Program-made: the position numbers and the translations under genes
Assembly (NCBI GenBank): GCA_022823145.1
Contig: JAJDXS010000078.1
Location: 62,001 to 126,000 of the forward strand
Direction of reading: 5' to 3'
Source: Gemmatimonadota bacterium
GTDB taxonomy: Bacteria > Gemmatimonadota > Gemmatimonadetes > Longimicrobiales > Gaopeijiaceae
Length of the DNA: 64,000 nt
Shown here: positions 1-64,000 of the stretch, piece by piece
Position numbering within the stretch: the stretch's first letter is position 1
How the letters are laid out: every line of letters begins with the position of its first letter
Notes under the pieces: model-generated
Seen by the model: only the letters and a program-made list of their open reading frames with translations
Told to the model about the DNA's origin: nothing
Databases searched by the model: none

Positions 1-1557
1 CTACGAAGCCGCCGGGGTCTGGCCGCAGCCCGCCTGGACCCGGGCTGCGATGTGGGTGCCCGTCTGGCTCATGCTACTGTGGACCGCCGTGCCGAAGCCG
101 AGCGACAGATACCCGGCCGCAAAGAGCCCGACGAAGGGCAGCGACCCCCACTGACCCCCGGCCACGGCCACAACCCCCGACACCAGCATGAAGACACCCG
201 CGCCCAGCGCGAGCCCGCGCCCGGGGAACCCGCCCCGCGACGCATCGTAGCTCGACCGCCCCGCGCCTCCCGTCTTGGGTGTCCGCTCGAAGGGGTCGCG
301 GAAGCGCCACAGACCGCGCAGAACCGCCCGACTCAGCAGCGCGGACAGCCCCGCACCGAGCGCGAGCGTCCCCGCCACGCCCCTGGCCGTCCCGCCCGCG
401 GTCCGTCCCCGTCTCCGGGCGGCCGCCGAGTAGAACACGATGAACGGCGCCGTCGCCGCCAGAAACAGCGCCAGGTCGAGCCACCACAGCCCGTCCATGC
501 CCAGCGCCCGCCTTCCCAGCGCGGAGGGTACGATGAGGAGGGAGAGGGCGAAGGTGAGCGGATGGGCGAGATGGCCGCACAGATGCACGAAGGCCTCGAA
601 CTTCAGCGCCGGCCGGAAGGGCGCGCGCAGCAGACGCGGGAGCACCTTGCGCGCGGTCTGCACCCCGCCCTGCGACCACCGCCGCTGCTGCACGAGGAGC
701 GAAGCCGGCGAATTCGGAAGCTCGGCAGGCGCGCCCACGTCGTCCCGAAGCACGAAACGCCAGCCCGCCATCTGCGCGCGGTAGCTGATGTCCAGGTCCT
801 CGGTGAGGGTGTCGGACTGCCACCCGCCCGCGTCCACAAGCGCCTCGCGGCGCCACAGCCCCGCCGTACCGTTGAAGTTGAAGAACCTGCCGCCCAGGTA
901 GCGCCCGCGCTGCTCCAGGAAGAAGTGTCCGTCGAGCAGCAGCGCCTGGGCGCGCGTCAGCCACGACTCGTCCTCGTTGAGGTGATCCCAGCGCGCCTGC
1001 ACCATTCCGACCCGGGGGTCCGCCATCGACGGCAGCAGGCGCTCAAGGAGGTCGGGGCCGGGAACGAAGTCCGCATCCAGGATGAGGACGTACTCGCCCG
1101 TCGCCGACTCCAGGCCCGCGGCCAGAGCGCCCGCCTTGTAGCCGGTCCGTTCGGCGCGGTGGTGCACCGTGACGTCCACCCGTCTGCGGCGCCACGCCCG
1201 CGCGCGCCGCACGGCCAGGGCGGTCGTCTCGTCGGTGGAATCGTCCAGCACCTGGATCTGCAGGTGCGTCCGCGGATGCGACAGCCGGCAGGCCGCGTCG
1301 ATCAGCCGCTCGACCACGTGCTTCTCGTTGAAGACGGGGAGCTGCACGGTCACCCGGGCCGGGGAAGTGCCGCCGCCCTTCCCTGGTGCCGCCGCATCGG
1401 TGCTCGGAGCACGCCGCCGCGACAGCAGCAGCAGCGACAGCCGATGCCCCGCGAACGGCAGCAGAAGCGCCAGGACCAGCGCATACAGCGACACCGCAGC
1501 CACGCTCAGGGCCTCGGTCAGGCCGAGGGCACCGCCGAATCCGGGAACGTCGATCAC
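1..1557 (-). CDS. Membrane family 2 glycosyltransferase (cellulose-synthase-like)
   Basis: A 518-residue processive-type GT2 enzyme that should transfer sugar from a nucleotide sugar at the inner face of the cytoplasmic membrane. One N-terminal helix (about residues 14-38) precedes the GT-A domain. Visible motifs are VLDDSTDE (Asp105/106), the DAD at 161-163, the TED base at 252-254 and QQRRW at 290-294, the full D,D,D,QxxRW set. About five hydrophobic helices follow from residue 333 to the C-terminus. It starts at GTG (1557-1555), which overlaps the TGA of pgeF upstream as GTGA, so the two are translationally coupled. The stop codon is the first three bases of the window, so the gene is complete. 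The sugar and acceptor cannot be told from sequence; GT2 proteins of this shape include glucan and glucosylceramide/mannan synthases. Confidence 0.9.
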   Translation of the reverse strand: MIDVPGFGGALGLTEALSVAAVSLYALVLALLLPFAGHRLSLLLLSRRRAPSTDAAAPGKGGGTSPARVTVQLPVFNEKHVVERLIDAACRLSHPRTHLQIQVLDDSTDETTALAVRRARAWRRRRVDVTVHHRAERTGYKAGALAAGLESATGEYVLILDADFVPGPDLLERLLPSMADPRVGMVQARWDHLNEDESWLTRAQALLLDGHFFLEQRGRYLGGRFFNFNGTAGLWRREALVDAGGWQSDTLTEDLDISYRAQMAGWRFVLRDDVGAPAELPNSPASLLVQQRRWSQGGVQTARKVLPRLLRAPFRPALKFEAFVHLCGHLAHPLTFALSLLIVPSALGRRALGMDGLWWLDLALFLAATAPFIVFYSAAARRRGRTAGGTARGVAGTLALGAGLSALLSRAVLRGLWRFRDPFERTPKTGGAGRSSYDASRGGFPGRGLALGAGVFMLVSGVVAVAGGQWGSLPFVGLFAAGYLSLGFGTAVHSSMSQTGTHIAARVQAGCGQTPAAS

Positions 1558-2297
1558 GCCGGACGCCGCCGTGCCCGCTCACCCGACTCGGGAAGGATCC
1601 CGATGAAGCCGAGGTGGCGCCCGCTGTCGCCCCGCCGGTGCGAGAAGTACCGTCCGTTCCCGCCGCAAAGCGTGCAGTCGCGGCTCACGCTCAGGCGCTC
1701 GTTCCGAACGCCGGCACCGATTGCGCGCCGCCGGATCACGCCGCGCAGGTCTATCGGCGCCGGCCCGGGCGCTGGCGCTTCGCCGAGCGCCGCGAACACC
1801 TCCGGTCCCACTTCGTAGCACCGGCCGCAGATGGCGGGACCGAGGTGCACGAACAGCTCCGCCGGTGCACTGCCGCACTCGCGGACCATCACGTCGAGCC
1901 CGCGCTCCAGCACACCCGCCGCCGTCCCGCGCCAGCCGGCGTGGAGGAGCGCGACCGCCCCGTGGACGGGATCCGCCACGAAGACCGGGACGCAGTCGGC
2001 GAGCGTGACCGTCAGGAGCAGCCCGGCGGTCCGCGTGACATGGCCGTCGCCGTCCCCCAGGACCGATGCTCCCGCCGGCACATCCGCATGCACGCGCGTG
2101 AGCGACCCGTGCACCTGCCGGCTGCGGACCACCGAGCGCCATCCCGAATCCAGCAGGGCCGCGGCAGCCCCGCCAGCCGGATCGGAAGCCGAACGCCCGC
2201 CGTTCGCGGTCTCCTCGCCCGACCCGAACCCTCGCCACGTGGTCCCGGCCCGGAGCCACGGAAGTCGGGCGTCCCATCCCGGGATGCTGGTGGTCAT
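1554..2297 (-). CDS. pgeF: PgeF/YfiH-family laccase-domain protein (peptidoglycan editing factor)
   Basis: This 247-residue protein belongs to the DUF152/laccase-domain family. Members act as purine nucleoside phosphorylase/adenosine deaminase-like enzymes and in E. coli keep L-Ser out of the peptidoglycan stem. The metal ligands of the family are present: RQVHG (His63), TLADC (Cys102) and HAGWRG (His119), plus the later ICGRCYEVG segment and the C-terminal YFSHRR. Length is normal for the family. It starts at ATG 2297, divergent from sucA (2404). Its stop overlaps the start of the glycosyltransferase by 4 bases, which suggests one envelope-related transcript. Confidence 0.9.
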   Translation of the reverse strand: MTTSIPGWDARLPWLRAGTTWRGFGSGEETANGGRSASDPAGGAAAALLDSGWRSVVRSRQVHGSLTRVHADVPAGASVLGDGDGHVTRTAGLLLTVTLADCVPVFVADPVHGAVALLHAGWRGTAAGVLERGLDVMVRECGSAPAELFVHLGPAICGRCYEVGPEVFAALGEAPAPGPAPIDLRGVIRRRAIGAGVRNERLSVSRDCTLCGGNGRYFSHRRGDSGRHLGFIGILPESGERARRRPA

Positions 2298-2403
2298 TGC
2301 GGGCCCCCTGCTAGTCTATCGGCGCGGGCGTCTGTTCGCCGGAAGCGAAACGTGCCGTCTGCATCTTACTCGGAAGGGAAAAACTACTAGCTTTCTGTCC
2401 ACC

Positions 2404-5280
2404 ATGAGCAGCACCTACTTCGATAGCCAGAACGCGGCGTACGTTCAGGCCCTCTACGAAGACTTCACGCGGAACCCGGAAGCTGTTCCGCGCCCGTGGC
2501 GGGAGTTCTTCGAGAGCGACGCAGGCGCGTTGCTGGACGCGGGTCTGATCGTCGTTGACGGCAAGTCTGCCGAGGCGCAGGCGCGCGCCGCAGGGCCGGT
2601 AGTGGGCGCACCTGCCGCACCGGCTGCGCTGGCCCCACCCGTCGCGCCAGCCCCGGCCGCCGAACCGCCGCCCGCGCCCGCCACCGCGGATCTGGACCGC
2701 CTTCTCCCCCTCGTGGCCCGGGCAGCCCGACTCCTGCAGGCGTTCCGGGAGCACGGCCACCAGGCGGCGCGGATAGACCCGCTGGGAAGCGAACCTCCGG
2801 GTCATCCCCAACTTGATCCTGCGTACTTCGGAACGACCATGGAGGAGCTGGAGGAGATTCCCACCTCGGTGCTCTTCCCCGAAGGCGGCGAGTCGCCACT
2901 CGCGTTCACGCTGGACCGGCTGAAGGCCATCTACAGCGGCGACCTGGGCTACGAGTTCGAGCACCTTGAGGATCCCGAGAAGGTTGCCTGGCTCTGGGAA
3001 CAGGTCGAGAGGGGAACGCACTTCGCGGGGTACACCGACGAGGACCGCATCAGGACGCTGGACAGGCTCACCCAGGTCGAGGGATTCGAGCAGTTCCTGC
3101 ACCGCGCCTATCTGGGCCAGAAGCGATTCTCGATAGAGGGCCTCGACATGATGGTCCCGATCATCGACGAGGCGATCGAGTTCGCGGCAGCGGCGGGCGC
3201 CACCGAGGTCGTCATCGGCATGGCTCATCGGGGGCGGCTGAATGTGCTGACGCACATCATGGGAGTTTCCTACGCCGAGATCCTGGCCGAATTCGAGGAG
3301 GGCGCGGCGCCCGGGAGCGCGCTCTGGGTGCCCGATCCCGGCACCGGGGACGTGAAGTACCACTACGGCGCCACCGGGGACTATCCGCTGCGTTCGGGCG
3401 GTACGGTGCGGGTCACCATGCCCCCCAATCCCAGCCACCTGGAGTTCGTCAACCCGGTCATCCTCGGAATGGCGCGCACGCAGCAGTACGTGGACCGGAA
3501 CGGCGGCACCGAACGGGATCCGTCGCTGGTCGTGCCGATCCTGCTTCACGGTGACGCGGCCTTCGCCGCCGAGGGGGTGGTGGCCGAGACGCTCAATCTG
3601 GCGCGTCTGAAGGGTTACGAGGTCGGCGGCACCATCCACATCATCGGCAACAACCAGGTCGGCTTCACGACCAACCCGGGTGACGGCCGCTCGACGCGCT
3701 ACGCCAGCGACCTCGCCAAGGGCTACGACATTCCGGTCATCCACGCCAACGCGGACGCGCCGGAGGAATGCCTGGCGGCGATGCGGCTGGCGATGGCGTA
3801 CCGGGCGCGGTTCAACGCGGACGCGGTGATCGACCTCATGGGATACCGGCGCCACGGCCACAACGAGGCCGACGAGCCCGGGTACACTCAGCCGCTCCTC
3901 TACCGGTGGATCAGCGACCACCCCACGGCGCGCAGGCAGTGGGCCGCGGAGCTCGTCGCGCGCGGACTGATCACGCCGGCCGAGGCCGACGAGCGGGTCA
4001 GCGCCTTCGCCGCCCGGCTCCGCGCCGAGAAGGACGGGCGCGTGCAGGCGGAGGCAAAGGCGGCGCCGGCGTGGACGACCCCCAGCTACAGCGCCATCGA
4101 TCAGGACTTCGAGATGGACACCGGCGTGTCCCTGGAGCGGCTGGAGCGGATCAACGACGCGCACCTCGCCGTCCCCGAGGGCTTTGCGGTGCATCCCAAG
4201 CTGATGCGCCAGCTGAAGCGGCGGGGCGACGACTTCGGCCCGGACTTCCGTCTCGTGTGGGGGCACGCGGAGGCGCTGGGCATCGGCTCTCTGCTCGAAG
4301 AAGGGGTCCCGGTGCGGCTCTCCGGCCAGGACTGCGAGCGGGGCACCTTCAGCCAGCGCCACCTGGTTCTCAACGACCCGAATACCGGCGAGCGCTGCAC
4401 GCCCCTTGCCAGGGTGTCCGACACCCGTTTCGAGATCTACAACTCGCCGCTCACCGAGGCGGCCACGATCGGCTTCGAGTACGGCGTGGCCGTGGCCGCG
4501 GACCGCGACCTCGTGCTGTGGGAGGCCCAGTTCGGCGACTTCGTGAACGTCGCGCAGGTCATGATCGATCAGTTCCTCTCGGCTGGCTGGTCCAAGTGGG
4601 GACAGCGCTCCCGCCTTACCCTCCTTCTGCCGCACGGCTACGAGGGGCAGGGGCCGGAGCACTCGAGCGCGCGCCTGGAGCGCTTCCTCCAGCTCTGCGC
4701 CGAGGACAACATGCGCGTCGTCTACCCGTCGACGCCGGCCCAGTACTTCCACCTGCTGCGGCTTCAGGCGCTCACCGAGCCCGAGCGGCCGCTGATCGTG
4801 ATGACGCCGAAGAGCCTGCTGCGGCTGCCTGCGGCGACCTCGGTGGTGGGCGACCTGGTGGGCGGCGGCTTCCAGAAGGTGATCGACGACCCATCGATCG
4901 GCTCGGACGAGGCCGCGGGGGCGGTCCGGCGTCTTGTTCTGTGCAGCGGCAAGGTCTACTACGATCTCGCCGCTTCGGAACTGCGCGCCGGGGCCGCGGA
5001 CACGGCCATCGTGCGGGTCGAGACGCTTTACCCGTTCCCGAAGGACGAGATCGAAGCCCTTCTCGACCGCTATCCGAACGTCGAGACGGCCACCTGGACG
5101 CAGGAGGAGCCGATGAACATGGGAGCGCTCACCTACATCCTGCCGCGCCTGCGCAGCGTGCTCCCGACCTCGGTCCGGCTGCGCCACCTCTCCCGGCCCG
5201 AGCGCGCGAGCCCGGCCGAGGGGAACCCCCACAACCACGCCGTCACGCAACGCGAGATCGTTACCAGGGCCCTCGGGTGA
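2404..5280 (+). CDS. sucA: 2-oxoglutarate dehydrogenase E1 component
   Basis: The 958-residue thiamine-diphosphate enzyme decarboxylates 2-oxoglutarate in the TCA cycle and passes the succinyl group to E2. The start chosen is ATG 2404, because the next residues (YFDSQNAAYVQALYEDF) match the usual N-terminal E2-docking helix of the family. The frame is open further upstream to about 1831, but that part lies antisense to pgeF. Visible motifs are AHRGRLNVL near residue 273, GDAAFAAEG near 383, GNNQVGFTT, GHNEADEP near 486 and SGQDCERGTFSQRH near 640. An Ala/Pro-rich linker sits at about residues 62-97. No E2 or E3 gene is in the window. The threonine ammonia-lyase starts 10 bases after the stop. 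Confidence 0.96.
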   Translation: MSSTYFDSQNAAYVQALYEDFTRNPEAVPRPWREFFESDAGALLDAGLIVVDGKSAEAQARAAGPVVGAPAAPAALAPPVAPAPAAEPPPAPATADLDRLLPLVARAARLLQAFREHGHQAARIDPLGSEPPGHPQLDPAYFGTTMEELEEIPTSVLFPEGGESPLAFTLDRLKAIYSGDLGYEFEHLEDPEKVAWLWEQVERGTHFAGYTDEDRIRTLDRLTQVEGFEQFLHRAYLGQKRFSIEGLDMMVPIIDEAIEFAAAAGATEVVIGMAHRGRLNVLTHIMGVSYAEILAEFEEGAAPGSALWVPDPGTGDVKYHYGATGDYPLRSGGTVRVTMPPNPSHLEFVNPVILGMARTQQYVDRNGGTERDPSLVVPILLHGDAAFAAEGVVAETLNLARLKGYEVGGTIHIIGNNQVGFTTNPGDGRSTRYASDLAKGYDIPVIHANADAPEECLAAMRLAMAYRARFNADAVIDLMGYRRHGHNEADEPGYTQPLLYRWISDHPTARRQWAAELVARGLITPAEADERVSAFAARLRAEKDGRVQAEAKAAPAWTTPSYSAIDQDFEMDTGVSLERLERINDAHLAVPEGFAVHPKLMRQLKRRGDDFGPDFRLVWGHAEALGIGSLLEEGVPVRLSGQDCERGTFSQRHLVLNDPNTGERCTPLARVSDTRFEIYNSPLTEAATIGFEYGVAVAADRDLVLWEAQFGDFVNVAQVMIDQFLSAGWSKWGQRSRLTLLLPHGYEGQGPEHSSARLERFLQLCAEDNMRVVYPSTPAQYFHLLRLQALTEPERPLIVMTPKSLLRLPAATSVVGDLVGGGFQKVIDDPSIGSDEAAGAVRRLVLCSGKVYYDLAASELRAGAADTAIVRVETLYPFPKDEIEALLDRYPNVETATWTQEEPMNMGALTYILPRLRSVLPTSVRLRHLSRPERASPAEGNPHNHAVTQREIVTRALG

Positions 5281-5290
5281 CCGGGGGACG

Positions 5291-6502
5291 ATGCTCACCG
5301 CCTCGGACGTAGACGCCGCACGCACCCGAATCGCGCCGCACGTCGTTCTGACCGGGTGTCCCCAGTCCTTCGCCATCGGCGAGGCGGTCGGCTGCCGGGT
5401 GCAGCTGAAGGCGGAACTGCGGCAGCAGACGGGATCGTTCAAGGACCGCGGGTCGCTCAACAAGCTGCTGCTGCTGAGCCGCGAGCAACGGGAGGCCGGG
5501 GTTGTGGCGGCCAGCGCGGGGAACCACGCCCAGGCGCTCGCCCGGCACGCCGCACGGCTGGGAATCCCCTGCACGATCGTCATGCCGGACACCGCGCCGC
5601 TGATCAAGGTCAGCAACACGCGCGCGAGCGGGGCGAAGGTCATCCAGACCGGAGAGACGCTGTCGGACGGCATGGTCGTGGTGGAGCGCCTGATCGGCGA
5701 GGAGGGCCTCACCCTGGTACACGCCTTCGACGACTTGGCCGTGATGGCTGGGCAGGGCACGATGGGGCTGGAGATCCTCGAGCAGGTGCCGGACGTGAGC
5801 ACCATCGTGGTCCCGGTAGGCGGCGGCGGCATGATCTCGGGCATCGCGACCGCGGTCAAGGCGCGCAAGCCGGACGTGCGCATTGTCGGTGTCGAGGCCG
5901 CCGCGTCTCCCGGTGCGGTGCGGTCGCTCGAGGCGGGAGCTCCCACGCACGTCGAGCTCTCGGACACGCTCGCCGACGGGATCGCGGTGAAGCAGATCGG
6001 CGACCTCGCCTACCCGCATATCGAGGCGTTGGCGGACGACGTCGTGCTGGTCGACGAGGACGAGATCATCCGCGCCATCTTCTTCCTCCTGGAGCGCGAG
6101 AAGCTGGTGGTCGAGGGCGCGGGCGCGGTCGGCGTAGCCGCGATTCTGGAAGGCAGGGCAGGGCTGCGAACCGGAGAGACGGTTGCGTGCGTGCTGTCCG
6201 GCGGCAACATCGACATGAACATGGTGTCGCGGATCATCGACCGCGGCCTCTGGGCCGACGGCCGCCTCGCCAGCCTGTCCGTGGTGGTGCGCGACCGGCC
6301 CGGCTATCTCAACGAAGTCACCGCCGTCGTCGCGATCGAGGGCGCCAACGTGCTCCACATCGAGCACACGCGCGCCTTCGGCGACATCGCGGTGGGCAAG
6401 GTGGGGATCGAGATGAAGATCGAAAGCCGCGGCCGCGACCACGTGGCGGCCATCGTCGCCCACCTGCGCGAGCTGGGGCATCAGGTTGAGGAGGTATTGT
6501 AA
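5291..6502 (+). CDS. ilvA: Threonine ammonia-lyase with C-terminal ACT domain
   Basis: This 403-residue fold-type II PLP enzyme deaminates threonine to 2-oxobutyrate, the first step toward isoleucine. Lys51 in GSFKDRG is the Schiff-base lysine, ASAGNHAQ binds the substrate carboxylate and the GGGGMISG loop near residue 177 holds the PLP phosphate. A single ACT-like domain follows from about residue 325, the layout of the shorter IlvA/TdcB forms that are allosterically controlled by amino acids. The start ATG 5291 follows a GGGGGA stretch and lies 10 bases after sucA, so the two are probably co-transcribed. The TAA stop lies in the left arm of the hairpin at 6497-6537. Confidence 0.93.
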   Translation: MLTASDVDAARTRIAPHVVLTGCPQSFAIGEAVGCRVQLKAELRQQTGSFKDRGSLNKLLLLSREQREAGVVAASAGNHAQALARHAARLGIPCTIVMPDTAPLIKVSNTRASGAKVIQTGETLSDGMVVVERLIGEEGLTLVHAFDDLAVMAGQGTMGLEILEQVPDVSTIVVPVGGGGMISGIATAVKARKPDVRIVGVEAAASPGAVRSLEAGAPTHVELSDTLADGIAVKQIGDLAYPHIEALADDVVLVDEDEIIRAIFFLLEREKLVVEGAGAVGVAAILEGRAGLRTGETVACVLSGGNIDMNMVSRIIDRGLWADGRLASLSVVVRDRPGYLNEVTAVVAIEGANVLHIEHTRAFGDIAVGKVGIEMKIESRGRDHVAAIVAHLRELGHQVEEVL

Positions 6503-6537
6503 AGACGACGCTACATTATGTCATGTTGTCTTTACAA
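6497..6537. terminator. Hairpin between convergent ilvA and the OFA transporter; repeat copy 1
   Basis: The arms TTGTAAAGAC (6497-6506) and GTCTTTACAA (6528-6537) are perfectly complementary. The stem continues inward through GAC/GTT with one G-T wobble on the + transcript. The loop holds TACATTATG. The ilvA stop sits in the left arm and the transporter stop (6521-6523) in the loop. There is no T-tract and the arms are A/T-rich, so it is not a textbook intrinsic terminator. Its place between convergent genes suggests bidirectional termination or 3'-end protection. It is related to the element at 20653-20697. Confidence 0.6.
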
Positions 6538-7822
6538 GTCCATGGCGTTCCAGCGTGTGCGCCAGGGTAGGCCGTCCCAGGCGCATGCGCTCATCATCGA
6601 GCAGGAACGAGAAGATGTAGCCCGCGCCGAGCATCAGAATCCCGATAAGGAAACAGTACATCACGGCCCGGTCGGGATAGACGTCCTTGAGGTACCCGAC
6701 GAAGAGCGGACCGCTGATTCCCGCCGCCGACCACGCGGTGAGAATGGTGCCGTAGATCCTGGACATCTTCTGCGCACCGAAGACCTCCAGGATGAACGAC
6801 GGCATGGTGGCGAATCCGCCGCCGAAGCATAGCAGCACGTAGCAGACCAGCACCGAGAAGACCCAGGGATTGGTCTCGGACATGAGAACCCCGAACACGA
6901 TCATCTGGCTTGCCAGCAGGACCCTGAAGATCATCACCCTTCCGAAGCGGTCGGAGAGCCAGGCCCAGAGTATCCGTCCCACCCCGTTGCAAACGGAACT
7001 CACGGCGATCAGCGTGGCCCCGTACTCGGCCAGCACGGCCGGTTCGAGCGACGGGTCGGAAAGCCCCCAGACCTCCTGCAGCAGCTCGGACTGGAAGCTG
7101 ATGACGGAGATGCCGGCCGCGATGTTGAAGAAGAATACGAGCCACATCACCGCGAACCTGCCGGTGAACAGGTAGGGGCGCGCCGATTCCGTTTCGGCCA
7201 GCGGCCGGGCCGCCCGGGCCGGCGCCCCGGCCTTTGCGGCCGGTTCCTCCTCCGGGTTGCTCAACATCAGGCTGCACGGAATGAGGATGCACGCGAAGAC
7301 GATCCCCAGCCACAGGAACACCGTCGCCAGATCACTGTCGGCCCGCACGACCAGGAACGGCGCGAGCACCTTGCTCAGCAGGAGCGCGCCCACCCCGAAC
7401 CCCATGACCACAATACCGGTTGCCAGACCCCGCATGTCGGGGAACCACTTGGCGACCGTGACGACCGGCGTCACGTACCCCATCCCGATCCCTGCTCCCC
7501 CGATGACGCCATAGCCCAGATAGAAGAGCGTCACGTTGTCGAGCTGGAGGGCCAGCGACGCGATCACGTACCCGGCGCAGAACAGCACGCTGCCGGTCAG
7601 CGCAAGTACGCGGGGCCCCCACTTCGGCAGCATCTGTCCGGCCCAGCCCGCCGAGATCCCGAGAAAGAAGATCGCGAGACAGAACGAGAGCACGGTCTCG
7701 GTGTTGTTCCATCCGTACTGTCGGGCCAGCATCGTCTGGAAGAAGCTCCAGGCGTAGACCGTCCCCAGGCACATCTGCAACATCGTGCAACACAGCGCAA
7801 TGACGGTTCTGGGGACCCGCAT
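6521..7822 (-). CDS. MFS transporter, OFA (oxalate/formate antiporter) family
   Basis: A 433-residue, roughly 12-helix major-facilitator protein. It shows the OFA pattern: first helix ending LGTVYAWSFF, the GxGIGMGYVTPV segment in helix 4, and the FPDMRGLATGIVVMGFG stretch. The central cytoplasmic loop carries an Ala/Glu-rich linker. Known substrates in the family include oxalate, formate, pyruvate and other monocarboxylates; the one here cannot be told. The frame opens at 7867, but that start would overlap the upstream HAMP gene, so ATG 7822, 17 bases after that gene's stop, is preferred. It is the last gene of a three-gene operon behind a solute-binding protein and an orphan sensor. Confidence 0.85.
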   Translation of the reverse strand: MRVPRTVIALCCTMLQMCLGTVYAWSFFQTMLARQYGWNNTETVLSFCLAIFFLGISAGWAGQMLPKWGPRVLALTGSVLFCAGYVIASLALQLDNVTLFYLGYGVIGGAGIGMGYVTPVVTVAKWFPDMRGLATGIVVMGFGVGALLLSKVLAPFLVVRADSDLATVFLWLGIVFACILIPCSLMLSNPEEEPAAKAGAPARAARPLAETESARPYLFTGRFAVMWLVFFFNIAAGISVISFQSELLQEVWGLSDPSLEPAVLAEYGATLIAVSSVCNGVGRILWAWLSDRFGRVMIFRVLLASQMIVFGVLMSETNPWVFSVLVCYVLLCFGGGFATMPSFILEVFGAQKMSRIYGTILTAWSAAGISGPLFVGYLKDVYPDRAVMYCFLIGILMLGAGYIFSFLLDDERMRLGRPTLAHTLERHGLVKTT

Positions 7823-7838
7823 TCGCGAACGCGCCACT

Positions 7839-8564
7839 CTACGGCTCCCGGTCCGCCCCCGCCGCACGGCGGTTCACATGCATGAACAACCGGGCCAGTT
7901 CGCCCGCTTCGTCATCGCGCGAAAGCACGGGTTCATCCCCCGTCGCGCTCTCGCCTCCGGCCATCCGCACGGCGAACGCCAGCAGGTCCGCCAGCGGCTG
8001 CGAAGCCAGGTTCACGAACCAGAAGGTCAGCAGGCTGCCGATCACGAAGATGATGCCGAAGAGGGCCATCTGCGCTCCGATCGCCCTCTGGATCTTCAGT
8101 CCCAGAAGCTCCAGGTCCATGCCCACGTGAACGGTTCCGGCCACCCCGGAGAGGATCGGGGCTCCGACCTCGATGAAGTCGCCCAGCCCCGGCAGGCTCC
8201 GTTCCACTGTCGCGGTCGAAGACGCGTCGCTCGCCAGGATCTCGTCGGGGATACCCGGGACGAACGTGTGGGCGAGAAACTCTCCCGTCTCGCTGGTGAT
8301 GTAGATGTAGCGGATGCTCTCGATCTGGACGAACTGGTCGATGAGCGACTGCAGCGTGGCCAGGTTCCGGTTCAACAGGATGTCCACGCTGGAGTCGGCG
8401 ATGTTCTGCGCGATGCTCCGGCTGTTGCTCTCGTATTCGTCCGAAAGCTCACGCGAGACGGTGGTGATGGACAGGACCGAGACTGAAATCACGATCAGTC
8501 CGAAGAGCGCGAAGAAGAAGAAGCGCGTCTTGCGGAAGAGCTTGTGGACTCTCATGCGGGACAT
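7839..8564 (-). CDS. Cache/HAMP membrane sensor without output domain
   Basis: The 241-residue protein has a basic N-terminus, a first membrane helix (about 15-38), an extracytoplasmic Cache-like domain (about 40-160) with a YIYITSETGEFLAHTF strand pair, a second helix (about 165-187) and a HAMP domain that ends with DEAGELARLF. It stops right after HAMP, where chemoreceptors, histidine kinases and cyclases normally continue, so no output domain is encoded. The ATG lies one base after the stop of the substrate-binding protein gene (TGACATG), which means tight coupling. The transporter gene begins 17 bases downstream, leaving no room for a lost kinase. It may pair with a separate effector or regulate the transporter directly. 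Confidence 0.75.
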   Translation of the reverse strand: MSRMRVHKLFRKTRFFFFALFGLIVISVSVLSITTVSRELSDEYESNSRSIAQNIADSSVDILLNRNLATLQSLIDQFVQIESIRYIYITSETGEFLAHTFVPGIPDEILASDASSTATVERSLPGLGDFIEVGAPILSGVAGTVHVGMDLELLGLKIQRAIGAQMALFGIIFVIGSLLTFWFVNLASQPLADLLAFAVRMAGGESATGDEPVLSRDDEAGELARLFMHVNRRAAGADREP

Positions 8565-8565
8565 G

Positions 8566-9936
8566 TCAGGAGAACTTGGCCTCCCAGTCCTCCAGGGGAA
8601 CGAAGCGGTCCCCCTCGACGACCGTGTAGTAGACGCGCTGCAGGCCCTGGCGGCGCTCCGGCCCGAACGAAACCCGCTCGCCCACGCCGAGGTCGTAGTT
8701 GCGCACCGCGAAGACCGCTTCTTCTATCCCCGACCGCTGCGGATCGTCACCCATCCGCCGGATGATCTCGGTGATCAGCTTGGCGTTCACGAAGCCCTCG
8801 AGGCTCACGAAGCTCTGCGGAAAGGTCTCATAGGGCTCGCCTTCGGTGATCCTCGCCACGTTGTCGGGCGGCGGGGGATCATGGAGCGCCATCATCTCGC
8901 GATACTCGCGCACCGCCGGGAGCGACGTGTCCTCGTAGCTGGGCACGACCTGCGAATTGACCAGCCAGCGGGTGTGGGAATTGGGATCCGCACGTCCTTC
9001 CTGAAGGAGCTGCAGCATGTTCTCGCTCCCCACGAAGGACACGTTGGCCACCGGAATGTGAAGGCCGAGGTCCACCGCGTCGCGGGCGAAGGCGCCGCAC
9101 GCCGCGTACGCACCGATACAGATGACCGCGTCCGGGGATCGTTCCAGCAGAATCTCCACCTGCCCGCGCATGCTGGCGCTGAACTGGGTTCCGCGGGTGT
9201 AGGTCGCCTCGCCGGCGATCGTCTCTCCGTGCCGCGCCAGCGCTTCGCGGACCCCCGCCCAGCCGCTCCGTCCGTAGGCGTCGTTCTGGTAGAAGACCGC
9301 GATCCGCCGCCTGCCGATCCTCACGAAGTTGTCGACCAGTCCCGCCGTCTCCTGCCGGTAGGAAGCGCGCAGATTGAAGGCGAACTCGCCGTACGGGGGC
9401 TCGCGCTGCGGTTCCGCCCCGGTGAAGGGAAAGAAGAGGAAGACCTGCTGGTCGCGAAACGTCTTGAGCACCGGGAGCGCACGGGTGACGGTCGGCGTGC
9501 CCACATAGTTGAACAGCAGGAAGACACTCTCGTCCTGCATGAGTTCGATCGTGTTGGCGACGCACGGGTCCGGCTGATACCCGTCGTCGAGGAGCTTCAT
9601 CACGATCCTGCGGCCGTTCACCCCGCCGTTCTCGTTCAGCTGGTTGAAGTACGCCATCGAGCCGCGGTAGAGCTCGGTCCCGAGGCCGCGGGACGGGCCG
9701 GAGAAGGCGGCCGATACGCCCAGGACGATCTCGTCATCCTGGGGCGGCCTAGACGCGTTCCGCCCCCGTGCCGGGGAGACGCCGGCGCCCGGAACCATCG
9801 AAGCCCCCAGCGACGAAGCCCACGGCGCGGCGAGTAGCGAGGCAAAACCGGACCGGATCAGTGACCTGCGGGTGAGTGCGGGCACGGTGCCATGGGGCCG
9901 ATGCCCCCGCGCACGTGTGCCGTCAGCGTTTTTCAT
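8566..9936 (-). CDS. Tat-exported ABC-type substrate-binding protein (branched-chain amino acid/amide type)
   Basis: This 456-residue periplasmic binding protein belongs to the Peripla_BP_6 (LivJ/amide/urea) group. The N-terminus carries a twin-arginine signal, LTRRSLIRSGFASLL, followed by a cleavable region near residue 50. The mature part opens with EIVLGVSAAFSGPSRGLG and has the GGVNGRRI and LDDGYQPD segments of the family. No permease or ATPase genes lie nearby. Instead it is followed with one-base spacing by a Cache/HAMP protein and then an OFA transporter, so it may act as a ligand receptor for signalling rather than as an ABC importer part. A promoter candidate lies at 10001-10029. Confidence 0.85.
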   Translation of the reverse strand: MKNADGTRARGHRPHGTVPALTRRSLIRSGFASLLAAPWASSLGASMVPGAGVSPARGRNASRPPQDDEIVLGVSAAFSGPSRGLGTELYRGSMAYFNQLNENGGVNGRRIVMKLLDDGYQPDPCVANTIELMQDESVFLLFNYVGTPTVTRALPVLKTFRDQQVFLFFPFTGAEPQREPPYGEFAFNLRASYRQETAGLVDNFVRIGRRRIAVFYQNDAYGRSGWAGVREALARHGETIAGEATYTRGTQFSASMRGQVEILLERSPDAVICIGAYAACGAFARDAVDLGLHIPVANVSFVGSENMLQLLQEGRADPNSHTRWLVNSQVVPSYEDTSLPAVREYREMMALHDPPPPDNVARITEGEPYETFPQSFVSLEGFVNAKLITEIIRRMGDDPQRSGIEEAVFAVRNYDLGVGERVSFGPERRQGLQRVYYTVVEGDRFVPLEDWEAKFS

Positions 9937-10000
9937 GCGAGTTGCCGTGGAACCGTAAGAATGGGGTCATTGGAGGGCCACAAATACCTTACCGGCGGCA

Positions 10001-10029
10001 AATGTAGTCCGCTCCGCCGCGAGCATCAA
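10001..10029 (-). promoter_or_regulatory. Sigma-70-type promoter for the substrate-binding protein operon
   Basis: On the minus strand TTGATG (10029-10024) is followed after exactly 17 bases by TACATT (10006-10001). Transcription would start near 9994, giving a leader of about 58 bases before the ATG at 9936. Confidence 0.5.
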
Positions 10030-10071
10030 CGAAAATCGCGTGATCGTCGTAATTTCGCCGTAATCCTGTCA

Positions 10072-11502
10072 CTATCGCCTCCGAATCTGCCCCCCCGGAA
10101 ACGCCACCACGCTCTCGTTGCCATCCCGGCCCACGGCGGCGACGCCGAAGAGGTAGTTGTCGATCACGAGGCCTTCGAGCGTGAAGCGCGTGGCCTCTCC
10201 GACCCATCGCGAATGCTGCCACCGGGGCGCGGTGGTGTCGCGCCAATAGACCTTGTATCCGACCACACGCGGGTCGTCGACCGCCTCCCACTCGAGTGTG
10301 GTCGACGGTCGCACCGCTCCGCCGATCAGCACGCCGGTGGGGGCCGGGGGGGCCCAGGCCAGCCGCGCCAGCACGGCGGCGTTCAGCGCGGTCATCTTCG
10401 CAGCGTAGTCGAAGTCGACGCCCTCGATGACGTCGCCGTACTCGATCCCGTTCTCGGTGCGGATGTCCTGGTGCTGCCTCGTGTAGTTCTCGTGCGTCTC
10501 CATGATCCGTACCGCCGCGAAGCCCGCGTCGTTGAAGGGGCGGTGGTGGCCGCCGCGGCCGAAGCGGTCGAGCCGGTAGATCATGATGGGGTCGAGGTTC
10601 GGGATGTAGGCGTCGGCGGTCGCGGCCACGTACCGGGCCAGCTGGCGCGACGGTCCGTCGACCTCGCCGCCGAACACGCGGTACCGGGCGCGGTCCTGCT
10701 CCGTGTCGGTGACCGGCGTGGGCTCCGAGAAGACCCGGAAGGTGTTGTTCTCGATCACCCCGTCGACACCCTCGATGTTGCCGATCATGTCGTTGTTCAG
10801 GACGCCGATGATCTCCCAGCTCTCGTCGCGGGCGACTTGCGCCATGTGGCGCCCGCCCCAAAGGCCCTGTTCCTCGCCGGACAACCCGGCCAGGATCACC
10901 GAGTTGCCGAACTCCTGGTCGGCGAGGAGTCTCGCGGCTTCGATCGCACCCGCCATTCCGGATGCGTTGTCGTTGGCCCCGGGGGCGTCGGTTTCGGCAT
11001 CGTTGCCGCTCGATGCGCGCGAATCGATGTCGCCCGACATGATGACGTAATGGTTCGGGTTGACGGTCCCGCGCTTGATTGCCAGGACATTCACGATCCA
11101 GGTGTCGCCGGGGATGCGGGGGCTGAAGTCGGCGGCGACCAGGTTGCGCTGGTACACCACCTCGTAGCAGCCGCCGCAGGCCTCGGAGATGCGGTCGAAC
11201 TCGGCCTTGATCCAGCGGCGGGCCGCACCGATCCCGCGCGTCGCGGACAGCGTGTCGGAGAAGGTGTTGCGGGTGCCGAACCCCGCCAGCATGCGGATGT
11301 CGGCCTCGACCCGCTCGGGAGACGCTGCCTCCACGATGTCGTAGATGCGCGTGTCGATCTGCGGCGGCACCTGCGCGGCGAGCGGGGTCGCAAGTGCGGC
11401 GCCGGCTGCCGCCCAGACGGCCATCGCAGGCGCGCGACACCAGGGGCGGCTGCCCATCACGGGTCGCACACCCGAGGTAAGCCAATCGCGTACGCTGCTC
11501 AA
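10072..11502 (-). CDS. Secreted M28-family metallopeptidase with C-terminal fibronectin III domain
   Basis: A 476-residue exported aminopeptidase-like enzyme. The start is TTG 11502, 7 bases after a perfect AGGAGG; an open frame continues upstream but covers the next gene. The N-terminus then reads as a signal peptide ending LATPLAAQ. Zinc-site segments of M28 enzymes are visible: APGANDNASG, LSGEEQGLWG, NNDMIGN and a late GGHHRPFND. The first ligand motif is SGDIDS rather than the usual SGHxDS, so the first His is Asp. The last 85 residues form an FN3 domain (PTGVLIGG...). The start overlaps the stop of the 65-residue upstream gene as TTGA. Confidence 0.87.
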   Translation of the reverse strand: MSSVRDWLTSGVRPVMGSRPWCRAPAMAVWAAAGAALATPLAAQVPPQIDTRIYDIVEAASPERVEADIRMLAGFGTRNTFSDTLSATRGIGAARRWIKAEFDRISEACGGCYEVVYQRNLVAADFSPRIPGDTWIVNVLAIKRGTVNPNHYVIMSGDIDSRASSGNDAETDAPGANDNASGMAGAIEAARLLADQEFGNSVILAGLSGEEQGLWGGRHMAQVARDESWEIIGVLNNDMIGNIEGVDGVIENNTFRVFSEPTPVTDTEQDRARYRVFGGEVDGPSRQLARYVAATADAYIPNLDPIMIYRLDRFGRGGHHRPFNDAGFAAVRIMETHENYTRQHQDIRTENGIEYGDVIEGVDFDYAAKMTALNAAVLARLAWAPPAPTGVLIGGAVRPSTTLEWEAVDDPRVVGYKVYWRDTTAPRWQHSRWVGEATRFTLEGLVIDNYLFGVAAVGRDGNESVVAFPGGQIRRR

Positions 11503-11696
11503 TTCGACTCCTCCTGACGCTCGAGCCAGCGGTCCACTCTGCCCATCAGGCTGCTGCCGTCGCGGAGGAATCTGCGCAGGTCGAGCAGGATCACGATCAG
11601 CAGGACGAATACGCCGAGCTGCACCAGAGCCGTGATTCCGGCGAAAAAGCTGAACATCGCGCCAAAGGGGCCGAAACCGAAGTCCGTCAAGTCCAT
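11499..11696 (-). CDS. Small single-helix membrane protein
   Basis: A 65-residue protein with one strong membrane helix (about residues 16-39, ALVQLGVFVLLIVILL) and a charged tail (DRWLERQEESN). I do not recognise the family. It is supported as a gene by its position: its TGA overlaps the TTG of the peptidase as TTGA, and GGAG lies upstream of its ATG. It may be an accessory protein for the peptidase, which is inference only. Confidence 0.65.
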   Translation of the reverse strand: MDLTDFGFGPFGAMFSFFAGITALVQLGVFVLLIVILLDLRRFLRDGSSLMGRVDRWLERQEESN

Positions 11697-11787
11697 TCCG
11701 TTTGTCTCCGTTCAAGGTCTGGTTGTTTCCGAGGGCGGGATTGACCCCGCATGGCCGAAGGTAGCACGTGGGCGAAAAAGGGGCACT

Positions 11788-12762
11788 CTACCACGCGAGG
11801 ACAATCTTGCCGAAATTCTCGTTTGCTTCCATGCGGCGGTGTGCGTCGGCCACGCGGGCCGCGGGGAAGACGCGGTCTATCGCAGGCTCAAGGGCACCGT
11901 CGGCGAAGCCGGGGAGCACCGATTCCGTGAACTCGCGGGTCAGGTCGGCCTTCTCCTCCACACTGCGGGCCCTGAGCACCGTGCCGAAGATGCAGGCGCG
12001 GCGGGCCATCAGCAACCGCAGATCAAGGCTGGCGCGGATTCCCCCCGGCACGCCCACCACCACGTGGCGCCCGCGAACTGCGATCGCGGCCTGGTTGCGC
12101 GCGAGGTAGGGAGCTCCCACCAGATCGAGGATCACGTCGGCCCCGCGGCCACCGGTCGCGTCCATGACCTCGGCCTCCCATTCCGCTCCCCCCGGTATGC
12201 CCAGGTCGAGCCCCATCGCCGTGGCCCTGTCCAGCTTGGACGCGGTGCGCGACGTGCCGACCGTTCGCGCCCCCGCGCGGCGCGCCAGCTGCAGGGCCGC
12301 GGTTCCCACGCCGCTGCCGACTGCGTGGATCAGGAGCGTCTCGCCGCGCTTGAGCCCGGCCTGGAGGAAGACGGCGTCGTATGCGGTCATGTAGACCTCG
12401 GGAATCGCGCCGGCCACCGTCATGTCCATCTCGTCGGGGACCGCCACCGCCACCCGTTCGTCCACCGCCACACGCTCGGCCTGGCCCCCGCCCGCCACGA
12501 TCCCCATCACGCGGTCCCCGTGGCGCCAGCGCGTCACGGCATCGCCCACCTCGTCCACCACGCCGGCGAACTCCAGTCCCGGCACCTCGGACGCGCCCGG
12601 CGGCGGCGGGTAGAGGCCACGGCGCTGCAGGGTGTCGGCCCGGTTGACCCCGGATGCGTGTACCCGCACGACGACCTCGCGGGGAGAGGGTGTGGGGTCC
12701 GGCACGGAATCGAGCCCGAGGACTTCCGGCCCGCCGAATTCAGGGATGACGACGGCGCGCAT
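11788..12762 (-). CDS. NAD(P)H:quinone oxidoreductase, zinc-free MDR family
   Basis: The 324-residue medium-chain dehydrogenase/reductase resembles the quinone oxidoreductase/PIG3 group (MRAVVIPEFGGPEVL start, PGLEFAGVVDEVG, HAVGSGVGTAALQLA cofactor fold, and a C-terminal RRMEANENFGKIVL). It should reduce quinones with NADPH and act in the cytosol. No catalytic-zinc motif is seen. The family start MRAVV is ATG 12762. An alternative ATG at 12786 adds eight residues and overlaps the stop of the upstream plug protein as ATGA, which would couple the two. I favour 12762 on homology. Confidence 0.88.
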   Translation of the reverse strand: MRAVVIPEFGGPEVLGLDSVPDPTPSPREVVVRVHASGVNRADTLQRRGLYPPPPGASEVPGLEFAGVVDEVGDAVTRWRHGDRVMGIVAGGGQAERVAVDERVAVAVPDEMDMTVAGAIPEVYMTAYDAVFLQAGLKRGETLLIHAVGSGVGTAALQLARRAGARTVGTSRTASKLDRATAMGLDLGIPGGAEWEAEVMDATGGRGADVILDLVGAPYLARNQAAIAVRGRHVVVGVPGGIRASLDLRLLMARRACIFGTVLRARSVEEKADLTREFTESVLPGFADGALEPAIDRVFPAARVADAHRRMEANENFGKIVLAW

Positions 12763-12782
12763 GTTTCCCGCGATCGCCGGTT

Positions 12783-13565
12783 TCATCGGTGGTGCGTGGT
12801 GATCTCCAGCACCCCGTTCGTGCCGCGGTCGCCGTATCGATGAAACCCTTCCACTCCGCCGAGGAAACGTATCGAATAGATGTCGTGCGAACTCGTCTGG
12901 TACATCCACCCTGCGGAAACCGGATCGATGGGTGTGCCGTCCATGACAACCATCGCGCACACCCTTCGGCCCGACTGGGTGACGAGCCTCAGACAACCCG
13001 TTGAGGTGGGATCGTCAGCCTTTGGCGGAATGTACCGCACCTGGGGCAGCCTACGCACCTGGAGGATGTGGTCGAGACTATGGTAGGTGTCGCGGAGATC
13101 CTCGATCTCGCCCGGGCCGATGAACGCTTGCCGGCTTATCCCCACGGGGCGCCAGTCCAGCTCGGCAAGTCCCACGACCTCGACCTCGATCCCCTCAAGG
13201 GGAATCGGGCCGGGGGTCAGGTAGAGGGCGAACACCTCCGCGCCGTTGACCGGCACGTCGGCTTCGAACTCATCGTAGCCCAGGCGAAAGACCCGAATGG
13301 CATGAGTGTCCACGGGAACCCGATCCAGGCGGTAGTATCCAAGACTGTCCGTAGCGGTGGTCAGACCGAGGCCAGGCAAGCTGACGATCGCACCTTCGAC
13401 CGGGAGGTTGTTCGACGCATCGACGACCTCGCCTTCCAGAGTCACCAGGTCGCCGACCGCCGCATCCTGTGCACCGAGTTCCGGCGGGCCGAGCAGGGTT
13501 CCGACGAGTGTCAACACGAGGCTCACGGCCGATACGAAACTCGCTCGCCGTCTCCGGCTCCTCAT
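12783..13565 (-). CDS. Exported carboxypeptidase-regulatory-like plus TonB-plug-only protein
   Basis: About 260 residues with a Sec signal (MRSRRRRASF then a hydrophobic run ending LGAQ). A carboxypeptidase-regulatory-like beta-sandwich follows (VTLEGEVVDASNNLPVEGAIVSLPG), then a segment that matches the end of a TonB-receptor plug (GDRGTNGVLEITT). The protein ends exactly where a receptor would enter its barrel, so it has the two N-terminal domains of a SusC-type receptor but no barrel. It may bind TonB or a barrel in trans, or serve as a surface domain; its function is unknown. ATG 13583 is an alternative start. The stop overlaps a possible start of the oxidoreductase gene. Confidence 0.75.
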   Translation of the reverse strand: MRSRRRRASFVSAVSLVLTLVGTLLGPPELGAQDAAVGDLVTLEGEVVDASNNLPVEGAIVSLPGLGLTTATDSLGYYRLDRVPVDTHAIRVFRLGYDEFEADVPVNGAEVFALYLTPGPIPLEGIEVEVVGLAELDWRPVGISRQAFIGPGEIEDLRDTYHSLDHILQVRRLPQVRYIPPKADDPTSTGCLRLVTQSGRRVCAMVVMDGTPIDPVSAGWMYQTSSHDIYSIRFLGGVEGFHRYGDRGTNGVLEITTHHR

Positions 13566-13746
13566 CGACACTGCATCGCACATGGTCGCCCGACTTTCAT
13601 GTTCCCGGTCTCCTTCGGTGCCGACTGCCAATCTGGACGAGTCAAGCCGTGGTGGAAAGGAGAGGCTGCTTCGTATGCGCTCGGGATGCGCTGGTCATTG
13701 CAGGTTCTTCACCAGTACCCGTGATGTGCCCGGGAGCACCATTCAT

Positions 13747-13752
13747 TACACT
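13747..13752 (+). promoter_or_regulatory. Extended -10-like TACACT directly before the exonuclease gene
   Basis: TACACT lies 8 bases before the ATG at 13761 and no Shine-Dalgarno is present. Transcription from it would begin within 1-2 bases of the start codon, giving a leaderless mRNA. No good -35 hexamer is visible. Confidence 0.3.
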
Positions 13753-13760
13753 ATCCGGTC

Positions 13761-14561
13761 ATGGAACTGCCCTTCGAACTCGACCGGCCCGTCGTCTTCT
13801 TCGACCTGGAGACGACCGGCCTCAGCCTTTCCCGGGACCGGATCATCGAGCTGGCGGTGATTCGCGTATCGCCACGGGGTGACGTCTTCGAGCGGGTGCG
13901 TCGCTACAACCCGGGGATTCCGATCCCGCCCGAGGCAGCGGCCGTCCACGGGATCACCGACGAGATGATCGCCGACGAACCACCCTTCCGGGCCACTTCC
14001 AGGTCGCTGGCCCAGCTGCTCGAGCCCTGTGATCTGGCCGGGTTCAACATCCGCCGCTTCGACCTGCCCATTCTGATCGCCGAGTTCGAGCGCGCCGGGA
14101 TCGACTTCGATGTGCGGGATCGCCGCCTGATCGACATGAAGCAGATCTTCCACAGGGAAGAACCGCGCGACCTGTCGGCGGCCGCCCGCTTCTACCTGGG
14201 GCGCGACCACGAGGACGCGCACAGCGCGCTGGGGGACATTCGAACGACCGCCGCCGTGCTCACGGCGCAACTGGACCGGTACCGCCACTTGCCCCGGGAC
14301 ATGGACGGACTGCACGCATACTGCGACGAGATGGGGCCCTACGTGAGCGAGTTCGACCGCTGGTTCGAGACGACGCGCGGCGGACTGGTGTTCAGGCGCG
14401 GCAAGCACAAGGGCTCGCTTCTCGGCGACGTGGCCAGCAACGCGCCGGACTACCTGGACTGGATGCTTCGGGCAGACGACATGCCCCGCGCGGTGGTCGA
14501 AGCGGTGCGTGAGGTCCTGGCCGCGCAGGATCTGGAAGGGCCTCACTCGCCCGGTCCTTGA
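13761..14561 (+). CDS. DnaQ-family 3'-5' exonuclease with C-terminal KHKG domain
   Basis: A 266-residue DEDDh exonuclease. ExoI is FFDLETTG (Asp15, Glu17), ExoII is GFNIRRFDLP (Asp101) and ExoIII is HSALGD (His154, Asp159), so all catalytic residues are present. After residue 205 there is a small extra domain with RGKHKGSLLGDV and PDYLDWML, which resembles the DUF3820-like tail attached to some stand-alone exonucleases. It probably trims DNA ends in repair or proofreading outside the polymerase III core. The nearest neighbours on either side are unrelated exported proteins. Initiation looks leaderless. Confidence 0.9.
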   Translation: MELPFELDRPVVFFDLETTGLSLSRDRIIELAVIRVSPRGDVFERVRRYNPGIPIPPEAAAVHGITDEMIADEPPFRATSRSLAQLLEPCDLAGFNIRRFDLPILIAEFERAGIDFDVRDRRLIDMKQIFHREEPRDLSAAARFYLGRDHEDAHSALGDIRTTAAVLTAQLDRYRHLPRDMDGLHAYCDEMGPYVSEFDRWFETTRGGLVFRRGKHKGSLLGDVASNAPDYLDWMLRADDMPRAVVEAVREVLAAQDLEGPHSPGP

Positions 14562-14637
14562 AGACGCCACACCTTGAAGACGCCACAACTCTACAGAGGT
14601 CCACGTTGAAAGCCCTTCGCCAGGAGAACCCCGCAAG

Positions 14638-17520
14638 ATGACCGTTCGGAACCCAGCCTCTCTTGCGCTCGTCGCCCTTGCCCTTGCCGCCCCGGTGCTC
14701 GGGGCGCAACAGGCCATCACCTCCGAGGAGCTGGCGGCCTTCACCCCCCGCCACGTCGGCCCGGCGTTGACCGGCGGCCGCATTCACGACGTCGAGGCGC
14801 TCCCGTACGACCCCTCCACCATCTACATTGCGTCCGCCTCGGGTGGCCTTTGGAAGAGCGTCAACCGGGGGATCACGTGGACGAATCTGTGGGAGCACAT
14901 GCCGGTCAGCACGTTCGGCGACCTGGCCATCGCGCCCTCCGACCCGGACATCCTCTACGCCGGCACAGGCGAGCAGCAGAACCGGCAGAGCACGTCGTGG
15001 GGCAACGGGGTCTACCGCTCCGACGACGCGGGCGCCACCTGGCGTCACCTCGGCCTCGAAGGGACGCTCCACACGGGTCGCGTGCAGGTACACCCCACCG
15101 ATCCGGACATCGTCTACGTCGCCGCGCTGGGCAACCTGTGGCGCTCGTCGCCGGAACGGGGAGTCTACCGTTCCCGTGACGGCGGCCGCAACTGGGACAA
15201 GGTGCTGTACGTCGACGAGCACACCGGTGCGATCGACCTGGCCATCGACCCCTCGAACCCGGATGTCCTGTACGCGGCCATGTACCAGCGCCAGCGGCGC
15301 ACCTGGGGCTTCAACGGAGGCGGACCCGGCAGCGGCGTCTACAAGACCACGGACGGCGGCGATACCTGGCGTGAACTCACCAACGGGCTGCCGGAGGGTG
15401 ACAAGGGCCGCATCGGGATCGCAATCGCGCAGACAAATCCGCGGATACTGAACATTCTTGTTCAGCATTCCACCGAGTCCGGGGGCTATCGCAGCGAGGA
15501 CGGGGGAGAGAGCTGGGAGAAGGTGAGCGACCAGAACATCCGGCCGATGTACTACTCGCACGTCTTCATCGATCCCACCAACGATGACCGCGTCTACACG
15601 CTGGCCACGTCGTCCCACCGCAGCGAGGACGGCGGGCGCACCTTCACCGAGATCGCGGAGCGGCCGACCTACGACGTGGGCGTGCACGCGGACCAGCACA
15701 CCATGTGGATCAATCCCGGTGACCCCGACCACTTCTATCTCGCCGGCGACGCCGGGCTGCACGAGACCTACGACCGCGGCGTCACCTTCCGCCGCATTCA
15801 CAATATCCCGATCGGGCAATTCTACGGGATTACCGTGGACAACCGGGACCCCTACTGGATCTACGGCGGCATGCAGGACAACCACTCCTGGATGGGCCCG
15901 TCCGCGACCCGCTCGTGGGAGGGGATCGTGGACGACGAGTGGCGCCAGAGCGGCTTCGGCGACGGGATGTACCAGCAGGCCGACCCGGACGGGCGCACGA
16001 TGTACATCAACGCCCAGAACGGTTCGTGGACCCGTTTTGACAACCGGACCGGCGACATGATGAGCCTGCGCCTGACCGCGCCGGAAGGGGAGGAGCCCTA
16101 TCGCTGGGACTGGGTGAGCCCGAGTCTGATCTCCCGGCACGACCCCAACACGGTATACCTTGGCGGCAACCGGCTGTTCATATCGCGCGACCGGGGCGAC
16201 AGCTTCACCCGCACCGAGGATCTTACCCGGCAGCGGGACCGCGACGAGCTGGAGATCATGGGAGTGCGCGGCGCCGACATCACGCTGTCGCGAAACGACG
16301 GCACCTCGTCCTACGGCGAGATCGTCACCATCGCCGAGTCGCCCCTCGACCCGGCGGTGCTCTGGGTGGGCACCGACGACGGCAACATCCAGGTCTCGCG
16401 GGACGGCGGCCGCAGCTGGAGCGAGGTGTCCGGCGGCGCCCCCGGCCTCCCCGACGGCACCTACGTCAGCCGCGTCCTCGCATCGGCCGAGGCGCCCGGC
16501 ACCGCGTATGTCACCTTCGACGCCCATCGCGACGGCGACTTCCGCCCCTACGTCTACCGCGCGGAAGCATTCGGCGCGCGCTGGACCGCTCTGCACGACG
16601 ACCTCCCGTCCGGCTCGGTCAACGTGATCATCGAGCACCCCGACAACCCGGCGGTCCTCTTCATCGGCACAGAGCACCACGTCTTCGCCACCACCGACCG
16701 GGGCGAGTCGTGGGCGCGCTTCCCGAACCTGCCCACCACCGCGTACGACGACATGGTGATCCACCCGCGCGAGAAGGACCTGGTGCTGGGCACCCACGGC
16801 CGCTCGATCGTCATTGTCGACGACGTTGGTCCGCTGGCCGACTACGGCGCCGCCGTGGCCGACGCAGCCGCCTTCTTCGAGCCCGGCTCCGGCACGATCA
16901 TGAACTATTGGAAGGACACCTCGTACCGGGCGCAGGCCGTGTTCATGGGTGAGAATCCCGTGGACGGCACGGCGGTCACCTACCGCCTCGGCCCCGGGAC
17001 GGGTCCCGCCACCCTCACGGTGCGGAACGGCGCCGGCGATGTCGTGCGGGTGATGGGCGTTCCGTCCGGGGAGGGGCTGCACCGGGTGAACTGGGACCTG
17101 CGCCACGGCCTGCCCTCCACCGATCAGCCCGAATGGGCGCCTCACGACCCGACAGTGGTGCCGCGCCCGCTCGAGATGCGCGGGCCCTTCGTCTCGCCAG
17201 GCGTCTACACGCTGGAGCTGTCGGCGCGTGGCATGGTGCGGACCCGGCGCGTCTCCGTGCAGGGCGACCCGGATCTGCCCCTCAGCGCCGAGGACTACCG
17301 TGAGCGGGAAGCGTTCCTGCTCGAAGTTCTGGAGCTGAACCGCCAGCTCGAAAGGGCGGGGGACGAGGTTTCCCGACACCGCCGTGACCTCATGCAACTC
17401 TACAGCGCGATCAACGGCGGCGGGGTGCGTCAGGGCACGCTTCATCCCCCGACGACCACCCAGCGCGAGCAGCTGGAGCGGATCAGGATGGCGCTTCGCC
17501 GGCTGGGACTGGTGGTGTAG
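14638..17520 (+). CDS. Exported VPS10/sortilin-like beta-propeller protein
   Basis: A 960-residue protein with a signal peptide (LALVALALAAPVLGAQ) and a large propeller domain containing at least nine BNR/Asp-box-like repeats (SDDAGATW, SRDGGRNW, TTDGGDTW, SEDGGESW, SRDGGRSW, TTDRGESW and variants). A beta-rich region and a helical C-terminus with coiled-coil character follow (about residues 880-935). Such proteins are common in Gemmatimonadota and are often labelled glycosyl hydrolase, but no glycosidase active site is visible, so a binding role is as likely. CAGGAGAA lies about 10 bases before the ATG. Confidence 0.85.
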   Translation: MTVRNPASLALVALALAAPVLGAQQAITSEELAAFTPRHVGPALTGGRIHDVEALPYDPSTIYIASASGGLWKSVNRGITWTNLWEHMPVSTFGDLAIAPSDPDILYAGTGEQQNRQSTSWGNGVYRSDDAGATWRHLGLEGTLHTGRVQVHPTDPDIVYVAALGNLWRSSPERGVYRSRDGGRNWDKVLYVDEHTGAIDLAIDPSNPDVLYAAMYQRQRRTWGFNGGGPGSGVYKTTDGGDTWRELTNGLPEGDKGRIGIAIAQTNPRILNILVQHSTESGGYRSEDGGESWEKVSDQNIRPMYYSHVFIDPTNDDRVYTLATSSHRSEDGGRTFTEIAERPTYDVGVHADQHTMWINPGDPDHFYLAGDAGLHETYDRGVTFRRIHNIPIGQFYGITVDNRDPYWIYGGMQDNHSWMGPSATRSWEGIVDDEWRQSGFGDGMYQQADPDGRTMYINAQNGSWTRFDNRTGDMMSLRLTAPEGEEPYRWDWVSPSLISRHDPNTVYLGGNRLFISRDRGDSFTRTEDLTRQRDRDELEIMGVRGADITLSRNDGTSSYGEIVTIAESPLDPAVLWVGTDDGNIQVSRDGGRSWSEVSGGAPGLPDGTYVSRVLASAEAPGTAYVTFDAHRDGDFRPYVYRAEAFGARWTALHDDLPSGSVNVIIEHPDNPAVLFIGTEHHVFATTDRGESWARFPNLPTTAYDDMVIHPREKDLVLGTHGRSIVIVDDVGPLADYGAAVADAAAFFEPGSGTIMNYWKDTSYRAQAVFMGENPVDGTAVTYRLGPGTGPATLTVRNGAGDVVRVMGVPSGEGLHRVNWDLRHGLPSTDQPEWAPHDPTVVPRPLEMRGPFVSPGVYTLELSARGMVRTRRVSVQGDPDLPLSAEDYREREAFLLEVLELNRQLERAGDEVSRHRRDLMQLYSAINGGGVRQGTLHPPTTTQREQLERIRMALRRLGLVV

Positions 17521-17579
17521 GTGCCCGCGGTGACTGGCGCACGGCAAAGGGAACCAGGCCATCGAGGCCCAGCAGTCTG

Positions 17580-18017
17580 ATGCTGCTCCGCTTCCTGGTC
17601 CTCGTGGTTCTGCTCAACATAGTCCGCTACGTAGTTGCGGGCTTCGTGGAGCAGATGCTCATTCTGCCGCATCTGTTCGGCGCAATGGCGGACAGTCAGG
17701 AGTACTTCCGTACCGAATTCGAGACCGTGGACTGGGTCACCTCGTACCTCTACAACTTCGCGATGTGGGCGGTTACGGCGTGGGTGTTTCACCTGCTGCG
17801 GCCCCTGCTGAAGGGTGGCGACGTGGCCGCCAGCTTCAAGACGTTCGGGGTGATGTGGCTGATGTTTGCCGCGGTGAGCGCCATCTACATGAACCACTAC
17901 AGCCACCCGCCCGACTTCTACCTCTGGAACATCGCGGATGCGGTGATCGCGTTCGGCACGGTGGCGCTGGCCAACGGACTGCTGTACAGCCGCGTGATGG
18001 GCCTTAAGCGGGGTTGA
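17580..18017 (+). CDS. Four-helix membrane protein of unknown function
   Basis: A 145-residue protein with four predicted membrane helices (about 3-28, 55-75, 88-105 and 115-135) and a YMNHYSHPPDFYLWN loop between helices 3 and 4. I do not recognise the family. It follows the propeller gene by 59 bases and may share its transcript. No clear ribosome-binding site is seen. Confidence 0.7.
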   Translation: MLLRFLVLVVLLNIVRYVVAGFVEQMLILPHLFGAMADSQEYFRTEFETVDWVTSYLYNFAMWAVTAWVFHLLRPLLKGGDVAASFKTFGVMWLMFAAVSAIYMNHYSHPPDFYLWNIADAVIAFGTVALANGLLYSRVMGLKRG

Positions 18018-18023
18018 ACGGCC

Positions 18024-18248
18024 TTAGCGGACACCCAATCCCGAGAAAGCCTCTCGGAGCATCGAATCCTTGTCGCGCGCTATGTCGGAGCCCCCGGATG
18101 AACCGAGGTTGAAAACCGCACTGGGATCGACCGCTGGCTCTTCGCCCTTGAGGTCCTCCGCCACCAGGCGCCGCACGTATTCGGCGAGGGAGATCCCCAG
18201 CTCACCCGCACGGTCTCGCGCTTCTCGCAGCATCTCGCGCTCAAACAC
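18024..18248 (-). CDS. Ribbon-helix-helix-type small protein
   Basis: About 74 residues with an amphipathic core, REARDRAGELGISLAEYVRR, that fits the helix pair of CopG/Arc-like RHH DNA-binding proteins, followed by a polar tail. GTG 18248 lies 4 bases after the stop of the barrel gene. An ATG at 18284 inside that gene would give 86 residues. No toxin gene is adjacent, so an antitoxin role is not supported; it may be a small regulator co-expressed with the barrel protein. Confidence 0.6.
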   Translation of the reverse strand: MFEREMLREARDRAGELGISLAEYVRRLVAEDLKGEEPAVDPSAVFNLGSSGGSDIARDKDSMLREAFSGLGVR

Positions 18249-18252
18249 CGGA

Positions 18253-19605
18253 TCAGCGGAACCACCACCCACCGCCGCCGCCACCCTGGAACCGGTTGTT
18301 GACGACGTTGTTGTAGATCGACCCGAACTGGAACGAAAAGCCGAGCTGGAGCGAGTAGTTGAAGTCCTGGGAGCGCTGCTGGAGGTTCAGGAGGGCTTCC
18401 GCGTCGGTCGCGCCCTCGGCCGAGAGGTAGATCTGGTCGTTGACCCACGAGATGTTGCCCTCGGCGTTGATGCTGACTCCCCGCGCGATGCGGAAATCGA
18501 TGTCGCCCCCAAGCCTGACGTTGTAGAGGTCGATGTCGTGGAGGTAGTGGGACCCGGTCATGCTGATGGAAGCGTCGCCCCACTGCTGCCTCTGGGATAG
18601 CTCGAACTCGAGGGACTGTTCCCAGCGGGTTTCCTCCATCTGGCCGAACACCGTTTCTTCCAGGTAGCTCCGATATGCCGGCCCGATCTGGTAGAAGAGG
18701 GTCAGCGCCCGCCGAGTCGCCTCCTGGTAGGGAAAGAAGCTGTACTCGAGCGCCGGCGTCATCTCGGCGCGGAACGCCTGGTTGAAGCGCACGATGCGTC
18801 GCACCTCGCCCTGCACGCCGACCGACCAGTGGTCGGCAAGCGAATACGCGATCAGATGGCTGAATCCCCAGTCCGTCCTGGAATCGGAGAACGTTGACTC
18901 GTCGGCGAGCTCGATTTCCCGCTGGTTGTAGTTCACGTTGCCCCGGAAGTTCATCTTCCAGGTGGGGGTCACGCGGGAAGCGCTGAAGTTGCCGTCGATC
19001 CTCCTGGTCTGGCGCGTCTGTTCCCCGTCGAGCTCGGTGCGCCCGCCCAGGCGGAAAACCCAGAAGTCCCACGGGTCCTCCACTTCCTGGACCGTCACCA
19101 CGCGCTCCCCGGGATCGAGCTCTTCGGAATCGATGTCGAGGACATCGACGATCCCGTCGAACCCGTCGACGGACTCGAAGAACCCGTTGGTCGCGGCGAA
19201 GTAGAGCAGTCCGACCCCCAGGGTGCGCGCGATCTCGTCGAGCGTCTCCCGATCCGTATCCGTGGGCGATGCCTGGTGGGCCAGCTGCTCCTCGTACCCG
19301 AAGTCGCCGTTGCCGATGAAGTCGAACTGGTACTCGCGCCCGCCCGACCCCGTGGCCTGGCTGGTCATGATCAGATGGACGTCCGCACCCTCGGGGATGC
19401 GCACCCAGTTCACCCAGGGCAACTCGGTGCGGAAGTAGGTGAGGTCGCAGAAGCGGCTCGCGCAGTCGAGGAAGACGCTGACGCGGTCGCCGTTGACTCC
19501 CCCCTGTCCCTGGGCGGACACGCGGTCGTCGGGGCCCGCGAGAAGGGTGACCGCCGTGAGGCATGCAAACGCCGCCCCGGCAGAGTTTGAGGTTCGGGTC
19601 AGCAC
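18253..19605 (-). CDS. Outer-membrane beta-barrel protein of unknown function
   Basis: A 450-residue exported protein with a GTG start and an N-terminal signal ending near VSAQ. A short periplasmic domain (RVSVFLDCASRFCDLTYFRTEL, holding a probable disulfide between two Cys) is followed by alternating aromatic and polar strands (FNYSLQLGFSFQFGSIYNN) ending in a Gly-rich tail and WWFR. The strand pattern and aromatic C-terminus fit an outer-membrane barrel. The name is unknown to me; similar proteins are annotated as hypothetical. It lies 28 bases after the plug-only lipoprotein gene in the same direction, which suggests that the two act together. Confidence 0.7.
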   Translation of the reverse strand: MLTRTSNSAGAAFACLTAVTLLAGPDDRVSAQGQGGVNGDRVSVFLDCASRFCDLTYFRTELPWVNWVRIPEGADVHLIMTSQATGSGGREYQFDFIGNGDFGYEEQLAHQASPTDTDRETLDEIARTLGVGLLYFAATNGFFESVDGFDGIVDVLDIDSEELDPGERVVTVQEVEDPWDFWVFRLGGRTELDGEQTRQTRRIDGNFSASRVTPTWKMNFRGNVNYNQREIELADESTFSDSRTDWGFSHLIAYSLADHWSVGVQGEVRRIVRFNQAFRAEMTPALEYSFFPYQEATRRALTLFYQIGPAYRSYLEETVFGQMEETRWEQSLEFELSQRQQWGDASISMTGSHYLHDIDLYNVRLGGDIDFRIARGVSINAEGNISWVNDQIYLSAEGATDAEALLNLQQRSQDFNYSLQLGFSFQFGSIYNNVVNNRFQGGGGGGWWFR

Positions 19606-19633
19606 ATGCGGGACCGCGGCAGCGGCGCGACGG

Positions 19634-20029
19634 TCATCGGCGCCTCGTGGTGATTACGATGGCGCCACCGATATGGTTGGTGCCGAATCGGGTGGTGGCG
19701 TCGGAGGCGCTCATGAAGCGGATTTCGTTGACCTCGGTAGGAAGCAGATTCCACATCTCACCCAGTTCCCCGCGAAGCTGCCCGTCAATGTAGACCCTGG
19801 CGGTCTGCGGTTCACGACTCTGGAACGTCGCTCCCGCTCTCGCTTGCAGCCATCGGGGGCGCAGTGCCCGCACGGCTTCGTAGACCGTGCTGTGCGGCAC
19901 CTCCATCAACTCGTCCTGAGTGATCAGATTGCGCGAGCGGCTGGGGCCGCCGGATTCTCCGGACGACGCACATCCCGCTGAGAGGAGCGTAGCCACCAGA
20001 ACCAGAGATGAATGGGCTCGCGTCAGCAT
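19634..20029 (-). CDS. TonB-plug-like lipoprotein
   Basis: A 131-residue protein starting at ATG 20029 with a lipoprotein signal (LVATLLSAGCASS). The rest matches a TonB-receptor plug: ARVYIDGQLRGELGEM, EIRFMSASDATTRFG, and a terminal GGAIVITTRRR, where a barrel would normally begin. It has no barrel of its own but is followed by a separate barrel-like gene (18253-19605). The frame is open further upstream, but that part has no start context and would remove the lipobox from the N-terminus. Confidence 0.75.
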   Translation of the reverse strand: MLTRAHSSLVLVATLLSAGCASSGESGGPSRSRNLITQDELMEVPHSTVYEAVRALRPRWLQARAGATFQSREPQTARVYIDGQLRGELGEMWNLLPTEVNEIRFMSASDATTRFGTNHIGGAIVITTRRR

Positions 20030-20163
20030 CGTGTACCTCGCTTTTCCTGCTGCTCCGGCCGACGATTGCGGGATACCGGCCGAATCCGTTACTTCAAGTC
20101 GACACCCGCGGCCGCCGTACCGTTGGCGAACCGCGACCTCCAAGGTAGACGGAGAGGACCCCT

Positions 20164-20592
20164 TTGAGAAAGCCCAACGCTGGTCTGGCCTCAGTCGTGC
20201 TGGTCTCGTTCATGGTCTCGAGTTGCATGTCCATTCAGCGGATGCCCGTTCCCGAACCCGAGGTCCGGGACGATTTGAACGTGCGCGGGGTCGTGCTGGG
20301 CGAGGGGCCCGACAGGGAGACCTACGAGTTCTCGGAGGTGGAGGATTTCCGGTGGACGGAAACGAGCCTGGTAATTGTCGGCGTGGTGCATGCACCGGGC
20401 GAGCCCGACCACGGGCAGACCACCGCCGCGACCTTCCCACTGGCGGACATCAGCGAAGTGTTGGTCAACGAAGTGGACGGAACCCGAAGCTCCCTCATCG
20501 TCGGGGGCCTGATCATGGGGGCGACCATCGTCATCACCTTCCTGGTGACGGGCAAGTCGCAGTCAGGCGTGCCCATCGGAAGTTCGGACTAG
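20164..20592 (+). CDS. Lipoprotein with beta domain and C-terminal membrane helix
   Basis: A 142-residue protein starting with TTG 20164 behind GGAGAGG. It has a lipobox (VLVSFMVSSC), a short beta domain and a segment FPLADISEVLVNEVDG followed by a hydrophobic helix (SLIVGGLIMGATIVITFLV). The layout and the P-LADI-EV...D-RT-GG pattern recur in the lipoprotein at 32656-33141, so the two look like members of one family of unknown function. It is divergent from the plug lipoprotein at 20029. Confidence 0.7.
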   Translation: MRKPNAGLASVVLVSFMVSSCMSIQRMPVPEPEVRDDLNVRGVVLGEGPDRETYEFSEVEDFRWTETSLVIVGVVHAPGEPDHGQTTAATFPLADISEVLVNEVDGTRSSLIVGGLIMGATIVITFLVTGKSQSGVPIGSSD

Positions 20593-20652
20593 GGCCTCGC
20601 AACACGGAAGCGCCCCCGCCGACCAACTGGCCGACGAGGGCGCTCATTCCAC

Positions 20653-20697
20653 ACATGTAAACACGGGATTACATAATGCAATCCCGTGTTTACATGT
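20653..20697. terminator. Perfect 18-bp hairpin between convergent genes; repeat copy 2
   Basis: The arms at 20653-20670 and 20680-20697 are perfect inverted repeats of 18 bases (ACATGTAAACACGGGATT and its complement) around a 9-base loop ACATAATGC. It lies between the lipoprotein gene (ends 20592) and the convergent susD gene (ends 20707), so bidirectional termination is likely. No T-tract is present. It shares the GTAAA-AC outer arms and TACATWATG core with 6497-6537. Confidence 0.7.
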
Positions 20698-20706
20698 CAG
20701 TATCCG

Positions 20707-22044
20707 CTAAGTGCACACGGACGAGTTCTGAATCTCCGGGTTGAGGGTGCATTCGATCTCAGGGACCGGCATGCACGACACCCGCGGCTCGGCTCCCGGA
20801 CCGATGAGGGTTCCACCCTGCAGGAATGGGTGCTGCCAACGGTCGAGATCGAAGAGCCGCCGCCCTTCGATCCACAACGTCAGGTAGCGTTCCCGATCCA
20901 GGATCGACATGGCGTCGTCCTGGGCGTTGGGGAATTCCATTGCACCGACCGAAGCCGGCTGGTCGATCGGGTCCGCACCGTAGAACGCTCGTACCTCGTT
21001 GACCTTGGCGGTGAACGTCGCGAGATCGCCGCCAGCCAGGGCGGCCTCCGCTTCGATCAGACGCATCTCGGTCCCGGACACGATCGGCACATCGCTGCCC
21101 TGCTCCGGGTACTTGTTCTGCCGATAGTGCGCGGTCAATCCGTCCGCGCCCTGGTGGGCGCCGCTGCCCTGGCCGGTGCAGTCGCCGGTCGGAGTCACTT
21201 CGCCCCAGGAGGGACCGCTGGGGTCGTTCCATGCCCCGCAGATCGTGTACGGTGCCCGGGGATCCCCGTCGAACACGGTCTGGGCGGGCGTCGCCCACAA
21301 CCCGACCTCTGCGCGGCCCCAGGATTCGTTCCACACACCATTGCTGTTTGCGGTCTGGTGATAGATCGCGTAGTGCACGAAGTCGGTCGGCACCTGCGCT
21401 GCGGCCTGAACCGCCGCCGACCAGTTGCCCAGCCCGACATTCGCCTGCGCGATGCCGCCCTGCGCAGCGGTCACAAAAGCGCTGGCACCAGACGCGTTTC
21501 CGATGGTGATGGCCTGATTGAGCGCCACGATGGCGCTGTCGAAGGCGGCAGTTCGGGGTTGCAGCGGTCCCTTGTCGTACACGACATCGCAGAAGTTCTC
21601 GCCCAGAATACGGTGTGCGAGACCCATGAGGAGGAACAGCCGTGAAGAACCATCGAAGCTGTTGGCTTCGCCTTCAAGCACTTCCTGAAGCCGTTCCCAC
21701 GCGCTGCCCGCGGCCCACGCGGCCTCGTGCGTCTGTTCCCAGTGCCCTTCCGAATTCTCGTTGTCGAACACGCCCCTTCGGTATTGCCCGGTGGAGAAGT
21801 AGCTACCGGTACCGGCAAGGTCGTCCGTGAGACGGGCGATGTCAAAGGCGTAAAAGTCGCCGATGTGGTTGAATTCCGCCGAAGCCCCGGAGACCAGGAT
21901 CGGCATGAGGTCGCGCGTGGTAAGGTCTTCGTCCAGGATCCTCCCCGGATTGAGAACCTCGAGTTCGCACGCAGTCAGGGCAAAGACGCCGATAAGCGCA
22001 ACGAAGGCGCCCCTGCCAGCTCTTGCAGTTCGTTTGGTGATCAT
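20707..22044 (-). CDS. SusD/RagB-family outer-membrane lipoprotein (pair 1)
   Basis: A 445-residue surface lipoprotein: signal VALIGVFALTAC with lipid-attachment Cys26, then the ELEVLNPGRILDEDL opening typical of SusD-like proteins in this phylum, TPR-like helices, and the C-terminal GTEMRLIEAEAALAGGD and EGRRLFDLDRW segments. SusD proteins lie as a lid on the SusC barrel and capture oligomeric nutrients such as glycans or peptides. It starts 14 bases after susC under a run of seven G that may serve as ribosome-binding site. No glycosidase genes are adjacent, so the substrate is open. Confidence 0.93.
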   Translation of the reverse strand: MITKRTARAGRGAFVALIGVFALTACELEVLNPGRILDEDLTTRDLMPILVSGASAEFNHIGDFYAFDIARLTDDLAGTGSYFSTGQYRRGVFDNENSEGHWEQTHEAAWAAGSAWERLQEVLEGEANSFDGSSRLFLLMGLAHRILGENFCDVVYDKGPLQPRTAAFDSAIVALNQAITIGNASGASAFVTAAQGGIAQANVGLGNWSAAVQAAAQVPTDFVHYAIYHQTANSNGVWNESWGRAEVGLWATPAQTVFDGDPRAPYTICGAWNDPSGPSWGEVTPTGDCTGQGSGAHQGADGLTAHYRQNKYPEQGSDVPIVSGTEMRLIEAEAALAGGDLATFTAKVNEVRAFYGADPIDQPASVGAMEFPNAQDDAMSILDRERYLTLWIEGRRLFDLDRWQHPFLQGGTLIGPGAEPRVSCMPVPEIECTLNPEIQNSSVCT

Positions 22045-22058
22045 TTTCGTCCCCCCCG

Positions 22059-24995
22059 TCAGAAGTTCAAGGAGAGGTTCAGGATAAAGATCCTGGGCGG
22101 CGCCATGTTGTAGTACTCGTTGGGCGTCGAGTCCCCGAACCCGTTGTCATTGGCCTCCGGGTCGAGACCGCGGTAGTCGGTCCAGGTCAACAGGTTCTTT
22201 CCGGCGATCCCGATCTGGGCGCTGCGCGCGCCAGGCACGATGCCGTCCGGCAGACGGTAGGTTACGGACGCCGAGCGGATCTTGAAGAAGTCCGCCGGAT
22301 CCGTCCAGATTCCCTGGTCCGAGTAGGGCCCGATGCAGCGGGCGATATCGGCCGCCGGCAACCCCATGGTTGCAACCCGCGACGCTCCCGATCCACGGAG
22401 CGAGTAGTACTGCTCCTGAATGCCGGGGCATCCGTCACCCGGCCACACACGCCTGCGGACGTTCTGATATGCGATTCCGATGGGCCGCACCATGCCGTAC
22501 TGGCCCTCTCCGACGACATCGATGGTCAGCGTACGCCAGAGCGTCAGTCGGGAGTTCAGCCCGACCGTCTCGGTGGGGAAGAGGTTGCCGATGTATCCCT
22601 TCTCCCATTGGGGCAGGGCGCCGATCTCATCGGGATTCTGAATGATGTCGTCCCACCGGATCCACAGGGGCAAGCCCACCGTCCGGCTGGTGCCAAGGTC
22701 CTCGAGAGGCCCCAGATCGGTGATTTCGCTGTCGTTAGTGCTGTAGTTGATTCCGATGTCCCATTCAATGTCGTCGGTCCGAATCGGAACGACATTGAGG
22801 AGGGTCTCGGTTCCCCAGTTCTTGACCTCACCCAGGTTCCTGAGTGTCGCCTGCTCCGTGCCTCCCGACGGCGCTTCCTGCACCCCGATCAGGGCGTCAC
22901 GCGTGGTCTGGTCATAGGCGGTGAACTCGACACTCACCCGACCGTTCAGGAAAGAAGCGTCCACTCCGTACTCGAACTCCGAGGATACTTCGGGACCCAG
23001 ATCCGCATTCCCCAGGTTGGAGATGATCACGGCCGGAACCTGCTCGTCGGCCGACGTTGCAGAGTAGGTGCGCTTCGCCGCGAAGGCGCCTGGGGCTTTG
23101 CCGGATTCGCCCCACGCGGCCCGCAACTTGAATGTCTCGGCGAAGTCGAACGGGAAGAAGTCCTCGTCCGAAATGGTGTACGCCGCCTGTACCTTTGGAT
23201 ATGCGGCGAGGCCGAATCCTTCCCCGAAGGTGCTGAAGCCGTCCCAGCGCATTCCGGCGGTCAGGAAGAGCTTATCGTTGAGCCCTACGACTTCCTGAAC
23301 GAAGAAGCCCCCGTTTCGGGTCGTGATGCGACCCTCGAAGACCTGGGGGAGGTTGCCGCCACCCAGCACCTGTTCACCCGGTCCGGCGAACAGCTCGTCG
23401 AAACCGTTGATGGTGTAGTTGAACTCCTCATACACCTGTCCACCAAATGAGAGGTTGGAGGAAATGGCCTCGAGCGGGCTGTAGTTGAACGTCCCGCTGT
23501 AGTCGAAGGTGAGGTTGCGGTCGAACTGCTGATCAACCTCGCGGTTCCCGGCATGGTCCTCGTAGAATCCCCAGCCCTTGAAGTCGATGAAATCCGACGA
23601 GGTATAGTCGATCCCCACGTTCATGCGATGGGAGAACATATTGTTTGGTGCCCAGTTGACGGCCAGGCCGGTCACATACTGGTCGAGGTGGGTGATGATC
23701 TCGTTCTCCAGAACCAGCGAGTCATCGTTGCCGGGCGTGTACCCGGCGGTGCCGCGGAGCACGTTCAGGTAGAGGCCCGAAGCGTTGTTGCCGTTCGGGA
23801 TCCAGGTGATGTTCCGACGCCCGTAGCTGCTGTTGAGCTGGATGTTGAGGCCGTCCGCCGGCTGGAAGGAGATGTTGGCCCGGACGCTGTAGTTGTCCGC
23901 CCCCTGCGGTTCGACCACGCCCTGCCGGTCCCCGTACTGGCCCGACACGAAATAGGTCGCCGTCTCGCCGCCGCCCCGCACGCTCAGGTTGTAGACCTGG
24001 TGGTGGGCGTTCCTGAACCAGCTTCCACTCTCGGGACAGCCCGGGTCGTCCACGCCTATCTGGCCGGTCTGGTGATTGAGGATGCCGGGATCCCGGCAGG
24101 TGTTGAGGAAGAGCCCTGAAGGGTTCACGTCGGCCGCTGGTCCCTGGTGGGGCATGACGCTCATGCCTTGCTCGATCGAGGCCGACCATGCAGGAGCTCC
24201 GGCCACGCCGCGCTTCGTGAAGATCTGGATCACGCCGCCCGCAGCCTCGGTCCCGTACAGCGTCGTGGCTGCCGGGCCCTTGATGACCTCCATGCGGTCG
24301 ATGTCCGCAGGGTTGATCATGTCGAAGGCCGAGGGCGTCTGCGCACCCTCGTCGTCCGAGCCGATCGGGTTGCTCTCCAGCCGCACCCCGTCAACGTAGA
24401 TGAGCGGGTTGTTGCCCTGTGTGAGGGAGTTGTTGCCCCTCAGCCGGATCTGGCTGGCCGCACCCACCTGCCCGCTGTGATCGTTGACCTGGATGCCGGT
24501 GGTGCGTCCCTGGAGCACATCGCCGAAGTCGGTCACCGCCGTGTACTGGATGTCCTCGGCGACGATCTGGCTGATGCTGTTGCCGACCTCTCTGCGGCGC
24601 GCCTGTCCGGCGGTGCCGGTCACGACGACCCCTTCGAGCGCGATCGCATCCTGGCGGACGTTGAAGTCGGCCGTGGCCGCACCGCCCGCTGGAACGGTCA
24701 CCTCCATCTCCACACTGCCGTAGCCGATCATGTCGACCCGTACGGTGTGCTGGCCTGCCGGAACGTTGATGATCAGATAGCGCCCGACGTTGTTCGCGAG
24801 CTGCCCCAGCGACGTGCCGACCACGGAGACCTGCGCCCCTGCAATGGGCGCCTGGCTCACCGCGTCCTGGACGCTGCCGGTGATCGTTCCGGTCTGAGCC
24901 GCCGCTCTCTCCGCCAGCCCGAAGGCAAAGACGAAGGAAAGGGCGACGCCGAGCGGGACCAGACGCCCGGCACGATTCGGTCCATGAAGTCGCAT
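22059..24995 (-). CDS. SusC/RagA-family TonB-linked outer-membrane receptor (pair 1)
   Basis: A 978-residue receptor. ATG 24995 follows AAAGGAGG and begins a signal peptide ending ERAAAQ. The order is carboxypeptidase-regulatory-like domain (about 35-120), plug domain (GVVVTGTAGQARRREVGNS, then NPLIYVDGVRL and KGPAATTLYGTEAAGG), and a 22-strand-type barrel ending LNLSLNF. It imports a nutrient across the outer membrane using TonB energy together with the SusD partner encoded directly downstream. The plug sequence is close to that of the second receptor (29129-32137), so the two are paralogs. Confidence 0.95.
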   Translation of the reverse strand: MRLHGPNRAGRLVPLGVALSFVFAFGLAERAAAQTGTITGSVQDAVSQAPIAGAQVSVVGTSLGQLANNVGRYLIINVPAGQHTVRVDMIGYGSVEMEVTVPAGGAATADFNVRQDAIALEGVVVTGTAGQARRREVGNSISQIVAEDIQYTAVTDFGDVLQGRTTGIQVNDHSGQVGAASQIRLRGNNSLTQGNNPLIYVDGVRLESNPIGSDDEGAQTPSAFDMINPADIDRMEVIKGPAATTLYGTEAAGGVIQIFTKRGVAGAPAWSASIEQGMSVMPHQGPAADVNPSGLFLNTCRDPGILNHQTGQIGVDDPGCPESGSWFRNAHHQVYNLSVRGGGETATYFVSGQYGDRQGVVEPQGADNYSVRANISFQPADGLNIQLNSSYGRRNITWIPNGNNASGLYLNVLRGTAGYTPGNDDSLVLENEIITHLDQYVTGLAVNWAPNNMFSHRMNVGIDYTSSDFIDFKGWGFYEDHAGNREVDQQFDRNLTFDYSGTFNYSPLEAISSNLSFGGQVYEEFNYTINGFDELFAGPGEQVLGGGNLPQVFEGRITTRNGGFFVQEVVGLNDKLFLTAGMRWDGFSTFGEGFGLAAYPKVQAAYTISDEDFFPFDFAETFKLRAAWGESGKAPGAFAAKRTYSATSADEQVPAVIISNLGNADLGPEVSSEFEYGVDASFLNGRVSVEFTAYDQTTRDALIGVQEAPSGGTEQATLRNLGEVKNWGTETLLNVVPIRTDDIEWDIGINYSTNDSEITDLGPLEDLGTSRTVGLPLWIRWDDIIQNPDEIGALPQWEKGYIGNLFPTETVGLNSRLTLWRTLTIDVVGEGQYGMVRPIGIAYQNVRRRVWPGDGCPGIQEQYYSLRGSGASRVATMGLPAADIARCIGPYSDQGIWTDPADFFKIRSASVTYRLPDGIVPGARSAQIGIAGKNLLTWTDYRGLDPEANDNGFGDSTPNEYYNMAPPRIFILNLSLNF

Positions 24996-25126
24996 GGATC
25001 CTCCTTTGGTTGCGGACGAGGTGTGCATCCCTCGCCCAATGCAACAGAATGCGAAGCGGGCATAGTGAGACGTGAATTGACGGCGCGCAAGTATACACGC
25101 GAGTATGCCCGGCGGAATCCGCCGTT

Positions 25127-25984
25127 TCAGCGGCTGGAACGCGGAGAAACCGTGCAGTCCGTCAACGTCGTGCAAGTCACCGCGAGACGTCCCCGGTCGG
25201 TTTCGGGCACCGAGAGAATCGACACGGCGGCCACGGCTTCCCGCACGTCGACGGCGCGGGGCGGTCGGAAGGTGATGTGCACTCTCCAGGCCTGCCGGCC
25301 ACCCGCCTCGTAGGGTTCCAGTTCGACGTCCCCGATCCACGGAACCGCCCGCAATTCGCGGTTCAGGATCGAGATGTCGGCCTGGCTGCGCGGTCCCGAC
25401 CCCATTTCCAGGGTCAGGGTCTCGTTGGAGAACGGGTAGTTCTCGCGCCAGCGGTTGACGGCCCCGTTGACCTGCCGCCAGTCTCCGCCGGACGCCAGCA
25501 GGTGCTGCGCAAAGTCGCGCAGGAGGAACTCGTTGTGCTTCACGCCCGCATCGAGCGCGTCCTCGAAGTGCGTGACGAAATCGCCCTCTTCGCCCCGCAC
25601 GATGGACTGGACGCCTTCGAGGAAGTCCGTATCGGGATCTTCGGGGTTCACAACCCGCACGACCTCGGTCATCTCCGCCCAGCGGTCGCTGCCCCAGTCG
25701 ACGGGCTCACCGACCCTGGACAGATGGAACTCGCGCGCCCCGATGGCGATGCCCACGCCGTAGATGACGAAGAGGATCCGGTAGCTCTGGAACACGACAC
25801 CGAGGGTACGGCCCCACGACCTCCTGGTACGGCCTGACTCCGGGGGCGGGGCGCGTCGCGTGGTGGACATGCGGCCGCGCTTCGACGAGGGCCGCCCTCG
25901 CCTCGGTCGGGGCCCCGCCTTCCTCGCCGAAGGCGGCCCGCCGCCGTGCTTGCGACCGCCGCGCCCGCGTCCGCGCCTGCTCAC
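25127..25984 (-). CDS. Membrane-anchored protein of unknown function with very basic N-terminus
   Basis: About 285 residues if started at GTG 25984, which overlaps the stop of the upstream gene as GTGA. ATG 25870 would give 247 residues but has no ribosome-binding site. The first 38 residues are Arg/Lys/Gly-rich. A membrane helix follows (VVFQSYRILFVIYGVGIAIG) and then a mixed alpha/beta domain of about 190 residues, probably periplasmic, with FLEGVQSIVRGEEGDFVTHF and a C-terminal region near DRGRLAVTCTT. I do not recognise it. The overlap suggests that it works with the multi-pass protein encoded before it. A short GC hairpin (25110-25124) follows the stop. Confidence 0.6.
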   Translation of the reverse strand: MSRRGRGRGGRKHGGGPPSARKAGPRPRRGRPSSKRGRMSTTRRAPPPESGRTRRSWGRTLGVVFQSYRILFVIYGVGIAIGAREFHLSRVGEPVDWGSDRWAEMTEVVRVVNPEDPDTDFLEGVQSIVRGEEGDFVTHFEDALDAGVKHNEFLLRDFAQHLLASGGDWRQVNGAVNRWRENYPFSNETLTLEMGSGPRSQADISILNRELRAVPWIGDVELEPYEAGGRQAWRVHITFRPPRAVDVREAVAAVSILSVPETDRGRLAVTCTTLTDCTVSPRSSR

Positions 25985-27063
25985 AGTCCCCCCTGCACCT
26001 GCTTGTCCCTCACCTTCCAGATGAAGGAGTCGACGTAGTAGTGGAGCAGCGCGTAGGCGTACAGCATCATCTGCGACCAGAGTTCGTAGCCGCCGGCATA
26101 GTCCAGCGCCGGGATGTTGAACTGCGGTATCGCGGGGTACGGGGCAAAGTTGACGACGCCGAACCCGAACTCGTCCAGCGGCCGGTTGATGAGGAGTTGA
26201 AACGCGACCGCGTACGCGCCGCCCAGGATCAGGAACCACTTCAGCCTGCCGCTCCCGGTGAGCCTGCTCCAGAACCCCGGTCTGGACGCGCCGGTGGCAG
26301 CGGAGCGCTTCATGTAGGAGTAGACCATTACCATGTACTGGACCCCGTGCATGACGCGGTGCGCGACCGCATACAGCAGGATGGAGTTCGTGTGCCACGC
26401 TACGAAGTACCACAGGAAGTAGCTCGCGGCGATGAAGGCGTACTTGACAGGGTTGATCTGCGCCCCGGCCTTGACCGTCTTGCGCAGGTGCAGGAGGTAG
26501 ACGATCAGGTAGCCGCCGGTGACGATCCAGCTGAGCAGGAGCAGCCCTTCCACGAATCCCGCCGAGATGGGGATCTGCATGCGGTGCAGTTCGCGGATCC
26601 AGAGGAAGCGGAACATGGGCGCCTGCAGGAACATGTTCCCGTAGAGGATCCAGTGCAGCGCGAGATCGTATTTGCGCGTGCTCTCGAGGCCGGTCCTCGC
26701 CTTGAAGTCGTAGACGCGGCTGAAGCCATGCTGCTGCATGATGCTGTGCTGGTGGTCCCACGCCGACACGAGCAGCAACAGGGTGATGGGCGCCCAGACG
26801 AGTCCGGCGGCGGTCAGGGAGAAGATGGCGACGGGGCCGACGATCAGCCGGGCCTTGAAGCGCTCCCACACGTCGGGCATGCCGTAGCTGCGCACCCAGG
26901 TCGCGTAGTGGTGGGGGGTCGTCACCCACAGGTTGATCGAAGCGACCGCCACATACGGCAGCCATGCCTGGAAGCCCAGGGCGAGCGCCACCGCGAAGAA
27001 GGGGAGCCCCAGGAACCAGACCGAATCCGCGCGGGGGTTCAGGATGTAGCCGGTTCTGAACAT
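25981..27063 (-). CDS. Histidine-rich multi-pass membrane protein
   Basis: A 360-residue integral membrane protein with about nine hydrophobic helices. Conserved-looking polar motifs sit at helix ends: TTPHHYATWVRSYG, SAWDHQHSIMQQHGFSR, AVAHRVMHGVQYM and LLHYYVDSFIWKVRD. The spacing of His clusters recalls membrane di-metal or heme proteins such as desaturase-like hydroxylases, but I cannot assign it to a family. The start is ATG 27063; the frame is open to 27324 but that region is intergenic and holds a palindrome. It is coupled to the next gene by GTGA. Confidence 0.7.
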   Translation of the reverse strand: MFRTGYILNPRADSVWFLGLPFFAVALALGFQAWLPYVAVASINLWVTTPHHYATWVRSYGMPDVWERFKARLIVGPVAIFSLTAAGLVWAPITLLLLVSAWDHQHSIMQQHGFSRVYDFKARTGLESTRKYDLALHWILYGNMFLQAPMFRFLWIRELHRMQIPISAGFVEGLLLLSWIVTGGYLIVYLLHLRKTVKAGAQINPVKYAFIAASYFLWYFVAWHTNSILLYAVAHRVMHGVQYMVMVYSYMKRSAATGASRPGFWSRLTGSGRLKWFLILGGAYAVAFQLLINRPLDEFGFGVVNFAPYPAIPQFNIPALDYAGGYELWSQMMLYAYALLHYYVDSFIWKVRDKQVQGGL

Positions 27064-27168
27064 GGATTCACGGTATGCGCGGACGGGGCGGGGATCAATG
27101 CGCTGCGGCGGGCGTGTGCGTGGTTCTTCCGCGGAGCCCGGGCCCACCGTCCGCGCTCGTGGCCGCCG

Positions 27169-27184
27169 GGAGGCGTACGCCTCC
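27169..27184. promoter_or_regulatory. Perfect 16-bp palindrome in a divergent intergenic region
   Basis: GGAGGCGTACGCCTCC reads the same on both strands and lies roughly midway in the 259-base region between the divergent membrane-protein genes at 27063 (-) and 27323 (+). Its symmetry and place fit an operator for a dimeric repressor acting on both genes. No second copy was noticed. Confidence 0.4.
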
Positions 27185-27322
27185 GGCCCCTGCGCGGGCC
27201 GGCCCGGGACGGGAGCCGCGTTGCCGGGGACGCGCGCAACCCACAAACTCATGCGTCCGGTATCGTTGACGCCGTGGCTTGGCCCGGCCCACCAACACAC
27301 CAAATCCCCGGGGACTGCAACC

Positions 27323-27715
27323 ATGCTATTCGCCGCTCATTCGGGCCTGCGCTTTCTGGTGCTGGTCGGCGGGCTCTTCGTGATTCTCTATGCCGCCGTG
27401 GGTTTTTTCGGCAAGCGCGAGTATTCGTCCGCGATGGCGCGGCTGGTGTCCGTGTTCACCGGCCTGATCCACCTGCAGGTGCTGGTCGGCTTTGCGGCGC
27501 TCTTTGTCCGTCCGTTCAGCACCATCCTGATCGGGCACATCTTCCTGATGATCGCCGCGGCGGTCGTGGCCCAGTTCACGGCCTCCGTGGTGAAGCGGCG
27601 GCCGCCGGAGGAGCGGAGCTACGGCCCCCACCTGGTCGGCGCGATCCTGGCCATGGTGTTCATCGCGCTCGGGATCATGGCGATCGGGCGGGGGGTGCTG
27701 CAGAGCACGTTGTAG
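27323..27715 (+). CDS. Small four-helix membrane protein
   Basis: A 130-residue protein with four membrane helices (about 8-28, 40-60, 64-85 and 103-125). It starts MLFAAHSGLRFLVLVGGL, and His residues occur in helices 1, 2 and 3 (HSGLR, LIHLQ, GHIF), a layout seen in small cytochrome-b-like or heme-binding proteins in Bacteroidota, though I cannot confirm heme. GGGGA precedes the ATG. It is divergent from the His-rich membrane protein. Confidence 0.7.
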   Translation: MLFAAHSGLRFLVLVGGLFVILYAAVGFFGKREYSSAMARLVSVFTGLIHLQVLVGFAALFVRPFSTILIGHIFLMIAAAVVAQFTASVVKRRPPEERSYGPHLVGAILAMVFIALGIMAIGRGVLQSTL

Positions 27716-27738
27716 CGGTCCGTTAGCTGCCAACGCCA

Positions 27739-27770
27739 GCGGGGCGCCCCGCTGCTGCGAAGCGCCCCGC
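27739..27770. terminator. GC-rich hairpin between convergent genes
   Basis: GCGGGGCG (27739-27746) pairs with CGCCCCGC (27763-27770) around a 16-base loop. It lies between a + gene ending at 27715 and susD pair 2 ending at 27799. There is no T-tract, so termination is inferred from position and strength of the stem. Confidence 0.5.
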
Positions 27771-27798
27771 CGGAATGGGGTTCGGGTCGGTTGGCCGG

Positions 27799-29112
27799 CT
27801 AGCCGGTCGGCCCGTTGATGTTCGGGTTGGTGTCGACCTCGCCGCGCGAGATCGGGAAGCAGAGATCCTGCTGAATGAGGTGCGAGCCCTCGTTCTGGCT
27901 GCCCGACGGCGTTTCGAGAGGATGCCGGTCGCCCGGTGTGTTATCACGGTTCCAGCGGAAGAAGTCACCCAGGCGGCGTCCTTCGAGCCAGAGCACGATG
28001 CCGCGCTCGCGCTTGAGCGCCGTCCACGCTTCTGCCGCGCTCGATGCCTCGGCCATGTCCACGCCCGCAGCCGAACGCAGCATGTTGATCCTGGCCAGTG
28101 CGCCCTGCCAGTCTCCGGACTGCAGCATGGCTTCAGCCTCGATCAGGCGCATTTCGGTGCCCTTGGACAGGGGAATGTCGGCGCCCGCGTCCGGATACTT
28201 GGTCTGCGGCCACCAAGGTACCTGACCGCAGCACTGCACCGCGGCGTCGCCAGTCTCGTCGGTGACCCGGTACGGCACGCGCGGATCCCCGTCCGGGTTG
28301 TTCTCGCTCATCGCATAGTCTTCGTACTTCGTGTAACGCTGCGTGTGGGCCTTGTACGGCTCGGCCTGCGACGCGAACTGGATCCGGTTGCGGGTGGCGT
28401 CGCCGTAGGTGTCCCAATACGGCAGGTGCCAGGTGAAGCCGTCGGGGATGCCGGACGCGTCCGAAACCGCGCCGGCCCAGTCGCCCATGAAGGCCTTGAC
28501 CGCAGCACGGCCGGCCACGGCTGCCATGGCCAGGTCGCCCGAACCCAGCGAGGCGGCCTGGTCGAAGCGCGCGATGGCGCGGTCGTAGTAGAGGCTGCGG
28601 TCGCCGGCGCCCTCGCCATCGATCACGGAGAGACAGAAGTTTTCGCCGAGGAGGCGATATGCGTAGCCCGTCCACAGGTACGCCTCGGCCAGCAATGCCT
28701 GCTCGGAGGCACCGGTTTCCATGATCTTGGCGACGCCGTCGTCACCCCACCACCTGGCGCGCTGCGACACGTTCCAGTGGGTGTTGACGGTCTCGTAGTC
28801 GAGCTCCCCGTTCTGCCACTCGACCTGGATGCCGAAGCTGCCCGTCGAGCCTGACGGATGGAGTTCGCGGGAAATGGCGGCAGAGGTGTAGCCGACCCAG
28901 TTCTGGGCCTCACCCATGGCGCGGCCGATCCCGGCGACGATCGCTTCCTGAGCCGCGGTCTCGAAGAGGAACTCCTCCTGTACGCGGCCGGGGTTGACCA
29001 CGTCGATGTCGCAGGCGGACACCAGCGCGATCAGCGCGGCGGGCAGGAGGGCGGCCTTGCCGATCAGGTCGGCGGCGCGAATCCGCGCCGCCTTCGTTGT
29101 CGTGTTCGTCAT
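27799..29112 (-). CDS. SusD/RagB-family outer-membrane lipoprotein (pair 2)
   Basis: A 437-residue lipoprotein with lipobox LIALVSAC and the opening DIDVVNPGRVQEEFL, very like pair 1 (ELEVLNPGRILDEDL). C-terminal GTEMRLIEAEAMLQSGD and EGRRLGDFFRWNRD match the SusD helical repeats. It should cap the receptor encoded 17 bases upstream. The shared segments show that the two susCD pairs arose by duplication of a common ancestor, with divergence in the loops that decide ligand. Confidence 0.93.
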   Translation of the reverse strand: MTNTTTKAARIRAADLIGKAALLPAALIALVSACDIDVVNPGRVQEEFLFETAAQEAIVAGIGRAMGEAQNWVGYTSAAISRELHPSGSTGSFGIQVEWQNGELDYETVNTHWNVSQRARWWGDDGVAKIMETGASEQALLAEAYLWTGYAYRLLGENFCLSVIDGEGAGDRSLYYDRAIARFDQAASLGSGDLAMAAVAGRAAVKAFMGDWAGAVSDASGIPDGFTWHLPYWDTYGDATRNRIQFASQAEPYKAHTQRYTKYEDYAMSENNPDGDPRVPYRVTDETGDAAVQCCGQVPWWPQTKYPDAGADIPLSKGTEMRLIEAEAMLQSGDWQGALARINMLRSAAGVDMAEASSAAEAWTALKRERGIVLWLEGRRLGDFFRWNRDNTPGDRHPLETPSGSQNEGSHLIQQDLCFPISRGEVDTNPNINGPTG

Positions 29113-29128
29113 TCGTCTGTCCCCTCCC

Positions 29129-32100
29129 CTAGAAGACGAGCTGGAGCGAGAAGGTGTAGAACGCGGGTGGCGGCACGTGCTCCAGCATGCTGCGCACGCG
29201 CGTGTTGTATCCCACGTTGCCGCCGACCTCGGGGTCGAGCGTCCGCATGCGAGGGTCCACCCAGCGGAAGAAGTTCCGTCCCGAGAAGGTGACGCTGGCG
29301 CGTGACGCCTGTGCCATCTCGGCCCAGCTGTCCGGCAGCGGCGCCTGGAAGCTGAGTTCGCGGATCTTGAAGAAGTCGGCCGGCTGGATCGAGAAGTCGG
29401 ACTGGTAGTGCGCGACGTCGCAGCGGGCGCGCTCCTCCGCCGTCAGCGCTGCGTAACCCTGGGTCTCCCAGGTGTTGTACGCCTCGAAACACCCGGCCCA
29501 CTTGACCGAGCGCCTGGTGGCCGCGGCCTGCGCGCCGTTCGACATCCACGCGCCGCCCTGGTACTCGCCGCGGGCCGAGATGGTCATCGAGTGCGGCAGC
29601 CCCAGGGTGATGTTCATGCCCGCGATCGTCGTGGGCTGGTTGGGTCCGAAGGTGCTGTCCTGCACGATGATCGGATCCGCATGCGCATCCGGGTTGGCCA
29701 CGCGGTCGGCGCGGATGACCGGCGCGGGGTGGCCTTCGATCACCCAGCCGAAGCCGCCGATAGAGAATTCCGGCGCGCCCCCGAGGTCGAGGATCTCGGA
29801 GTCGTGCAGGGAAAGGGTGCCGCCCAGGTCCAGGTTCCAGCTCTGGCCCCGGATGAGGCTGTAGTTGAGCCCCAGCTCGAAGCCGCTGTTGGCGAGTTCG
29901 CCCACGTTGGCCAGCTGCGAACTCGTGAAGCCCAGCGACGGAATCTGGCGGACGCTGAAGAGCGCCTCGGCGGTGTTCTGGGTGAAGTACGTGAAGTCGA
30001 GTGCCAGCCGATCGTCCACGAGTGACGCCTCGAAGCCCGCTTCGAGCTCGGTGGTGGTTTCGGGGCCGATCGCGGCGTTGCCCACGTTGGCTGGCAGGAA
30101 TGCCGGGACGCCGCCCCAGCCTGCCGCGCTGAAGGTCCGGACTGCGTCGAACGCGCCAGGCGCCCGGCCGGCCTGTCCCCAGGCGGCCCGCAGCTTCATC
30201 GATCCCCAGCTCTCGTCCCAGAAGTCCTCGTCCGAGATGATGTACGATCCCGAGACCTTCGGGTACGCCTGCAAACCGAAGTCCGCGCCGAAGGCCGAGT
30301 TGCCGTCCACGCGCACGCCCACGGTCACGAAGTACTTGTTGGAGAAGTCCAGCCTGCCCTCGGCGAAGAGGCCGGCGTTCACGACGCGGGTCCGGTCCTC
30401 GAAGCCCAGCGTATTGCCCGCGTTGTCCACATCCGGGTCGCCTGGGCCCGGGAAGTTGTCGCCATACGCCGTCGTCACCTCGACCCGCTCGGTGACCGAC
30501 TGGCCCCCGAACGAGATCGCGGAGCGGATCCCCGACGGCAGCTCCACATCGACCGATCCGAGGTAGTCGAAGGTCAGCGTGTTGAATTCGTAGCGGGAGG
30601 TCGCAAGGATGCCGGTGGGGGCCCGAATGAACCCGAACGGCCTCAGGTTGCGGTTGTCCTGCTGGGCCAGGTCATAGCCCACGCTCAACCGGTTGGTGAA
30701 GTTGGCCATCGGCGAATAGGTGGCCGTCATCCCCGTGATAAGGTGGTCGAGCTGGGTGGTGATCTCCTGGTCCAGGAAGGGGTTGATCGCGTTGAACGAC
30801 TCGTCGTTGAGGTAGTTGCGGTCGCGGCGGAAGGTGTTCAGCGTGAGCCCGTGAGCGTTGTTGCCGGCCGCGGTGTGGGTCAGCTGGTCGTTGGTGTACG
30901 ACGTGTTCCACTGAAGCTGGAGGTCCTCGCGAGGCGAGAAGGTGAAGTTGCCGCGCAGAACCAGCTTGCCCTCGTGGTCGTTGGCGAGGACGCCGTCGTC
31001 GGACTCGTAGCTTCCCGACACGAAGTACCGGACGTTTTCGGCGCCGCCGCCCACGCTCAGCGCGTAGTTCTGCTGGTGCGCGCCGATGTCGCTGAAGAGC
31101 CCGCTGTCGCACGGCTGGCCCTCGACGACGAACGATTCGTCACAGCCGGGTTTGTGGCCGCGCAGCCACGGGTTGATGAAGATGAAATCCGAGCGGCCGC
31201 CCGATAGCGATGTCGGGTTCTCCGACGGCGGACGGACCGACGGGTCCGGGCCGAAGGCAAGGTTGCGGGCCACGCCCTGGTTGATCTGGCCGGTCCAGGT
31301 CGCCTGACCCACCGATCCTCGCTTGGTGAAGATCTGGATTACGCCGGCCGACGCTTCGGTGCCGTACAGGGTGGTCGCCGCCGCGCCCTTGATGACCTCG
31401 ACCCGTTCGATGTCCTGCGGGCTGATGCTGTTGAGCGGGCTCGACACATCGTTGTTGCTGCGTCCCGAGTACCCGATCGGGGGCACGTTCTTGGCGAAGC
31501 CCTCGCTCCTGACCCGCACGCCGTCGACATAGATCAGCGGCTGGTTGGACTGGGTCATGGACACGTTGCCGCGCAGGCGGATCATCGCGCCGCCTCCCGA
31601 GCTGGCGGAACTCTGTGTGACGGACATCCCCGGAACGCGTCCCTGGAGCAGTGCGTCGACGTTCTGAGGCGGGCCCACGATCTCCTCCTCGATGTTGAGC
31701 TGGGAGATCGAGTTCCCGACTTCGCGCCGTCGGGCGGCTCCTGCCGTGCCGGTCACCACGATCTCGTCGAGACCGAGTGCCTGGGCGGACATGGCGAAGT
31801 CCTGCTGCACCGTGGCGCCGGCGCCGACCGTGATCTGCGCCTCCGCCGTGGTGAAGCCGATTCGCTCGGCGCGGATGGTGTACTCGCCGGCCGGAACGTT
31901 GAGGATGATGAAGCGGCCGTTGTCGCGGGAAAGCGTGCCGAGAGCGGTGCCCTCAAGGTACACCTGGACCGACCCGACGGGACGCTGGCTCGCAGCGTCG
32001 GTGACGAGGCCGGTGACCGTGCCGTCCTGTGCGTGCAAAGCGGCGGGCGCCGCCAGCGCAAACACGAGGATGGCCGCCCCCGCTGCGACCGCTCCGCTCC

Positions 32101-32137
32101 CGAAGAAGCGGACGGATTCCAACATTCGGTCTACCAT
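29129..32137 (-). CDS. SusC/RagA-family TonB-linked outer-membrane receptor (pair 2)
   Basis: A 1002-residue receptor with signal peptide (ending APAALHAQ), carboxypeptidase-regulatory-like domain (VTGLVTDAASQRPVGSVQVYLEG), plug (IVVTGTAGAARRREVGNS, QPLIYVDGVRV, KGAAATTLYGTEASAG) and barrel ending FSLQLVF. GAGAGGAG lies about 10 bases before the ATG. It follows a run of cytochrome and lipoprotein genes on the same strand, 75 bases after the last of them, with a hairpin in between. This may place nutrient uptake and a redox or surface protein under one transcript. Confidence 0.95.
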   Translation of the reverse strand: MVDRMLESVRFFGSGAVAAGAAILVFALAAPAALHAQDGTVTGLVTDAASQRPVGSVQVYLEGTALGTLSRDNGRFIILNVPAGEYTIRAERIGFTTAEAQITVGAGATVQQDFAMSAQALGLDEIVVTGTAGAARRREVGNSISQLNIEEEIVGPPQNVDALLQGRVPGMSVTQSSASSGGGAMIRLRGNVSMTQSNQPLIYVDGVRVRSEGFAKNVPPIGYSGRSNNDVSSPLNSISPQDIERVEVIKGAAATTLYGTEASAGVIQIFTKRGSVGQATWTGQINQGVARNLAFGPDPSVRPPSENPTSLSGGRSDFIFINPWLRGHKPGCDESFVVEGQPCDSGLFSDIGAHQQNYALSVGGGAENVRYFVSGSYESDDGVLANDHEGKLVLRGNFTFSPREDLQLQWNTSYTNDQLTHTAAGNNAHGLTLNTFRRDRNYLNDESFNAINPFLDQEITTQLDHLITGMTATYSPMANFTNRLSVGYDLAQQDNRNLRPFGFIRAPTGILATSRYEFNTLTFDYLGSVDVELPSGIRSAISFGGQSVTERVEVTTAYGDNFPGPGDPDVDNAGNTLGFEDRTRVVNAGLFAEGRLDFSNKYFVTVGVRVDGNSAFGADFGLQAYPKVSGSYIISDEDFWDESWGSMKLRAAWGQAGRAPGAFDAVRTFSAAGWGGVPAFLPANVGNAAIGPETTTELEAGFEASLVDDRLALDFTYFTQNTAEALFSVRQIPSLGFTSSQLANVGELANSGFELGLNYSLIRGQSWNLDLGGTLSLHDSEILDLGGAPEFSIGGFGWVIEGHPAPVIRADRVANPDAHADPIIVQDSTFGPNQPTTIAGMNITLGLPHSMTISARGEYQGGAWMSNGAQAAATRRSVKWAGCFEAYNTWETQGYAALTAEERARCDVAHYQSDFSIQPADFFKIRELSFQAPLPDSWAEMAQASRASVTFSGRNFFRWVDPRMRTLDPEVGGNVGYNTRVRSMLEHVPPPAFYTFSLQLVF

Positions 32138-32176
32138 GTTTGCTCGACTCCTCTCAAACCTGGTTCTGCCTGCCGG

Positions 32177-32206
32177 GCCGTTTTGCCGGGACTTTCCCGG
32201 GACGGC
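32177..32206. other. Nested hairpin in the gap before susC pair 2
   Basis: The inner stem CCGGGA/TCCCGG (32186-32191 with 32195-32200) is enclosed by GCCGT/ACGGC (32177-32181 with 32202-32206). In the minus-strand transcript it lies between the lipoprotein stop (32213) and the susC start (32137). It could partly terminate or process the message; no T-tract follows. Confidence 0.35.
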
Positions 32207-32212
32207 ACCGGT

Positions 32213-32659
32213 TCATTGACTCTGCTGAATATTTATGATCACCTCGGCGCTCGCCACTCCTTCGACGGCGTCTTCGGCTCGCGCCCGAACGGTGAACAGC
32301 CCCGTGGACAGGTAGGTGTGCTCCCTGGCGCCCGACGCCGTCTGGGCTCCGGCGGTCGCCAGCGAGTCCACCGTTCCGTCTCCCCATGTGAAAACGATCC
32401 CGTTCAGCCTCCGCCCGCTGACATTGTAGAGCACGGAGAGTTCCTCGTCGACAAGGCCGGTCTCGGGCCCGATCAACTCGATGGCAAGCGGTGCCCCGAT
32501 CTCGTCTTCGTAGCACGAAGCCAGGACCCAGCCGGCCAGGCAGAGTAAAGATGCACCCAGGGCCGCGCGAAACGGCCGAGTACACCGACCGGGGCCCGCT
32601 GGTGAGGGTGCGACCCGAGTAGCCCTGCGGCAGTCGCTAGCACCCGCTACAGCGCTCAT
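32213..32659 (-). CDS. PKD-like lipoprotein
   Basis: A 148-residue protein. ATG 32659 overlaps the stop of the preceding gene as ATGA; a longer reading is excluded by that overlap. After a basic leader comes a lipobox (LAGWVLASC) and then a single Ig/PKD-like domain (DEELSVLYNVSGRRLNG, FTWGDGTVDS, REHTYLSTGLFTVRA). PKD domains mediate binding on the cell surface. It is the last of three overlapping genes that begin with the octaheme cytochrome. Confidence 0.75.
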   Translation of the reverse strand: MSAVAGASDCRRATRVAPSPAGPGRCTRPFRAALGASLLCLAGWVLASCYEDEIGAPLAIELIGPETGLVDEELSVLYNVSGRRLNGIVFTWGDGTVDSLATAGAQTASGAREHTYLSTGLFTVRARAEDAVEGVASAEVIINIQQSQ

Positions 32660-33141
32660 CGTGCCAAAAACGGTATCTGGATGATGATCCGGTCTTCTTC
32701 CGGCGGTCCCGGCGGCACCGTGGTTCCACGCCTCGAACGCCGCGCGAACTCGTACCACACCATCCCTCCGAGCACGGCTGCGACGACCCCGGCCAGCGAA
32801 TACGTTCTGCCTCGATCGAGCGAACGGAGCTCGACGTCCGCCACCCCTGCCGCGGGGATCCGGAAGCGCTGGCTGTAGGAGTCCACGCGGATCCCCTCCG
32901 CTACGGTGACCACGGGAACCTCCAGGAGAACCCCGGCAGGATCCGCCTCGACGACTGTTCCCTCGACGAGGCGGTCGCCGCCGAACAGGTATTCAGCGAA
33001 CTCCTCGTGCTGGGCCTGCGTCAGGAGCGCCCGCACCCTGTCGCCGCCTTGAAGCTCGGGAATGCTGGTGGGCCTGTAGGCGTGACACGCCGCGGCGGAG
33101 AGCGACAGCAGGAGGGCGGCGAGGGCTCGGGATACGGTCAT
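32656..33141 (-). CDS. Lipoprotein with beta domain and C-terminal helix
   Basis: A 161-residue lipoprotein (lipobox near SLSAAAC) with a beta-rich domain (LVEGTVVEADPAGVLLEVP), the stretch IPAAGVADVELRSLDRGRT, a hydrophobic helix (SLAGVVAAVLGGMVWYE) and a short tail ending in a beta strand. The layout matches the lipoprotein at 20164-20592. Function unknown. It is linked by ATGA overlaps both to the cytochrome gene before it and to the PKD lipoprotein after it. Confidence 0.7.
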   Translation of the reverse strand: MTVSRALAALLLSLSAAACHAYRPTSIPELQGGDRVRALLTQAQHEEFAEYLFGGDRLVEGTVVEADPAGVLLEVPVVTVAEGIRVDSYSQRFRIPAAGVADVELRSLDRGRTYSLAGVVAAVLGGMVWYEFARRSRRGTTVPPGPPEEDRIIIQIPFLAR

Positions 33142-35573
33142 GGTGACAGTAAACCTAACATTGCGCGCACCTGGCGAATGACCTCCAGGATCTCCTCGTC
33201 GCCGGGCGCGAACTCGAGCGCGTCGTAAAGGGACGGCATTGCCTCTTCGGGGCGACCGCTGTTGACCAGCGCGACCGCCAGGTAGAAGTGGGCCCGAGAC
33301 AGACCGAAGTCGTTGCGAATGGCGGCCCGATAGGCCAGGATGGCGCCCTCCAGATCGCCTCGCCGGAACCGGGCGTTGCCGAGGTTGAGGTGGGCGAGCG
33401 CCTCGGTCGGACGCACCACGGTCGCGCGCTCGTAGACGGCTTCCGCCTCGGCTTCGCGTCCGAGCGTTTCCAGTCCCAGTGCCAGGTTGACGAGCGCGAC
33501 AGGGTCGTCCGGCTGCCTTCGCAGCGCTTCGAGGTACGTCTGCACGGCCTCCTCGGTCGCTCCCACGCCGGTCAGCCCGGAGCCCAACGCAACCAGCGTC
33601 TCCGGCTCGTCCGGCAGGACCTCCTGGGCGCGGCGCAGGAAGTGGAGCCCCGCTTCAGGCCCGGAAGCGCGCTCGGCGGCTGCCGCCCACTGGGACAGGG
33701 CGGCGGCCCAGCGGGCCCGCAGCCGCGAGGGGTCGGCCTCGGCCCGCGGCATGCGGTCGAGGAGGGCGCGCACGTCCGGATGACCGCCCCTCGTGGCGTG
33801 AAGGGCGGCCGCGGCCACGGCGCGCACGTCCTCGTCGCCGTCTTCGGCCATCGCCGCCAGAGCGCGGCCGGGAGAGTCGTCGACGCCAGGTGCCGATTGC
33901 GGCCCCGCGGGGGCGCCTCCCACCTCCTCAGTCTCCGGGTTTCGCACCTCGCCATCTTGCGCCCGCGGCCCCGGGAGGCCAACGCCGCTCTCCACCCACC
34001 CCAACACCCACGTATCCAGCGCCATCAGCTTGGCCAATGCATGCTTGTCGCCCAGCGCGGCGGCTGCCGTCAGCGCGCTGTCCCGTTCGGTCTGGCCGGC
34101 GTCGGAGGACCTTGCCGCGATGAGCGCCTCCACCTCCGGCCGTTGCGGTCTGACATCGCCCCACCACGCTTCCGCCTGCCCGGCGAGTTCGGCGGCGGTC
34201 ATGTCGCCGTGGCACTGCGCGCACGCCGATGCGAGGCCCATCGCCTCGTCCACGCCCGGCCGAGGGATCGCTATTGTGTGATCGGAGCGGCCGTAGGGGA
34301 TTGCGTCCGAGAGTTCGGGGTGCTGGATGTAGGGCATGTGGCAGCTGACGCACGCGGCGCCCGGGGAGCCGGTGGGGTGGAAGGTGTGTTGCTCGGGCTC
34401 GGCCGCGATGCCGGCGTGGCAGGCGGTGCACTGTCCGTCGTCGAAGCGCCCCTGCAGCGGGTTGCCGAAGGCATCGCGGTAGTCCTGGGAGTGCGGGGCG
34501 TGGCAGTCGACGCAGGTCATCGAGCCGAAGAGGTAGCAGGCGCTGCTGCGGTGGGTCTGCTGGTAGCCGAAGGTGGCGATGCGGCCGTCGGGGAGGTACG
34601 GCGAGTCACCCACGAGCGGCAGTCCGAGGCTGTAGTCGACCGGTGGACCGCCCTGGCCTGGATCGAGGGCGCGCTTGAGGGCGTGGCACTGGAAGCAGAC
34701 GGCGAGGGAGGCGTCGGTGGCGAGGGTGTCGAGGGCCGGAAGGCTCCCTTCGCTGGTGATTATGCCGCGGGTGGCCTGCTCGACGTGGGCCGCGGCGGGG
34801 CCGTGACACGACTCGCAGTTGATGCGCAGGGTGGTGAACCGGGTGTCGTAGCGCTGCAATTCGGGACGGTATTCGACCTCGATCTGGCTGCCGTGGCAGT
34901 TCTGGCAGTTCGCGAAGCGGCGGCTGGTGCCGAGGATGCGAACGGGAGGCCAGTCCCCGCATTCGCTGAGGCGCATCTCTTCGCTGATCGGCAGCCAGCC
35001 GGCGTCGGCGCGCAGCCGGGCGCGGTCCGCACCGGGCACCCAGAATCCCCCTACGAAGGCCGTGTTGCAGAACCAGGTGTCCGCGTCCTCCGAGTAGTCG
35101 AAGGGCAGAAACCGCTCGGTGCCATCCGGAAACGTCGTCATGTAGCCCTGCGTGCCGCCGCCCACCATGTGACCCCTTCCGATGACGCCCGAGACCTCCA
35201 GGTCGAGGGGAGGGCGACCCTCTCGTTCAACCCGGAAGATGTAGTTCCCGTCGCCGTCCACGACCGATGTCACGACGGCGTCCGCGAATCGGATGGCGTC
35301 TCCTCCGAATGGGGCGATGACGGTTTCCGGCCCCGGCGGACCACCAGCGGTCCCGTGAGCTGAAAGAGCCCATGCCGCGTACTCTTCCGCGTGACACGGG
35401 CTGCAGGCTTCCGAGCCGGCGAAACGGGGGATTGCCTGCACCGCTTCGGGCGCGGCCGTCCGGCGGCTGCTGCCCAGGACTGCAGCCGAGGCCGCGACCA
35501 CGATGATCGCGGCCGTGATTCGCGTCCGACGACCGGGTGGCCGGAGCGGTGATCGGAACGATGAACGGGGCAA
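33138..35573 (-). CDS. Exported octaheme c-type cytochrome fused to TPR repeats
   Basis: About 811 residues from TTG 35573, which follows AGGGGGA at a good distance; an upstream in-frame ATG (35687) would add 38 residues lacking signal character. After a membrane/signal helix (ITAAIIVVAASAAVLG) there are eight CxxCH heme motifs: CSPCH, CQNCH, CESCH, CFQCH, CVDCH, CTACH, CVSCH and CAQCH. The last third is a linker with HEAT/TPR character followed by at least three TPRs (DPVALVNLALGLETLG, EALAHLNLGNARFRRG). Family members resemble cytochrome c554/NrfA-like electron carriers of unknown reaction. The stop overlaps the next lipoprotein start as ATGA. Confidence 0.88.
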   Translation of the reverse strand: MPRSSFRSPLRPPGRRTRITAAIIVVAASAAVLGSSRRTAAPEAVQAIPRFAGSEACSPCHAEEYAAWALSAHGTAGGPPGPETVIAPFGGDAIRFADAVVTSVVDGDGNYIFRVEREGRPPLDLEVSGVIGRGHMVGGGTQGYMTTFPDGTERFLPFDYSEDADTWFCNTAFVGGFWVPGADRARLRADAGWLPISEEMRLSECGDWPPVRILGTSRRFANCQNCHGSQIEVEYRPELQRYDTRFTTLRINCESCHGPAAAHVEQATRGIITSEGSLPALDTLATDASLAVCFQCHALKRALDPGQGGPPVDYSLGLPLVGDSPYLPDGRIATFGYQQTHRSSACYLFGSMTCVDCHAPHSQDYRDAFGNPLQGRFDDGQCTACHAGIAAEPEQHTFHPTGSPGAACVSCHMPYIQHPELSDAIPYGRSDHTIAIPRPGVDEAMGLASACAQCHGDMTAAELAGQAEAWWGDVRPQRPEVEALIAARSSDAGQTERDSALTAAAALGDKHALAKLMALDTWVLGWVESGVGLPGPRAQDGEVRNPETEEVGGAPAGPQSAPGVDDSPGRALAAMAEDGDEDVRAVAAAALHATRGGHPDVRALLDRMPRAEADPSRLRARWAAALSQWAAAAERASGPEAGLHFLRRAQEVLPDEPETLVALGSGLTGVGATEEAVQTYLEALRRQPDDPVALVNLALGLETLGREAEAEAVYERATVVRPTEALAHLNLGNARFRRGDLEGAILAYRAAIRNDFGLSRAHFYLAVALVNSGRPEEAMPSLYDALEFAPGDEEILEVIRQVRAMLGLLSP

Positions 35574-35716
35574 GGGGTCCCCCTGCTTCGGTTGACGATG
35601 CCGCCTGCTGCCCAATCTTATACCGCTGTGCCCCCTTCTTCGCCATGGCCGGTTGCAGCCGGGCCGGCTGACAGGGGGCGTCACCAAGGCTCAACGGCTA
35701 CCTGGATCGACGTTCC

Positions 35717-36943
35717 ATGGCAGACCCGGCACGAAACGCCAATTCCGGCGCGCTTGCGTTCGTCATGGGCGGCGGAGGAGCGCGGTCCGCCTATCAGGCC
35801 GGTGTGCTCCGCTACCTTTCACGCCGCTTCCCCGGGCTGCAGATACCGATCATCACCGGCGTGAGCGCAGGCGCCATCAACGCCGCACACCTCGCGGCGC
35901 ACCACGGCACCTTCAGGCAGGCGACCGACGAACTCTTCCATCTCTGGTCGAGCCTGACCGTCGATCACGTCTTCCGGACGGATGCCGGGTCGCTGGGATG
36001 GCACGCGTTGCGCTGGGGGCGACAACTGGTGTCGGGGGGAGGCAAGTCACCGCCCCAGGTGCGCGGGCTCCTCGACACCGCCCCGCTGCGGGAGTACCTG
36101 GCCGACAGGATGCATGCCGTCGACGGCGAGCTCACGGGAATCAACTACAACCTCGAGACGGGCCGGTTGAGGGCGGTCGCGCTGAGCACCACGAACTACT
36201 CGACGGGACAGACGGTGCTCTGGGTGCAGGGCCAGGACGTGACGGAGTGGGAGCGTCCCAACAGACGATCCAGGCTGACGACGCTGACGGTGGAGCACGT
36301 CATGGCATCGTCCGCGCTGCCCATCGTCTTCCCCGCGGTCAAGATCGGGAAGCACTGGTTCGGTGACGGCGGAATCCGGCTGACGGCACCGTTGTCGCCC
36401 GCTCTCCACCTTGGCGCCGACCGTATCCTGGCGATCAGCACGCGCTACCCCCGTTCGCGATCCGAAGCCGACGCGCCGGTGGTGACGGGCTATCCACCCC
36501 CCGTCCAGGTGGCCGGCGTGATGATGAACTCGGTCTTTCTGGACCTGCTCGACGAGGATGCCTTTCGTCTGAAACGCATCAACCAGCTGCTTGTCGGACT
36601 TCCAGCCGAGCAGCGCCTCGGAATGCGTCCCGTGCGGTTGCTGACGATGCGGCCATCGATCGACCTGGGCCGTCTCGCCAACCGGTACGAACCGCAACTG
36701 CCCCGGGCTTTTCGCTTCATGACCCGGGGGCTCGGGACCAGGCACACGAAGGCGCCCGATTTCCTGAGCCTCATCATGTTTCAGCCGGACTACACGGCCG
36801 AGTTGATCAGGGTCGGGGAGGCCGACGCCGAGCGTCGCGAGGACGAACTGGCCACCCTTCTGGAACCGGAGGGAACGTCCGAGATTGGACAGGGTGCGAG
36901 AGTTGACGAAAGCATGACGACGAAGACGAAGGAGGCGCGGTGA
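35717..36943 (+). CDS. Patatin-like phospholipase
   Basis: A 408-residue serine lipid hydrolase. The oxyanion loop GGGGARSAYQAG (about 18-29), the nucleophile elbow GVSAG (Ser50) and the Asp of FGDGG (about 216) form a full catalytic dyad. It should release fatty acids from phospholipids. The stop overlaps the GTG of an acyl-CoA dehydrogenase, so lipid hydrolysis and beta-oxidation are co-expressed. It is divergent from the cytochrome gene. Confidence 0.9.
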   Translation: MADPARNANSGALAFVMGGGGARSAYQAGVLRYLSRRFPGLQIPIITGVSAGAINAAHLAAHHGTFRQATDELFHLWSSLTVDHVFRTDAGSLGWHALRWGRQLVSGGGKSPPQVRGLLDTAPLREYLADRMHAVDGELTGINYNLETGRLRAVALSTTNYSTGQTVLWVQGQDVTEWERPNRRSRLTTLTVEHVMASSALPIVFPAVKIGKHWFGDGGIRLTAPLSPALHLGADRILAISTRYPRSRSEADAPVVTGYPPPVQVAGVMMNSVFLDLLDEDAFRLKRINQLLVGLPAEQRLGMRPVRLLTMRPSIDLGRLANRYEPQLPRAFRFMTRGLGTRHTKAPDFLSLIMFQPDYTAELIRVGEADAERREDELATLLEPEGTSEIGQGARVDESMTTKTKEAR

Positions 36944-38802
36944 ACGCCCTCAGGACAGATACGGGCCAGAGCATGAACGACGCACAGGCTTCGCGCGCCG
37001 TGGCGGAAGGAGCCCGGGAGAGCCGCTGGGACAAGCGCAGCTTCATGAAGGAACTCTTTGGCGGCCGCCTGTCGCTGGAGTTGATCCACCCTCATCCCGT
37101 GCAGGATCCGAACGATGCGGCCAGGGCTGCTCCCTTCCTGGAACGCCTTGAGCGCTTCGTGGTCGAGCATGTGGACGGCGACGTCTTCGACCGGGAGGGA
37201 TGGGTTCCGGACTCAGTGCTCGAGGGACTGGCCGAACTGGGCGCGTTCGGGGTGAAGATCCCGCGGGAGTACGGCGGTCTGGGCCTCTCCCAGACTTCGT
37301 ACAACCGGGCGCTCGCGATCGTGGCCAGCCGTTGCGCTTCGACGGCGGCCTTCCTTTCCGCGCACCAGTCGATCGGGGTGCCCACGCCTCTGGTCCTGTT
37401 CGGCACTGAGCAACAGAAACGCGAGTACCTCCCCCGGGCCGCCGGAGGGGAGCTTTCGGCCTTCGCGCTAACCGAGCCCGAGGTCGGCTCTGATCCTGCG
37501 AACATGTCCACCTTCGCCGAGCTCTCGGAGGACGGTGACCACTACATCCTGAACGGCGAGAAACTGTGGACCACGAATGGTCCACGTTCGAAGCTTCTCG
37601 TGGTCATGGCACGCACGCCTGCTCGCGAAGGCGTCAAGGGGTCCCGGCCCATCAGCGCCTTCATCGTCGAGACGGACTGGCCGGGCGTCGAGGTCGCGCA
37701 GATCTGTCGCTTCATGGGACTGAACGCCATCTCGAACGGCGTACTGCACTTCCGCGATGTCAAGGTTCCGAAGGAGAACCTGCTTTGGGGCGAGGGCAAG
37801 GGGCTGAAGCTGGCGTTGATCACGCTGAACACCGGCCGTCTCGCGCTGCCCGCCTTCTGCGCCGCCGGTGCGAAGGGGTTCCTGCAGGCCTGCCGGAAGT
37901 GGGCCGGCGAGCGGGCCCAGTGGGGTGCCCCGATCGGGAAGCACGACGCGGTCGCCCAGAAGCTGGGGCGAATGGCCGCCGAGACGTACGCGATGGACGC
38001 CGTGGTCGAGCTCGCGGCCGCCATGTCGGGACAGGGAAGCGTCGACATCCGGCTCGAGGCGGCGATGGCGAAGCTCTGGCACAGCGAGAAGTGCTGGGAC
38101 CTGGTGAACGATGCGGTGCAGATCCGGGGCGGGCGCGGATACGAGACCGCCGATTCGTTGCGGGAAAGGGGCGAGGACCCGGTTCCCCTGGAGCGCTCCC
38201 TCCGTGACGCGAGGATCAACCTCATCTTCGAGGGCACGAGTGAGATCATGCGCCTGTTCATGGCTCGGGAAGCCGTGGACCAGCACCTCGCGGTAGCCGG
38301 CGGCGTGATCGATCCCCGGCTGCCGACCGGACGCAGACTGGCCGCGCTTGTAAGGGCGGGGGTGCACTACGCGCTCTGGTATCCGGGGCGGTGGCTGGGC
38401 TGGGGGCGGTGGCCGCGATACGGAAGCTTCGGGCCGCTTGCCGGCCATATGCGGTATGTGAACCGCAAGTCCCGCAAGCTCGCCCGCACCATCTTCCACG
38501 CCATGCTCCGGTTCGGGCCGAAACTGGAGCAGCGCCAGGCCGTGCTGGGCAGGCTGGTGGACATCGGCTGCGATCTGTTCGTGATCACGGCCTCATGCGT
38601 GCGGGCGATGAAGCTGTTGGAGGAGAATCCCGCAGATCGCACACCGATCGAGTTGGCGGGCGGGGCGTGCACTCTGGCCCGTCGCAGAATCGACAACCGG
38701 TTCCGCAAGGTCTTTCGCAACGACGACTCCGACATGTACAGGCTGGCGCAGAACGCCATGGCGGAGCACTACGATTGGCTTGAGGAGGGTCTCTGCCACT
38801 GA
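36940..38802 (+). CDS. Acyl-CoA dehydrogenase, very-long-chain/ACAD9-like
   Basis: A 620-residue flavoenzyme for the first step of fatty-acid beta-oxidation. The core shows AFALTEPEVGSDPANM, EKLWTTNG, QWGAPIGKHDAV and the catalytic Glu in FEGTSEIMRLF (about 432). The extra 180-residue C-terminal helical region is that of the long VLCAD/ACAD9 type, which binds membranes. The start is GTG 36940 behind GGAGG, overlapping the patatin stop as GTGA; ATG 36973 is an alternative. Its TGA overlaps the ctaA start (TGATG). Confidence 0.93.
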   Translation: MNALRTDTGQSMNDAQASRAVAEGARESRWDKRSFMKELFGGRLSLELIHPHPVQDPNDAARAAPFLERLERFVVEHVDGDVFDREGWVPDSVLEGLAELGAFGVKIPREYGGLGLSQTSYNRALAIVASRCASTAAFLSAHQSIGVPTPLVLFGTEQQKREYLPRAAGGELSAFALTEPEVGSDPANMSTFAELSEDGDHYILNGEKLWTTNGPRSKLLVVMARTPAREGVKGSRPISAFIVETDWPGVEVAQICRFMGLNAISNGVLHFRDVKVPKENLLWGEGKGLKLALITLNTGRLALPAFCAAGAKGFLQACRKWAGERAQWGAPIGKHDAVAQKLGRMAAETYAMDAVVELAAAMSGQGSVDIRLEAAMAKLWHSEKCWDLVNDAVQIRGGRGYETADSLRERGEDPVPLERSLRDARINLIFEGTSEIMRLFMAREAVDQHLAVAGGVIDPRLPTGRRLAALVRAGVHYALWYPGRWLGWGRWPRYGSFGPLAGHMRYVNRKSRKLARTIFHAMLRFGPKLEQRQAVLGRLVDIGCDLFVITASCVRAMKLLEENPADRTPIELAGGACTLARRRIDNRFRKVFRNDDSDMYRLAQNAMAEHYDWLEEGLCH

Positions 38803-39686
38803 TGGTACGGCCTGCACTCCAGTTCATTCTGCTGTGGACCCTCGCACTCCTGCTGCTGGGCAGCGTCGTGCACGCAACCGAGTCCAGCCTGGCCTGTCCC
38901 GACTGGCCCACCTGCTTCGGGACCATGATGCCCGAGATGACGGGCGGGGTCTTCTGGGAACACCTCCATCGGCTATGGGCGGGGGCGCTGGTCCTGTTCT
39001 TTCTGGCCGCGCTGATCATCGTGCGGCGCAAGCTGCCCGGGCGGACCGACATCTTCCGGCTGGGCGTTGCCGGTCTGGTGCTCCTGGTGGTTCAATCGGT
39101 GCTGGGCGGCCTCACGGTCATCTACAGACTTCCCGACGCGATCTCGACCTCGCATCTGGCGCTGGCCTTCATCTTCCTGGCGCTCGTCACGGTCATGCTC
39201 GTCCGAACCGGTTCCGCCGCACACCCGGCAGACCTCGCCGGGGATCCAGGGGGTGGAATGGTGCGGCGAGCGGGGATGTGGGCGGCCTGCCTTGTGTTCG
39301 TGCAGTCGGTGGTGGGAGCTCTGGTGCGGCACACCGATTCCGGCATGGCGTGCCCGGATGTCCCTCTGTGCCTGGGAAGAGTGATTCCCCCGCTCGATCA
39401 CCCGATGGTTCAACTCCACTTCCTGCACCGGGTGCTGGGACTGGTCCTGACAGTCGTGGTGGTCACGCAAGCCTGGCTTGTGATCACCCGGAGCGGCGAC
39501 GCCGTTTCCCGCCGGCTGGCCGCGTGCCTCGGAGCCGGAATCGTCGGCCAGGTGCTGCTCGGCTTTCTCTCCGTCGCATTCCGCCTCGGCGTCCCCTACG
39601 TTTCCGCCCATACCCTGCTTGCCGCGACGCTGCTGACGCTGGCCGTCGCGATGGCGGCCCGCCGTCCGGCCGCGGTCCCGGCATGA
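38802..39686 (+). CDS. ctaA: Heme A synthase (COX15/CtaA)
   Basis: A 294-residue, eight-helix membrane enzyme that oxidises the C8 methyl of heme O to give heme A for aa3-type cytochrome oxidase. The two halves repeat: CPDWPTCFG and CPDVPLCLG are the paired cysteine loops, and EHLHRLWAG and HFLHRVLG carry heme-binding His. ATG 38802 overlaps the upstream stop. It is followed by a DUF420 gene in ATGA overlap, so both serve oxidase assembly. Confidence 0.93.
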   Translation: MVRPALQFILLWTLALLLLGSVVHATESSLACPDWPTCFGTMMPEMTGGVFWEHLHRLWAGALVLFFLAALIIVRRKLPGRTDIFRLGVAGLVLLVVQSVLGGLTVIYRLPDAISTSHLALAFIFLALVTVMLVRTGSAAHPADLAGDPGGGMVRRAGMWAACLVFVQSVVGALVRHTDSGMACPDVPLCLGRVIPPLDHPMVQLHFLHRVLGLVLTVVVVTQAWLVITRSGDAVSRRLAACLGAGIVGQVLLGFLSVAFRLGVPYVSAHTLLAATLLTLAVAMAARRPAAVPA

Positions 39687-40108
39687 GCGTGGAGGTCGTG
39701 GGGGACGGACTGGCAGCGTTCAACGCATGCCTGAACCTGACCAGCGCCGTCCTCCTGGTCACCGGGTTTCGTTTCATCCGGCAACGCCGAATACGGCGCC
39801 ATCGGCGCTGCATGATCGGCGCCGTCACGGCCAGTGGACTCTTCCTGGTTCTCTACGTCGTGCGCTTTTCGCTCACGGGTACCCACAGCTTCAACGGCCC
39901 CGAGGCGATGCGGCCCGTCTACCTCTCGATCCTGTTCAGCCACATGATCCTGGCGATCGTCGTTCTGCCGCTCGTGATTCGACTGCTCGTACTCGCCCGG
40001 CGCGAGGATTTCGGCGCCCACCGCAGGCTGGCTCGCTGGACTTTTCCCATGTGGCTCTACGTCTCGGTGACCGGACTGGCGGTCTACCTCACGCTTTACC
40101 ACCTGTAG
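39683..40108 (+). CDS. DUF420 membrane protein, probable cytochrome oxidase assembly factor
   Basis: A 141-residue, four-helix protein with the DUF420 pattern: NLTSAVLLVTGFRFIRQRRIRRHRRCM, YVVRFSL, SHMILAIVVLPLVI and AHRRLARWTFPMWLYVSVTGLAVY. DUF420/CtaM members help assemble heme-copper oxidases, which fits its ATGA overlap with ctaA. Its last 20 bases overlap tail-to-tail with the V4R gene on the other strand. Confidence 0.87.
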   Translation: MSVEVVGDGLAAFNACLNLTSAVLLVTGFRFIRQRRIRRHRRCMIGAVTASGLFLVLYVVRFSLTGTHSFNGPEAMRPVYLSILFSHMILAIVVLPLVIRLLVLARREDFGAHRRLARWTFPMWLYVSVTGLAVYLTLYHL

Positions 40109-40718
40109 AGACGTCCACCGTCCAGCGGCAGGCACGGTCGCCGCGGGTCTCACACTGTCTCTTGGCCACCACCAATCCGCTTCCCACGCTCTCCTGGAGC
40201 GCCTTTTGACAGAACCCGGTGATCATCTCGCAAGCGTCCCCGTCGGGGTCGACCTGTACGAGCGGTGACGCCGACATTTCAAAGGCGAAGGAGCCCGATA
40301 CGAATCCGCCCAGACGTCGGCCGAACAACTTCCTCAGCGCGGTCGCGATTCGCTTTTTCGTCAGGTACAGGCGTAAAGCGCGGGGAAGCCAGCGGGTGAC
40401 ACGACTAACCTTCCTGGCGGCGAGTTGCGATCCCATCGTAAAGAACACCTCTGCCGCGTCGGGACGTCGCATGACAAGCCGAATGAACTCGGCGAACTCG
40501 TCTGCCGTCATCCTCAGGCCCTGGCGGACCCGGTCCCGGAAGAGCGCAATCTGTCGGTCTACGACGGCGCTCAGACCCAGCCTGCGCGGCATGGTCAACC
40601 GGACATCCTCGTCCTTGAGTCTGTCGGCGGGAAGGTCCGTGGTCCTCATGGCCTCCAGCAGCGCGAGCGCCACCTCGGCGGCGACCTGGCGTTTGTCGTG
40701 TCGACCCAAAGCTGTCAC
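40089..40718 (-). CDS. V4R (4-vinyl-reductase-like) domain protein
   Basis: About 209 residues from GTG 40718; an ATG at 40865 would add 49 residues of low-complexity sequence. The C-terminal 90 residues have the V4R pattern: GGFVSGSFAFEM, an ACEMITGFCQKALQESVG helix, and KRQCETRGDRACRW with the paired Cys. V4R domains bind small hydrophobic ligands or act near tetrapyrroles (as in BchJ). The N-terminal 110 residues are helical with no known domain. Its ligand cannot be told. Confidence 0.65.
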   Translation of the reverse strand: MTALGRHDKRQVAAEVALALLEAMRTTDLPADRLKDEDVRLTMPRRLGLSAVVDRQIALFRDRVRQGLRMTADEFAEFIRLVMRRPDAAEVFFTMGSQLAARKVSRVTRWLPRALRLYLTKKRIATALRKLFGRRLGGFVSGSFAFEMSASPLVQVDPDGDACEMITGFCQKALQESVGSGLVVAKRQCETRGDRACRWTVDVSTGGKA

Positions 40719-40945
40719 CCCGGTTGGAACACCTGGTACTCCACCCTTGCCCGGTGCGAGGAGAATCCCCGACGGGACAGAGAATGTCGCCCTTGGACCG
40801 CGACCCTTGCAAACAGCGACTGCCGACGAAGGTATTCGACGGGTCGGAAGCGCACCCTCCCACACCGGGATTGCCCCCGCACCTGAGCAATTCCTAACTT
40901 TGTTGCTCCTACGACAATACCCTTGGATGGTTACGCTGCAGGACC

Positions 40946-42097
40946 GTGGAGCGCCACCCAGTCTTCGATCCCCCCGAATACCGGAACTGGACAGCGGACC
41001 CGGTACTGGTACGCGACTACCGGTCCCGGATCACCGGGGATCCCCTTCGCGCAGCACTCGTCGACCAGCTGGAGTCGTCCGATCTCCTTGACCTCTACCG
41101 GGATCTGGTCTTGACACGACTCCAGGATATCGGACTGAAGCGCTGGGTCCGTCAGGGGGTCATCAGCAAGGCGTGGCTCGGCGTCGGGGAAGAAGCCGTG
41201 ACCGTGGGCTGCGTGGCGGCTCTAGACCGAAGCCGCGACGTCGTCATCCCCATGATTCGAAACGCCGGGGCCTGTCACATGATGGGCCTCCCGCTCGAGC
41301 AGGGCTTCACCTGCTACCTCGGAACGGCCGACAGTCCGAGCGGAGGACGGGATTTCCACTACGGCGACATCGGCAAGGGGGTGATCCAGCCGGTCAGCCA
41401 AATGGGAACAAGTGTCCCCGTCGCCGCCGGAGCCGCGCTTGCCTTCAAGAACAGGGGGGAGGAGCGGGTGGCGCTGACCTGGACGGGCGACGGTGCCACC
41501 AGAACGGCGGCATTCCACGAAGGGATGGTGTTCGCCTCGCGCCTCGGGGCTCCTCTGATCCTGGTGATCCAGAACAACCAGGTGGCCCTTGGAACTACGC
41601 TGGAACAGCACGGAGCCGCGAGGCCCGAAGACATGCCGGCCGCCTACGGGATCGAGCCGTTGACGTGCGACGGCAACAACATTCTGGACGTGTACGCCGC
41701 TACCGCCCTCGCCAGGGAACAGTGCATCCGGGGGAAGGGTCCCGCCGTCGTCGTGGCAGAGACGTTTCGCATGGGGGGGCACGCGACCCACGACGAGAAG
41801 GAGGCCCGCGACACCTTCCCGGCCGAACTCTTTGTACATTGGGGACGCCGCGATCCGGTGGGACTCTTCGAGGCCTGGCTCCTCGACGAAGGGATTCCGG
41901 CCGAAACCATCACGGAGGTGGAAACTTCGGCCGACCGGGCCGTACGGGAGGCGGCGGAGCGGGCCCTTTCGTCCTGCGACAAGCTGCCGGAGCCCGATTG
42001 GGCCCTCTTTGAGGGATTTTCGGAGGGTGGGGCGCTCCACGGTCTGGCCCACCGGTTGGCGGCGCCGGGGCCGCCGAGAATCCTGACCCGGCAGTAG
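40946..42097 (+). CDS. 2-oxoacid dehydrogenase E1 alpha-type subunit (pyruvate/branched-chain)
   Basis: A 383-residue thiamine-diphosphate enzyme subunit. The ThDP motif runs from TGDGATRTAAFHEGM to VIQNNQVALG, and MGGHATHDEKEARD follows in the phosphorylation-loop region. It starts at GTG 40946. The usual partner, an E1-beta gene, is missing: the next genes encode a coiled-coil and a small membrane protein. It may therefore pair with a beta subunit encoded elsewhere. The FHYGDIGKGVIQPVSQMG region matches branched-chain and pyruvate E1-alpha alike. Confidence 0.87.
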   Translation: MERHPVFDPPEYRNWTADPVLVRDYRSRITGDPLRAALVDQLESSDLLDLYRDLVLTRLQDIGLKRWVRQGVISKAWLGVGEEAVTVGCVAALDRSRDVVIPMIRNAGACHMMGLPLEQGFTCYLGTADSPSGGRDFHYGDIGKGVIQPVSQMGTSVPVAAGAALAFKNRGEERVALTWTGDGATRTAAFHEGMVFASRLGAPLILVIQNNQVALGTTLEQHGAARPEDMPAAYGIEPLTCDGNNILDVYAATALAREQCIRGKGPAVVVAETFRMGGHATHDEKEARDTFPAELFVHWGRRDPVGLFEAWLLDEGIPAETITEVETSADRAVREAAERALSSCDKLPEPDWALFEGFSEGGALHGLAHRLAAPGPPRILTRQ

Positions 42098-42118
42098 TCC
42101 TCAGGTAGCGCTAGGGAA

Positions 42119-42775
42119 ATGGCCATGTTCGAGAATCTTCGCCGGGCCTTCAAGGAGGCCGTGGACAATTTCAATCGGGAGTTGGACCGGGACGCCGTGC
42201 CGGAGGCGGTGGACGGTCTGCTGAAGGGAATGGAGAAGGAGGCGGTCGCCGCGAAGAGCGGACTGGCATCCCTCAACCAGGAGCTGGAGGCGACCCGCAA
42301 GCGCGCCGCCGCCGAAAAGCGCGAAGCCGAGGTCTGTCGGCGGCGGGAAGAGCTCGCCCGCAAGATCGGTGATGTCGAGACGGCCGACATCGCGGCCAGA
42401 TTCGGGGAGAAGCATGAGCTGCGTTGCCGGGTCCTCACCGAAAAGGGTGACGCGATCCAGGCCGAGGTTCGTCTCCGCGAATCCGAATTCGACGAAATGC
42501 TGAACCAGATTCGCGAGGCCCGCAAGCGCCGCAGTTCGATCGAGGCGACCGCGGGCAGATCGCGTGCCAGGAGATCGGTGAATGCCGCGGACGACCTCTT
42601 CGGGGAGCTGGACCGCATGGCGGAAAAGATCGATGGGAAAGGCTCGCGAACCGACAGCGAGGACGCCCCCTTCGACGATGGCCGCGAGTTCGACGAAGAG
42701 CTGGGGCGGACACGGCGGGATGAAGCGATCGATGCCAGGCTGGAGGAGTTGAAGCGGCGCATGGGAAGACGGTAG
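42119..42775 (+). CDS. PspA/IM30-like coiled-coil protein
   Basis: A 218-residue, highly charged helical protein. It opens MFENLRRAFKEAVDNF, like the first amphipathic helix of PspA/Vipp1, and then forms a long coiled coil (about 35-135) with a polar C-terminal tail. PspA-like proteins bind membranes and respond to envelope stress. The resemblance is structural; I saw no diagnostic motif. A small membrane protein starts 9 bases downstream, which fits a membrane-maintenance unit. Confidence 0.6.
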   Translation: MAMFENLRRAFKEAVDNFNRELDRDAVPEAVDGLLKGMEKEAVAAKSGLASLNQELEATRKRAAAEKREAEVCRRREELARKIGDVETADIAARFGEKHELRCRVLTEKGDAIQAEVRLRESEFDEMLNQIREARKRRSSIEATAGRSRARRSVNAADDLFGELDRMAEKIDGKGSRTDSEDAPFDDGREFDEELGRTRRDEAIDARLEELKRRMGRR

Positions 42776-42784
42776 ATTGGGGCC

Positions 42785-43063
42785 ATGGAAAACTGGATCG
42801 GTGTAGCAGTCTGGATTGTGATGGGCGGGGTGATCGGCCTCGCCATGAAAGTGGTCGTGAAGCGGCCCGACACGACGCCCGGGCATTCGCGCCTGCTCTT
42901 CCTGCTTGGCGCCTTTGCCGCGGTCATCGGCGGCATGCTCGGCGTCGGGATTCTGGAGTTCGACGACCCGGTTGCTCTCAGCCCCGGCGGCATGGCAGGG
43001 GCGTTCGCACTCGCGGCGCTGCTCACGTGGGTCTATCGATGGGGGATCAAGGGCCTCACTTGA
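42785..43063 (+). CDS. Small three-helix membrane protein, GlsB/YeaQ-like
   Basis: A 92-residue protein with three membrane helices (MENWIGVAVWIVMGGVIGLA, LLFLLGAFAAVIGGMLGVG, GMAGAFALAALLTWVYRW) and the Gly-rich GGVIG...GAFAAVIGG pattern of transglycosylase-associated (GlsB/YeaQ/YmgE) proteins. These are stress-linked small proteins of unknown mechanism. It follows the PspA-like gene closely. Confidence 0.65.
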   Translation: MENWIGVAVWIVMGGVIGLAMKVVVKRPDTTPGHSRLLFLLGAFAAVIGGMLGVGILEFDDPVALSPGGMAGAFALAALLTWVYRWGIKGLT

Positions 43064-43091
43064 GCCATCGAGCACACGCCGGTTCCCGGAC

Positions 43092-44459
43092 ATGAACGAT
43101 CCCCTGGCGTTCGCCGCCGAGCAGCGCGGCAGATTCTACCGGGAGCTCGACGAGTTCCTGCGCATCCCTTCGGTATCCGCCAAATCCGAACACAATCGGG
43201 ATACCCGACGGGCAGCCGACTGGGTGCGCGACCAGTTGACGGGAGCAGGCCTGAAAGCCGAGGTCTTCGACACCCCCGGACACCCGGTCGTGCTCGGCGA
43301 GTGGAGGGGAGCCGGCCGTGACGCTCCCACCATCCTGATCTACGGTCACTACGACGTGCAGCCTCCGGAGCCGCTGGAGCTCTGGGATTCGCCGCCCTTC
43401 GAGCCCGACATCCGCGACGGCCGTATCTACGCCCGGGGTTCGGCGGACGACAAGGGACAGCTTTTCCTGCACATCAAGGCCCTGGAGGCGCACCTGACGA
43501 CCCGCGGCCGCCTGCCCGTCAACGTCGTGGTCCTGGCGGAAGGCGAGGAGGAGGTGGGTTCGCCCAACCTCGTTCCGTTCGTCAGGGAGCACCGCGACAG
43601 GCTCGCCGCCGATACGGTCGTCATCTCCGACTCCGCCATGTTTGCTCCCGGCCTTCCGTCGCTCCTTTTTTCGCTACGCGGGCTCGCCTACTTCGAGATC
43701 CACGCTTCCGGCCCCTCGTCGGACCTGCATTCGGGCGCCTACGGCGGCGCGATCCTCAACCCCGCGAACGCACTGGCGAGAGTGATCGGCGACCTCCACG
43801 ACGACAACGGCAGGATCACGATCCCGGGCTTCTACGACGACATCATCGAACCGTCCCGCGAAACCCTCGAGGGAATCCGCGCACTCCGGTTCGACGCGGA
43901 CGAGTATGCACGCGAGGTGGGTGTCACGCCGTCAGGAGGCGAAAGGGACTACTCGGCGCTCGAACGCATGTGGACGCGCCCCACCTGCGATGTCAACGGC
44001 CTGCTTTCCGGCTACACGGGCGAGGGCGCCAAGACGGTCCTGCCGGCAAGGGCCATGGCAAAGGTCAGCTTCCGCCTCGTGCCGGGGCAGACGCCGGAGC
44101 GGGTCAGGGAGCAGCTCGAACGGCACCTGGCCCGCGTGGCGCCCGCGGGTATGGAGCTCACGCTTATCGAACTGCACGGCGGCCGGCCGTGGCGAGCCAG
44201 TCTGGACGGTCCCGTCTTCGAGGCCGCTTCCCGCGCGCTCGAACGGTCGTTCGGGACACGTCCGGTGCTCACCGGTGAAGGCGGCAGCATCCCGATCGTG
44301 GTCGAACTCGAAGAGATGCTGGGCGCAAACACCCTTCTCGTCGGCTTCGCGCTCCCCGGAGCGAACATGCACGCGCCGAACGAGTGGTTTGCCACCGACT
44401 GCTTCGAGCGCGGGATCGACACGCTCATCCATCTCTACGACGAGCTGGCCGGGTCCTGA
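43092..44459 (+). CDS. M20-family dipeptidase
   Basis: A 455-residue di-zinc peptidase. The metal and catalytic segments of M20 enzymes are present: YGHYDVQPPEP, ARGSADDKGQ (bridging Asp), AEGEEEVGSPN (catalytic and ligand Glu), and a late GANMHAPNE with the last His. The dimerisation lid is inserted in the middle (about 215-320). It should hydrolyse dipeptides in the cytosol. The frame is open upstream into the previous gene, but ATG 43092 begins the family N-terminus. Confidence 0.92.
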   Translation: MNDPLAFAAEQRGRFYRELDEFLRIPSVSAKSEHNRDTRRAADWVRDQLTGAGLKAEVFDTPGHPVVLGEWRGAGRDAPTILIYGHYDVQPPEPLELWDSPPFEPDIRDGRIYARGSADDKGQLFLHIKALEAHLTTRGRLPVNVVVLAEGEEEVGSPNLVPFVREHRDRLAADTVVISDSAMFAPGLPSLLFSLRGLAYFEIHASGPSSDLHSGAYGGAILNPANALARVIGDLHDDNGRITIPGFYDDIIEPSRETLEGIRALRFDADEYAREVGVTPSGGERDYSALERMWTRPTCDVNGLLSGYTGEGAKTVLPARAMAKVSFRLVPGQTPERVREQLERHLARVAPAGMELTLIELHGGRPWRASLDGPVFEAASRALERSFGTRPVLTGEGGSIPIVVELEEMLGANTLLVGFALPGANMHAPNEWFATDCFERGIDTLIHLYDELAGS

Positions 44460-44460
44460 C

Positions 44461-44518
44461 TCCAGCAGGCTCTGGATAATCTCCGCGTAGCACCGAGGGT
44501 GGCGAGGCGCCGCCTCCC
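44461..44518. terminator. Two short hairpins between convergent genes
   Basis: TCCAG/CTGGA (44461-44465 with 44472-44476) directly follows the peptidase stop, and GAGGC/GCCTC (44504-44508 with 44512-44516) lies nearer the trpE stop at 44535. Both are short and without T-tracts, so a terminator role is only suggested by position. Confidence 0.3.
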
Positions 44519-44534
44519 GAAGTGCAGTTGGGAC

Positions 44535-46046
44535 TTACTCCGCGGCCTGCCAGGGCCGGGTTACCATCGCTGCCGCGCGTAGCATCGCCCGGGCCTTGTT
44601 GAGTGTTTCCTCGTATTCCGAGTCCGGGTCCGAGTCGGCCACGATCCCCGCCCCCGCCTGCACATGGGCGCAGCCGTCCCGCACGATCATCGTGCGGATG
44701 GCGATGGCGGTATCCATCTGCCTGCCGCCCCAACCGAGGTGTCCCACCGCGCCGGCATACGGTCCCCGCGCCGTCGGCTCCAGCTCGTCGATGATCTCCA
44801 TGGCACGGACCTTGGGGGCACCCGAGACGGTCCCCGCCGGGAAACATGCTTCGAGCACGTCCAGCGCGGACAGACCATCGCGCACTCCGCCCTCGACCTG
44901 GCTGCAGAGGTGCATGACGTGGGAATAGAGCTCGACCTTCATGAGTTCGGGCACCGTCACCGTGCCGTACCGTGAGACCCTGCCCACGTCATTCCTGCCG
45001 AGATCGACCAGCATGCGGTGCTCGGCCAGCTCCTTCTCATCGGTGGCCAGCTCCCTGGCCAGCTTCCGGTCCTCGGCCGGACTGCTTCCCCGTCTTCTCG
45101 TCCCGGCGATCGGACGCACCGTCACCACGCCGTCCTCGAGCCGTACCAGCACCTCGGGCGACGACCCCACGATATGGAAGTCGTCCAGATCCAGGTTGAA
45201 GAGGTACGGCGACGGATTGATCGTGCGGATGGCGCGATAGAGCTGAAACGGATGCAGTTCGTAGCGGGTCGCGAGTCGCTGGCTCAGCACCACCTGAAAG
45301 GCGTCGCCCGCGGCGATGTAGTCCTTGATTCGGCGAACGCCCGAAACGAAGGCGTCGCGCTCGAAATTGCTCGTGTACTCGATCTCCGCGGTTCGCGGTG
45401 GCGCGAGTTCCAGCGACTCGGGAGCCTCGCGGGAGTGGAGGCGGTCAACGGTCTCGCGGAGTCTGTGCACGGCGTCCCGATACAGCTCCGTCAGGTCGGC
45501 GCGCGAAGAGGCGACGCCGGTCTCCACCGTGGTGATGGCCTTCGCTCTGCCGTACAGGTTGTCGACCGCCACGACGACATCGGAGAACATGAACATCGCC
45601 GTCGGGAGCCCCTGGTCGTCGGGTGGGGGTGTTCCCAGGCGTTCCATGCGGCGCACCACGTCGTACCCCAGGTAGCCGACCGCGCCGCCCCAGAAGCGGG
45701 GGAGGTGCGGGTCGGGTCGGGGATCCGAGCTTCGCAGCCGCGCCAACAGATCCCCGAGAGGGTCCGTCGTTTCCACCGACCGCCAGCCTCGACCGGAGTC
45801 CCAGATGGAAAGCTCTCCCCCCCGGAGCTTCCAGACCGCCCGCGGGCGGCTTCCCACGAAGCTGTAGCGCGCCCACTGCTCGCCGCCCACCACCGACTCC
45901 AGGAGGAACCCGAAAGGTCCATCCCTGAGCTTGTGATAGGCGGTCACAGCGGTATCGGAGTCGAAGAGCAGCTCGCACCAGACCGGAACGCGAACACCCG
46001 GTTCAGCGCTGTCGAGAAACGATTCGAGCGATGGATTGAATTCCAA
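44535..46046 (-). CDS. trpE: Anthranilate synthase component I
   Basis: A 503-residue enzyme that converts chorismate to anthranilate with ammonia from TrpG. TTG 46046 is chosen because the following FNPSLESFLDSAEPG...VPVWCELLFD matches the usual TrpE N-terminus and gives the family length; ATG 46145 would overlap the divergent gene. Chorismate-site motifs are present: PIAGTRRRG, ATDEKELAEHRMLVDLGRND, HVMHLCSQVEG, GTVSGAPKVRAMEIID and GAGIVADSDPDSEYEET. No trpG, trpD or other trp gene is adjacent. Confidence 0.93.
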   Translation of the reverse strand: MEFNPSLESFLDSAEPGVRVPVWCELLFDSDTAVTAYHKLRDGPFGFLLESVVGGEQWARYSFVGSRPRAVWKLRGGELSIWDSGRGWRSVETTDPLGDLLARLRSSDPRPDPHLPRFWGGAVGYLGYDVVRRMERLGTPPPDDQGLPTAMFMFSDVVVAVDNLYGRAKAITTVETGVASSRADLTELYRDAVHRLRETVDRLHSREAPESLELAPPRTAEIEYTSNFERDAFVSGVRRIKDYIAAGDAFQVVLSQRLATRYELHPFQLYRAIRTINPSPYLFNLDLDDFHIVGSSPEVLVRLEDGVVTVRPIAGTRRRGSSPAEDRKLARELATDEKELAEHRMLVDLGRNDVGRVSRYGTVTVPELMKVELYSHVMHLCSQVEGGVRDGLSALDVLEACFPAGTVSGAPKVRAMEIIDELEPTARGPYAGAVGHLGWGGRQMDTAIAIRTMIVRDGCAHVQAGAGIVADSDPDSEYEETLNKARAMLRAAAMVTRPWQAAE

Positions 46047-46097
46047 TTCGGATCGGCCGTGGTTCGGCGGAGGGGGACGCGCACCCGTGCAGGCGTG

Positions 46098-46103
46098 TAT
46101 ATT
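46098..46103 (+). promoter_or_regulatory. -10-like TATATT before the DUF2723 gene
   Basis: TATATT lies 10 bases before ATG 46114 and no Shine-Dalgarno is visible, so the transcript would start about 3 bases before the start codon. No convincing -35 is seen. It lies in the short divergent region shared with trpE. Confidence 0.3.
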
Positions 46104-46113
46104 CACGGGCGAC

Positions 46114-48459
46114 ATGGACCTGAAAGCTAAGCGACCGATCGACAACCCGGCACAGTCCGGTGCCCGCCCCCCGTATTTTTGGGCAGGGGGTGTGGCGCTC
46201 GCTGTGGGCCTGCTCTACGCTGTGACGCTGGGCCCCACCACTGCTTTCTGGGATACGAGCGAGTACATCGCGACGGCCCACATCATGGGTATCCCCCATC
46301 CGCCGGGGAACCCCCTGTTCGTGGTGCTCGCGCGCACCTGGGAGATCATCCTGGGGGTCTTCGGCCTTTCCACGGCCGTCCGTATCAACCTCTTCTCGGC
46401 GTTCATGACGGCGATGGCCCACGGGCTCTGGTTCCTCGTCATCCATCACATCCTGGGCCATTTCTCGACCAACCGGCGCTTCCGCCTGATCGGCGCCGCG
46501 GCCGCAACGCTGGTCAGCGCGACGGCCTTCACGGTCTGGAACCAGGCGACCGTCAACGAAAAGGTCTACACCGTCTCGCTCTTCACCATCGCGCTGCTGT
46601 CGTGGTTGGCCTTCCGCTGGCGGGAGCGGCTCGGGCGCGGCAAGGACGACAACATCCTGCTGCTCATGGTGTTCATCTTGGCGCTCTCGGTCGGGAACCA
46701 CCTCATGGCGTTCCTGGCCGCGCCGGCGCTCTTCATCTTCGTCCTGCTCGTTCATCCACGGACGCTCCTCAACCCGAGGCTCTATCTCTTCGGTGTCCCC
46801 GCGGTCGTGCTTGGCCTGAGCATCCATCTCGTGCTGCCGGTCCGCTCCGGCCTGGATCCGATCATCAACGAGGCGCACCCCACCTGCGAGAGCTTCGGGG
46901 CCGCCCTGGGAAGCGTCGTCACCTACGGAAACGCCGGTTGCGAGAAGCTCTCCGCGGCGCTCAGGCGCGACCAGTATGACAAGCCTCCCCTCCTCCCCCG
47001 CCAGGCGCCCATCGTGGAACAGTCACGCAACTGGCTCCAGTACTTCGACTGGCAATGGGCGCGGGGTCTGTCGCCTACGGACGTGCTTTTCGGGAGGTCC
47101 AGGATCCCGCTGACCCTGCTCTTCATCGGGCTGGGCGTGCTCGGATTCATCGAACACTATCGGCGTGACAGGTACAGCTGGGCCTACATGGTCTCGCTCT
47201 TCGTGGTCCTGTCCGCCGGCCTCGTCTACTACCTGAACTTCAGGCACGGGTTCTCGTTCGACGCCGCGGATCGCGAGGTCCGCGAGCGGGACTACTTCTT
47301 CATCGTCGGGTTCTCGGTATGGGGACTCATGGCGGGCCTCGGGATCGCGAGCCTGTGGCGGAAGGTGTCCCGAAGATCGGGTCTGCCCCTCCTGTACAGC
47401 GCTCCCGTTCTGGGTCTGGCGTTCATTCCCCTGGTCCTCAACTTCTCCTGGGCCAGCCGTGCGCGGGACTACTCGGCCAGGGACTGGGCCTACAACCTGC
47501 TCATGAGCGTCGAGCCCTACGGACTGCTCTTCACGAACGGTGACAACGATACATTCCCCCTCTGGTATCTCCAGGAGGTCGAGGGCATCCGCCGCGACGT
47601 CACCGTTGCCGTTACCTCCTACCTGAACACCGACTGGTACGTCAGGCAGCTGAGGCAGCTGACCCGCCCATGCGTACCTGGCCAGGATCCGGACGCCGAC
47701 CCCACGCGCATCATCTGCCAGCGTCCCTACACGGCGGAAAACACGGACGCCATGTACACCCGCGACCCCGCCGAGGCCGAAGCGGCCGGCAAGGTGCCGA
47801 TCGTCCTGGACTACGAGATCCGCCCGCCCACCCGGTCCATGTTCCGGGAAGATCTCGACGACGCCACCATCGACCAAGTGGTGAGGAGCCTGGTCCCGGT
47901 GGAGGAAACCACCGAATTCTCGCTGGGTCCGATCCGGGCCGTCTGGAGGGGCGGACAGAACATGTTCCCGTGGCACCAGTTTTCGCTGGCCGCCATCCAG
48001 AATTCGCTCGGCGACCGTCCAGTGTACTTCGCTTCCAGCGGGTCCGCCGCCTCCGCCTTCGGGCTCAGGCCGCACGTGATTCGACAGGGCCTCGCCTTTC
48101 GCCTGCACCCCGGTGATCCGGCGGACCTCCTGAACCAGGGCGTCAGGCGCAACACCGACGTGTCCCCCCTGACAGGTGTGGTGGGACCGTGGGTGGACAT
48201 CGAGCGAACCACGCTCCTCACCAACGAAGTGTTCGTGCACAACACGGGGATCCCCGACGAATGGGAGTACTGGCCGGACTTTTCCACCATCGGGATCCCG
48301 AACTACTACGCCTGGGTCTACTATGCCTTGTTCACCGACGCCGAGAGCCGGGGTGACGCGGCGGACCAGACCACGTTTGGCGGTCGCTGGAACGCGTGGA
48401 CCAGGCTTGGGTCCTCCACTCCGGACCAGAGCGACGCGGAGCCGTCCGGGGACGGTTAG
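46114..48459 (+). CDS. DUF2723 family membrane protein (protein O-mannosyltransferase-like)
   Basis: A 781-residue polytopic membrane protein. It opens with a helix and the DUF2723 signature FWDTSEYIATAHIMGIPHPPGNPLFV, where the acidic residue pair sits in the place of the catalytic Asp of GT-C glycosyltransferases. About 10-11 helices follow, then a soluble C-terminal region with FTNGDNDTFPLWYLQEVEGIRRDV. Relatives include TMEM260, which O-mannosylates proteins in animals; in bacteria the sugar and acceptor are not established. ATG 46114 is chosen as start because the earlier part of the frame lies over trpE. An intrinsic terminator follows the stop. Confidence 0.87.
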   Translation: MDLKAKRPIDNPAQSGARPPYFWAGGVALAVGLLYAVTLGPTTAFWDTSEYIATAHIMGIPHPPGNPLFVVLARTWEIILGVFGLSTAVRINLFSAFMTAMAHGLWFLVIHHILGHFSTNRRFRLIGAAAATLVSATAFTVWNQATVNEKVYTVSLFTIALLSWLAFRWRERLGRGKDDNILLLMVFILALSVGNHLMAFLAAPALFIFVLLVHPRTLLNPRLYLFGVPAVVLGLSIHLVLPVRSGLDPIINEAHPTCESFGAALGSVVTYGNAGCEKLSAALRRDQYDKPPLLPRQAPIVEQSRNWLQYFDWQWARGLSPTDVLFGRSRIPLTLLFIGLGVLGFIEHYRRDRYSWAYMVSLFVVLSAGLVYYLNFRHGFSFDAADREVRERDYFFIVGFSVWGLMAGLGIASLWRKVSRRSGLPLLYSAPVLGLAFIPLVLNFSWASRARDYSARDWAYNLLMSVEPYGLLFTNGDNDTFPLWYLQEVEGIRRDVTVAVTSYLNTDWYVRQLRQLTRPCVPGQDPDADPTRIICQRPYTAENTDAMYTRDPAEAEAAGKVPIVLDYEIRPPTRSMFREDLDDATIDQVVRSLVPVEETTEFSLGPIRAVWRGGQNMFPWHQFSLAAIQNSLGDRPVYFASSGSAASAFGLRPHVIRQGLAFRLHPGDPADLLNQGVRRNTDVSPLTGVVGPWVDIERTTLLTNEVFVHNTGIPDEWEYWPDFSTIGIPNYYAWVYYALFTDAESRGDAADQTTFGGRWNAWTRLGSSTPDQSDAEPSGDG

Positions 48460-48487
48460 TAGCAGTCCGTGGATGGACCCGCGTGAG

Positions 48488-48539
48488 CACCGCGGCCCAG
48501 CCCGGATACATGCGCCGACTCGAATGCCGCGGTGTTTTT
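48488..48539 (+). terminator. Intrinsic terminator of the DUF2723 gene
   Basis: CACCGCGGC (48488-48496) pairs with GCCGCGGTG (48526-48534), followed at once by TTTTT (48535-48539). The loop is 29 bases. It lies 28 bases after the stop and is the only hairpin with a clear T-tract noticed in the window. Confidence 0.75.
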
Positions 48540-48558
48540 GTCCACGGGCTGCCAGCCG

Positions 48559-49839
48559 CTAGCGCAGCCGGATCAGTCCCAGCCCCGACTTCTGCCGCCG
48601 GACCCGCCGTCCCGTGGGGGAATGCTCGAGCCGCAGGAGAAGATCGAAGCACTCGGGGGCGGCGGCGGCAACCTGCGGGGTGACCTTCACCACGAGCAGT
48701 GGAACCCGCCCGGCCAGATCGGCCAGCTCCACCAGCACCCGTGGGATGTCCTCACTGTTGAGCTGTTCGAGGCCGGTTGAAAAGACCGCCGATCCCGGCC
48801 CAGTGCCGCACTCGAGCGCCAGTTCCACCATGGCAATCCGGGTCGCCAGCTCGAGGACCGCGATCTCTTCTCCGCCCGCACCCCCGCGTGCTCCTTCCAT
48901 CCAGTCGCTGAAAAGGCCCGGGAACGCTCCCGCAATGCGGCCTCCCGTCAGAGCCACGGCCTTGCGGTGAATTGCGCGCCCTACGCTGCGCCGCGCCGCG
49001 GCCGCCACCTCGGTTCCCATGCCGGCGGCCTCGCGCACGACCTCGGCCGACACGGCGGCAACCTCGGCCCGCAACGCCGCGGCCCGTTGCTCCAGCTGTC
49101 TGACCCGGCGCGGCCTGGACTGCAGCTGGTCGCGCCGGCGGCGCCACCACCGCCCGTCCTGCACGACGACCTCCCATTCCTCTCTTCGCACGGTGCAGAC
49201 CACGCCGGCGTGCTCACCGAGCGGTCGACCACAGCCCGAACAGGCAGCGTCCTCACCATCCTTCTCGATCTGGCGGACACGCTCCCGCAGCTCCCTTTCG
49301 CGATCCCGATAGAGCGATAGCCTCGTCTCGGCGTCCTGCTTCTCGCGGACCCACGCGAGGATACCGGCTTCGGCCGCAGCCTCGGCCGCGGCGGCTCTCT
49401 TCTCCAGTTCGTGGAGGTGCTCCTCGCCCCGGCTCGTGTCGGCCGCCGCCACGCGCCCGCGTTTCCCTCCCGTGCCGCTTTGGCTGCCCATTCGCCTCCG
49501 CTGTTGCTCGAGCGATCCCGCGGCCGACAGCCACACCCTGACGGCACCGGCCCCGAACCACAGCGCGGCGTACTCCTCGCGCCGAATGCCGTGTGCAGCG
49601 AGCAGGGGCGACAGCAGTGCCTCGAAGCCCGGCGTACCGATCCTCACGGGGCCTTTCGGGCCGGAGACGGCCGGACCAGGCCCCGGAAAGTCGCCCGCGC
49701 GGCCGAAGGCGTCCTGGAGGACATCCATGTATTCACGCCAGTCGGCTTCGTCCGCGGCGACAAAGGCGATCAGTCCCCGCTCGTCGCGAAGGTCGATGCC
49801 GGACCTCCGCGTGTTCCCCATCAGGGTCTGGAGCCTCAC
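48559..49839 (-). CDS. Rad50/SbcC/YhaN-like protein lacking Walker motifs (pseudo-ATPase)
   Basis: A 426-residue protein with the outline of a small Rad50/YhaN. The N-terminus (IDLRDERGLIAFVAADEADWRE, residues 16-36) aligns with the beta strand and P-loop of SbcC (pattern GLNVIxGPNEAGKST), but every P-loop Gly/Lys/Ser is replaced. Coiled coils (about 139-199 and 232-290) flank CSGCGRPL at 200-207, a zinc-hook-like CxxC. The C-terminal lobe keeps LTGGR (298-302) and GGEE (322-325) where the ABC signature lies, while the Walker B site reads VFSTGLEQLN, with no acidic pair. ATP binding and hydrolysis are thus unlikely. The GTG start overlaps the nuclease-like gene (GTGA). Confidence 0.75.
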   Translation of the reverse strand: MRLQTLMGNTRRSGIDLRDERGLIAFVAADEADWREYMDVLQDAFGRAGDFPGPGPAVSGPKGPVRIGTPGFEALLSPLLAAHGIRREEYAALWFGAGAVRVWLSAAGSLEQQRRRMGSQSGTGGKRGRVAAADTSRGEEHLHELEKRAAAAEAAAEAGILAWVREKQDAETRLSLYRDRERELRERVRQIEKDGEDAACSGCGRPLGEHAGVVCTVRREEWEVVVQDGRWWRRRRDQLQSRPRRVRQLEQRAAALRAEVAAVSAEVVREAAGMGTEVAAAARRSVGRAIHRKAVALTGGRIAGAFPGLFSDWMEGARGGAGGEEIAVLELATRIAMVELALECGTGPGSAVFSTGLEQLNSEDIPRVLVELADLAGRVPLLVVKVTPQVAAAAPECFDLLLRLEHSPTGRRVRRQKSGLGLIRLR

Positions 49840-50783
49840 GTCCGGGAGACCCCGTCGGGCAGCGCATCGATCCGGAGCTGTGCGACGCGTCGCCGGATCC
49901 GCACCAGAACGTCCCTGTCCAGTGCTGCCAGTTCTCGTGCGGAGAGACCCCTGACGGGAATACGCACGAGCTTCCCGTCGATCCCGCCCGGAACTCCCGC
50001 CAACGCCTCGCCCAATCGACGCGCCACGGTGGCCACCCCGCCCCCCGCGGCGTCGACCGGAGCCAGGCTGACGGCGGCGCGGGCATCGACCGGCGAGAAT
50101 TCCACCCGGCCGGATCCCAGTTCGACGGTCAGAAACCCCTTGTCCACCGCGGCTTCACCCCAGGGATCCGGCCCGATCCTCTCCAGCGAACCCGAATAGT
50201 GCGCGCTTTCGGAGACCTGGGTGCGGACATGGTTCGAACCGAGCGCGACATAGTCCCAGTCACGGAGCCTGACCGGAAGGGCAGGGGCGGTCCCGCTGGC
50301 CAGCGCCGCATGGATCACCAGGACGTTCCACCTGGCGCGGGGGTCGGGCCGCAGACTCGGCAGGCGGGGTGCGGCCACCGCTCCGTGCGGGACCAGCGTG
50401 ACCGCGACCTCCCCCTTTCCGACCTTCAGGCACCGAACCGACGCGGCGGCCACCTCCACGGCCTCCAGTGCTCCCACCACCGAGAGCGGTCCGTGCCGCT
50501 CCGGATCCACGGGCGTGTCTCGGGCGCCGGCCACGATTGCCACCACCACGCCGGGCAGATCCTCGCGCAGCTTCCGCACTTCCCTGGAGAAGACGGCGAT
50601 GGGCGACGCGGTCACATCGGGATGATCGAAGACATCGCCTGCCATCACCACAAGCCCCGGTTCCAGCTCGGCGATCCGGCGAAGCGCCGCCTGGAACACC
50701 CGCAACACGTCGTTCGCCCGCCCCTGTCCACGTCCGGCTCCACCGTATCCGAGGTGAAGATCGGAGAGGTGGGCGACCCTCAT
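49836..50783 (-). CDS. Mre11/SbcD/YhaO-like phosphoesterase fold with altered active site
   Basis: A 315-residue calcineurin-like phosphoesterase protein related to SbcD/YhaO. Motif I LSDLHLG (Asp8, His10), motif II AGDVFDH (Asp50, Asp53), the His158 of VLVIHAAL and the YSGSLERIG capping segment are all present. Motif III, normally GNHD, reads GARD (86-89), so both metal-bridging Asn and catalytic His are lost. The last motif, normally GHxH, reads GSNH (182-185), losing the first His. Nuclease activity is therefore doubtful. ATG 50783 overlaps the stop of the membrane-protein gene (ATGA), and its own stop overlaps the Rad50-like gene, so the two proteins are made together. Confidence 0.78.
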   Translation of the reverse strand: MRVAHLSDLHLGYGGAGRGQGRANDVLRVFQAALRRIAELEPGLVVMAGDVFDHPDVTASPIAVFSREVRKLREDLPGVVVAIVAGARDTPVDPERHGPLSVVGALEAVEVAAASVRCLKVGKGEVAVTLVPHGAVAAPRLPSLRPDPRARWNVLVIHAALASGTAPALPVRLRDWDYVALGSNHVRTQVSESAHYSGSLERIGPDPWGEAAVDKGFLTVELGSGRVEFSPVDARAAVSLAPVDAAGGGVATVARRLGEALAGVPGGIDGKLVRIPVRGLSARELAALDRDVLVRIRRRVAQLRIDALPDGVSRT

Positions 50784-52021
50784 CGCCACTCGTCGCGCCC
50801 CGAGGGCACCTCCGGCGAAACTGTTGTCATCCCGTCGACCGCTTCGGGGGGCGCCTGGGAACGATCGAAGCACCACAACTCGTCGCATCTGGCCGCGAGC
50901 CGCGGAGGCCCGTCGATGCCCAGTCCCGATCCGACATAGCGGCGAAACGCGAAAGTGACCTCCCGGGCGTCCTCGAGCAGGTGTCCCGGGACTCTGCCCC
51001 GGCGACCGCCCACCCAGATCCTTTCGACTCCCGCCTCGCGGAGCGACTTGATTCTCACGGCTGACAACGCCTCGCGCTCGGCGACCACCGTCCACCCCGG
51101 CAGCTCCGGAACCGGGGATAGGGCCAGCCTGGCCTCTTCCCAGCCAAACCCCCGGACGGCGAGTTCGCGTACGTCGCCGTCGGCTTCGAAGAGCTTCCAG
51201 GGTCGGTCGCCATCGACAGGGAACCAGCTGCCGGCGCCGATGAACAGGACTCCGTTGGCGCCCTCGAGAGTGCCCGCCACCCCGATCCGCCAATCGCCGG
51301 TCGGCGCCGGCTCGATGGCACGGTCGGTGCCGCCGTCCCACAGAACGCGCACGGAACGCTCGGGGATTGCGGTCAGCCAACTCTCGAACCGCAACTCCGG
51401 GCGTTCCGGCGTGTCGAGCGTCAGACTTCGCCGCGGCACCCGGTCGAAGATCCATCCCTGGCAACGAGCGCCCGCCGATGCCAGTACGGCGGCACCGAGA
51501 AACACGGTCACGGCGAGTACCGGCTCCCCGAGCAGGGCCAGCATCAATGTGCCCCCGGCGGCCAGGCCCATCGCGCCGCCCGCGAACACCTGGAGTTGCT
51601 CGCCAGTTCCGAGCGAAACCGCGAAACCGTTCATCCGGCCCCACACGCCACCCGCGAAGTAGGCCGGCAAGGCCGAAGTCAGCGCCAGCCCCACGCCCTG
51701 CGCGACGGGAGTGGCCCCGAACCCGTTCATGGTTTCCCACAGCCCGACGAAACCGGCGCCCAGGACCAGCGCCACCAGGAACCCCATCCACCCCCGCGCG
51801 GCCGACGTAACGGTCCTGTCGGAGGCGGCGCTGCTCGCGGCACTGCCCATCAGGATTCCCGTTACCAGGGACACGGCGCTCACCGCGAGGAGCACTCCGC
51901 CCGCGCGCGTCAGCCCACGGGAGTTGTAAAGAAGGATCCCTGCGCCGGTCGCCAGCGCGGCCGCCAGCGCCGTACCGGCCAGAAACGACGGAATCCAGAC
52001 GAGGCGGCGTGCCCGGGTCAT
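50780..52021 (-). CDS. Six-helix membrane protein with soluble C-terminal domain
   Basis: A 413-residue protein. Six membrane helices lie at about 8-32, 40-62, 77-97, 106-128, 143-164 and 167-187, followed by a cytosolic domain of about 225 residues. That domain has VLFIGAGSWFP (258-268), LFEADGDVRELAVRGFGW and GWTVVAEREALSAVR. The order recalls membrane-anchored spermidine-synthase-like proteins, where VLxIGxGxG is followed by an acidic strand end, but the Gly-rich loop is incomplete; I treat this as a weak resemblance. ATG 52021 overlaps the stop of the flavin reductase and its own stop overlaps the Mre11-like gene. Confidence 0.7.
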   Translation of the reverse strand: MTRARRLVWIPSFLAGTALAAALATGAGILLYNSRGLTRAGGVLLAVSAVSLVTGILMGSAASSAASDRTVTSAARGWMGFLVALVLGAGFVGLWETMNGFGATPVAQGVGLALTSALPAYFAGGVWGRMNGFAVSLGTGEQLQVFAGGAMGLAAGGTLMLALLGEPVLAVTVFLGAAVLASAGARCQGWIFDRVPRRSLTLDTPERPELRFESWLTAIPERSVRVLWDGGTDRAIEPAPTGDWRIGVAGTLEGANGVLFIGAGSWFPVDGDRPWKLFEADGDVRELAVRGFGWEEARLALSPVPELPGWTVVAEREALSAVRIKSLREAGVERIWVGGRRGRVPGHLLEDAREVTFAFRRYVGSGLGIDGPPRLAARCDELWCFDRSQAPPEAVDGMTTVSPEVPSGRDEWR

Positions 52022-52509
52022 GAGTCGAGCGATTCGTAGCGGCCCCGGAAGAAGAGGAGTGGATCGCCTCCGGATGCGTCGGCCTCGTGCACGCGTCCGA
52101 CCAGAATCATGTGATCCCCGGCCTCGAAGGTCCGGTAGAGGCTGCAGGCCATCCACGCGACGACATCCTCCAGGATCGGGCTGCCCCCGTCCTCCACGGC
52201 ATAGCGGACGTCCTCGAAGCGCCGGTCGGTGTCGATCTCTGCGAAGCGCTTCGCAGTCGACGCAGCCCCCGCCCCGAGGACGTTGACGGCAAATGCGCCG
52301 CTCGACAGGATTGCTCCCAGCGATGAAGACTTCTCCGAGACGCATACGAGTACGAGCGGCGGGTCGAGGGATACCGAGGTGACCGAGTTCGCGGTGAGTC
52401 CGAAGGGCGTGCCATCGCGATGCAACGCAGTGACGACCGTGACGCCGGTGGGGTAGTTTCTCATTATCCGGCGAAAGCGCGCGGGTTCGAGTCGGGTGTC
52501 GCGGTTCAT
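52018..52509 (-). CDS. Flavin reductase-like (FMN-binding split barrel) protein
   Basis: A 163-residue protein of the NAD(P)H:flavin reductase/HpaC group: FRRIMRNYPTGVTVVTA, TPFGLTANSVTSVSLDPPLVLVCV, FAVNVLGAGA and DHMILVGRV fit the FMN-binding split barrel. It should pass electrons from NAD(P)H to free flavin for a partner oxygenase, but no such enzyme is nearby. ATG 52509 lies 19 bases after rsgA. The stop overlaps the start of the membrane protein as ATGA, tying it to the pseudo-SbcCD genes. Confidence 0.83.
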   Translation of the reverse strand: MNRDTRLEPARFRRIMRNYPTGVTVVTALHRDGTPFGLTANSVTSVSLDPPLVLVCVSEKSSSLGAILSSGAFAVNVLGAGAASTAKRFAEIDTDRRFEDVRYAVEDGGSPILEDVVAWMACSLYRTFEAGDHMILVGRVHEADASGGDPLLFFRGRYESLDS

Positions 52510-52528
52510 GCAGGATTCTATCGCTCCG

Positions 52529-53431
52529 CTAAAGCTCCGCAAGAATCGTCTGATAGCTCCTGTGACGTGCGTGCCCGATGTGTCCTTCCTCCACCGCAGC
52601 CAGCACGGCGCAGCCGGGTTCATGGATGTGCACGCAGTCGTTGAACCGGCATTGGCCCAGATGGGGACGGAAATCCGCGAAGCATCGGCCCAGGTCCCGT
52701 GCCGAGACATCCCCTGGCCCCGCGTCCGAAAAGCCGGGCGTGTCGGCTACCTCGCCGCCCCCGGCGAGTGTGATGAGGCGGCTCGACACCGTCGTGTGCC
52801 TGCCGGCCCTGGATCGCCTTCCGACCGCCTGCGTGCGAAGGGCCAGCCCCGGCTCGACGGCGTTGAGCAACGAGGACTTGCCTACGCCTGACGGGCCCGC
52901 CAGCACCGAGGAACCCGAGTGAATGAGCATACGGAACGCTCCGATCCCTTCGCCGGTCACGACCGATGTACCGACCACCTGATAGCCCGCCTTCCTGTAG
53001 GCTGCCCCCAGTGCATCGGCCAGGGCGCGCCCACCCGGCAGTTCGACCTTGTTAAGCACGATCCCGCACTCCATCCCTCCGGCCTCGCCCATCACGAGCA
53101 TCCGGTCGATGACGCTGCGCGAGGGCGGTGGATCGGCGACCGATGCCACCATCAGCAACCGGTCCAGATTGGCTGCCAGCACCTTGGCGAAGCGGCTTGT
53201 GGATGACCGTCTCGACAGCCTGGTGCGCCGAGGCAGTGCCGCTTCGATCACCGGAGCCTCTCCGGATGCGCCTCCAACTTCGACGTAGTCGCCGATCACA
53301 ATCCGGTCGCGCTTTCCGAAGTGCTTGATGCGCCCCCTCAACGAGGCTGCGACCGTCCCGGCATCGGTCCGGACCCGGTAAACGCCGCCCACCGTTTCGA
53401 CGACCTGACCCCGAACCAGGCGGTCGCTCAC
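52529..53431 (-). CDS. rsgA: Small ribosomal subunit biogenesis GTPase RsgA
   Basis: A 300-residue circularly permuted GTPase that helps mature the 30S subunit. Order: OB-fold N-terminus (RGQVVETVGGVYRVRT), G4 LNKVE, G1 GPSGVGKSSLLN, G3 DTPGF, and a C-terminal zinc motif CRFNDCVHIHEPGC. The G2/switch region has RHTT. It starts at GTG 53431 without a strong ribosome-binding site, 69 bases after the sigma-factor gene. Confidence 0.95.
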   Translation of the reverse strand: MSDRLVRGQVVETVGGVYRVRTDAGTVAASLRGRIKHFGKRDRIVIGDYVEVGGASGEAPVIEAALPRRTRLSRRSSTSRFAKVLAANLDRLLMVASVADPPPSRSVIDRMLVMGEAGGMECGIVLNKVELPGGRALADALGAAYRKAGYQVVGTSVVTGEGIGAFRMLIHSGSSVLAGPSGVGKSSLLNAVEPGLALRTQAVGRRSRAGRHTTVSSRLITLAGGGEVADTPGFSDAGPGDVSARDLGRCFADFRPHLGQCRFNDCVHIHEPGCAVLAAVEEGHIGHARHRSYQTILAEL

Positions 53432-53454
53432 AACGGACGGGACTGGCCAGCGGT

Positions 53455-53506
53455 GCCTAGCGGCCCGCTGACGGATTCCTCACGTGCTGGCAGCCTGCCG
53501 CTAGGC
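53455..53506. repeat. Inverted repeat between the sigma-factor gene and rsgA
   Basis: GCCTAGCGGC (53455-53464) and GCCGCTAGGC (53497-53506) form a perfect 10-bp stem with a 32-base loop; the right arm overlaps the sigma-factor stop codon. There is no T-tract. It may attenuate or process the message between sigma factor and rsgA. Confidence 0.45.
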
Positions 53507-54394
53507 GGCGAAGGACTTGAGGGCCTTGCCCTTTTCGCCTTCCCGAAGGCGCTTGAGCGCCCGATCCCTGAGCTGTCGGATGCGCTCCCGCGTGACGCCG
53601 AGGAGGTTTCCGATCTCCTCGAGAGTGTGCTCCCTCTCACCTTCGAGCCCGAAGTAGAGCCTGAGCACCCGCGCGTCGCGCGGATCGAGCGTGCCGAGCG
53701 CGTTGGTGACGGCCTCCGTGAGAAGCCGGTTCTCGACCTCCAGCTCGGGCTCGGCAGCCTCCTCGGTGATGAAGCGCTCCACCAGCTGCGAGTCCTCGCT
53801 GTCGCCGATCGGCGCATCGAGACGGATTTCCGCGGCGTTCAGCGTCTGCAGCGACTCGACGAGCTGTGGCGTGAGGAAGGTGGCCTCGCCCAGTTCCTCG
53901 CTGGTCGGATCCCGCCCCAGCTCCTGCTTCAGCCGCTCCTTCTCGCGGAAGATCCGTGCCAGATCCGACGCCCGGTTCAGCGGCACGCGGACCGGACGGC
54001 CGTGATTGGCGAGCGAAGCCAGAATGGCCTGACGGATCCACCAAACGGCGTACGAAATGAACTTGACACCCTGCTCCGGATCGAACTTGCGAGCAGCTGT
54101 GACCAGCCCGACGTTGCCCTCCTGAATCAGATCCGTCAGGGAGACACCACGGTTCTGGTACTTTTTCGCGACGCTGATCACAAAGCGCAGGTTCGCCTTG
54201 GCGAGCGCCTGGATCGCCTCTTCGTCACCCTTCTGGGCGCGCGCGCCCAGAACCTTCTCCATATCAGGCGTGATCAGTTCGTGGCGGCTCACATCGCGCA
54301 GATACTGGTCCAGCGCGGTCTGTTCATCCAGACTCGCATCGAACCCCGTGAGCAGATTCACCCTTCTCTTTCCACGCCGACTTTTCCTGGCCAT
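53501..54394 (-). CDS. Sigma-70 factor, RpoD/SigA subfamily
   Basis: A 297-residue sigma factor with regions 1.2 to 4.2 and no region 1.1, the compact form seen in Bacteroidota-type primary sigma factors. Region 2 shows ANLRFVISVAKKYQNRG, LIQEGNVGL and KFISYAVWWIRQAI, region 3.0 follows GRPVRVPLN, and region 4.2 has VTRERIRQLRDRALKRLR. The close match to primary sigma factors suggests -10 TATAAT and -35 TTGACA recognition. A well-formed promoter lies upstream at 54467-54495. Whether it is the sole housekeeping sigma cannot be judged from one window. Confidence 0.94.
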   Translation of the reverse strand: MARKSRRGKRRVNLLTGFDASLDEQTALDQYLRDVSRHELITPDMEKVLGARAQKGDEEAIQALAKANLRFVISVAKKYQNRGVSLTDLIQEGNVGLVTAARKFDPEQGVKFISYAVWWIRQAILASLANHGRPVRVPLNRASDLARIFREKERLKQELGRDPTSEELGEATFLTPQLVESLQTLNAAEIRLDAPIGDSEDSQLVERFITEEAAEPELEVENRLLTEAVTNALGTLDPRDARVLRLYFGLEGEREHTLEEIGNLLGVTRERIRQLRDRALKRLREGEKGKALKSFAA

Positions 54395-54466
54395 CTTTCT
54401 TTCTCGATTCTCCGTTACGGACCGGACAGCCCGTCCGGCGGAAGCGCGTGGTATGTACAGCCGTTA

Positions 54467-54495
54467 ACAATACGGTTGTGATCGCGCCGTGTCAA
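54467..54495 (-). promoter_or_regulatory. Strong sigma-70 promoter for the sigma-factor operon
   Basis: On the minus strand a perfect -35 TTGACA (54495-54490) is followed after 17 bases by TATTGT (54472-54467). Transcription would start near 54460 and give a leader of about 65 bases. It is the best promoter match in the window. All genes from 54394 down to 48559 run in the same direction with gaps of at most 69 bases, so it may drive the whole block. Confidence 0.75.
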
Positions 54496-54548
54496 TGATT
54501 TTCTTCGGGTATCGGCAGCCCGGGCACTTCGAACAGCGGTGTTCCCGG

Positions 54549-55925
54549 TCATTTCCTACCCCCGCTACTACAGACGTTCCTGGTTCCGCTCAAGGTTGTC
54601 TCCGAACGCGGAGTCGTGCCCGTGAGGGACTCGCCATCCGGTCGGCGCTCCGCCAGCCGATCCAGCAGCCACTCCGGGTCCACCTCCCTACGCTCGAAGG
54701 TGAACAGTCGCAACACCCTTGCAGTACGGTGCAACTCCTCCGCAAGCTTCGGCAGGTCGATCAGCCCCGGAATCCCCTTCCTTCCCAGCCGAACCGTCCG
54801 ACCATTCCGGTCGACGAGGACGTCGAGCTGGAACATGGCCTTCGTAACCGGGAAATCGAGGATCACCTCCCCGGGTGCCAGCCCCAGTTCCGCAGCTACG
54901 CCGTCTTCCCAGTGCCGCTTCTCGGCCGTGTCTCCACTTACCCATTCGGGGAGAGTCCGTTCCTCCAACTGCCACGCCGGTATTTCGGCTGCCCGCTTGG
55001 GCAGCTTGCGGTTCTTCAGCGCGGGCAGCCAGCGCCGGCTCAGCCGCTCCGCCACATCGCCGGACCCCGACCGGGCCCGCTGGCGGAGTTCGAACAGGAG
55101 TTCCTCGTCGGTGGGGCCGATCAGATCCAGAGGGGAGAGGATTCGCGCTTCCACCGCCGTCTCCACGATCCGCTTGTACAGCCCGGTGGCCGCCCGCACC
55201 GCGTGGTGCCAGTAGACGTTTCGGAACATCTGGTACTTGGCGAACAGCAGGGATTCCAGCGCGCTCAGCGACTTCGCCCGCACGCCCACCTCCCAGTGCC
55301 CAGTAACGGGATCCTGCAACACCGCCAGGCCCTGCAGGAGCCGCTCCGCGTCCACCTCGCCGTACGGCACGCCGCAAAAGCGGGCGTCGCGGCGCAGGTA
55401 TTCCATCTTGTCGAGATCCAGGCTCCCGCTGACCAGTCCGCGCAGAGCCGTGTCCCCCTCTCCCCTGATGATCCGGAAGATCTCCTCGGGCGCGCTCGTC
55501 CCCAGCGGCGCCAGCGCGGCCCTCAGTGCCGGCGACTCGAAGAAGAGCGCGCTCATCTCCTCGTGGTCCCCTGCAATCCGCTCCGGCTCGAGCTCCTCGA
55601 GAGCATGCGAGAAGGCGTAGTGACCGATGTCATGCAACAGGGCCGCGTAGGGGACCAGCGGGGCGCCTTCCCACGCTTCCGGGGGAAGCGCGGGGCCGGA
55701 CTTCAGGATCCTTGTCGCGCGGACGGCAAGGTGATACACGCCCACCGCGTGATCGAAGCGCGTATGCGTCGCTCCCGGATACACCAGGTGGGCGAGACCG
55801 AGTTGCCGAATGTACCGCAGCCGCTGGAAGGGAGCGGTGTCGACGATCGACGCTGCGACGGCGTCGAGGCGAATCGTGTTCCAGACCGGGTCACGAATGA
55901 CGATGGAGCGTCCATGCCTGTGCAT
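54549..55925 (-). CDS. HD-domain phosphohydrolase (dGTPase-like/SAMHD-like)
   Basis: A 458-residue HD-superfamily protein. Metal-site motifs are HTRFDHAVGVYHLA, ALLHDIGHYAFSH and the later DLDKMEYLRRDARFCG, the SAMHD1/YwfO type. Such enzymes cleave dNTPs to nucleoside and triphosphate or act on other nucleotides. ATG 55925 is chosen because MHRHGRSIVIRDPVWNTIRLD matches the family N-terminus (usual form IRDPVHGxI). The frame is open to 56069, but that part overlaps the divergent nuclease gene. Initiation looks leaderless from the promoter at 55934-55962. Confidence 0.9.
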   Translation of the reverse strand: MHRHGRSIVIRDPVWNTIRLDAVAASIVDTAPFQRLRYIRQLGLAHLVYPGATHTRFDHAVGVYHLAVRATRILKSGPALPPEAWEGAPLVPYAALLHDIGHYAFSHALEELEPERIAGDHEEMSALFFESPALRAALAPLGTSAPEEIFRIIRGEGDTALRGLVSGSLDLDKMEYLRRDARFCGVPYGEVDAERLLQGLAVLQDPVTGHWEVGVRAKSLSALESLLFAKYQMFRNVYWHHAVRAATGLYKRIVETAVEARILSPLDLIGPTDEELLFELRQRARSGSGDVAERLSRRWLPALKNRKLPKRAAEIPAWQLEERTLPEWVSGDTAEKRHWEDGVAAELGLAPGEVILDFPVTKAMFQLDVLVDRNGRTVRLGRKGIPGLIDLPKLAEELHRTARVLRLFTFERREVDPEWLLDRLAERRPDGESLTGTTPRSETTLSGTRNVCSSGGRK

Positions 55926-55933
55926 GGAATGCC

Positions 55934-55962
55934 ACAATAGCCGCTGCCCCCGGCACCCGCAA
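55934..55962 (-). promoter_or_regulatory. Leaderless-type promoter of the HD gene
   Basis: On the minus strand TTGCGG (55962-55957), a 17-base spacer and TATTGT (55939-55934) lie only 8 bases before ATG 55925. Transcription would begin at or just before the start codon. No Shine-Dalgarno is present. The -10 hexamer is identical to that of the sigma-factor promoter. Confidence 0.5.
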
Positions 55963-56031
55963 TAGCTGTTTGGGACATATTTGGGCGAAACACATTGACG
56001 CATACCGAACAAATGGCGAAGTTGCGTCGCC

Positions 56032-57111
56032 ATGAACACCGAATCGCTGCGAGAAGAGGTCTGCGCCACCGCCGAGGAGCGCCCCGGCGTCTACCGCTGG
56101 CTGGGCCGGGACGGGCGCATCCTCTACGTGGGCAAGTCGGTGCGGCTCCGGTCGCGCCTCCTCTCCTACTTCCGCGAAGAAACAGGCAAGACGGCCCGCC
56201 TGGTCGCCGAGGCGACATCGGTCCGTTGGGACCATGCGCCCAACGAATTCGCCGCGCTCTTCCGCGAGATGCACCTGATCCGGGCGTGGCAGCCGGAGTA
56301 CAATGTCCAGCACAGGCGCGACCGGCGCTACGGGTTCATCAAGATCACGCGCGAACCCGCACCGCGCCTCGTTCCGGTCACGCGCGTCCACAACGACGGC
56401 GCCCGCTACTACGGTCCCTTCGGACAGACGCAGTGGCTGGCCCGGGCGGTCCACGAGCTTTCGCTGGCGACCGGCCTTCGGGACTGTTCCTCCGACACCC
56501 CCATTCACTTCGGCGATCAGTTCGAGATGTTCCCGGGCGGTCGCACCCCGCGTTGCATCCGCGCCGAAACGGGGACCTGTCCCGCGCCCTGCGCCGGCCG
56601 ATGCACCGCAGCCGAGTACAACAGCCGCTTGCGCGTCGCCCGCGCCTTTCTCGAGACCCGCAGCCGTCGTCCGCTCGAAGAGCTTTCGGATTTGTTGAAG
56701 AGGGCGACGAAGCGCCTCGACTTCGAGTACGCCGCGCGTCTCCACGACCGCATGGAAACGCTGGAACGATTGAGGGACCACCTTTCGGGGTTCCGCGGGC
56801 AGATCGAGCATCTCAACCTCGTCTACCCGGTGCCGGGATTCGGCGGCGACGACCGGGTGTACCTCATCCGCCGCGGCACGATGTGGGGCGAGATGCCCTG
56901 GCCGAAGAGCGACGCGGCCCGCCGTCGCGCCAGCGAGGTCGTGGAGGGCGCATTCCGTCCCGCCCTCGCGGATCGCGACGCGACCCTGGAGGCGGACGCG
57001 GCTGCCGAAGTCCTGCTGACCCTTTCGTGGTTCAACAAGCGGCCCGATGAACGGCGCCGCGCACTGACGCCCGGGAAGTGGCTCGCGGCAAGCCGGGAGT
57101 CGGTGGCCTAG
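56032..57111 (+). CDS. GIY-YIG endonuclease, UvrC N-terminal-half (Cho-like)
   Basis: A 359-residue protein equal to the first half of UvrC. The GIY-YIG domain has GVYRW (19-23) and YVGKSVRLRSRL (32-43), with Glu72 in NEFAALFREMHLI. A four-Cys cluster (175, 183, 187, 191) matches the Fe-S site of UvrC, and a UVR motif, LDFEYAARLHDRMETL (229-244), should bind UvrB. The RNase H-like (5' incision) and helix-hairpin-helix domains are absent. It would make the 3' incision in nucleotide excision repair, like Cho. It is divergent from the HD gene. Confidence 0.88.
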   Translation: MNTESLREEVCATAEERPGVYRWLGRDGRILYVGKSVRLRSRLLSYFREETGKTARLVAEATSVRWDHAPNEFAALFREMHLIRAWQPEYNVQHRRDRRYGFIKITREPAPRLVPVTRVHNDGARYYGPFGQTQWLARAVHELSLATGLRDCSSDTPIHFGDQFEMFPGGRTPRCIRAETGTCPAPCAGRCTAAEYNSRLRVARAFLETRSRRPLEELSDLLKRATKRLDFEYAARLHDRMETLERLRDHLSGFRGQIEHLNLVYPVPGFGGDDRVYLIRRGTMWGEMPWPKSDAARRRASEVVEGAFRPALADRDATLEADAAAEVLLTLSWFNKRPDERRRALTPGKWLAASRESVA

Positions 57112-57131
57112 GCCCCCGCAGCGCCAGGTAC

Positions 57132-57749
57132 TCAGCCCTGCTTCTTCGCCCAGCGCAACGGTGGGATGACGTCGCCCTCGGCACACGATTCGATCAGGAT
57201 GCCCAGGCGCCTCTGCCGGGTGTCCTCGCGCTTCGCGCTGACTACCCACCACGTCACCTGCTTCCGGTAGGACGGCCGCGCGTTGCAGAAGTACTCCCAC
57301 GCGGCGGGGTTCGCCTTCAGCCTGCCTTCGTACTCGGGCGGCAGCGACGCCTCCCCCGACTGTTCGTACGACGCCTGTTTCTCCCTGTGTCGGTCCCGCC
57401 GCTCGTACGCTGCCAGCCCTGACTCGGCCACCAGCCCCTCCGCGATCAGCTCCTTCATGCGGCCGAGGTTCCTGGCGCTCCAGTGGCTGCGCTTGCGGCG
57501 CGGAGTGAAACGCAGGGTATAGCTCTTCTGGTCGACCGATTTCTTTAACCCGTCGATCCAGCCGAAGCAGAGCGCCGCGTCCACCGATTCGGGCCAGGTG
57601 ACGCTGGGCAGGCCCGTGCCCTTCTTGTAGTAGCCCACCCAGAGTTCGCCGCCCTGGTCGTGGTTCTTCTCGAACCAGGCCCGCAGGTCGGCCTGAGTGC
57701 GAAAGAAGCGTGGGGAGGTGGGCGTGCCGCGCCCCCGGGCGTCACCCAC
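57132..57749 (-). CDS. YdeI/OmpD-associated family protein
   Basis: About 205 residues from GTG 57749, which overlaps the last bases of the acylase gene. The family segments are clear: FFRTQADLRAWFEKNHDQG, ELWVGYYKKGTGLPSVTWPE, DAALCFGWIDGLKKSVD, and YTLRFTPRRKRSHWSARN. The C-terminus carries the WEYFCNARPSYRKQVTWWV part. Members are cytosolic and are linked to bacteriocin or peptide resistance in some species, but the activity is unknown. Confidence 0.87.
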   Translation of the reverse strand: MGDARGRGTPTSPRFFRTQADLRAWFEKNHDQGGELWVGYYKKGTGLPSVTWPESVDAALCFGWIDGLKKSVDQKSYTLRFTPRRKRSHWSARNLGRMKELIAEGLVAESGLAAYERRDRHREKQASYEQSGEASLPPEYEGRLKANPAAWEYFCNARPSYRKQVTWWVVSAKREDTRQRRLGILIESCAEGDVIPPLRWAKKQG

Positions 57750-60225
57750 CGGGCACCAGCATCGTGCGCTCCGCGGCCACCGATTCGATCCGTTCTCGCG
57801 AGTAAAAGACGGGGAAGAAGCGGTCGTCGGCCCAGAGTTTGAAGAGGTTGTCGTAGAAGGGCGAGTCGGGGTCGCCGGACTGACCGGGGGTGTTCGAGCC
57901 GACCGCCCGGTCCCAGTCGCCGGTGTCCACGATGAGCCGGAACGATGCGCCCGAGGTCTGGTTGTCGCCGCCGCCGGTGTTGTTGAGGGTGTAGCTGTTG
58001 CCGCCGCGCGGCAGTGGTCCGACGGTGAGGCGGGCGGCCACTTCGGGCGACGCGGCGAGGGAGAGGGGGTGGAAGATGGTGGCGTGCTTGTAGTCGGGTT
58101 GGCCATACTGCCAGCGGTCCATGTCGCTGCCCAACCTGTCGCGCAGCGACGCCACCGCTTCCTCGAGGCTGCGCAGCAGCACCGCGTCGCGTCCCCCGAC
58201 GGGGTCGTCGCCGAACTCACCGCCGGGCGCGATGAGGTGGCCGATCACCTTGACGAGCGCCATGCCGCCCAGCACGCGCCGCTGGTTCGGCGGGACGAAG
58301 GCATCGCGCACGTTGGATCGGACCCGGGTTTCGAAGGCGTTGTAGATCCCCGCCGCGACCGAGGTCGGTTCCAGCACGAAGTCCCACGCCAGGAGCAGTT
58401 CGCGCGCCCGTTCGACATCGCCGCCGCCGGGCGCCACGTGCCGCAGCATCGGCACCAGGGTGCGCGCCGGGATCGAGAGGTAGTCCGTCTGCAGTGCCAT
58501 CATGTCGGCCATGGAGTGGAGGCGTCCCGAGCCGAGGACCTCGGCGGCGCGCGTCCACCGATACGGGTCGGACCACTCGAACCCGATGGCATCCATGTAG
58601 GGGTAGTCGGGCGGCGTGAGGTGGTTGTTCGCAGTGGCGAAGTAGCCTTCCGGAGGGTTGTGGACGCTGGGCTTGGCCGTGATGGGCAGGTAGCCGTCCC
58701 ACTCGTAGCGCCCGTCGCCGGGAACCGGGACCAGCCCGGACCAGTTGCGCCGGATCGGTGCGATACCGACCGCCTGCCAGCCGATGTTCCCCTCGCGGTC
58801 CGCCCATATCATGTTCTCGCCCGGAATGTTGGAGTAGTTGCACGCCTCGACGAACTCTTCCCAGGTGCGGGCCTGATCCATGCGCAGGCTCGCCAGATAG
58901 GGGGCGCCGCCAGGCTCGAGCCAGGCAGCCCGGACGGCGTACGCGACCCTCTCCTCGTGGTCCTCGAAGACCACCGGCCCATGACGCGTGTACTTGAATT
59001 CGGCCGCATGCGGATCCTCTCCCTTCACGGGAATCTCCTCCGCAATGACGGTCATCTCCTCCCATCCATCGCGATACCGGTAGCGGTTCGGGTTTTTCGG
59101 GTCGGTCTCGTAGACGTACAGGTCCTCGCCGTCGGTGCGGAAGACGGTCAGGCCCCAGGCCCCGTACTCGTTGTGCCCGATGCTGACGCCCGGGATCTCG
59201 GGCTCGCCGCCGCCGATCACGTTCCACCCCGGGCCCACCAGGTGCACCCAGTATCGGAGCGAAGGAGCCGACTGGGCGCGGTGGGGGTCGTTGGCCATGA
59301 GGGGATAGCCGCTCTCGCTCAGCCGCCCGCTCACGACCCAGTTGTTCGAGCCGAGACTCTCGTAGTCCGGCCAGGCGAGGGGATCCTGCCAGCTGGGGGC
59401 GTCGCGCGAGCCGGGGGCGGCGCCCCGAACACGTTCCATGGCCGCCTCCAGCCGTGCGAAAGCCCCTTCGTCGGCCCGGTGCTCGGGCGCGAGGTGCTCT
59501 GGGCGAAAGCGGATCGATCCGCGGAAGGCGTTGTACGGCCCAAGGATGTCCTGGCTGAGCAGGTCGGCGTCGATCGCCGGATCGAGCGCGATGTCGGGAT
59601 CGCCCGGGTGGAAGTTCGCGACTCGCTTAACCGCGTCGGCGCCCACGGCGGCCACCGCGCGCCCGTAGTTCAACTCCGCCCCGATGTTGCCGAGCAGCCC
59701 CTGGTGGCGGGAGATCACGACCTCCGGCGTCCACCGCTTCGGGCGGATGCCAAGGAGGTCGAATTCGATCGGGAGCAGCGAGGGGTCGGCCTCGGTCTCG
59801 GCGATGTAGGCGTTCACTCCGTCCACGTACGCGGGAATGATGAGCGAGCCCCGGTCGTGGTAGTGGTTCATCTCCTGTGTCATGTCGCCGCGGAAACGGA
59901 AGAGGCGGAAGCCGATGTCGCGTTCCAGCTCGCTCGGACCCAGCAACTCGGCGACGGTGCCGGTGGCCTGCGCCCTCCAGACCTCGAACTGGAAGAGGCG
60001 GTCCCGTGCGGCGGCATATCCCTGGGCGAAGAAGAGGTCGTACTCCGTCTCGGCGTAGATGTGGTTGATTCCCCATCGGTCACGGATGATCTCGACCGGG
60101 GTGGTGAGGCCGGGAACGGTCACACCCTCGCCTGCCGGAGCGGTCTGGGCGGCAGCGCTCATCGGGCCGGCCGGAAACAGGGCGAGCACGACGGCGGGTG
60201 TGAACAGCGATCGGGAGATTCGCAT
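57742..60225 (-). CDS. Exported penicillin acylase-family N-terminal-nucleophile hydrolase
   Basis: An 827-residue precursor with a signal peptide from ATG 60225 (MRISRSLFTPAVVLALFPAG, then AAAQ). The order is that of the family: alpha chain opening TPVEIIRDRWGINHIYAE and FAQGYAAARDRLFQFE, a linker, and the autocatalytic cleavage site in LGSNNW, where Ser293 becomes the N-terminal nucleophile of the beta chain. SGYPLMANDPH and NNHLTPPDYPY follow. Substrates of relatives include acylated amines, acyl-homoserine lactones and beta-lactams; which applies here is not visible. The YdeI gene overlaps its 3' end. Confidence 0.93.
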   Translation of the reverse strand: MRISRSLFTPAVVLALFPAGPMSAAAQTAPAGEGVTVPGLTTPVEIIRDRWGINHIYAETEYDLFFAQGYAAARDRLFQFEVWRAQATGTVAELLGPSELERDIGFRLFRFRGDMTQEMNHYHDRGSLIIPAYVDGVNAYIAETEADPSLLPIEFDLLGIRPKRWTPEVVISRHQGLLGNIGAELNYGRAVAAVGADAVKRVANFHPGDPDIALDPAIDADLLSQDILGPYNAFRGSIRFRPEHLAPEHRADEGAFARLEAAMERVRGAAPGSRDAPSWQDPLAWPDYESLGSNNWVVSGRLSESGYPLMANDPHRAQSAPSLRYWVHLVGPGWNVIGGGEPEIPGVSIGHNEYGAWGLTVFRTDGEDLYVYETDPKNPNRYRYRDGWEEMTVIAEEIPVKGEDPHAAEFKYTRHGPVVFEDHEERVAYAVRAAWLEPGGAPYLASLRMDQARTWEEFVEACNYSNIPGENMIWADREGNIGWQAVGIAPIRRNWSGLVPVPGDGRYEWDGYLPITAKPSVHNPPEGYFATANNHLTPPDYPYMDAIGFEWSDPYRWTRAAEVLGSGRLHSMADMMALQTDYLSIPARTLVPMLRHVAPGGGDVERARELLLAWDFVLEPTSVAAGIYNAFETRVRSNVRDAFVPPNQRRVLGGMALVKVIGHLIAPGGEFGDDPVGGRDAVLLRSLEEAVASLRDRLGSDMDRWQYGQPDYKHATIFHPLSLAASPEVAARLTVGPLPRGGNSYTLNNTGGGDNQTSGASFRLIVDTGDWDRAVGSNTPGQSGDPDSPFYDNLFKLWADDRFFPVFYSRERIESVAAERTMLVPGG

Positions 60226-60352
60226 GGCATGAGCCTGGCAGGGTACGACGGGTCGCAAGAGTCCGAAAGGTAGCGCACGGCCACGGATCCACGCGATCTT
60301 GCCCCGAATCCTTCGACAGCCCGACAAGTCCCTGTTGCCAAGGAGTCGAATC

Positions 60353-60772
60353 ATGAAGATCGCCCTGCCGGTCGCGCCACTCCTGATGGTGCTGGTCTCC
60401 GCCTGCGGTCAACCCGCCGATCAAGCCGCCGAAGCGCCCGCCGAACCCGAGGCCACCACCCGTCGCATCCCGCAGTTCGAAAACGAACACGTGATCGCAT
60501 GGAAGACCGTGATCGTCCCGAATCAGCCCCTCGCAATGCATCGGCACGACAACCCCCGTGCGATCATCGCGCTGAAGGGCGGCACGCTGACGGTGATTGG
60601 CGACTCGGGCGAGCGGCACGACATGACCTGGGAGACGGGCAGCGCCTACTGGCTCGAAGCAGACCCGCCGGGCGAACTCCACGGCGACGTAAACGAGGGG
60701 CCCGACCCCATCGAGGTGATCGTGGTGCAGCTGAAGGGGGTGGGGATGGAGGAGGGGACCGACGGCGGTTGA
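60353..60772 (+). CDS. Cupin-domain lipoprotein
   Basis: A 139-residue protein with AAGGAG before ATG 60353. The lipobox is LLMVLVSAC. The rest is a single cupin barrel with metal-ligand-like HRHDNPRAIIALKGG and a second GELHGDV motif. Cupins of this kind are often annotated as cytoplasmic regulators or dioxygenase-like proteins; here it is exported. It is divergent from the penicillin acylase. Confidence 0.83.
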   Translation: MKIALPVAPLLMVLVSACGQPADQAAEAPAEPEATTRRIPQFENEHVIAWKTVIVPNQPLAMHRHDNPRAIIALKGGTLTVIGDSGERHDMTWETGSAYWLEADPPGELHGDVNEGPDPIEVIVVQLKGVGMEEGTDGG

Positions 60773-60923
60773 CGGGCTGTTCGGCCGGGATGATCCAGCA
60801 GGGGCTATTGAACCAGGGGGAAGTGCCTGGTTGTCGAGTCCCTTGAGTCGCTCGAAGTGAAACGGCGCACCGTACATCGGTCGACTCGCCAGAGTTCGCC
60901 GCGACCCGCCGGCCCCGACCGTC

Positions 60924-60951
60924 TTGCAAACGGGGAGCCGCACGGTATCTT
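60924..60951 (+). promoter_or_regulatory. Promoter before the alpha/beta-hydrolase gene
   Basis: TTGCAA (60924-60929), a 16-base spacer and TATCTT (60946-60951) lie 11 bases before ATG 60963, predicting a leader of about 5 bases. The region 60773-60962 between the cupin and this gene otherwise shows no feature. Confidence 0.4.
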
Positions 60952-60962
60952 GCCCGCCCATC

Positions 60963-61793
60963 ATGAACCGACGCCACTTCATCCAGACCTCCGCCACGGT
61001 CGCCGCCGGCACCGTCCTGTCCTCCCGCCTGAGTGCAGAGCAGCGCCCCATCCATTTCGAGGTGCACGGACCTGAAGGCGGCGTTCCCCTCTTTCTCGGT
61101 TTCCCCCTCATGGCGTCCTACGGCGAGATCTTCGGCGCGCAGCAGGCTGCCGTGAAGGACGGCTACCTGAGCGGCCTCACCGATCGCTATCGCGTGCTGC
61201 TGGTCGACTACCCCAACGTCGGCAGGACCCTGGTCCCCGCGCCCGGCGAGATGACACCCGACCGAGTGTATTCCGACCTCCTGTCAGTCGCGGACGCTGC
61301 CGGGTTCAGCCGCTTTGCCTATTGCGGGCACCTCTGGGGCGCGATCAACGGCCTCATGCTGGCATCGCGCTCGGATCGCGTCTCGGCATTGATCTGCGGC
61401 ACCTGGCCGCCGCTCGGGGCACCGTACGCCGACATGCTGCGCGGCGGCGAAATGCAGCTTGCCGAGCCCCCGCCCCACGCCATGGTGATCCTTCGCAACC
61501 CGGAGCAGTACGCGCAGTGGCGCACCTTCTATGGCGGCATGCAGGATTGGCCGGAAGCAGAGGTTACGGCCGCGATCACGTGTCCCCGGCTGGCCCTGAT
61601 TGGCGCGAATGCCGAGAGCTCGGTGGCGGGCATCCCGCTACGCCTGGTGGAGCGCTTGCGCGAGGCCCGGCCAACGCTGGAGGCGATGGGCTGGGCGGTG
61701 CGTGAAATCCCGGGGGCGGAGACCGCGGCGATTCTCGATCCGGCCGTAATGGTGCCGGAGATGCGGGCGTTCCTGGAGCGAGTCGAAGGATAG
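60963..61793 (+). CDS. Alpha/beta-hydrolase-fold protein lacking the nucleophile Ser (Tat-like signal)
   Basis: A 276-residue protein. ATG 60963 gives a twin-arginine-like leader, NRRHFIQTSATVAAG. The fold follows alpha/beta-hydrolases, but the nucleophile elbow reads CGHLWGA (121-127), with Leu124 where GHSWGA would carry Ser. Near the C-terminus IPGAETAA stands where the catalytic His is expected (usual form IPGxDH). Both catalytic residues thus appear lost, which suggests a binding or structural role. It faces a related gene (61836-62534) tail to tail. Confidence 0.75.
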   Translation: MNRRHFIQTSATVAAGTVLSSRLSAEQRPIHFEVHGPEGGVPLFLGFPLMASYGEIFGAQQAAVKDGYLSGLTDRYRVLLVDYPNVGRTLVPAPGEMTPDRVYSDLLSVADAAGFSRFAYCGHLWGAINGLMLASRSDRVSALICGTWPPLGAPYADMLRGGEMQLAEPPPHAMVILRNPEQYAQWRTFYGGMQDWPEAEVTAAITCPRLALIGANAESSVAGIPLRLVERLREARPTLEAMGWAVREIPGAETAAILDPAVMVPEMRAFLERVEG

Positions 61794-61835
61794 CCGTGGC
61801 GAGAAGGTGGCCGCTCTACCGCCACCCCGCCCTGA

Positions 61836-62534
61836 TCAGCGCCTCCCGCACCAGCGGAGCGGCCTGATCGACGCCTGCTGGCGCGACAACCGGCTCGCCA
61901 ACCTCGTGAACTCCGAAACGTTCGGGTCGTTCATCTGGGCGGCGTAGCCGGCGGCAACGTAGCCGAGCCAATAGTCCTTGTTCCCGATGATGTGGTATCC
62001 CCCCACCAGGAGCCCCACGGCCCGTTCGCTGTAGGGTGCCATGAACGCGGCCAGCCTCGCCGTGCCGGAATAACCGCCCAGTACGAACTCGTCGACACCG
62101 GCTGCGTCCGCGACACGATGCAGGTCCGAGGTTACGAGTTTGACAGGATAGTCTTCGTAGTCGGAGGGATCCCAGTCGGTCTGTCGACCGGCCAAGTGCG
62201 CTTCCCACGGCGCCCGTTCAGCTTCATCCGTCGCCTCTGCCAGAAGTCCCCTCTGGCCCAGCGTGATCACCCGGGGTTCGTGGATCACCACCCGGTAGCC
62301 GTGCGAAAGCGCTTCAGCAAGCGCCCGGTTCTCGTCCGGATGGCGCGCCAGAAGGATGATGGCCGGTCCCTCGCCCCACGCGTCGAACCAGAGATCGAAG
62401 CCGTCCTCGGCCTCTACGGTGGTGCCGCGGGACTCTAGCTGAACAGGGCTCGGCGGCTGGTCCGGCTCACAGGCCGCAGCCTGAACGGCGAGAATCGTCA
62501 GAACCGCGACCGGGGCCAGCTGTCGGGACGGCAC
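61836..62534 (-). CDS. Alpha/beta-hydrolase-like lipoprotein, C-terminally shortened
   Basis: A 232-residue protein with a lipobox (LTILAVQAAAC). It shares HRVADAAGVDEFVLGGYSG with the SDLLSVADAAG...GHLWG segment of the facing gene, so they are paralogs. This copy keeps the nucleophile elbow GGYSGTA. The last 27 residues (from EFTRLASRLSRQ) look unlike the fold. In the neighbouring frame VDQAAPLVREALIRAGWR ends at 61816 and looks like a real C-terminus, so a frameshift or deletion near 61900-61930 is likely. The His-bearing part is missing. Confidence 0.6.
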   Translation of the reverse strand: MPSRQLAPVAVLTILAVQAAACEPDQPPSPVQLESRGTTVEAEDGFDLWFDAWGEGPAIILLARHPDENRALAEALSHGYRVVIHEPRVITLGQRGLLAEATDEAERAPWEAHLAGRQTDWDPSDYEDYPVKLVTSDLHRVADAAGVDEFVLGGYSGTARLAAFMAPYSERAVGLLVGGYHIIGNKDYWLGYVAAGYAAQMNDPNVSEFTRLASRLSRQQASIRPLRWCGRR

Positions 62535-62537
62535 CCC

Positions 62538-64000
62538 CTACCTCCCGCTCCCCCCCACCGCATCCACCTGTGCCTGGTACAGCCGGCGCCCCTCCTCGAA
62601 CGTGGCCAGAACCTCGGCCTTGTGCGCCGGATCGTCCCAGCGGTCCATCACGTCCAGTTCGAGCAGCACGTGATCGATCCACCGCACGAAGAACGCCGCG
62701 TCCTCGCGCGACCGGATCGGCTCGCCGTCGGCGATGACGAAAACCGGGTTGGTGTGCGCGAAGAGGTAGCTGTCCATGGCACCGTGCTGTGCCGGTCCCA
62801 AAACGCGCGCCGCGATCCAGCCGCTCCCCTCGACCGGGATCTCCAGCTCGACGTCGATCGACCGTCCGTCGCCCGCGGCCTCCACCCTGTGCACGATCCG
62901 CCCGTTCTGTACAATCTCCAGCCCGTGCATGACAAACAGCGACCGCGCCGTCGCCCGCACCGTCACCACGTCGCCGCGCGATACCGCCAGCTCCTGGCCC
63001 ATGCCCTTGGGCGCGCCTTCTCCCCCGGCCTCGCCGCTGCCGGCCCCGCCCGCGGACCCCACAGCCTCCAGCGTCATGATCGGCCCGCTCGAGACAAAGG
63101 CCCGCCCCGCCGCCATCGCGTCGGCCCAGGCGTCGTAGTGCAGGTGATCCTCGCCGGTGTAGACATATGTTCGCGTCGCCCCCACCGCGGGGTGCCGCCA
63201 GATGTCCGACATCACGTCCGTGCCGGCGGTCCCCGCAATGCGCGATCCCGTGTTGAGGAGGCGGTACCACACCTCGGCCGTCCCGAGCTCGTCGCTCCAG
63301 ATACACGCCAGATCCACAAAGTCGGCCAGGCCGAGAATCGCGTCGACGGGCAGCTCCCGCGCATATCCGACCCCCGCCGCGTCCAGATCGCGATGCTGCA
63401 GCCCGAAGGGGTGGACGTAACCGCCAATGCCGCCCTGCTCATGCACCCTGCGAAGCACGTTCGCGTTGTCAGGGTAGAGGGCATGGTGCGCGGTCCCCAC
63501 AGAGCCGATGTAGAAGGGGGTGATCAGCTCGACCAGGTTCAGCAGCGAGAGGTGCGCGAAGAAGCTCGGCCGGTACTCCTCGTTGTAGTAGACGATCGTG
63601 CGCGGACCGCCGTGCGGATGCGGATGCCCCAGGAAGTGCTCCAGGTCCTCGACCCGGCTGTTGCCCCAGTAGTTGGCGATCATGCCGTTCGCCACGTTCA
63701 GATCTTCGGCGTGGGCCTTGTTGCGCAGATCCTCGGGGGTCACGAAGTAGTGTCCGCCGTAGTTGGGGTGGATGTGGTTGTCGCCTGAGTACCAGCCGTC
63801 CGCCGCCATGTCGATCCAGCGGTCGAGCTGGATCTCGACGGTGGTGTGTTCGCCGGCCCGCACATCGACCGTGCGCGCGACCGGCTCGTATTCAAAGCCC
63901 CGCCAGACCTCGAGGCTCGCCTCGCCCACCGGCAGGGTCGCCGTGAAGCTGCCGTCGCTGTGGAAGTAGTAGTCCTCGGTGACGCTGACGACGCGGGGGT
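62538..64000 (-). CDS. CehA/McbA-family metallohydrolase, 5' part outside the window
   Basis: At least 487 residues are visible; the frame stays open to base 64000 (SVTEDYYFHSDGSF before the first in-window GTG), so the N-terminus lies beyond the edge. The PHP-like metal-site motifs are DNHIHPNYGGHYF, IANYWGNSRVEDLEHFLGH, GGYVHPFG and GTDVMSD. CehA/McbA proteins hydrolyse carbamates or amides in some cases, and many are of unknown substrate. A carboxypeptidase-regulatory-like beta domain precedes the enzyme part (TATLPVGEASLEVWRGFEYEPV). The stop lies 3 bases from the hydrolase lipoprotein start. Confidence 0.87.
   Translation of the reverse strand, partial: PRVVSVTEDYYFHSDGSFTATLPVGEASLEVWRGFEYEPVARTVDVRAGEHTTVEIQLDRWIDMAADGWYSGDNHIHPNYGGHYFVTPEDLRNKAHAEDLNVANGMIANYWGNSRVEDLEHFLGHPHPHGGPRTIVYYNEEYRPSFFAHLSLLNLVELITPFYIGSVGTAHHALYPDNANVLRRVHEQGGIGGYVHPFGLQHRDLDAAGVGYARELPVDAILGLADFVDLACIWSDELGTAEVWYRLLNTGSRIAGTAGTDVMSDIWRHPAVGATRTYVYTGEDHLHYDAWADAMAAGRAFVSSGPIMTLEAVGSAGGAGSGEAGGEGAPKGMGQELAVSRGDVVTVRATARSLFVMHGLEIVQNGRIVHRVEAAGDGRSIDVELEIPVEGSGWIAARVLGPAQHGAMDSYLFAHTNPVFVIADGEPIRSREDAAFFVRWIDHVLLELDVMDRWDDPAHKAEVLATFEEGRRLYQAQVDAVGGSGR

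Follow-up and report, generated by a model that had tools for sequence, protein, structure and literature searches.

A Mre11-Rad50-like gene pair lacking nuclease and ATPase motifs, conserved in one family of Gemmatimonadota

The question raised by this locus is what a Mre11-Rad50-like gene pair may be kept for when both partners lack the motifs of catalysis. The two genes lie in the window, the whole stretch of 64,000 nucleotides that was analysed, and they and all their features located below are on its minus strand. Gene D (49836..50783) encodes a Mre11/SbcD-like pseudo-phosphoesterase of 315 aa with an ATG start, and gene C (48559..49839) encodes a Rad50/SbcC-like pseudo-ATPase of 426 aa with a GTG start. 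As a preliminary description of the locus had stated, the two ORFs overlap by 4 bases (49836-49839), where C opens with its GTG and D ends. The partner genes form a single D-C open frame in 24 of 54 named loci, the fused forms being scattered over more than one place on the D tree. We propose that the pair is probably derived from Mre11-Rad50, is non-catalytic and is kept for a tethering or scaffolding role.

D passes the cut-off of the general Pfam Metallophos model (27.7 bits, cut-off 21.5) and stays below the cut-offs of all SbcD/Mre11 models that it matches, TIGR00619 giving E 6.4e-9 and 36 bits against a cut-off of 77.65; C has no match to the Rad50/SbcC models in Pfam and NCBIfam. Alignments of the family D and C proteins were then compared by hhalign with intact pairs of the same gene order from two sister families within the taxonomic order. 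D aligned with intact D with probability 100 and E 2.5e-64, and C aligned with the intact Rad50-like proteins with probability 100 and E 9.6e-40 over the coiled coil, the hook and the C-terminal lobe, with the N-terminal lobe of C left unaligned. Against the PDB, the D profile matched archaeal Mre11 (best E 1.8e-16) and the C profile matched Rad50 weakly (best E 0.012). The predicted structure of C (mean pLDDT 89.7, pTM 0.66) together with Foldseek indicates a head fold with a coiled coil; its best matches are SMC/Rad50 heads, including E. coli SbcC (7yzp, E 4.9e-5), at modest TM-scores of about 0.25-0.42 and rmsd above 10 for the top ten. The model of a fused relative (L154, 834 aa; pLDDT 85.1, pTM 0.82) has M. 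jannaschii Mre11 as its best match (E 2.5e-14) and shows predicted helices between the D part and the C part. D is accordingly described here as a protein with Mre11 homology and a metallophosphoesterase fold, the latter by prediction in that fused relative. The earlier claim that folds and CxxC hook are kept agrees with the profile-profile homology, the predicted models and the invariant hook cysteines described below. Its assignment of the pair to the SbcCD or YhaO-YhaN type stands as far as the Mre11/Rad50 likeness goes, but the pair is closest to the archaeal-type lineage and, as read from the sequences, is not of the YhaO/YhaN type.

Motifs were read in 54 named loci (L117-L196), in a second set of 28 loci and in 8 additional loci; the named loci and the genomes of the 28-locus set (G handles) overlap, so the counts are not independent. 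Row set A1 omits five of the 28 family D loci (the fused L080, L085, L091 and L093 and the partial L113), row set A2 additionally omits L074, L086 and L088, and row set A5 omits five of the 54 named loci (L122, L132, L137, L148 and L168, which are cut or partial). Motif I of D (D8-L-H10, 50754..50762) is kept, each residue in 53/54 named loci, as is D50 of GDVFD in motif II (50634..50636; 53/54). At motif III, GARD (residues 86-89, 50517..50528) replaces GNHD: across the named loci the Asn is present in 0/54, the catalytic His has become Arg (Arg88) in 54/54 and the next residue, Asp89, is kept in 54/54. H158 (50310..50312) is a His in 40/54, and GSNH (residues 182-185, 50229..50240) replaces GHxH, with the first His in 6/54 and the last, H185, in 52/54; the Asn, His158 and the first His of GHxH are found together in none of the 54. 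All 28 loci of the second set lack the GNHD Asn, 27 have Arg-Asp and two have the first His of GHxH, while GxRD was read in the seven of the 8 additional loci whose D was clean and full-length, and again in the first half of a split D (L249). One fused locus, L093 (G031:C183), reads GESE where GxRD is expected, and a second D match lies on another contig of its genome. The two replacements reported for the window are therefore recurrent among the named loci, and this recurrence excludes chance. The same scan of 26 intact relatives found the GNHD His in all 26 and the Asn replaced by Glu in four and by Thr in one; the Asn alone is thus not decisive.

Window D stops at residue 315, which aligns with position 335 of the 384-aa intact form, about 50 residues short. 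We take the missing C-terminal residues to be the Rad50-binding tail, so binding between D and C in the window is an assumption. By the P. furiosus assignment as we assume it, which makes H158 a metal-site His, the losses would presumably abolish the catalytic His together with one metal site, the other site staying in place. GNHD has lost its Asn and His, and GHxH in most cases its first His, so that an ordinary nuclease site with two metals is not expected; D8, H10, D50 and H185 are kept in most D, which leaves room for one bound metal and for some hydrolysis, weak or of altered kind. PMC3175470 names His173, His206, His208 and the GNHD motif. D might on these grounds be a still-active nuclease of altered chemistry, acting without ATP at a one-metal site with Arg88 in the place of either the catalytic His or the second metal. 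The near-universal retention of the four residues of the remaining site suits such an enzyme, and the Arg88-Asp89 pair is held more strictly than drift leaves. We nevertheless consider it unlikely, with the Asn and His of GNHD gone and the three residues of the other site never found together; moreover, L141 and L181 have lost residues of the remaining site as well, and L093 does without the Arg.

The partner protein bears on the same alternative. In C, the former Walker A (AADEADWRE, residues 28-36, 49732..49758) aligns to GPNGAGKST, and the former Walker B/D-loop (SAVFSTGLEQLN, residues 350-361, 48757..48792) aligns to LLILDEVFGSLD. The lack of a P-loop and of Walker B, noted earlier for the window protein alone, recurs among the family's aligned C proteins: the Walker A Lys and the Walker B Asp are absent from 50/50 aligned C sequences, the Lys position being occupied by Arg in 29, Trp in 19, Ser in one and a gap in one, and the Glu that follows the Walker B Asp is aligned in 12/50. 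The Lys, the Asp and the following Glu are all present in 11/11 intact C proteins. The disappearance of the ATPase motifs from C argues further against an active one-metal D, and with the motifs of both partners gone, D-C would be expected to have neither nuclease nor ATPase activity. The window C of 426 aa falls among the complete separate family C proteins (372-509 aa), compared with about 810-814 aa for the intact proteins of the sister families f2 and f3, and the shortening is mainly by loss of coiled coil. The description of the coiled coils as kept is thus correct as to their presence, a short coiled coil being retained, but not as to their extent, 426 aa in C standing against about 814 aa in the intact form.

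Conservation of C peaks at the hook flanks in the motif-less family, whereas in intact C it peaks at the head lobes. Every one of the 19 columns that do not vary among the 50 sequences lies in the hook with its flanks (residues 163-243, 49111..49353); the CSGC zinc-hook motif (49231..49242) has C200 and C203 invariant in 50/50, and the adjacent QDGRWW (49144..49161) has Q227, D228, G229, W231 and W232 invariant in 50/50. QDGxWW also stands next to the hook in 7/11 intact f2/f3 C proteins, and QDGxW occurs in 5/5 f9 loci against 0/6 f4/f5 loci. Because this feature is common to intact relatives, the family seems to have retained a hook tip that it already had while the engine was dropped. PMC6969161 proposes the Rad50 hook as a rather stable dimerisation interface, and the hook of C would by its cysteines be expected to bind zinc and to mediate dimerisation.

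The origin of the motif-less form was approached through its intact relatives. All 54 motif-less sequences cluster in a single clade (support 100/100) of an 88-row D tree, for which the tree tool warned of long branches; by this tree the motif loss was probably a single event. Among the matches listed for 395 genomes of the phylum, full-length family members reach at least 315 bits, against 268 for the top-scoring match from outside the family, and some of the partial D matches within the family fall under 315. Eleven loci fetched outside the family all have GHxH and, in the next gene, a P-loop; the motif III pattern matched in 10, one of which reads GEHD, and did not match in the eleventh. 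A survey of 154 genomes of the order gave 21 D genes, of which all 20 besides L108 keep GNHD and GHxH. L108 (G054), from a sister family, combines a D gene (8912-10075, minus strand) reading GDRD and GHHP with a C gene (6499-8907, minus strand) that has an intact P-loop and Walker B; it is placed as sister to the motif-less clade (98/93), at a point where the tree tool warns that long branches meet. L108 may represent an evolutionary intermediate in which the nuclease was lost first.

Neighbourhoods were compared by tblastn with eight window genes. Among 16 sister-family loci, many of them cut short, the flavin reductase was found in 8, trpE in 7 and DUF2723 in 5; at least one window neighbour is present at 12/16, and neighbours are present on both sides at 5/16 (L101, L103, L105, L108 and L111). 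Of 26 other intact loci, 25 are without any of the eight genes and one has DUF2723 alone. As intact pairs occur in sister families and several of them have the same neighbourhood, the loss probably took place in situ, a conclusion that we regard as well supported. Horizontal import of an odd paralogue is disfavoured by the neighbourhood common to intact pairs and by the tree.

The pair is widespread in the window's family: D is matched in 95/121 genomes and 29/40 genera, the 95 being profile matches at E 1e-20 or better and not motifs checked genome by genome. Among 59 relatives searched at E 0.001, 46 have D matches and 43 have C matches, the intact pairs of sister families being counted in. 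D has no match in any of the 11 listed genomes of genus g12 (G033, G059-G068), and the D profile search of the family genomes likewise gave none in G009, G011 and G030; the pair is therefore dispensable. D-C is under purifying selection. In nine pairs each, D has dN/dS values of 0.12-0.22 and C of 0.13-0.46, while wrong reading frames of the same DNA give 1.4-5.7, and the D and C differences between relatives are mostly at third positions. The C pair at 0.46 has a dS of just 0.085, and the C pair at 0.32 is distant. Six neighbouring genes, compared with two close relatives only, gave 0 to 0.21, and the flavin reductase control in an ungapped alignment gave 0.18-0.20; set against the values for these neighbours, the 0.32 and 0.46 indicate that C is less constrained in some pairs.

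These figures decide how much weight can be given to the idea that the pair is a decaying relic, a pseudogene remnant of a lost Mre11-Rad50 pair. Both genes have lost their catalytic motifs, a match is missing from some genera, and one C pair reaches 0.46, all as decay would have it; a D gene split over two frames in G115 could be cited as well. With dN/dS between 0.12 and 0.46, changes concentrated at third positions, matches spread over 29/40 genera, hook cysteines that do not vary and gene fusions that stay in frame, however, we hold a relic to be highly improbable, and the pseudogene reading is disfavoured. The split gene itself, at L249, runs across two reading frames and reflects either a real break or an assembly error. 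The preliminary description had seen selection on a non-catalytic complex rather than decay, and the single clade, the breadth of D matches, the dN/dS values, the hook cysteines and the fusions in 24/54 loci favour that view. It had also held that this copy would count as decayed if homologues retaining the motifs turned up in the same gene order. Such homologues do exist in the sister families, yet decay is not thereby shown: purifying selection has preserved the motif-less form across genera.

The window pair is not the SbcCD of its own genome, which is intact and located on another contig: contig C13 (G000:C13) carries a canonical SbcC of 1052 aa with GDTGAGKSS and LFLDEGFGSLD, and an SbcD with GNHD. 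Read from sequence, this SbcC (L209, 3799-6957, minus strand) and its adjoining SbcD ORF lie near an ORF resembling a HerA-type ATPase, and a genus relative (G021) has a YhaN/YhaO-like pair at L210 (1200-3848 and 3689-5449, both minus strand). Weak, YhaO-like matches to the SbcD model of the kind given by L210 occur in many family genomes. The family genome G091, besides the motif-less pair, has an additional, more distant D match at L251 (G091:C160); the ORF next to that match has a Walker B-like LLILDEPF and no match to the P-loop pattern.

Coexistence with canonical systems raises the possibility that the pair regulates an active SbcCD or YhaNO, or acts as its dominant-negative partner, through hook or subunit exchange. 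Every genome of the window's genus (23/23) has a TIGR00619 match over the cut-off, as do G030 and G033, and 21 of the 23 have a D match as well as this canonical SbcD, which suits such a regulator. The cut-off is passed in 0/10 other family genomes searched, seven of which have a D match and two more a C match, and G030 and G033 possess canonical SbcD with neither a D nor a C match. From the ten genomes it follows that the pair cannot be taken as just an extra copy accompanying SbcCD and that no such partner is generally present, barring the weaker YhaO-like matches; the regulator is in our judgement distinctly unlikely.

The gene upstream of D was considered as a third component. It encodes a predicted membrane protein (50780..52021, minus strand), overlaps D by 4 bases and is perhaps co-transcribed with D-C in the window. 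It is matched in 31/54 named loci and unmatched in 23, some of which are cut short; with a match in only 31, it is probably not an obligatory part of the pair. Together with this protein, for instance, D-C could form a metal- or zinc-responsive, or a phosphate- or nucleotide-binding, sensor-scaffold with no role at DNA. The one metal site and the zinc hook that have been kept would fit a sensor, and so would the overlapping membrane protein gene where it occurs; the loci without a match to it and the fact that the known relatives are DNA repair proteins make this very unlikely. A defence system was rejected, since PADLOC returned weak matches only: LmuB for C (E 8.5e-5), in the stretch of predicted coiled coil and hook at residues 152-265, and for D a CARF model (E 0.013), with no match for the membrane protein. 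The PHROGs matches had E values of 0.072 (D) and 0.035 (C).

The favoured reading, a non-catalytic tether or scaffold, leads to the following model. In the ancestor of one Gemmatimonadota family, an archaeal-type Mre11-Rad50 pair would have become a non-catalytic complex without changing its place in the genome. The Mre11-like subunit would have a broken nuclease site, with the four residues of what we assume to be one metal site mostly left, and the Rad50-like subunit would have lost the Walker A Lys, the Walker B Asp and most of the coiled coil, keeping a head-like fold, a short coiled coil and the hook tip. Two such arms might be joined at the hook, each with one Mre11-like domain, which gene fusion would tie to its arm in many relatives. 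The complex would then hold DNA or a partner protein independently of ATP and leave it uncut. Binding of DNA or a partner by D-C, and with it the role as tether or scaffold, is what we infer from this arrangement.

The loss of the enzyme motifs and the retention of the shape and the zinc-hook tip suggest that the hook-and-tether part is useful alone. The hook tip may be the functional end of an ATP- and nuclease-free derivative, and hence of a new kind of Rad50-like DNA-bridging or scaffold protein, a suggestion that we offer tentatively as something near an even chance. Work on Rad50 and Mre11 usually relies on point mutants in which one activity is abolished; in this pair, evolution took the motifs of both activities, and selection kept the folds, the short arms and the hook. 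If the complex is truly inactive, the structural part of Mre11-Rad50 would be worth keeping by itself, and the pair would offer a compact ATP-free system for studying hook-tip binding and the need of tethering for ATP. It would be a separation of functions achieved by nature and maintained across one bacterial family, with a hook tip that is already present in intact relatives.

Searches of one open-access full-text library, which leaves out most subscription papers, turned up no description of a double Mre11-Rad50 pseudoenzyme. For the phosphoesterase alone there are precedents, the DNA polymerase B subunits and Vps29 having the phosphoesterase fold with the catalytic residues lost and being kept as structural subunits; unlike D, they are not known to have a Rad50-like partner that is also stripped of its ATPase motifs. 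E. coli-type SbcCD likewise consists of a phosphoesterase and an SMC-like coiled-coil protein with a CxxC hook, but its catalytic motifs are present. Fusions of Mre11 and Rad50 are known from Mimivirus R555 and others, in which, according to PMC3175470, the Mre11-like domain is N-terminal to the Rad50-like one. This is the domain order of the fused D-C proteins of the 24 relatives. The same paper has R555 keeping Walker A and Walker B and, two exceptions aside, the nuclease residues (PMC3175470), so R555 retains the ATPase and most nuclease residues where the fused family D-C has lost both sets. The closest likeness is to the intact archaeal-type Mre11-Rad50 of the sister families f2 and f3 and of family f9 in the same phylum, which has its gene order, folds and CxxC hook in common with the window pair. 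Several f2/f3 intact loci have the flavin reductase upstream and trpE/DUF2723 downstream, as at the window pair. The archaeal-type intact pair, of about 384 and 814 aa, has GNHD, GHxH, the P-loop and Walker B, whereas the window pair, of 315 and 426 aa, has lost all four.
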